Source of the DNA: Acidobacteriaceae bacterium
GTDB lineage: Bacteria; Acidobacteriota; Terriglobia; Terriglobales; Acidobacteriaceae
Direction of reading: 5' to 3'
Assembly: GCA_003152795.1 (NCBI GenBank)
Contig: PMBA01000446.1
Coordinates: 2,766-16,393 of the forward strand
DNA: 13,628 nt
Within the stretch, counting starts at the first letter, position 1; every line of letters starts with the position of its first letter. This document shows, piece after piece, positions 1-13,628 of the stretch. A program made the position numbers and the translations under genes. The notes beneath the pieces are model-generated. The model saw only the letters and a list, made by a program, of their open reading frames with translations. It did not search any database and was not told where the DNA came from.

Positions 1-570
1 AACATGGCCGCCATGATGAGTCTTCTTTCTCTGCAATCGAAGGCTCTCAAGAATCCCGAAGCCAAAGCGGCCCTGCTGAAAGCCAAGGAGCGCATGATGA
101 GCATGGCCGTGCTCTACGATAAACTCTATCGCTCCGAGAACATACGGGAGATGTCGCTCAGCGATTACCTCCCGCGCCTGATCGACGAAATTGTCGGCGT
201 ACTCCCCAACAGGGAAATGGTTAAGGTCGAGAAAAAAATTGATGATGTTGCTATCGAAGTGCAGTTGTTGTCCCCTTTAGGGATTATCGTGAACGAACTC
301 ATTACCAACGCCATGAAACATGCATTCATCGGCAAAGAAAACGGAGCCATCAACGTAACCGTCTCGGCCAAGAATGGTCTCGTGACTCTCATCGTCGAGG
401 ACGACGGGAACGGGATCCCGGATTCGGTCGACTTGAACAATACCGGCGGAATGGGATTAGAACTCGTGTCTATGCTGACGGCTCAGATCGGCGGAACGAT
501 CCGGATCGATCGCCGGAAGGGAGCGCGATTCGTTTTGGAATTCGATTCGCGCCCGGCGGGATCAGCTTGA
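1..570 (+). CDS. Sensor histidine kinase, HisKA_2/HATPase type (5' truncated by window edge)
   Basis: The reading frame is open from the first base, so the N-terminal part, including sensor domains and the phospho-accepting His, lies outside the window. What remains begins inside a HisKA_2-like dimerisation helix (MMSLLSLQS, then LYDKLYRSE) and continues through a complete HATPase_c domain. The N box is NELITNAMKHAF (about nt 292-330), the G1 box is EDDGNGIP (about nt 397-420) and the G2 box is GGMGLELV (about nt 445-470). The protein would autophosphorylate on His with ATP and pass phosphate to a response regulator not seen here. It is convergent with the RiPP cluster and separated from it by a 311-bp gap with a tRNA-like relic, so I infer that it is chromosomal flank and not part of the cluster. 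Family assignment is firm; the signal sensed is unknown. Confidence 0.88.
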   Translation, partial: NMAAMMSLLSLQSKALKNPEAKAALLKAKERMMSMAVLYDKLYRSENIREMSLSDYLPRLIDEIVGVLPNREMVKVEKKIDDVAIEVQLLSPLGIIVNELITNAMKHAFIGKENGAINVTVSAKNGLVTLIVEDDGNGIPDSVDLNNTGGMGLELVSMLTAQIGGTIRIDRRKGARFVLEFDSRPAGSA

Positions 571-572
571 TG

Positions 573-620
573 AAATTGCAAAGACATGACGGGAAGCGTC
601 CCCAATTTAAATGCAATTTT
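573..620 (+). terminator. Possible rho-independent terminator after the histidine kinase
   Basis: Two nested inverted repeats begin 2 nt after the kinase stop codon. The outer arms are AAATTGCA (573-580) and TGCAATTT (612-619), a perfect 8-bp match. Inside them GGGA (591-594) pairs with TCCC (599-602) around AGCG. The right arm ends in a run of only four T, so termination would be weak. Position directly behind the stop supports the call; the short T run argues against it. Confidence 0.4.
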
Positions 621-776
621 CCCTGATCCTCACCCAAAACCGGTCCAGCCGATATTGGACATGATGCCATACCTCCTTTTTGAGATACAGCGGATCTGTT
701 TTCCGCCTTATTGCCCTGTTCAGTTCTTGGGGTCCAGCTCATTTATCGATTCAATGGTTCTTTTTGTTTGTCAATC

Positions 777-827
777 GAGCAACGGCCTTCCGAGCCATAG
801 GTCACATGTCGAATCCTGTCAGGCCCG
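777..827 (+). pseudogene. Degenerate tRNA-like 3' half, resembling tRNA-Gly(UCC)
   Basis: The order of elements matches the 3' two-thirds of a tRNA. GAGC (777-780) could be the 3' strand of the D stem. ACGGC (782-786) and GCCAT (794-798) form an anticodon stem with one C-A mismatch around loop CTTCCGA, giving anticodon TCC. A variable region AGGTC follows, then ACATG / TCGAAT / CCTGT, a T arm with one mismatch and a loop one base short, then CAGGCCC plus G like a 3' acceptor strand. There is no CCA, and T7 follows at 831-837. A possible GCTC (737-740) lies upstream, but the gap to GAGC is 36 nt and the 5' acceptor does not pair well. It looks like a decayed tRNA, not a working one. Confidence 0.42.
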
Positions 828-881
828 CTCTTTTTTTCAGCGCGGTTCGGATGCGGGCACGGAGAGTGGGCACGGCGCGGA

Positions 882-2108
882 TCAATCCCAACCCAAGTAA
901 TCGCGCAGGTGCGCTTCTCGACGCGCTTCTGTGATCAATTTTCTGTCGCGCCGCAGGAGTTGCCACATCGCCTGCCTATAGCGCATCCACAAAACCATGA
1001 ATCGCACGGGATAGTAGCAAAGGACGCGCCACGAATCGGCTGGCGCGGGATACTTCCAGGCCATCTCCGAGCGAGGCGGAAAAAGCGCTCTGCGCAAAAC
1101 GCTCAGTTTGTCGACAAAATGCGCCTTACCCTCAAAACGCACGACCTCGCTCTTCAAGGCCAAAGAACCGCTGTCCAGAATCTTGCTCCTCACCCAGTCC
1201 ATGGTGACATCGTCCAGTGGATCCGCCTCAAGGGCATCCCACACGGATGCCGGAATGGAGGTGCAAGTCCATTCTTCCGTCAATTGCAAGGCCAGGCGCA
1301 CGCCATTGGCGATGACCCACTTATTGGCGAGCGCGGTGAATTGTTTCCAGTCAATCACGTCACCATACCGATGAATGACGAGGGCGATGTCTAAATAATT
1401 CCGCAGGCCCGCGAAGTCAAAGCGATGGTGAACAGAAGTATGCAGGCACAGATGCAAGAGCAAATCTGTGGGCGAAAACATCAGCACCGATACACCTCCG
1501 ATGGTGGCGGTCTTGGCCCTCGACCACAGTTGCTCAAGGTCGCCGTTCTCAAAATGACCCTTGTAGCGCGGGCACATAATCGTCCAATGCATTTCCACCC
1601 TCAAGCCGCCGGGTTTGGATAGGGGCAGCATGTACTGGGAGACGGTCTGCTCGGCGATGGGATCGAAAGAGCGTTCGCAGGCAAATCCAAGCGAACGCAA
1701 AGCTCCCAACGCCTGGGCCAAGTCGTTTTGCTTGATGAGTAAATCCACATCCCCCATCGGCCGCAAGCCGATGTTGCCGTAAACCTTTTCGGCCAGGCAC
1801 GCGCCCTTGAGCGGTATCACCGGAATGTTGGCGGCTTGCAAGACGCGCAAAATTTTGCCGAGTTCCTGGAACAAATTCAAATTGCGTATCGCGCTGGCGA
1901 GATAGATTTGGCGTAACTGTTCAGCAATTACCGGGGGCGGTGGGCCGCCGCGCTTTTTTATCCTCGCATACAACACTGGTGCGACATTGTGCTGTTGCGC
2001 TAGCGCGATGAGGCGTTCCCACTCCTCTACGGTTAGCGTTTCTGTGGCGACATCCCCCTCGGCCAACAAGGCGATGAGCCGCGCGGCGTTGGGGTTGATC
2101 TCGGTCAT
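882..2108 (-). CDS. Nucleotidyltransferase family protein (PF14907-like), lasso-peptide tailoring candidate
   Basis: 408 residues. The core signature is PLKGACLAEKVYGNIGLRP (99-117) followed by MGDVDLLI, in which Asp120 and Asp122 form the metal-binding DxD pair of the nucleotidyltransferase fold. A His-rich stretch (HLCLHTSVHHRF, 219-230) followed by LRNYLDI is typical of the PF14907 family. Its ATG overlaps the stop of the upstream CxxCxxCC gene as ATGA, and an AGGAAGAG ribosome binding site precedes it, so it is probably translationally coupled. It is the last gene of the array. Homologues accompany kinases in paeninodin- and pseudomycoidin-type lasso clusters, where I recall that they act on the phosphorylated C-terminus; whether this one transfers a nucleotide, a sugar or something else here is inference. 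Confidence 0.82.
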   Translation of the reverse strand: MTEINPNAARLIALLAEGDVATETLTVEEWERLIALAQQHNVAPVLYARIKKRGGPPPPVIAEQLRQIYLASAIRNLNLFQELGKILRVLQAANIPVIPLKGACLAEKVYGNIGLRPMGDVDLLIKQNDLAQALGALRSLGFACERSFDPIAEQTVSQYMLPLSKPGGLRVEMHWTIMCPRYKGHFENGDLEQLWSRAKTATIGGVSVLMFSPTDLLLHLCLHTSVHHRFDFAGLRNYLDIALVIHRYGDVIDWKQFTALANKWVIANGVRLALQLTEEWTCTSIPASVWDALEADPLDDVTMDWVRSKILDSGSLALKSEVVRFEGKAHFVDKLSVLRRALFPPRSEMAWKYPAPADSWRVLCYYPVRFMVLWMRYRQAMWQLLRRDRKLITEARREAHLRDYLGWD

Positions 2109-2653
2109 TTGATTTCTCTTCCTTTCGGCCTCCCGAAATGCTTGCGCGCGTACAGAGCCAGTTTGGCCACGGTGAGAAGAAATTGGGCATTAGACTGGCG
2201 CATCTCCGCCGAACCGAAAATGCCGCGCCCCGAATCCCACGCTTGATCCAGTTCGCGCCGCAGTTGCTCGAACGAATAGCCCGGCGGGAGTTGCGCGATC
2301 ACATCGGCAAGCAGTTCGCGCGCACGTTGAATAGTCTGCGCGCCTTGTTGATGTGTAATTACGCCTGCGAGATACTTATTGAGCAGGTCGCACTGGTACG
2401 CACGACAAGTGTTAGGATGCTTGGGATAAACCGAACAATGTTGCTCCCGATAAAGCGGACAGGGCTGACGAAAGCCGAGCGTGTCGCCGATTGTCTCGAT
2501 GGTCAAGCCAAGCGCGCGGACCTGTTCGATTCCGTCCGGCTTGACGACGGCGTGCACGTGCAACACACCATTGCAGCACAAGCCACAGGCAAGGCAGAGT
2601 GAGGAGCCAGCAGACCCTAAAGGTTTTCCGCTCGGGTCTTCGCGCGCGATCAT
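2105..2653 (-). CDS. YkgJ-type CxxCxxCC cysteine-cluster protein
   Basis: 182 residues from the ATG at 2653. A cluster C20-x2-C23-x2-C26-C27 is followed by C65, C73, C83 and C88 (CPLYREQHC, then TCRAYQC), the pattern of PF03692 proteins thought to bind zinc or an Fe-S cluster. The biochemical role of this family is poorly known. A GTG six bases upstream is in frame, but the ATG gives an ATGA overlap with the stop of the radical SAM gene, which I prefer. The gene sits between the radical SAM enzyme and the nucleotidyltransferase with overlaps on both sides, so the three are likely made together. A role as metal or electron-transfer partner of the radical SAM enzyme, or as an oxidoreductase-like tailoring protein, is possible but unproven. 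Confidence 0.8.
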   Translation of the reverse strand: MIAREDPSGKPLGSAGSSLCLACGLCCNGVLHVHAVVKPDGIEQVRALGLTIETIGDTLGFRQPCPLYREQHCSVYPKHPNTCRAYQCDLLNKYLAGVITHQQGAQTIQRARELLADVIAQLPPGYSFEQLRRELDQAWDSGRGIFGSAEMRQSNAQFLLTVAKLALYARKHFGRPKGREIK

Positions 2654-4200
2654 GCGCACGCCTTTGCTCTGCCGAATGTTTTGCGGAACGCATTTCGAGC
2701 CGGCGACCAGTCTCCACGCAGCAACCGCCGCGCGCCTTGCCCAACCCGTCCGAGCAAGCTACACATGCGATAGACTCGCTCCGGCAACCAGACCCAGTTG
2801 AGACGGCGCAGGGGGGCGGACATCAAAAGTGCGATCAGCCAATACGGCGCGTACGGCGACTGGAACAAACGAAACAGGCCGTTGACATATGTGCGTTTCA
2901 ATTCATGATAAAACTTGCGGTAGACCTGGGTAAGATCGTTCGTTACGAGTCCCTCCCGCCTAGCGCGTTCGTGCAATTCCGTCCCTGGGTAGAAGACCAG
3001 GGAAAACAAAGCCAGGCGGTATGGTCGCCGAAGGCGCAACATCATCCGCAGCGTCTCGATCTGATCTTCCTCCGTCTCCCAGGGATTGTCCAGGATCAAA
3101 TGATACCTTGGTATGATGCGATCCGTGAACTTATGCAAGACCTCAAAGGTTTGAGTGATGTGCTTCTGCGTGCAGGCGCGATGATAGACCTGGTGCATCA
3201 CCCGCATGCTGCCGGTCTGGATACCCACTTGCGCATCGACCAGTCCCGCGTCTACCAACAGACGGATTTTTTCTTCATCAACGATCTCCGGATGAAAACC
3301 GCTTATTGAAAAAGGAATTCCATTGGCCTGTTTGTAGCTACTGCAGAACTCGCGGACCATTTTCACATCATCCACGAAGAGTTCATCGTTGATATGAATA
3401 CGTTGGATCTCCGGGAAACACGACCTTATCTGTTTCAACTCTCCAAGGAAATTGGACACGCCGCGGCGACGGACACGCCATTCCCGGCCATAGATTTTGC
3501 CGAGAAAATTGTTGGCACAATAAGCGCAGCGATAATGACAGCCTCGAGACAGGAAAATTGGGTAGGTGAGGAGTGATTGGGGAGGGAAATTTCTTCGGAT
3601 ATGGTAGAACAGCAAATCCTTGCTCATGGGCTGGAGGCGTCCCTGATGCAGAACGAACTCTGCGCTCAAATCGTAATCAGGGTAGGGATAGGAATCAAGA
3701 TCGGATGCCAACGGGCGTAAAGGCGTGCGCACAATTTCGCAGTTGCGCTTGTACCAGATGTTGCGGATTTCGGCGTAACCGTTGCCGTTGTTCATTTGCT
3801 GGACCAGCTCGCGCAGCGCCTCTTCCCCTTCGCCTACGCAAATCAGGTCGGCGTGTTCCAGACATTCCTCCGGACGCACGGTGGGGTGGACGCCGCCCCA
3901 GATGATGGGAGCATGGGTTGAACGGCGCAGATGTTGAGTGATCTGAACCGCGTTGTCAAAATAGTTGCTCATCAGAGAGAGGCCGACCAGGTCGCTGCCC
4001 TGCACCACTTTCGCAACCTGATCCAGCGCCGATTCGGAATAAGAAAAACGAAACCCGGCTCCACGCGAACTTACCCCTTTGATCTCATGGGGCAGCATAA
4101 CCGTCTGGCATTCAACTCCCATCGTCTTCAGCACGGCCGATAGCATACGGATCCCATTGACCGTGACATTTTCGTAGGGTGAAATAAGCGTGACTTTCAT
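2650..4200 (-). CDS. B12-binding-domain radical SAM protein
   Basis: 516 residues. The N-terminal part (about 1-140) is a cobalamin-binding-like domain with GLSLMSNYFDNAV (73-85) and WGGVHPTVRPEEC, then CVGEGEEAL, hallmarks of the BchE/methylthiotransferase-like class. The radical SAM domain follows with the [4Fe-4S] motif SRGCHYRCAYC (Cys221, Cys225, Cys228), then GFHPEIVDEEKIRLL and VGIQTGS. A basic, partly hydrophobic tail (about 440-516) ends the protein. The DxHxxG lower-ligand motif is not evident, which is common in this class. ATG is preceded by GGAGGGAGG. Expected chemistry is radical-based C-methylation or another C-C or C-X bond change, using SAM and perhaps cobalamin. In this cluster the peptide, a sugar or a lipid could be the substrate; the sequence does not decide. 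Confidence 0.88.
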   Translation of the reverse strand: MKVTLISPYENVTVNGIRMLSAVLKTMGVECQTVMLPHEIKGVSSRGAGFRFSYSESALDQVAKVVQGSDLVGLSLMSNYFDNAVQITQHLRRSTHAPIIWGGVHPTVRPEECLEHADLICVGEGEEALRELVQQMNNGNGYAEIRNIWYKRNCEIVRTPLRPLASDLDSYPYPDYDLSAEFVLHQGRLQPMSKDLLFYHIRRNFPPQSLLTYPIFLSRGCHYRCAYCANNFLGKIYGREWRVRRRGVSNFLGELKQIRSCFPEIQRIHINDELFVDDVKMVREFCSSYKQANGIPFSISGFHPEIVDEEKIRLLVDAGLVDAQVGIQTGSMRVMHQVYHRACTQKHITQTFEVLHKFTDRIIPRYHLILDNPWETEEDQIETLRMMLRLRRPYRLALFSLVFYPGTELHERARREGLVTNDLTQVYRKFYHELKRTYVNGLFRLFQSPYAPYWLIALLMSAPLRRLNWVWLPERVYRMCSLLGRVGQGARRLLRGDWSPARNAFRKTFGRAKACA

Positions 4201-4216
4201 AACCTCCCTCCTCGGA

Positions 4217-5131
4217 TCAGGTTATTTTCAGCCAATGCGACAAGTCGCGCCCGATGAGGTCTTGGAGTTTCAAAATGTCCTCACGATAATCCTCGGTCAG
4301 GCGCGCGCGGATTTCGGGGTCGAGGGGAGGTGGCGGCGCGAGATTGAATCGGTCATTCATGCGTCGAAAAGCCGACACGATGGCACGCCGTGCGGTCGCG
4401 GGCAGGAACGGCATCGTTTGTTCAATCCGCGCGGGATTGGTCGCTAGGCTATGCAGCCGCCGGCTTTTGGGCAACAACGTGACGTTGCTCCGCCGAATCT
4501 CGGGCGCGAAATCTTCATCCACCTCTAAAAAGCGGAATAAGTCGCGCAACATGGCTTGCGGTGTGTTGTTCCAGTCGTCGTAGAGATACACTTTGATCTG
4601 CTCGCGTGGGAAACGAGCGTACCAGTCCGTCAGGTGGGCATGGTAGTAGCCGTTCGTCTTGTGGAACCCACTATACCAACCTTCTTTCACGCGCTCATCT
4701 TCATGCGCTAAGGCCTCTTCAAACGTCTTACCTCGATAATCTAAGCCCCTCTCCAAATGAAATGTATAGTGCGAGAAAGCGCGTTCGGCCGGCTGGCGCA
4801 GGATCGCAATGATCCGGCTTTGCGGCAGACTTTGCTTGATGCGTTGCGCCGCCAACGGCGACCTCAAATAGTTGGTTGAGGCTTCACCAATCGCGCGCTG
4901 GTTCGTCACGCCGGCAAAAAGCAGAGCGTACTCGGCTGGCTTCCACACAGCAACCCGGCGAATATGGTCTCCGATGGGAGCGGGAAAAATCGGCGGCTCT
5001 CCTTTAAAAGCGAAAAAGAAGGGTTCTTTGACCGGGCTCATGTAGATTTCGGGATGCTGCGTGAGCGCATCGTAGAGCGCGGTCGTGCCGGCTTTGGGCG
5101 CGCCGATGATGAAAAAATTCGGCAAATTCAA
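4217..5131 (-). CDS. PAPS-dependent sulfotransferase
   Basis: 304 residues. The 5'-phosphosulfate loop is IIGAPKAGTTAL (8-19, with Lys13) and the 3'-phosphate-binding segment is AILRQPAERAFSHY (109-122); GEASTNYL (82-89) lies between them. This matches Sulfotransfer_1/3 domain proteins, which move sulfate from PAPS to a hydroxyl or amine. The start codon is TTG at 5131: it sits right behind GAGGTG with 5-nt spacing and 4 nt after the stop of the glycosyltransferase gene, and the fold's first strand begins at once (NLPNFFIIG), so no upstream start is needed. Sulfotransferases are reported as optional genes in kinase-bearing lasso clusters. The acceptor could be the peptide (Tyr or Ser) or an added sugar. 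Confidence 0.87.
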   Translation of the reverse strand: MNLPNFFIIGAPKAGTTALYDALTQHPEIYMSPVKEPFFFAFKGEPPIFPAPIGDHIRRVAVWKPAEYALLFAGVTNQRAIGEASTNYLRSPLAAQRIKQSLPQSRIIAILRQPAERAFSHYTFHLERGLDYRGKTFEEALAHEDERVKEGWYSGFHKTNGYYHAHLTDWYARFPREQIKVYLYDDWNNTPQAMLRDLFRFLEVDEDFAPEIRRSNVTLLPKSRRLHSLATNPARIEQTMPFLPATARRAIVSAFRRMNDRFNLAPPPPLDPEIRARLTEDYREDILKLQDLIGRDLSHWLKIT

Positions 5132-5135
5132 CGTT

Positions 5136-6191
5136 TCACCTCGTGACGTTCCGGATGTGTTTGAGCAGCCGGCTCAGGCGCGAACCGCGTTTGAGCCGCA
5201 AGGCGCAGAAGAACCGCAATTTCTTGCAGGCTTTCTCGTCCGTCGCGACGCCAAACTGCGGCGCGATCTCCCGGTAAAGGCGATAACATCCTAATCCCAG
5301 GTAAGCCGACTGCTGGCAAGCCGCGCGCCAGCGATCGGACATCCGCCGGCGCAGAAAAGCATCCGGCGTCTGCGCCAGACGGACGAGCCAGGTTCCGGCT
5401 CGCTCAAGATCCGCCAAGCTGGCGAACGATGCCTTTTCGGCAACATGGGCAACGGCGGCGTAATCCGCTTCCGCCATTGCGGGAAAAAGCGCCTGGAGAT
5501 AGCGGCTGCGGGACTTTCGCATATTCTCAATTGCAATAGAATACATCACAACATGGGTCTGCCGGGCATGACCGCGATACTTGTGCAAAACGTTCGGCAT
5601 ATTTCCCATCCGGTAGAGCGGGGCGAGTCGCGTCCACATCTCGTAATCGCCCATTGTCAACAGAGTCTCGTCGTATGAATGAGTTCGTGCAATATCTGCG
5701 CGTAACATGACGGTCGGGTGCAACAGAGCATTGCGAAACACGAGTTCGTGGCAAATGGCCACATGAGATTCGGGGAACCACCCGAGGCAGTCTTGGTCAC
5801 CAAATGATTTGGTGCAACTCCCGCAAATGTCCACCCCGGTTTCGCCCATCCATTCGACTTGACGGGCAAAGCGATCGGGCAGTGCGACGTCATCGGCATC
5901 CATATAGGCGATGAGTTCGCCATGCGCCGCCGCGATGCCTGTATTCCGAGAATGGTACGCACCGCCATGTTCCGCGAAAATGGGGCGAATGCGGGCATTG
6001 CGCGCAGCAAACTCGCGCACGATGCCCGGTGAGCCGTCCGTCGAGCCGTCGTCTATAATGATGAACTCGAAATGCGGATAGGTCTGGGCCAGAATCGAGT
6101 TGATCGCATCCGCGATGTAAGATTCGGCGTTATAGACCGGCATCACCACCGAGATGAGCGGGGGACCGGGGGAGGCCGCCAAGTCAGCCAC
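5136..6191 (-). CDS. Family 2 glycosyltransferase
   Basis: 351 residues. It has the classic GT2 start PLISVVMPVYNAESYI (11-26), IIIDDGSTDGS (44-54), GGAYHSRNTGIAAA and the metal-binding MDADD (97-101), then GDYEMWTRL (181-189), a usual acceptor-side motif. The start is GTG at 6191, overlapping the cyclase stop by 8 nt with TGAGG just upstream; no nearer ATG keeps the first beta strand. No clear membrane segment is seen, so it is probably cytosolic or peripheral. It would transfer a sugar from an NDP-sugar. In this array the acceptor may be the peptide or a phosphate or sugar already on it, but a housekeeping polysaccharide role cannot be excluded. Confidence 0.88.
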   Translation of the reverse strand: MADLAASPGPPLISVVMPVYNAESYIADAINSILAQTYPHFEFIIIDDGSTDGSPGIVREFAARNARIRPIFAEHGGAYHSRNTGIAAAHGELIAYMDADDVALPDRFARQVEWMGETGVDICGSCTKSFGDQDCLGWFPESHVAICHELVFRNALLHPTVMLRADIARTHSYDETLLTMGDYEMWTRLAPLYRMGNMPNVLHKYRGHARQTHVVMYSIAIENMRKSRSRYLQALFPAMAEADYAAVAHVAEKASFASLADLERAGTWLVRLAQTPDAFLRRRMSDRWRAACQQSAYLGLGCYRLYREIAPQFGVATDEKACKKLRFFCALRLKRGSRLSRLLKHIRNVTR

Positions 6192-8178
6192 CGAACCTCA
6201 ATAAAAACATCCCCACCCCCAGGCCGCGCGTCAGGATCGTACCGCACTCTCTTGTCGTTTTCACATTCACCTCTTTTTGCAGTGCGTGCAGCACGCCGTT
6301 CATCTTGGGCAAATCCAACACCTGTCGCGCCAACACGGATCCTTCCAGACGGACCATCATCGCCTGCACGTGCGACAGATCCGCGAGGATGCGCCGACCG
6401 AGATCGGCGGCTTGCATACCGCGACGCGTGTTGAGGCGGACTTCATCGGGCAGCAGTCCCCGCATCGCGCGGCGAATCAGCGCGCGGTTTTGCCCGTTCA
6501 GGCGGTATTGCTCATCGGGGATGGCCAGGCAGAATTCCATCAGGCGTTTGTCCATCGTCGGATCGCGCACCTCCAAACCGTAAGCGGGTCCCAGGGCCGC
6601 CCAAATCGAGCCGATTCCGCCAGCCGACTTGAGCAGTTGCAGACGCGCCTGGAGGGAGTCGGCGGGGAGCGTGAAAAACGGATCGTGCCCGCTGGCCTTC
6701 ATCCGCCGCGTGAGATCGAGCGAGCGCGCCCAATCAACGTTGATGGCGGAATACTCGGCCCACGGCGCGCGCTCGAGAGAAAGCCAACGCGATACATGAT
6801 CGCGCATGGGAAAAAGCACGGGGCGCAACAAATGCCGCTTGATCATCTTCCACGGCGACAGCCCCGAGCGTTTGTATTTGCTCCAAAACGTCCGCCATTG
6901 CCCCGACAAAATCGGTGGCCAAAAATTTTCCACGCCGCCTGTCCACGAAATCGTCCCGTTGCCCATCTGTCCGGTCAGGAGAACGCAAAGCCTTTGTTGC
7001 TGCGCGGTTTCCAGGAGCGCATGGATCCAGAACATATTTCCGGCCGCGTGCATGGGGCTGTCGCGCAATTCCAGGTCACGCGCGATGCCCGCCAACGGAC
7101 TGATGTTCTCGGCGCGGATGTCATGCACGTCCAGATTGCCGATGAACCGGCGATTGAGTTCAACCTGAGGCGATTCGTCGCCATAACGTCCGCGCGGCGT
7201 CGCGCTTTGGGTATCGAAAAGGGGGACCGAAGTAAAGACGGGCAAGCGTTGACCGCGGGCCCGCAGCTCCCGCGCCGCCAGCGCGCAGACCGAGCCGGAA
7301 TCCAAGCCGCTGCTGAGGGTGGCGCCGACAACCCCATCCCGACCCTCCCCCGTACACTGGGGTAGAGGAACACGCAAACGGCAGCGCACCGCCTCGGCGA
7401 AAATTTCCAGAAATGCTTCCAGATATTCGTCATCGGAACCCAGGCGAACGCGCGGCGTGTTTTCTATAAACCAATAACGCCGCGAATCCATTTGATCCGC
7501 GGTGACCGTCAACGTGTGCGCCGACGGCAGGCGACGAATCTCTTCATAGGCCGTCTGCCTGCCATTTTCACCGCCACCCCATACGGTCAGTAAACTCGCG
7601 ATGCCGAACAGGTTGGGGCGCTTGGGTACTTCAGGCAGCGCCAGCAACGCTTTGATGGAGGAAGCGAAAGCGAAAAAGCGTGGGTGGCGATAGTAATAAA
7701 TGCTGCTGATGCCGCAGTGGTCGCGGGCCAGAAACAACTTGCGCTGGCGCGGATCCCACACCGCGAACGCCCAATCGCCGATGAGATGATACACGCACTT
7801 TTCGCCCCAGCGGAGATAGGAGTGGAGGATCAAATCACCGTCGGGGATTTCCGATTCCCGGTTTAAGATTTCAGATTGCTGATTGTCGGCTCCCCAATCG
7901 GAAACCTGCAATCCTAAATCTGAAATGATTTCTTCCCGGTTATCAATCCGCGCGTGGGCGGCGAGGACAACGCCGCTGCCAGAATGCTGGCGCGGCAGGG
8001 CTTCGTATCGCGCTTCGGGCGTACTGCAGAGCAACAAATGCCCGAAGCCGATATTATCGTTCTGCCAAATGGACGCACCGTCGGGACCCCAATACGCCAT
8101 ACTGTTGCGCATGGCTTCGAGGCGCTCGCGGGCGACGGGCTGCCCGTCAAGGTTCACGATGCCAAAGATACCGCTCAT
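6184..8178 (-). CDS. Asparagine-synthetase-like lasso peptide macrolactam synthetase (C protein)
   Basis: 664 residues: a glutaminase-like N-terminal domain (about 1-190) and an AsnB synthetase domain with the ATP-pyrophosphatase loop TLSSGLDSGSV (about 287-297). Toward the C-terminus, LGPAYGLEVRDPTMDKRLME is the usual AsnB active-site region. Residue 2 is Ser, not the catalytic Cys of true glutamine amidotransferases, as is common in lasso cyclases that adenylate a side-chain Asp or Glu and let the peptide N-terminus attack. ATG at 8178 is chosen because MSGIFGI aligns with the family's N-terminus and TGAGGC lies upstream; the open frame continues to a TTG at 8217, which I reject. Two in-frame low-complexity insertions (about residues 93-114 and 271-282) come from repeat-like DNA. 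The product would act downstream of B1/B2. Confidence 0.88.
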   Translation of the reverse strand: MSGIFGIVNLDGQPVARERLEAMRNSMAYWGPDGASIWQNDNIGFGHLLLCSTPEARYEALPRQHSGSGVVLAAHARIDNREEIISDLGLQVSDWGADNQQSEILNRESEIPDGDLILHSYLRWGEKCVYHLIGDWAFAVWDPRQRKLFLARDHCGISSIYYYRHPRFFAFASSIKALLALPEVPKRPNLFGIASLLTVWGGGENGRQTAYEEIRRLPSAHTLTVTADQMDSRRYWFIENTPRVRLGSDDEYLEAFLEIFAEAVRCRLRVPLPQCTGEGRDGVVGATLSSGLDSGSVCALAARELRARGQRLPVFTSVPLFDTQSATPRGRYGDESPQVELNRRFIGNLDVHDIRAENISPLAGIARDLELRDSPMHAAGNMFWIHALLETAQQQRLCVLLTGQMGNGTISWTGGVENFWPPILSGQWRTFWSKYKRSGLSPWKMIKRHLLRPVLFPMRDHVSRWLSLERAPWAEYSAINVDWARSLDLTRRMKASGHDPFFTLPADSLQARLQLLKSAGGIGSIWAALGPAYGLEVRDPTMDKRLMEFCLAIPDEQYRLNGQNRALIRRAMRGLLPDEVRLNTRRGMQAADLGRRILADLSHVQAMMVRLEGSVLARQVLDLPKMNGVLHALQKEVNVKTTRECGTILTRGLGVGMFLLRFGG
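7334..7371. repeat. GC-rich low-complexity tract translated inside the cyclase
   Basis: The tract reads CCCCATCCCGACCCTCCCCC then a short spacer and CACTGGGGTAGAGG. CCCC and GGGG blocks can fold back on each other. It encodes PLPQCTGEGRDG just before the ATP-binding loop strand of the cyclase, a segment that looks unlike the surrounding protein. It resembles dispersed intergenic repeats, here kept in frame. Confidence 0.5.
7843..7930. repeat. AT-rich degenerate repeat tract translated inside the cyclase
   Basis: The tract is built of recurring GATTTC / AATCTGAAAT / AATCGG words. ATTTCAGATT (7868-7877) and AATCTGAAAT (7917-7926) form a perfect 10-bp inverted repeat. It encodes a hydrophilic segment (DWGADNQQSE and onward to IPDG) in the glutaminase-like domain, right after the IDNREE motif. 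The related cyclase fragment at 9177-9443 loses homology at the same point. Confidence 0.55.
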
Positions 8179-8192
8179 GGGATCTGCCTCAT

Positions 8193-8213
8193 GGCTCGCC
8201 CGCTGCGCGAGCC
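8193..8213 (-). promoter_or_regulatory. Hairpin just upstream of the cyclase start
   Basis: GGCTCGC (8193-8199) and GCGAGCC (8207-8213) form a perfect 7-bp GC-rich stem with a 7-nt loop, ending 15 nt before the cyclase ATG and just upstream of its AGG ribosome binding site. No T run follows, so it is not a terminator. It could tune translation or protect a processed mRNA end. Effect unproven. Confidence 0.35.
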
Positions 8214-8270
8214 GCAATCAAAAATCTCCACGCAGGACCGGTTCCGGCTCTTGGTTATGGCGCTACAGCG

Positions 8271-9098
8271 TCAATTTAAAGCTTTATATAAATCATATTT
8301 CTGAAAGACCGCTCCGATTTGTGCATCATTGATCATTTCATTGACTGACCATAACTTTTTTGTCTGTGTTCCCATAATCGTGGGAAATTCCTTGTGATAA
8401 GGATGGACTTTTTTGCACGAAATATGATTAAGTAACGCCATCGCCTTAAACCAAATATCGTCATTTTTTGGGCACAATACCTTGAAGGCGGCTTCATTAA
8501 ACACTTCCTGATTTAAAGATGCGGGAGGATACAGAATACCTCCGACACCTGTGGGAAAGAGCTTATAGCTCGGCCCTACTAGGCCTGGCGCAAGGTGGTT
8601 CCAATTCCTGTAGCTTTTCAGTTTGCCTGCTGCATTTATTTCCATAAAATGCGCTCGATGGCAGTGGATAGAATTCGGTTCATGCCTATATGATTCACAT
8701 AAATCTTTCAACCACGTTGGAGGGTAGAGACAATCATCATCAGCAGTAACGATAATAGCTTGGGGGTAATTTTTTAATGTATGGATTAACTTTGTATGCG
8801 GACCAACATCTCTGCACCATTCTATTTTTAAGCCTTTTTTCTCAAGCCTGTCTAGATATTTGGGGGCAGGTTGAGCTTTAAGCATTTCAGGCACCCATAA
8901 AAGCAAATCATCTGGCCTAAAGCTTTGACACATCAAGGACGCGACACATAAATAGAGGGTTGGCAAACGTTCCAAAGTTGTCGTTAGACTGACGATGATC
9001 GGAGGTTGTCTTTTATGGGCAGCAACACCGTTGAGCAGACCAAGAGCTGTCTTCAATTTATAAAATCTTTCCAGATTGGCCGACTCAATAATTCTCAT
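8271..9098 (-). CDS. Glycosyltransferase, GT-A/GT2-like, AT-rich
   Basis: 275 residues. The N-terminal PIIVSLTTTLERLPTLYLC (33-51), LMCQSFRPDDLLLWV (55-69), a DDD metal site in VTADDDCLYPPTWL (117-130), CHRAH (146-150), PTGVGGILYPP (182-192) and NDDIWF (212-217) fit a GT-A glycosyltransferase of the kind found in capsule and surface-glycan loci. The start is ATG at 9098 with only a weak ribosome binding site. Base use is clearly richer in A+T than every neighbour, with many AAA and TTA codons, so it is probably a recent acquisition. It lies between a decayed cyclase copy and the intact cyclase, which suggests it arrived with a duplication or rearrangement. It may glycosylate the peptide; the substrate is unknown. 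Confidence 0.8.
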   Translation of the reverse strand: MRIIESANLERFYKLKTALGLLNGVAAHKRQPPIIVSLTTTLERLPTLYLCVASLMCQSFRPDDLLLWVPEMLKAQPAPKYLDRLEKKGLKIEWCRDVGPHTKLIHTLKNYPQAIIVTADDDCLYPPTWLKDLCESYRHEPNSIHCHRAHFMEINAAGKLKSYRNWNHLAPGLVGPSYKLFPTGVGGILYPPASLNQEVFNEAAFKVLCPKNDDIWFKAMALLNHISCKKVHPYHKEFPTIMGTQTKKLWSVNEMINDAQIGAVFQKYDLYKALN

Positions 9099-9176
9099 GT
9101 CTCACGCTAAACAGAAGTGCGCGCGGCGGAGCATTTCACACGCAGACATGGTTGATTGGGGATGCCCGATTTACAG

Positions 9177-9443
9177 TTAGCGATCCGCCATCCCTTCCTC
9201 ACGGTGGTCAATCCGCGCGTTGGCGGTGAAGACGCCTTCGCTCGCGGGGTGCTGGTGCGATAGATTTTCGTGCCGCGCTTCGAACGTGTTGCAGAGCAAC
9301 AGATGCCCGCCGCTCGCATTTTCGTTCCGCCGAATGGATGAGCCGTCGGGACCCCCACAAACCACACTCGCGTGCATGACTTCGCTGTGTTCGCGGGCGA
9401 CGGGTTGCCCGTCCAGATTGAGAATACCAAAAATGCCGCCCAA
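9177..9443 (-). pseudogene. Decayed N-terminal fragment of a second asparagine-synthetase-like cyclase
   Basis: The 88-codon frame aligns with residues 1 to about 88 of the intact cyclase downstream: GGIFGILNLDGQPVARE against SGIFGIVNLDGQPVARE, then GHLLLCNTFEARHE against GHLLLCSTPEARYE, and ARIDHREE against ARIDNREE. The start has become TTG and residue 2 is Gly. A stop comes right after, so the rest of the glutaminase-like domain and the whole synthetase domain are missing. The fragment is too short to be a working enzyme by family standards. It is best read as the remnant of a tandem duplication of the cyclase gene. Expression as a small protein is possible but unsupported by a good ribosome binding site. 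Confidence 0.75.
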
Positions 9444-9485
9444 GAGTTCTCTTTGTTATGCTCACCGCGCAAGGCGGAAGTTATT

Positions 9486-9518
9486 CGGGCGTGTTTCAAG
9501 TCAATTGAAACACACCCG
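9486..9518 (-). promoter_or_regulatory. Long hairpin downstream of the precursor gene
   Basis: Arms 9486-9499 and 9505-9518 give a 14-bp stem with a 5-nt loop, 40 nt after the precursor stop. The one non-Watson-Crick position is C-A if read on the plus strand but G-U in the minus-strand transcript, so the stem is unbroken only in the RNA of this operon. No T run follows it on the minus strand, so it is not a classic intrinsic terminator. A hairpin at the 3' end of a precursor gene can stabilise the precursor mRNA or limit read-through to the enzymes, giving more precursor than enzyme. Confidence 0.6.
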
Positions 9519-9557
9519 TTCCCTTTTCAATCTCTTTTGTACTTTCCGGAGAGGGGG

Positions 9558-9707
9558 TCAAGAACCGAAGTAAATGCCTTCCGGAGCTTTTCCCCCATGG
9601 AGGAGCGCCTCGTTCAACGCTACTTTTTCAAACGTCGGCGTGACCCACGAGCGCAGCTCGGCGGTCTGTTGCTCTTGAGGTTCTGTCTTGATTTTTGACT
9701 GTTCCAT
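9558..9707 (-). CDS. Lasso-type RiPP precursor peptide (A protein) candidate
   Basis: 49 residues, too short for usual gene callers. ATG at 9707 is preceded by AAGGAG with 7-nt spacing, the best ribosome binding site in the array. A polar N-terminus (MEQSKIKTEPQEQQ) is followed by W21-V-T-P24-T-F26-E27, matching the aromatic-x-x-Pro-x-hydrophobic leader motif that B1 (PqqD-like) domains bind. The C-terminal half is LNEALLHGGKAPEGIYFGS. Glu43 is the only acidic residue near a plausible core. A ring of 8, 7 or 9 residues would need a core starting at Leu36, His37 or Leu35; the usual Thr at -2 is absent. The last residue is Ser49, a fitting target for the neighbouring kinase. The gene lies directly after B2. 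Coding status is well supported; the exact core is not. Confidence 0.78.
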   Translation of the reverse strand: MEQSKIKTEPQEQQTAELRSWVTPTFEKVALNEALLHGGKAPEGIYFGS

Positions 9708-9726
9708 TTTGATTCTCCTTGCGTTA

Positions 9727-9832
9727 GAAAATTGAAATTGAACGTTGGATGTGGAAAGTTGAACGGGGCAGTCCAGACCAACGCGACCAAACGACTATCC
9801 AACTACACGACGATCCAACTCTCCGCGCGTTT
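9727..9832. repeat. Degenerate AT-rich repeat around the B2 stop and precursor leader
   Basis: Words such as AATTGAAATTGAACGTTGGA, then GTGGAAAGTTGAACG, and on the other side CTATCCAACTACACGACGATC and CCAACTCTCC recur as diverged copies of a TTGAA/CCAACT-type repeat. One end covers the B2 stop codon, so the last residues of B2 (GELDRRVVG) are encoded by the repeat. The other end lies just upstream of the precursor ribosome binding site. Confidence 0.45.
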
Positions 9833-10355
9833 CAGGATAGCGCGCCAGGATGCGGTAGTCCTGTCCGTTGGATTGCCCGACGATCACTTCATTCCCGTCC
9901 TGCAGCCAGGCGTGCCCGGTCAAGCCGCGGTCGGACACAGTCGCCGCGCCGTAGTGCAAAGTCGTGCCGATGCCGAGTCGGCGCAGAATGACTTGCGCAG
10001 CAATCGCGCGCGGGAAGCACACCGTTTCGCCCGGCAGGAAGAAGGCCGCTAAATTCGTCTGCCGTTGTACCCTCCTTCTGAACCGTTCGCGTTCGGTTTC
10101 GGTGATTTCGTCATGGCCCGCCGTAAAGGGTATTCGCGCAGATACCCCTATCCGTTGGCGCTCGGCAAACGTCTCGAGCGGCCGCCTGGGCGGGCGCTCA
10201 AAGAACCGCGTCAGCCGTCGAAACGGAATCACGCGCAGCGCCAGGCGCGCGACGAGCAGATAGAACATGGCTTCGAGCAAATACGGGCGCGCCCGCGCAG
10301 GAATACGGCGAAAGCGCGCCGCCCGTTCAGCCAGCCACTTGTACCAATCCAGCAT
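9795..10355 (-). CDS. Lasso peptide leader peptidase B2 (transglutaminase-like)
   Basis: 186 residues of the Transglut_core3 family. An N-terminal hydrophobic helix (YLLEAMFYLLVARLALRVI, 25-43) is followed by the catalytic core: Cys113 in TVCFPRAIAAQVILRRLGI, His148 in GLTGHAWLQDG, and Asp153, forming the cysteine-protease-like triad. It removes the leader peptide, together with B1, before ring closure. ATG at 10355 lies inside the 3' end of the B1 gene (29-nt overlap), so the two are translationally linked. The C-terminal tail RGELDRRVVG is encoded by repeat-like DNA that runs over the stop codon, an oddity unlikely to affect the core. Precursor follows 87 nt downstream. Confidence 0.9.
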   Translation of the reverse strand: MLDWYKWLAERAARFRRIPARARPYLLEAMFYLLVARLALRVIPFRRLTRFFERPPRRPLETFAERQRIGVSARIPFTAGHDEITETERERFRRRVQRQTNLAAFFLPGETVCFPRAIAAQVILRRLGIGTTLHYGAATVSDRGLTGHAWLQDGNEVIVGQSNGQDYRILARYPETRGELDRRVVG

Positions 10356-10620
10356 CGCACAATCCTTGTAAGAGCGCGGTCACTTCGCGGCGGCAAGTTT
10401 GCTCATCGACCGCGAACTGGCGGCCCAGCTGCGCACAGATCGCGTCGAGGGAAATGGGCGTCGCGATCAAGTCCCAGACGCGCCCCGCCGTTTCGTTGAG
10501 CGAGTAGCAAAAGCCGGCTTGCGCGTCAATTGCCAGCAGTTCGTCGTCCAGTTGGCTGAAGGAAATGTCCTTGCCGCGCTGGACAAGCGTGTTCGCCTCA
10601 ATCTTGGTCGTAGTTTTCAC
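10327..10620 (-). CDS. PqqD-like RiPP recognition element, lasso B1
   Basis: 97 residues from the GTG at 10620, which is preceded by GAGGAG at about 10-nt spacing; a TTG further upstream (10638) overlaps that ribosome binding site and is less likely. The protein has the PqqD fold signature: a beta-rich N-terminus (DISFSQLDDELLAIDAQAG), then SLNETAGRVWDLIATPISLD, a predicted winged helix-turn-helix, and a C-terminal LLQGLCDAGLVQV. It has no catalytic site; it holds the precursor leader in an edge-strand groove and delivers it to B2. It stands apart from B2, as in many Gram-positive and other non-proteobacterial lasso clusters. Confidence 0.9.
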   Translation of the reverse strand: MKTTTKIEANTLVQRGKDISFSQLDDELLAIDAQAGFCYSLNETAGRVWDLIATPISLDAICAQLGRQFAVDEQTCRREVTALLQGLCDAGLVQVAG

Positions 10621-10711
10621 CGCTTCTTGACTCCTCAAATCAAATCTGAAAGAGGAAAGGCCATTCTTTTTCCAGTACGCTGCTAATATTTTTCACAATT
10701 GATCCGCAATG

Positions 10712-11677
10712 TCAATAAACGTTTTGCCAATGCTTTAACAGCTTTTCCATCGCCGCATCGAACGCCGTCCAATCGCGCGGTCGCGCGAATTCCCAGATTG
10801 GAACGCGCCGCGCGATTTCCGCGCAGCGCTGCCAGTGCGCGGCGGCCTGTCCCATGGGCTCAAGCAAGTCGCCACGATAGGTCGCCGATTCCACGAATCG
10901 GCGCAAGGCCGTTGCGCCGGTCAAGCGCGTGATCCCCGGTTCTCCCCACTTCAGCAGATAGATCCCGGCCAGCGGCAGGGGGTGTTGAGCCTCATCTCCC
11001 GGCAATGGAAGGTGAAATTTGTCACTCCGGAAATAATCGCGTTCCAAACCGGCTGCGCTGCGCCCCAACTTGTTCAGCGCATCGCGCCAGAGTTTCAGCC
11101 GGGGCGAGGAGGGATAAACCCGCGGCGCGCCGTTCGGGAGGACCTCAAAACGGGACAGATCATCGCTCACAAGGCGATGACCTCGGCTAATCAGCCATGC
11201 GGCAAGCAAAGACTTGCCGGCGCCGGTCTCGCCGCAGAAGGCGAAGGCCCCGTTTCCAACCTGCACGACGCTGGAATGGAGCGACAGGATACCGCGTTGA
11301 TAGCACAACGCGCCCCAAGCCGAGCCAAGCAAAAAAAGGCGCATTTCGCGCGGACGGGCGCCGGGGGCGGGCGTGATATGGATGGCGCGGCCTTGCCGCA
11401 CCCAATATTCGCCGGCATGAGGGGCGTGAAAGCGGTATTCATCGCCGGTGATCAGCCGCGTTTCGAATTTTTCGCTTTCAACCCCCTCCCCTTCCAGGGG
11501 GGGAGGCCCCCCTTCCCCGCTCTCTTCATCCGGACGCGAGAGGCGCTCGCCGGATTCTACCGTGATGGTCACATCCGGCTGCGGGCAGGGCCGGTCGCTC
11601 TCGAACGCCGCCCATTCAGGGATCGGCAATTCGGAGGTGACATGCAAATCAGCGTTGGTATAGCAGCAGGGTTTCAT
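10712..11677 (-). CDS. HPr kinase/phosphorylase-like peptide kinase
   Basis: 321 residues. The kinase core has LSLHSSVV (131-138), the P-loop GETGAGKS (149-156) and LVSDD (169-173), all features of HprK C-terminal domains found as stand-alone kinases in paeninodin-type lasso clusters. Those kinases phosphorylate the C-terminal Ser of the precursor; the precursor here also ends in Ser. The HPr-specific N-terminal domain of true HprK is absent and replaced by about 120 unrelated residues. Residues 52-69 (ESGEGGPPPLEGEGVESE) come from a GC-rich repeat tract and look like an insertion. ATG at 11677 is the first gene of the array, with a TTGACA-type promoter just upstream. The stop is about 90 nt before B1. 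Confidence 0.83.
   Translation of the reverse strand: MKPCCYTNADLHVTSELPIPEWAAFESDRPCPQPDVTITVESGERLSRPDEESGEGGPPPLEGEGVESEKFETRLITGDEYRFHAPHAGEYWVRQGRAIHITPAPGARPREMRLFLLGSAWGALCYQRGILSLHSSVVQVGNGAFAFCGETGAGKSLLAAWLISRGHRLVSDDLSRFEVLPNGAPRVYPSSPRLKLWRDALNKLGRSAAGLERDYFRSDKFHLPLPGDEAQHPLPLAGIYLLKWGEPGITRLTGATALRRFVESATYRGDLLEPMGQAAAHWQRCAEIARRVPIWEFARPRDWTAFDAAMEKLLKHWQNVY
11481..11520. repeat. GC-rich inverted repeat translated inside the kinase
   Basis: The tract holds CCCTCCCC, then TTCCA, then a G-rich GGGGGGGAGG block and C-rich CCCCCCTTCCCC. CCTCCCC and GGGGAGG arms can form a hairpin. In the kinase frame it encodes a Gly/Pro/Glu-rich loop. Its style matches the C-rich tract at 7334 in the cyclase, suggesting dispersed copies of one repeat family. 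Confidence 0.5.
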
Positions 11678-11928
11678 AGCCGGCCTAGCTTCTATATATT
11701 TGCCGCCCTATTTTTGTCAAGGTGAACCGTCGACACGACCTTGTCATTTTGGCCATCACCAGCCGCAAAACCCGACATCTTTGTGCACCACCAACGCGCC
11801 GGAACGCGTTGGCTACCCTTCCCGTGCACTCCAGCGCCGTTTTCAAACAGTCTCCACGTCGACGTCGGATCCTTCACAAGGCTCGGCTAGAAATTTCACC
11901 ACACAGCTGGTAAACTAAGTGCGGGATC
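11678..11928. other. Divergent intergenic region with operator-like palindromes
   Basis: This 251-bp gap separates the minus-strand array from the plus-strand exporter. Apart from the promoter near its left end it contains a perfect 8-bp inverted repeat CCAACGCG / CGCGTTGG (11791-11798 and 11805-11812, 6-nt spacer) and a perfect 10-bp palindrome ACGTCGACGT (11856-11865). Either may be a regulator site. I see no convincing plus-strand promoter for the exporter. Confidence 0.45.
11693..11720 (-). promoter_or_regulatory. Sigma-70-type promoter for the minus-strand array
   Basis: On the minus strand TTGACA (11720-11715) is a perfect -35 box, followed after 16 nt by TATATA (11698-11693) as a -10 box. 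A start of transcription near 11,686 would leave only about 9 nt before the kinase ATG at 11677, so the leader would be very short. It is the clearest promoter in the window and is well placed to drive the whole array. Confidence 0.6.
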
Positions 11929-13628
11929 GTGTCAAAAATCTCTCTTCTACGCAACCGTATCCAAAGCGCGCTGCAATTGGGGCGCGCTCTTCGCCTGGTC
12001 TGGCAGACCGCGCCGACCTGGACGCTGGTCAATAGCCTGCTGGTATTCGTGCAGGGCGTGTTGCCGCTCGTCTCACTCTACTTGATGAAGCGCATCCTCG
12101 ACGCCGTCTCGGCCAGCCTGGCTGCGCCCCACCCGGCCAGCGCCTTCCAGCCGGTCGTTTTTTGGATCTTGCTGGCCGGCGGCGTGGCCGCCTTCACCGC
12201 CCTCATTCGTTCTATCAGTGAGTACGCCTCCGAAGCGCATGCGCTGCAGGTGACGCACGCGGTCGCCGACATTCTGCACGCCCAATCCATCGCCGTGGAC
12301 TTGGAATACTATGAAGACCCGGGTTACTACGACACGCTGCACCGGGCCCAGAAGGAAGCGCCGTTCCGTCCCACGCGCATCGTCAACGGGCTGATCCTGG
12401 CTGCCCAGAACGGCATTTCCCTGCTGGGGATTGTCGGCCTAGTCATTTCGTTCAACGGGCTTCTGGCCCTGGTCCTGTTGCTGGCTGCCTTGCCGGGCGC
12501 GCTGACCCGCCTGAAATACTCGCGCCGCTTGTATGGTTTCGACCAGGACCAGACCGAAAAGGAACGTCGGACCTGGTATGATCACAATGTCCTCACCGAC
12601 GTGCACTACGCCAAAGAAGTGCGGCTGTTCAGCCTGGGGGCCCTGTTCCAAAAGCGCTATCACGATGGGCAGGAGCAGATCCGCACGGGCAAATTGGAGC
12701 TCTCGCGTCGCCGCGTCCGCGCCGATTGGCTCGCCCAGGCGCTTGCCGTCGCCGCCCTGTTCAGCTCGCTGGCTTGGCTCGCCCGGCAGACGGTTCTCGG
12801 CGCGGTCACAATTGGCGGCCTGATGATCTATTACGTGGCCTTTCAAAACGGCTTGAATTTCATGCAGTCCATCCTTCGCGCCCTGGCCGGGCTCTATGAG
12901 GATAGCCTGTTCCTGACGAATCTTTTCCGGTTTCTTGACCTGAAGCCCAAAATCGTCGCGCCGCCCCATCCGCACGCCGTGCCCCAACCTATGCCGCGCG
13001 GCATCGCTTTCCACGGCCTCGGATTTACCTATCCCAGCCGTAAAGATGAAACGCTGCACGACATTGACCTCACGCTGGCACCGGGCGAGGTGATCGCCTT
13101 GGTCGGCGAAAACGGCTCGGGCAAGACCACCCTGGTCAAACTGCTCTGCCGTTTGTACGATCCGACGCGCGGCGGCATCCGCGTGGACGGCGTTGATCTC
13201 CGCGAACTCGACCCTCTCCAGTGGAGGCGGGAGATCGGCGTGACCTTTCAGGATTACGCCCACTATGCTCTCACGGCGTGGGAAAACATCTGGCTCGGCG
13301 ACGTGGAAGCGCAGCCCGACCCGGAGCGCATCGCCCAGGCCGGCCGCCGCTCCGGCGCGGACGCGTTCATTGGCCGCCTGCCGCAGGCCTACGAGACGAT
13401 GCTTGGCCACTGGTTTCAAAAAGGACAGGAGCTCAGCGGGGGGGAATGGCAAAAGATCGCTCTGGCCCGCGCTTTCTGGCGCGAGGCGCATATTCTCATC
13501 CTGGATGAACCGACCAGTTCGCTCGACCCGCTCGCCGAAGCGGAACTTTTCCATGAATTTCGGGCTCTTCTTGATGGTCGCAGCGCCATCCTGATTAGTC
13601 ATCGCTTTTCAACGGTGCAGATGGCGGA
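11929..13628 (+). CDS. ABC transporter, fused permease/ATPase, lasso exporter D candidate (3' truncated)
   Basis: 566 codons are in view and the frame is open at the window end. GTG at 11929 is chosen because an in-frame stop lies at 11911 and the first transmembrane region begins soon after (TAPTWTLVNSLLVFVQGVLP). The N-terminal half carries several hydrophobic membrane segments of an ABC transmembrane domain; the C-terminal ATPase has Walker A GENGSGKT (393-400), Q loop FQDY, signature LSGGE (502-506), Walker B ILILDEPTSSLD (Asp526, Glu527) and the switch His558. No C39 peptidase domain precedes it, which fits a cluster where B2 removes the leader. It probably exports the mature peptide. 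It is divergent from the array and shares the intergenic region, so co-regulation is likely. The ribosome binding site is weak. Confidence 0.87.
   Translation, partial: MSKISLLRNRIQSALQLGRALRLVWQTAPTWTLVNSLLVFVQGVLPLVSLYLMKRILDAVSASLAAPHPASAFQPVVFWILLAGGVAAFTALIRSISEYASEAHALQVTHAVADILHAQSIAVDLEYYEDPGYYDTLHRAQKEAPFRPTRIVNGLILAAQNGISLLGIVGLVISFNGLLALVLLLAALPGALTRLKYSRRLYGFDQDQTEKERRTWYDHNVLTDVHYAKEVRLFSLGALFQKRYHDGQEQIRTGKLELSRRRVRADWLAQALAVAALFSSLAWLARQTVLGAVTIGGLMIYYVAFQNGLNFMQSILRALAGLYEDSLFLTNLFRFLDLKPKIVAPPHPHAVPQPMPRGIAFHGLGFTYPSRKDETLHDIDLTLAPGEVIALVGENGSGKTTLVKLLCRLYDPTRGGIRVDGVDLRELDPLQWRREIGVTFQDYAHYALTAWENIWLGDVEAQPDPERIAQAGRRSGADAFIGRLPQAYETMLGHWFQKGQELSGGEWQKIALARAFWREAHILILDEPTSSLDPLAEAELFHEFRALLDGRSAILISHRFSTVQMA

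Follow-up and report, generated by a model that had tools for sequence, protein, structure and literature searches.

A predicted 14-residue lasso peptide with alanine at the leader -2 position and cysteine in the putative B1 pocket

We analysed a stretch of 13,628 nucleotides (hereafter the window) from an assembly filed as an Acidobacteriaceae bacterium, and we consider it very likely that a 49-residue open reading frame on its minus strand (9558-9707), encoding MEQSKIKTEPQEQQTAELRSWVTPTFEKVALNEALLHGGKAPEGIYFGS, is the precursor gene (A) of a short, 14-residue class II lasso peptide, with the leader cut by an Ala(-2)/Cys44 pocket and a ring between Leu1 and Glu8. The assignment draws on the reading frame, homologue searches and a family alignment. 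The sequence-only reading of this DNA had described the core as non-canonical, but if the core starts at Leu36 its ring has the normal 8 residues, and the departure is instead in the leader, with its Ala(-2), and in the accompanying change in B1. The core therefore seems ordinary, and the variant part of the system seems to be the Ala(-2)/Cys cleavage pocket.

The frame has an AAGGAG ribosome-binding site (9715-9720) 7 nt 5' of its ATG and the leader motif W21xxP24xF26E27, both of which had already been recognized from the sequence alone together with the neighbouring B1 and B2 genes. Directly upstream and on the same strand are the genes for the B2 leader peptidase (9795-10355), for B1, a PqqD-like RRE protein (10327-10638), and for an HPr-kinase-like peptide kinase (10712-11677). 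On the downstream side, also on the minus strand, are a degraded start of the C gene (9177-9443), a glycosyltransferase-2-like gene of lower G+C whose domain match is below the Pfam cut-off (8271-9098), the main C gene, for the putative lasso macrolactam synthetase (6184-8178), and a family 2 glycosyltransferase gene (5136-6191). Beyond this second glycosyltransferase, domain matches and scans point to genes for a sulfotransferase-like protein (4217-5131), a B12-binding radical SAM protein (2650-4200), a CxxCxxCC zinc/iron-chelating domain protein (2105-2659), which is a putative member of the cluster, and a PF14907 nucleotidyltransferase-like protein (882-2108). The ABC exporter gene (D), also recognized by domain matches, is oriented opposite to the rest of the cluster and runs off the window (11929-13626, plus strand). 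We found no better precursor in the window or in the rest of the bin: a regular-expression scan of the window for a loose form of the leader motif gave five other frames, none belonging to the precursor family described below, and the family profile detected no second precursor in the rest of the bin, where the next match (E 0.6) contains stops.

A single-sequence search of 5.8 billion proteins found five relatives besides the protein itself (E 2e-9 to 5e-6), and a profile built from these six sequences matched 70 proteins including the window's own (threshold E <= 10; all 70 matches were used, the weakest having E 1.8e-3). The Trp and Pro of the motif are present in 70/70, as is F or L at the sixth motif place, and the window precursor and its family conform to the lasso leader motif [Y/W]xxPx[L/V/I/A/F/Y]. 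Every member also has a C-terminal Ser and, in line with Ala34, an Ala (residue 14 in a count from the Trp; Thr occurs there in 0/70), and 68 of the 70 have Leu as the 15th residue. Because homologues share W, P, this Ala and the C-terminal Ser in 70/70, the frame is more than a chance open reading frame. Conservation ends sharply, with an entropy of 0.22 bits at Leu35 and 3.19 bits at Leu36, and the core is hypervariable. Cores in the family are 13 to 19 residues long; the window's, at 14, is short without being a record, huascopeptin having 13 (PMC12427821). Wherever the source gives a product name for a member, it is "hypothetical protein", and NCBIfam has no model for the family (two unrelated models match 3/70 members, at E 0.015 or weaker). 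Against PDB sequences the profile matched unrelated chains only (best E 0.015).

Thr(-2) and a Y(-17) spacing are common guides to the border between leader and core, and because neither holds in this family, its members are easy to misread. The earlier count of 17 residues from the aromatic residue is a case in point: the arithmetic is right, in that a core starting at Gly38 would be closed by Glu43 into a ring of only 6, but paeninodin-type leaders count 15. A crystal structure of PbaB1 together with the leader of the paeninodin-type precursor PbaA places W, P, L and E at -15, -12, -10 and -9 (PMC13381572). PbaB1 (9x90_B, E 7.8e-10) is the closest solved relative of the window's B1, and the W, P, F and E of the window leader fall at these same positions if the cut follows Leu35. 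In addition, a contig from a Chloroflexi MAG (L020) that holds a family member also has three more precursors with Thr and one with Ser at the Ala34 position, all four with Asp at core 8 or 9, and L045 has five precursors with Thr at this position, with Asp at 9 in all of them and also at 8 in one. Given that the Thr or Ser of these nine relatives aligns with Ala34, and not with Leu36 as a core at Gly38 would require, we infer that Ala34 holds the place of Thr(-2) and that the core starts at Leu36. The predicted cut is after Leu35, with a leader of residues 1-35 (9603-9707, minus strand) in the register W21(-15), P24(-12), F26(-10), E27(-9), A34(-2), L35(-1), and a core LHGGKAPEGIYFGS (9561-9602, minus strand) with a normal 8-residue ring Leu1-Glu8 and Ser14 at its C-terminus. 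This core, from Leu36 and with a ring of 8, was one of the candidates in the sequence-only reading, and it is the one favoured by the W(-15) register and the Thr/Ser alignment. The suggestion that the product might be a different macrolactam is not supported in this register; the same Leu1-Glu8 ring was solved by NMR in leepeptin (PMC6856326). The absence of the usual Thr(-2), which is not strictly defining for lasso peptides, was correctly noted earlier, and Ala stands there in all 70 members.

With the cut after Leu35, Asp or Glu is found at core position 8 or 9 in 61/70 members, while shuffling within the cores gave a mean of 15.2 and a maximum of 28 in 20000 trials. Among non-redundant cores (<50% identical) the count is 39/46, against a shuffle mean of 9.1. 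The window's Glu8 is within the range of core 7-9 looked for in lasso peptides when the W(-15) register is used. The ring acid is mostly Asp in the family; seven members, the window precursor included, have Glu and no Asp at 8/9, and in the remaining six Glu8 is followed by Asp10, leaving the ring residue ambiguous. Nine of the 70 (P0006, P0017, P0023, P0024, P0034, P0047, P0059, P0061 and P0062) lack an acid at 8/9 and instead have Asp at 10 (six) or at 11 (three), and three of these also have Glu or Asp at 5. For these members, either the ring would be unusually large or the cut would be shifted.

Ring size alone does not decide between this cut and one a residue later, after Leu36, which would give the core HGGKAPEGIYFGS with a His1-Glu7 ring and with Leu35 at -2, resembling an Ile/Val(-2) leader, and which we regard as unlikely. 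The later start puts an acid at ring position 7-9 in 67/70 members, compared with 61/70 for the cut after Leu35, but the commonest ring would then be of 7 residues, which is rare. Past the conserved EAL, the second position is most often Gly (37/70), and Gly1 is common in lasso peptides, so the later cut would fit this habit, yet its -1 residue would be hypervariable, whereas Ala34 and Leu35 are fixed. Even though a Gly1-Asp7 ring exists in huascopeptin (PMC7549694, PMC12427821), the Thr or Ser of the nine L020 and L045 precursors aligns with Ala34, not Leu35, and Ile/Val(-2) pairs with an aliphatic B1 residue in 8/10 cases in the comparison below, while the window has Cys. We use the cut after Leu35 in what follows.

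The RRE is reported to help build the pocket for the -2 residue, with Tyr33 of FusE suspected to engage Thr(-2), and Ala placed at -2 stopped cutting in an Ile(-2) system (BsfB2) (PMC10368454). Ile(-2) is described there as validated, and putative Ile/Val/Ala(-2) precursors were reported by Kretsch et al. 2023, as cited in PMC10368454. We aligned 49 B1 proteins, namely the window's, BsfB1 and 47 from fetched loci. The column of FusE Tyr33 (Tyr37 in BsfB1) contains Tyr in 30, Phe in three, Leu/Ile/Val/Met in eleven and Cys in five. Those with Cys are the window's B1 (Cys44, codon 10507-10509, minus strand), the first B1 of L020, the B1s of L035 and L037, and the first B1 of L043, and all five loci hold a precursor with Ala at -2 in the W(-15) register. 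Over 27 pairs of B1 and precursor, the two residues pair consistently in 24: Thr/Ser with Tyr (11/11), Ile/Val with an aliphatic residue (8/10) and Ala with Cys (5/6). The exceptions are Ala with Tyr in L044, and Ile with Tyr in Bsf and in one system of L105. Permutations reached 24 matches in 0/200000 trials, which is uncorrected for relatedness and hence not a p-value. Identity to the window's B1 is 24% in L035, 27% in L037, 46% in L043 and 68% in L020, suggesting that the Cys B1s are not one recent family, though relatedness is uncorrected and precursors were not chosen blind.

Precursors for these pairs were picked by hand, with the B1 residues in view, from three sets of loci, in one of which 47 loci were inspected; the Bsf pair is from the paper. 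Loci without a convincing precursor were left out (L079, L081, L082, L083, L084, L086, L090, L093, L097, L098, L100, L102, L103, L106, L107, L108, L112, L113 and L114), as were those where B1 was not found (L036, L045, L080 and L109), the second B1 of L043 (Leu), which had no assigned precursor, and L094, which is ambiguous between Ile(-2) with W at -15 and Thr(-2) with W at -16. L035 and L037 were scored as Ala(-2) from the W(-15) register and ring size, and in L035 the B1 is ~10.7 kb from the precursor. A further 30 short B2 loci, with a B1 in most and no reliable precursors, were excluded from the count.

As a tentative generalization, which we think somewhat more apt to fail than to hold, there may be a leader-peptidase specificity code in which one B1 position and leader -2 co-vary (Tyr with Thr/Ser, aliphatic with Ile/Val, Cys with Ala). 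The window family would then be an orthogonal Ala/Cys class with short products that carry a phosphorylated C-terminal Ser and additional sulfation, glycosylation or radical-SAM modification, some perhaps having 10- or 11-residue rings. The pairing amounts to a two-residue swap that is directly testable, and if it is right it would help to separate leader systems in one host. With 70 short natural cores that follow one conserved leader, the family also lends itself to ring-size tests.

The maturation genes match lasso families to differing degrees. B2 scores 72.1 bits with NF033537, above the curated cut-off of 33, and has its Cys113 and His148 motifs. For C, which is asparagine synthase-like, starts MSGIFG and has an SGLDS motif, the best family is the lasso cyclase NF033535 (401 bits, E 9e-120), below the exception cut-off of 525, followed by asparagine synthase at 160 bits. 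The best NCBIfam model for B1 is lasso_PqqD_Bac, at 54.9 bits and below its cut-off of 80. Homologous clusters have a counterpart of the frame: the precursor is right behind B2 in the window, in L020 (B1, B2, precursor and glycosyltransferase in a row) and in L043 (C, kinase, B1, B2 and precursor, thus in K-B1-B2-A order). No C was found within the 40 kb examined of L020. The same contig has four Thr/Ser(-2) precursors, a second B1-B2 pair and a CysNC-like sulfate activation gene (2263-3808, 3888-5834 and 11291-12417), and in L045 five adjacent short precursors with Thr(-2), W(-15) and C-terminal Ser (9437-10672) have an HPrK-like kinase and C nearby.

A linear phosphorylated (LPP-like) or other non-lasso product of shared RRE/kinase machinery is very improbable. 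LPP clusters do have an RRE, an HPrK-like kinase, an NTP transferase and an exporter, as the window does, but their defining set is described as having no B2 or macrolactam synthetase (C) and using a signal-peptidase-like leader protease (PMC13381572), whereas the window has a B2 above the lasso cut-off and a C-like gene, and none of the 14 window proteins scanned matched a protease of that type. A linear product would also leave the conserved acid at 8/9 unexplained. We give a similarly slight chance to a decaying cluster, in which an intact precursor is no longer matured; it could appeal to the degraded C copy and the low-G+C glycosyltransferase-like gene that lie between precursor and C, but A, B1, B2, the kinase and the main C are all open frames with the checked motifs kept. 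A PqqA-like RiPP was ruled out by B2 and the C-like gene, although the leader motif occurs in PQQ precursors too (PMC13381572).

In sequence comparison the degraded 5' copy of C is 51% identical to C over 107 residues and contains stops. It shows a past rearrangement of the locus, and its position beside the low-G+C glycosyltransferase-like gene suggests an insertion with partial duplication of C.

The kinase has eight/eight of the catalytic residues listed for BsfK (PMC10368454), with the same spacing (H134-G149-G152-G154-K155-S156-D172-D173), and HPr kinase models match it below their cut-offs. PadeK-type kinases are reported to phosphorylate the C-terminal Ser of the linear precursor, and PsmN, a nucleotidyltransferase homologue, to attach a hexose to this Ser once it is phosphorylated; clusters of the PadeK/PsmN type can contain sulfotransferase genes as well (PMC9266682, PMC8498205). 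Since the invariant C-terminal Ser fits PadeK-type kinases, Ser14 is probably phosphorylated, and this is likely to be the first decoration. The kinase alone is no proof of this, because such kinases are also near precursors without a C-terminal Ser (L035, L036 and L037) and because BsfK acts on Ser3 (PMC10368454). The PF14907 protein is a possible PsmN-type phospho-glycosylation enzyme. For the family 2 glycosyltransferase, sequence comparison gave a 58% identical homologue that adjoins the precursor in L020. Among the best 120 of 874 matches to the B12 radical SAM protein, 55 are at least 44% identical to it, and a stretch matching its C-terminal 82 residues adjoins B1 in L020, so the protein may belong to the system as a candidate tailoring enzyme.

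The chemical steps, threading and tailoring roles that these features would imply can be put in order. B1 would bind the WxxPxF leader motif, and the kinase would act on the linear precursor, phosphorylating its C-terminal Ser. B2 would cut after Leu35, reading Ala(-2) in a pocket where B1 has Cys44 for Tyr, and C would close the 8-residue ring by linking the Glu43 (Glu8) side chain with the Leu36 (Leu1) amino group, which leaves a 6-residue threaded tail. The nucleotidyltransferase and sulfotransferase would probably decorate the phosphorylated or hydroxyl-bearing tail, and the ABC protein would export the product.

Among known systems, the paeninodin-type clusters of Bacillota share the WxxPxL leader with W at -15, split B1/B2, the HPrK-like kinase and the C-terminal Ser, and some of them also have nucleotidyltransferase and sulfotransferase genes (PMC13381572, PMC9266682, PMC8498205). 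The window differs in having Ala rather than Thr at -2 and Cys rather than Tyr in B1, in adding radical SAM and glycosyltransferase genes, and in that the named relatives of its family are not Bacillota. By these comparisons it would work like the paeninodin type, but with Thr(-2) absent we do not file it as a member. Bsf from Bradymonas sediminis and other Ile/Val(-2) systems share a non-Thr -2 residue, the kinase and the nucleotidyltransferase, but they have the Y(-17) spacing and Ile/Val(-2), and in Bsf the kinase acts on Ser3 and cutting by B2 is blocked by Ala(-2) (PMC10368454). Leepeptin has the same macrolactam as that predicted here, but 18 residues, Thr(-2) and a YxxP leader (PMC6856326).

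Organism names are given for three precursor homologues, which come from Anaerolineales, Anaerolineae and Chloroflexi, all Chloroflexota, and the named close relatives of the radical SAM protein, among the matches listed, are from Dehalococcoidia (59%) and Pontiellaceae (55%). The 70-row profile found only the window's own genome among 396 genomes sampled from its phylum, six including its own among 399 of its class, and only L020's genome among 393 of that genome's class; all three counts are lower bounds, as limited candidates were scored per genome. Of the five other class-level matches, two in long frames (789 and 791 aa) were dropped and three small-frame loci were fetched. With the six-row profile, 200 relatives gave 18 weak matches, spread over 16 other genomes and with E 0.0035 at best, which were not used. 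Neither a B2 search of genome_contigs nor a precursor search (A2) of viral_contigs gave a match.

The host is uncertain: the contig has been mis-binned, or else its cluster was acquired. At E <= 1e-10, 11/12 same-genus genomes lack a match to the flanking histidine kinase and the twelfth has one of 35% identity, and composition, compared with six other contigs of the bin (one N only), gives no decision on origin. Ambiguous bases in the source scaffold (L027, ~2750-2770, at window base 1) break the reading frame of a histidine kinase, and the window starts at this gap. The lasso system of a same-genus genome (L076) differs considerably, having Y(-17) and Ile(-2). In the class of the window's bin, 133/389 genomes have a lasso B2 match over the curated cut-off, and precursors with Y(-17) and Ile or Val(-2), accompanied by an aliphatic B1 residue, recur there (L076, L077, L078, L085, L088, L089, L091 and L111).
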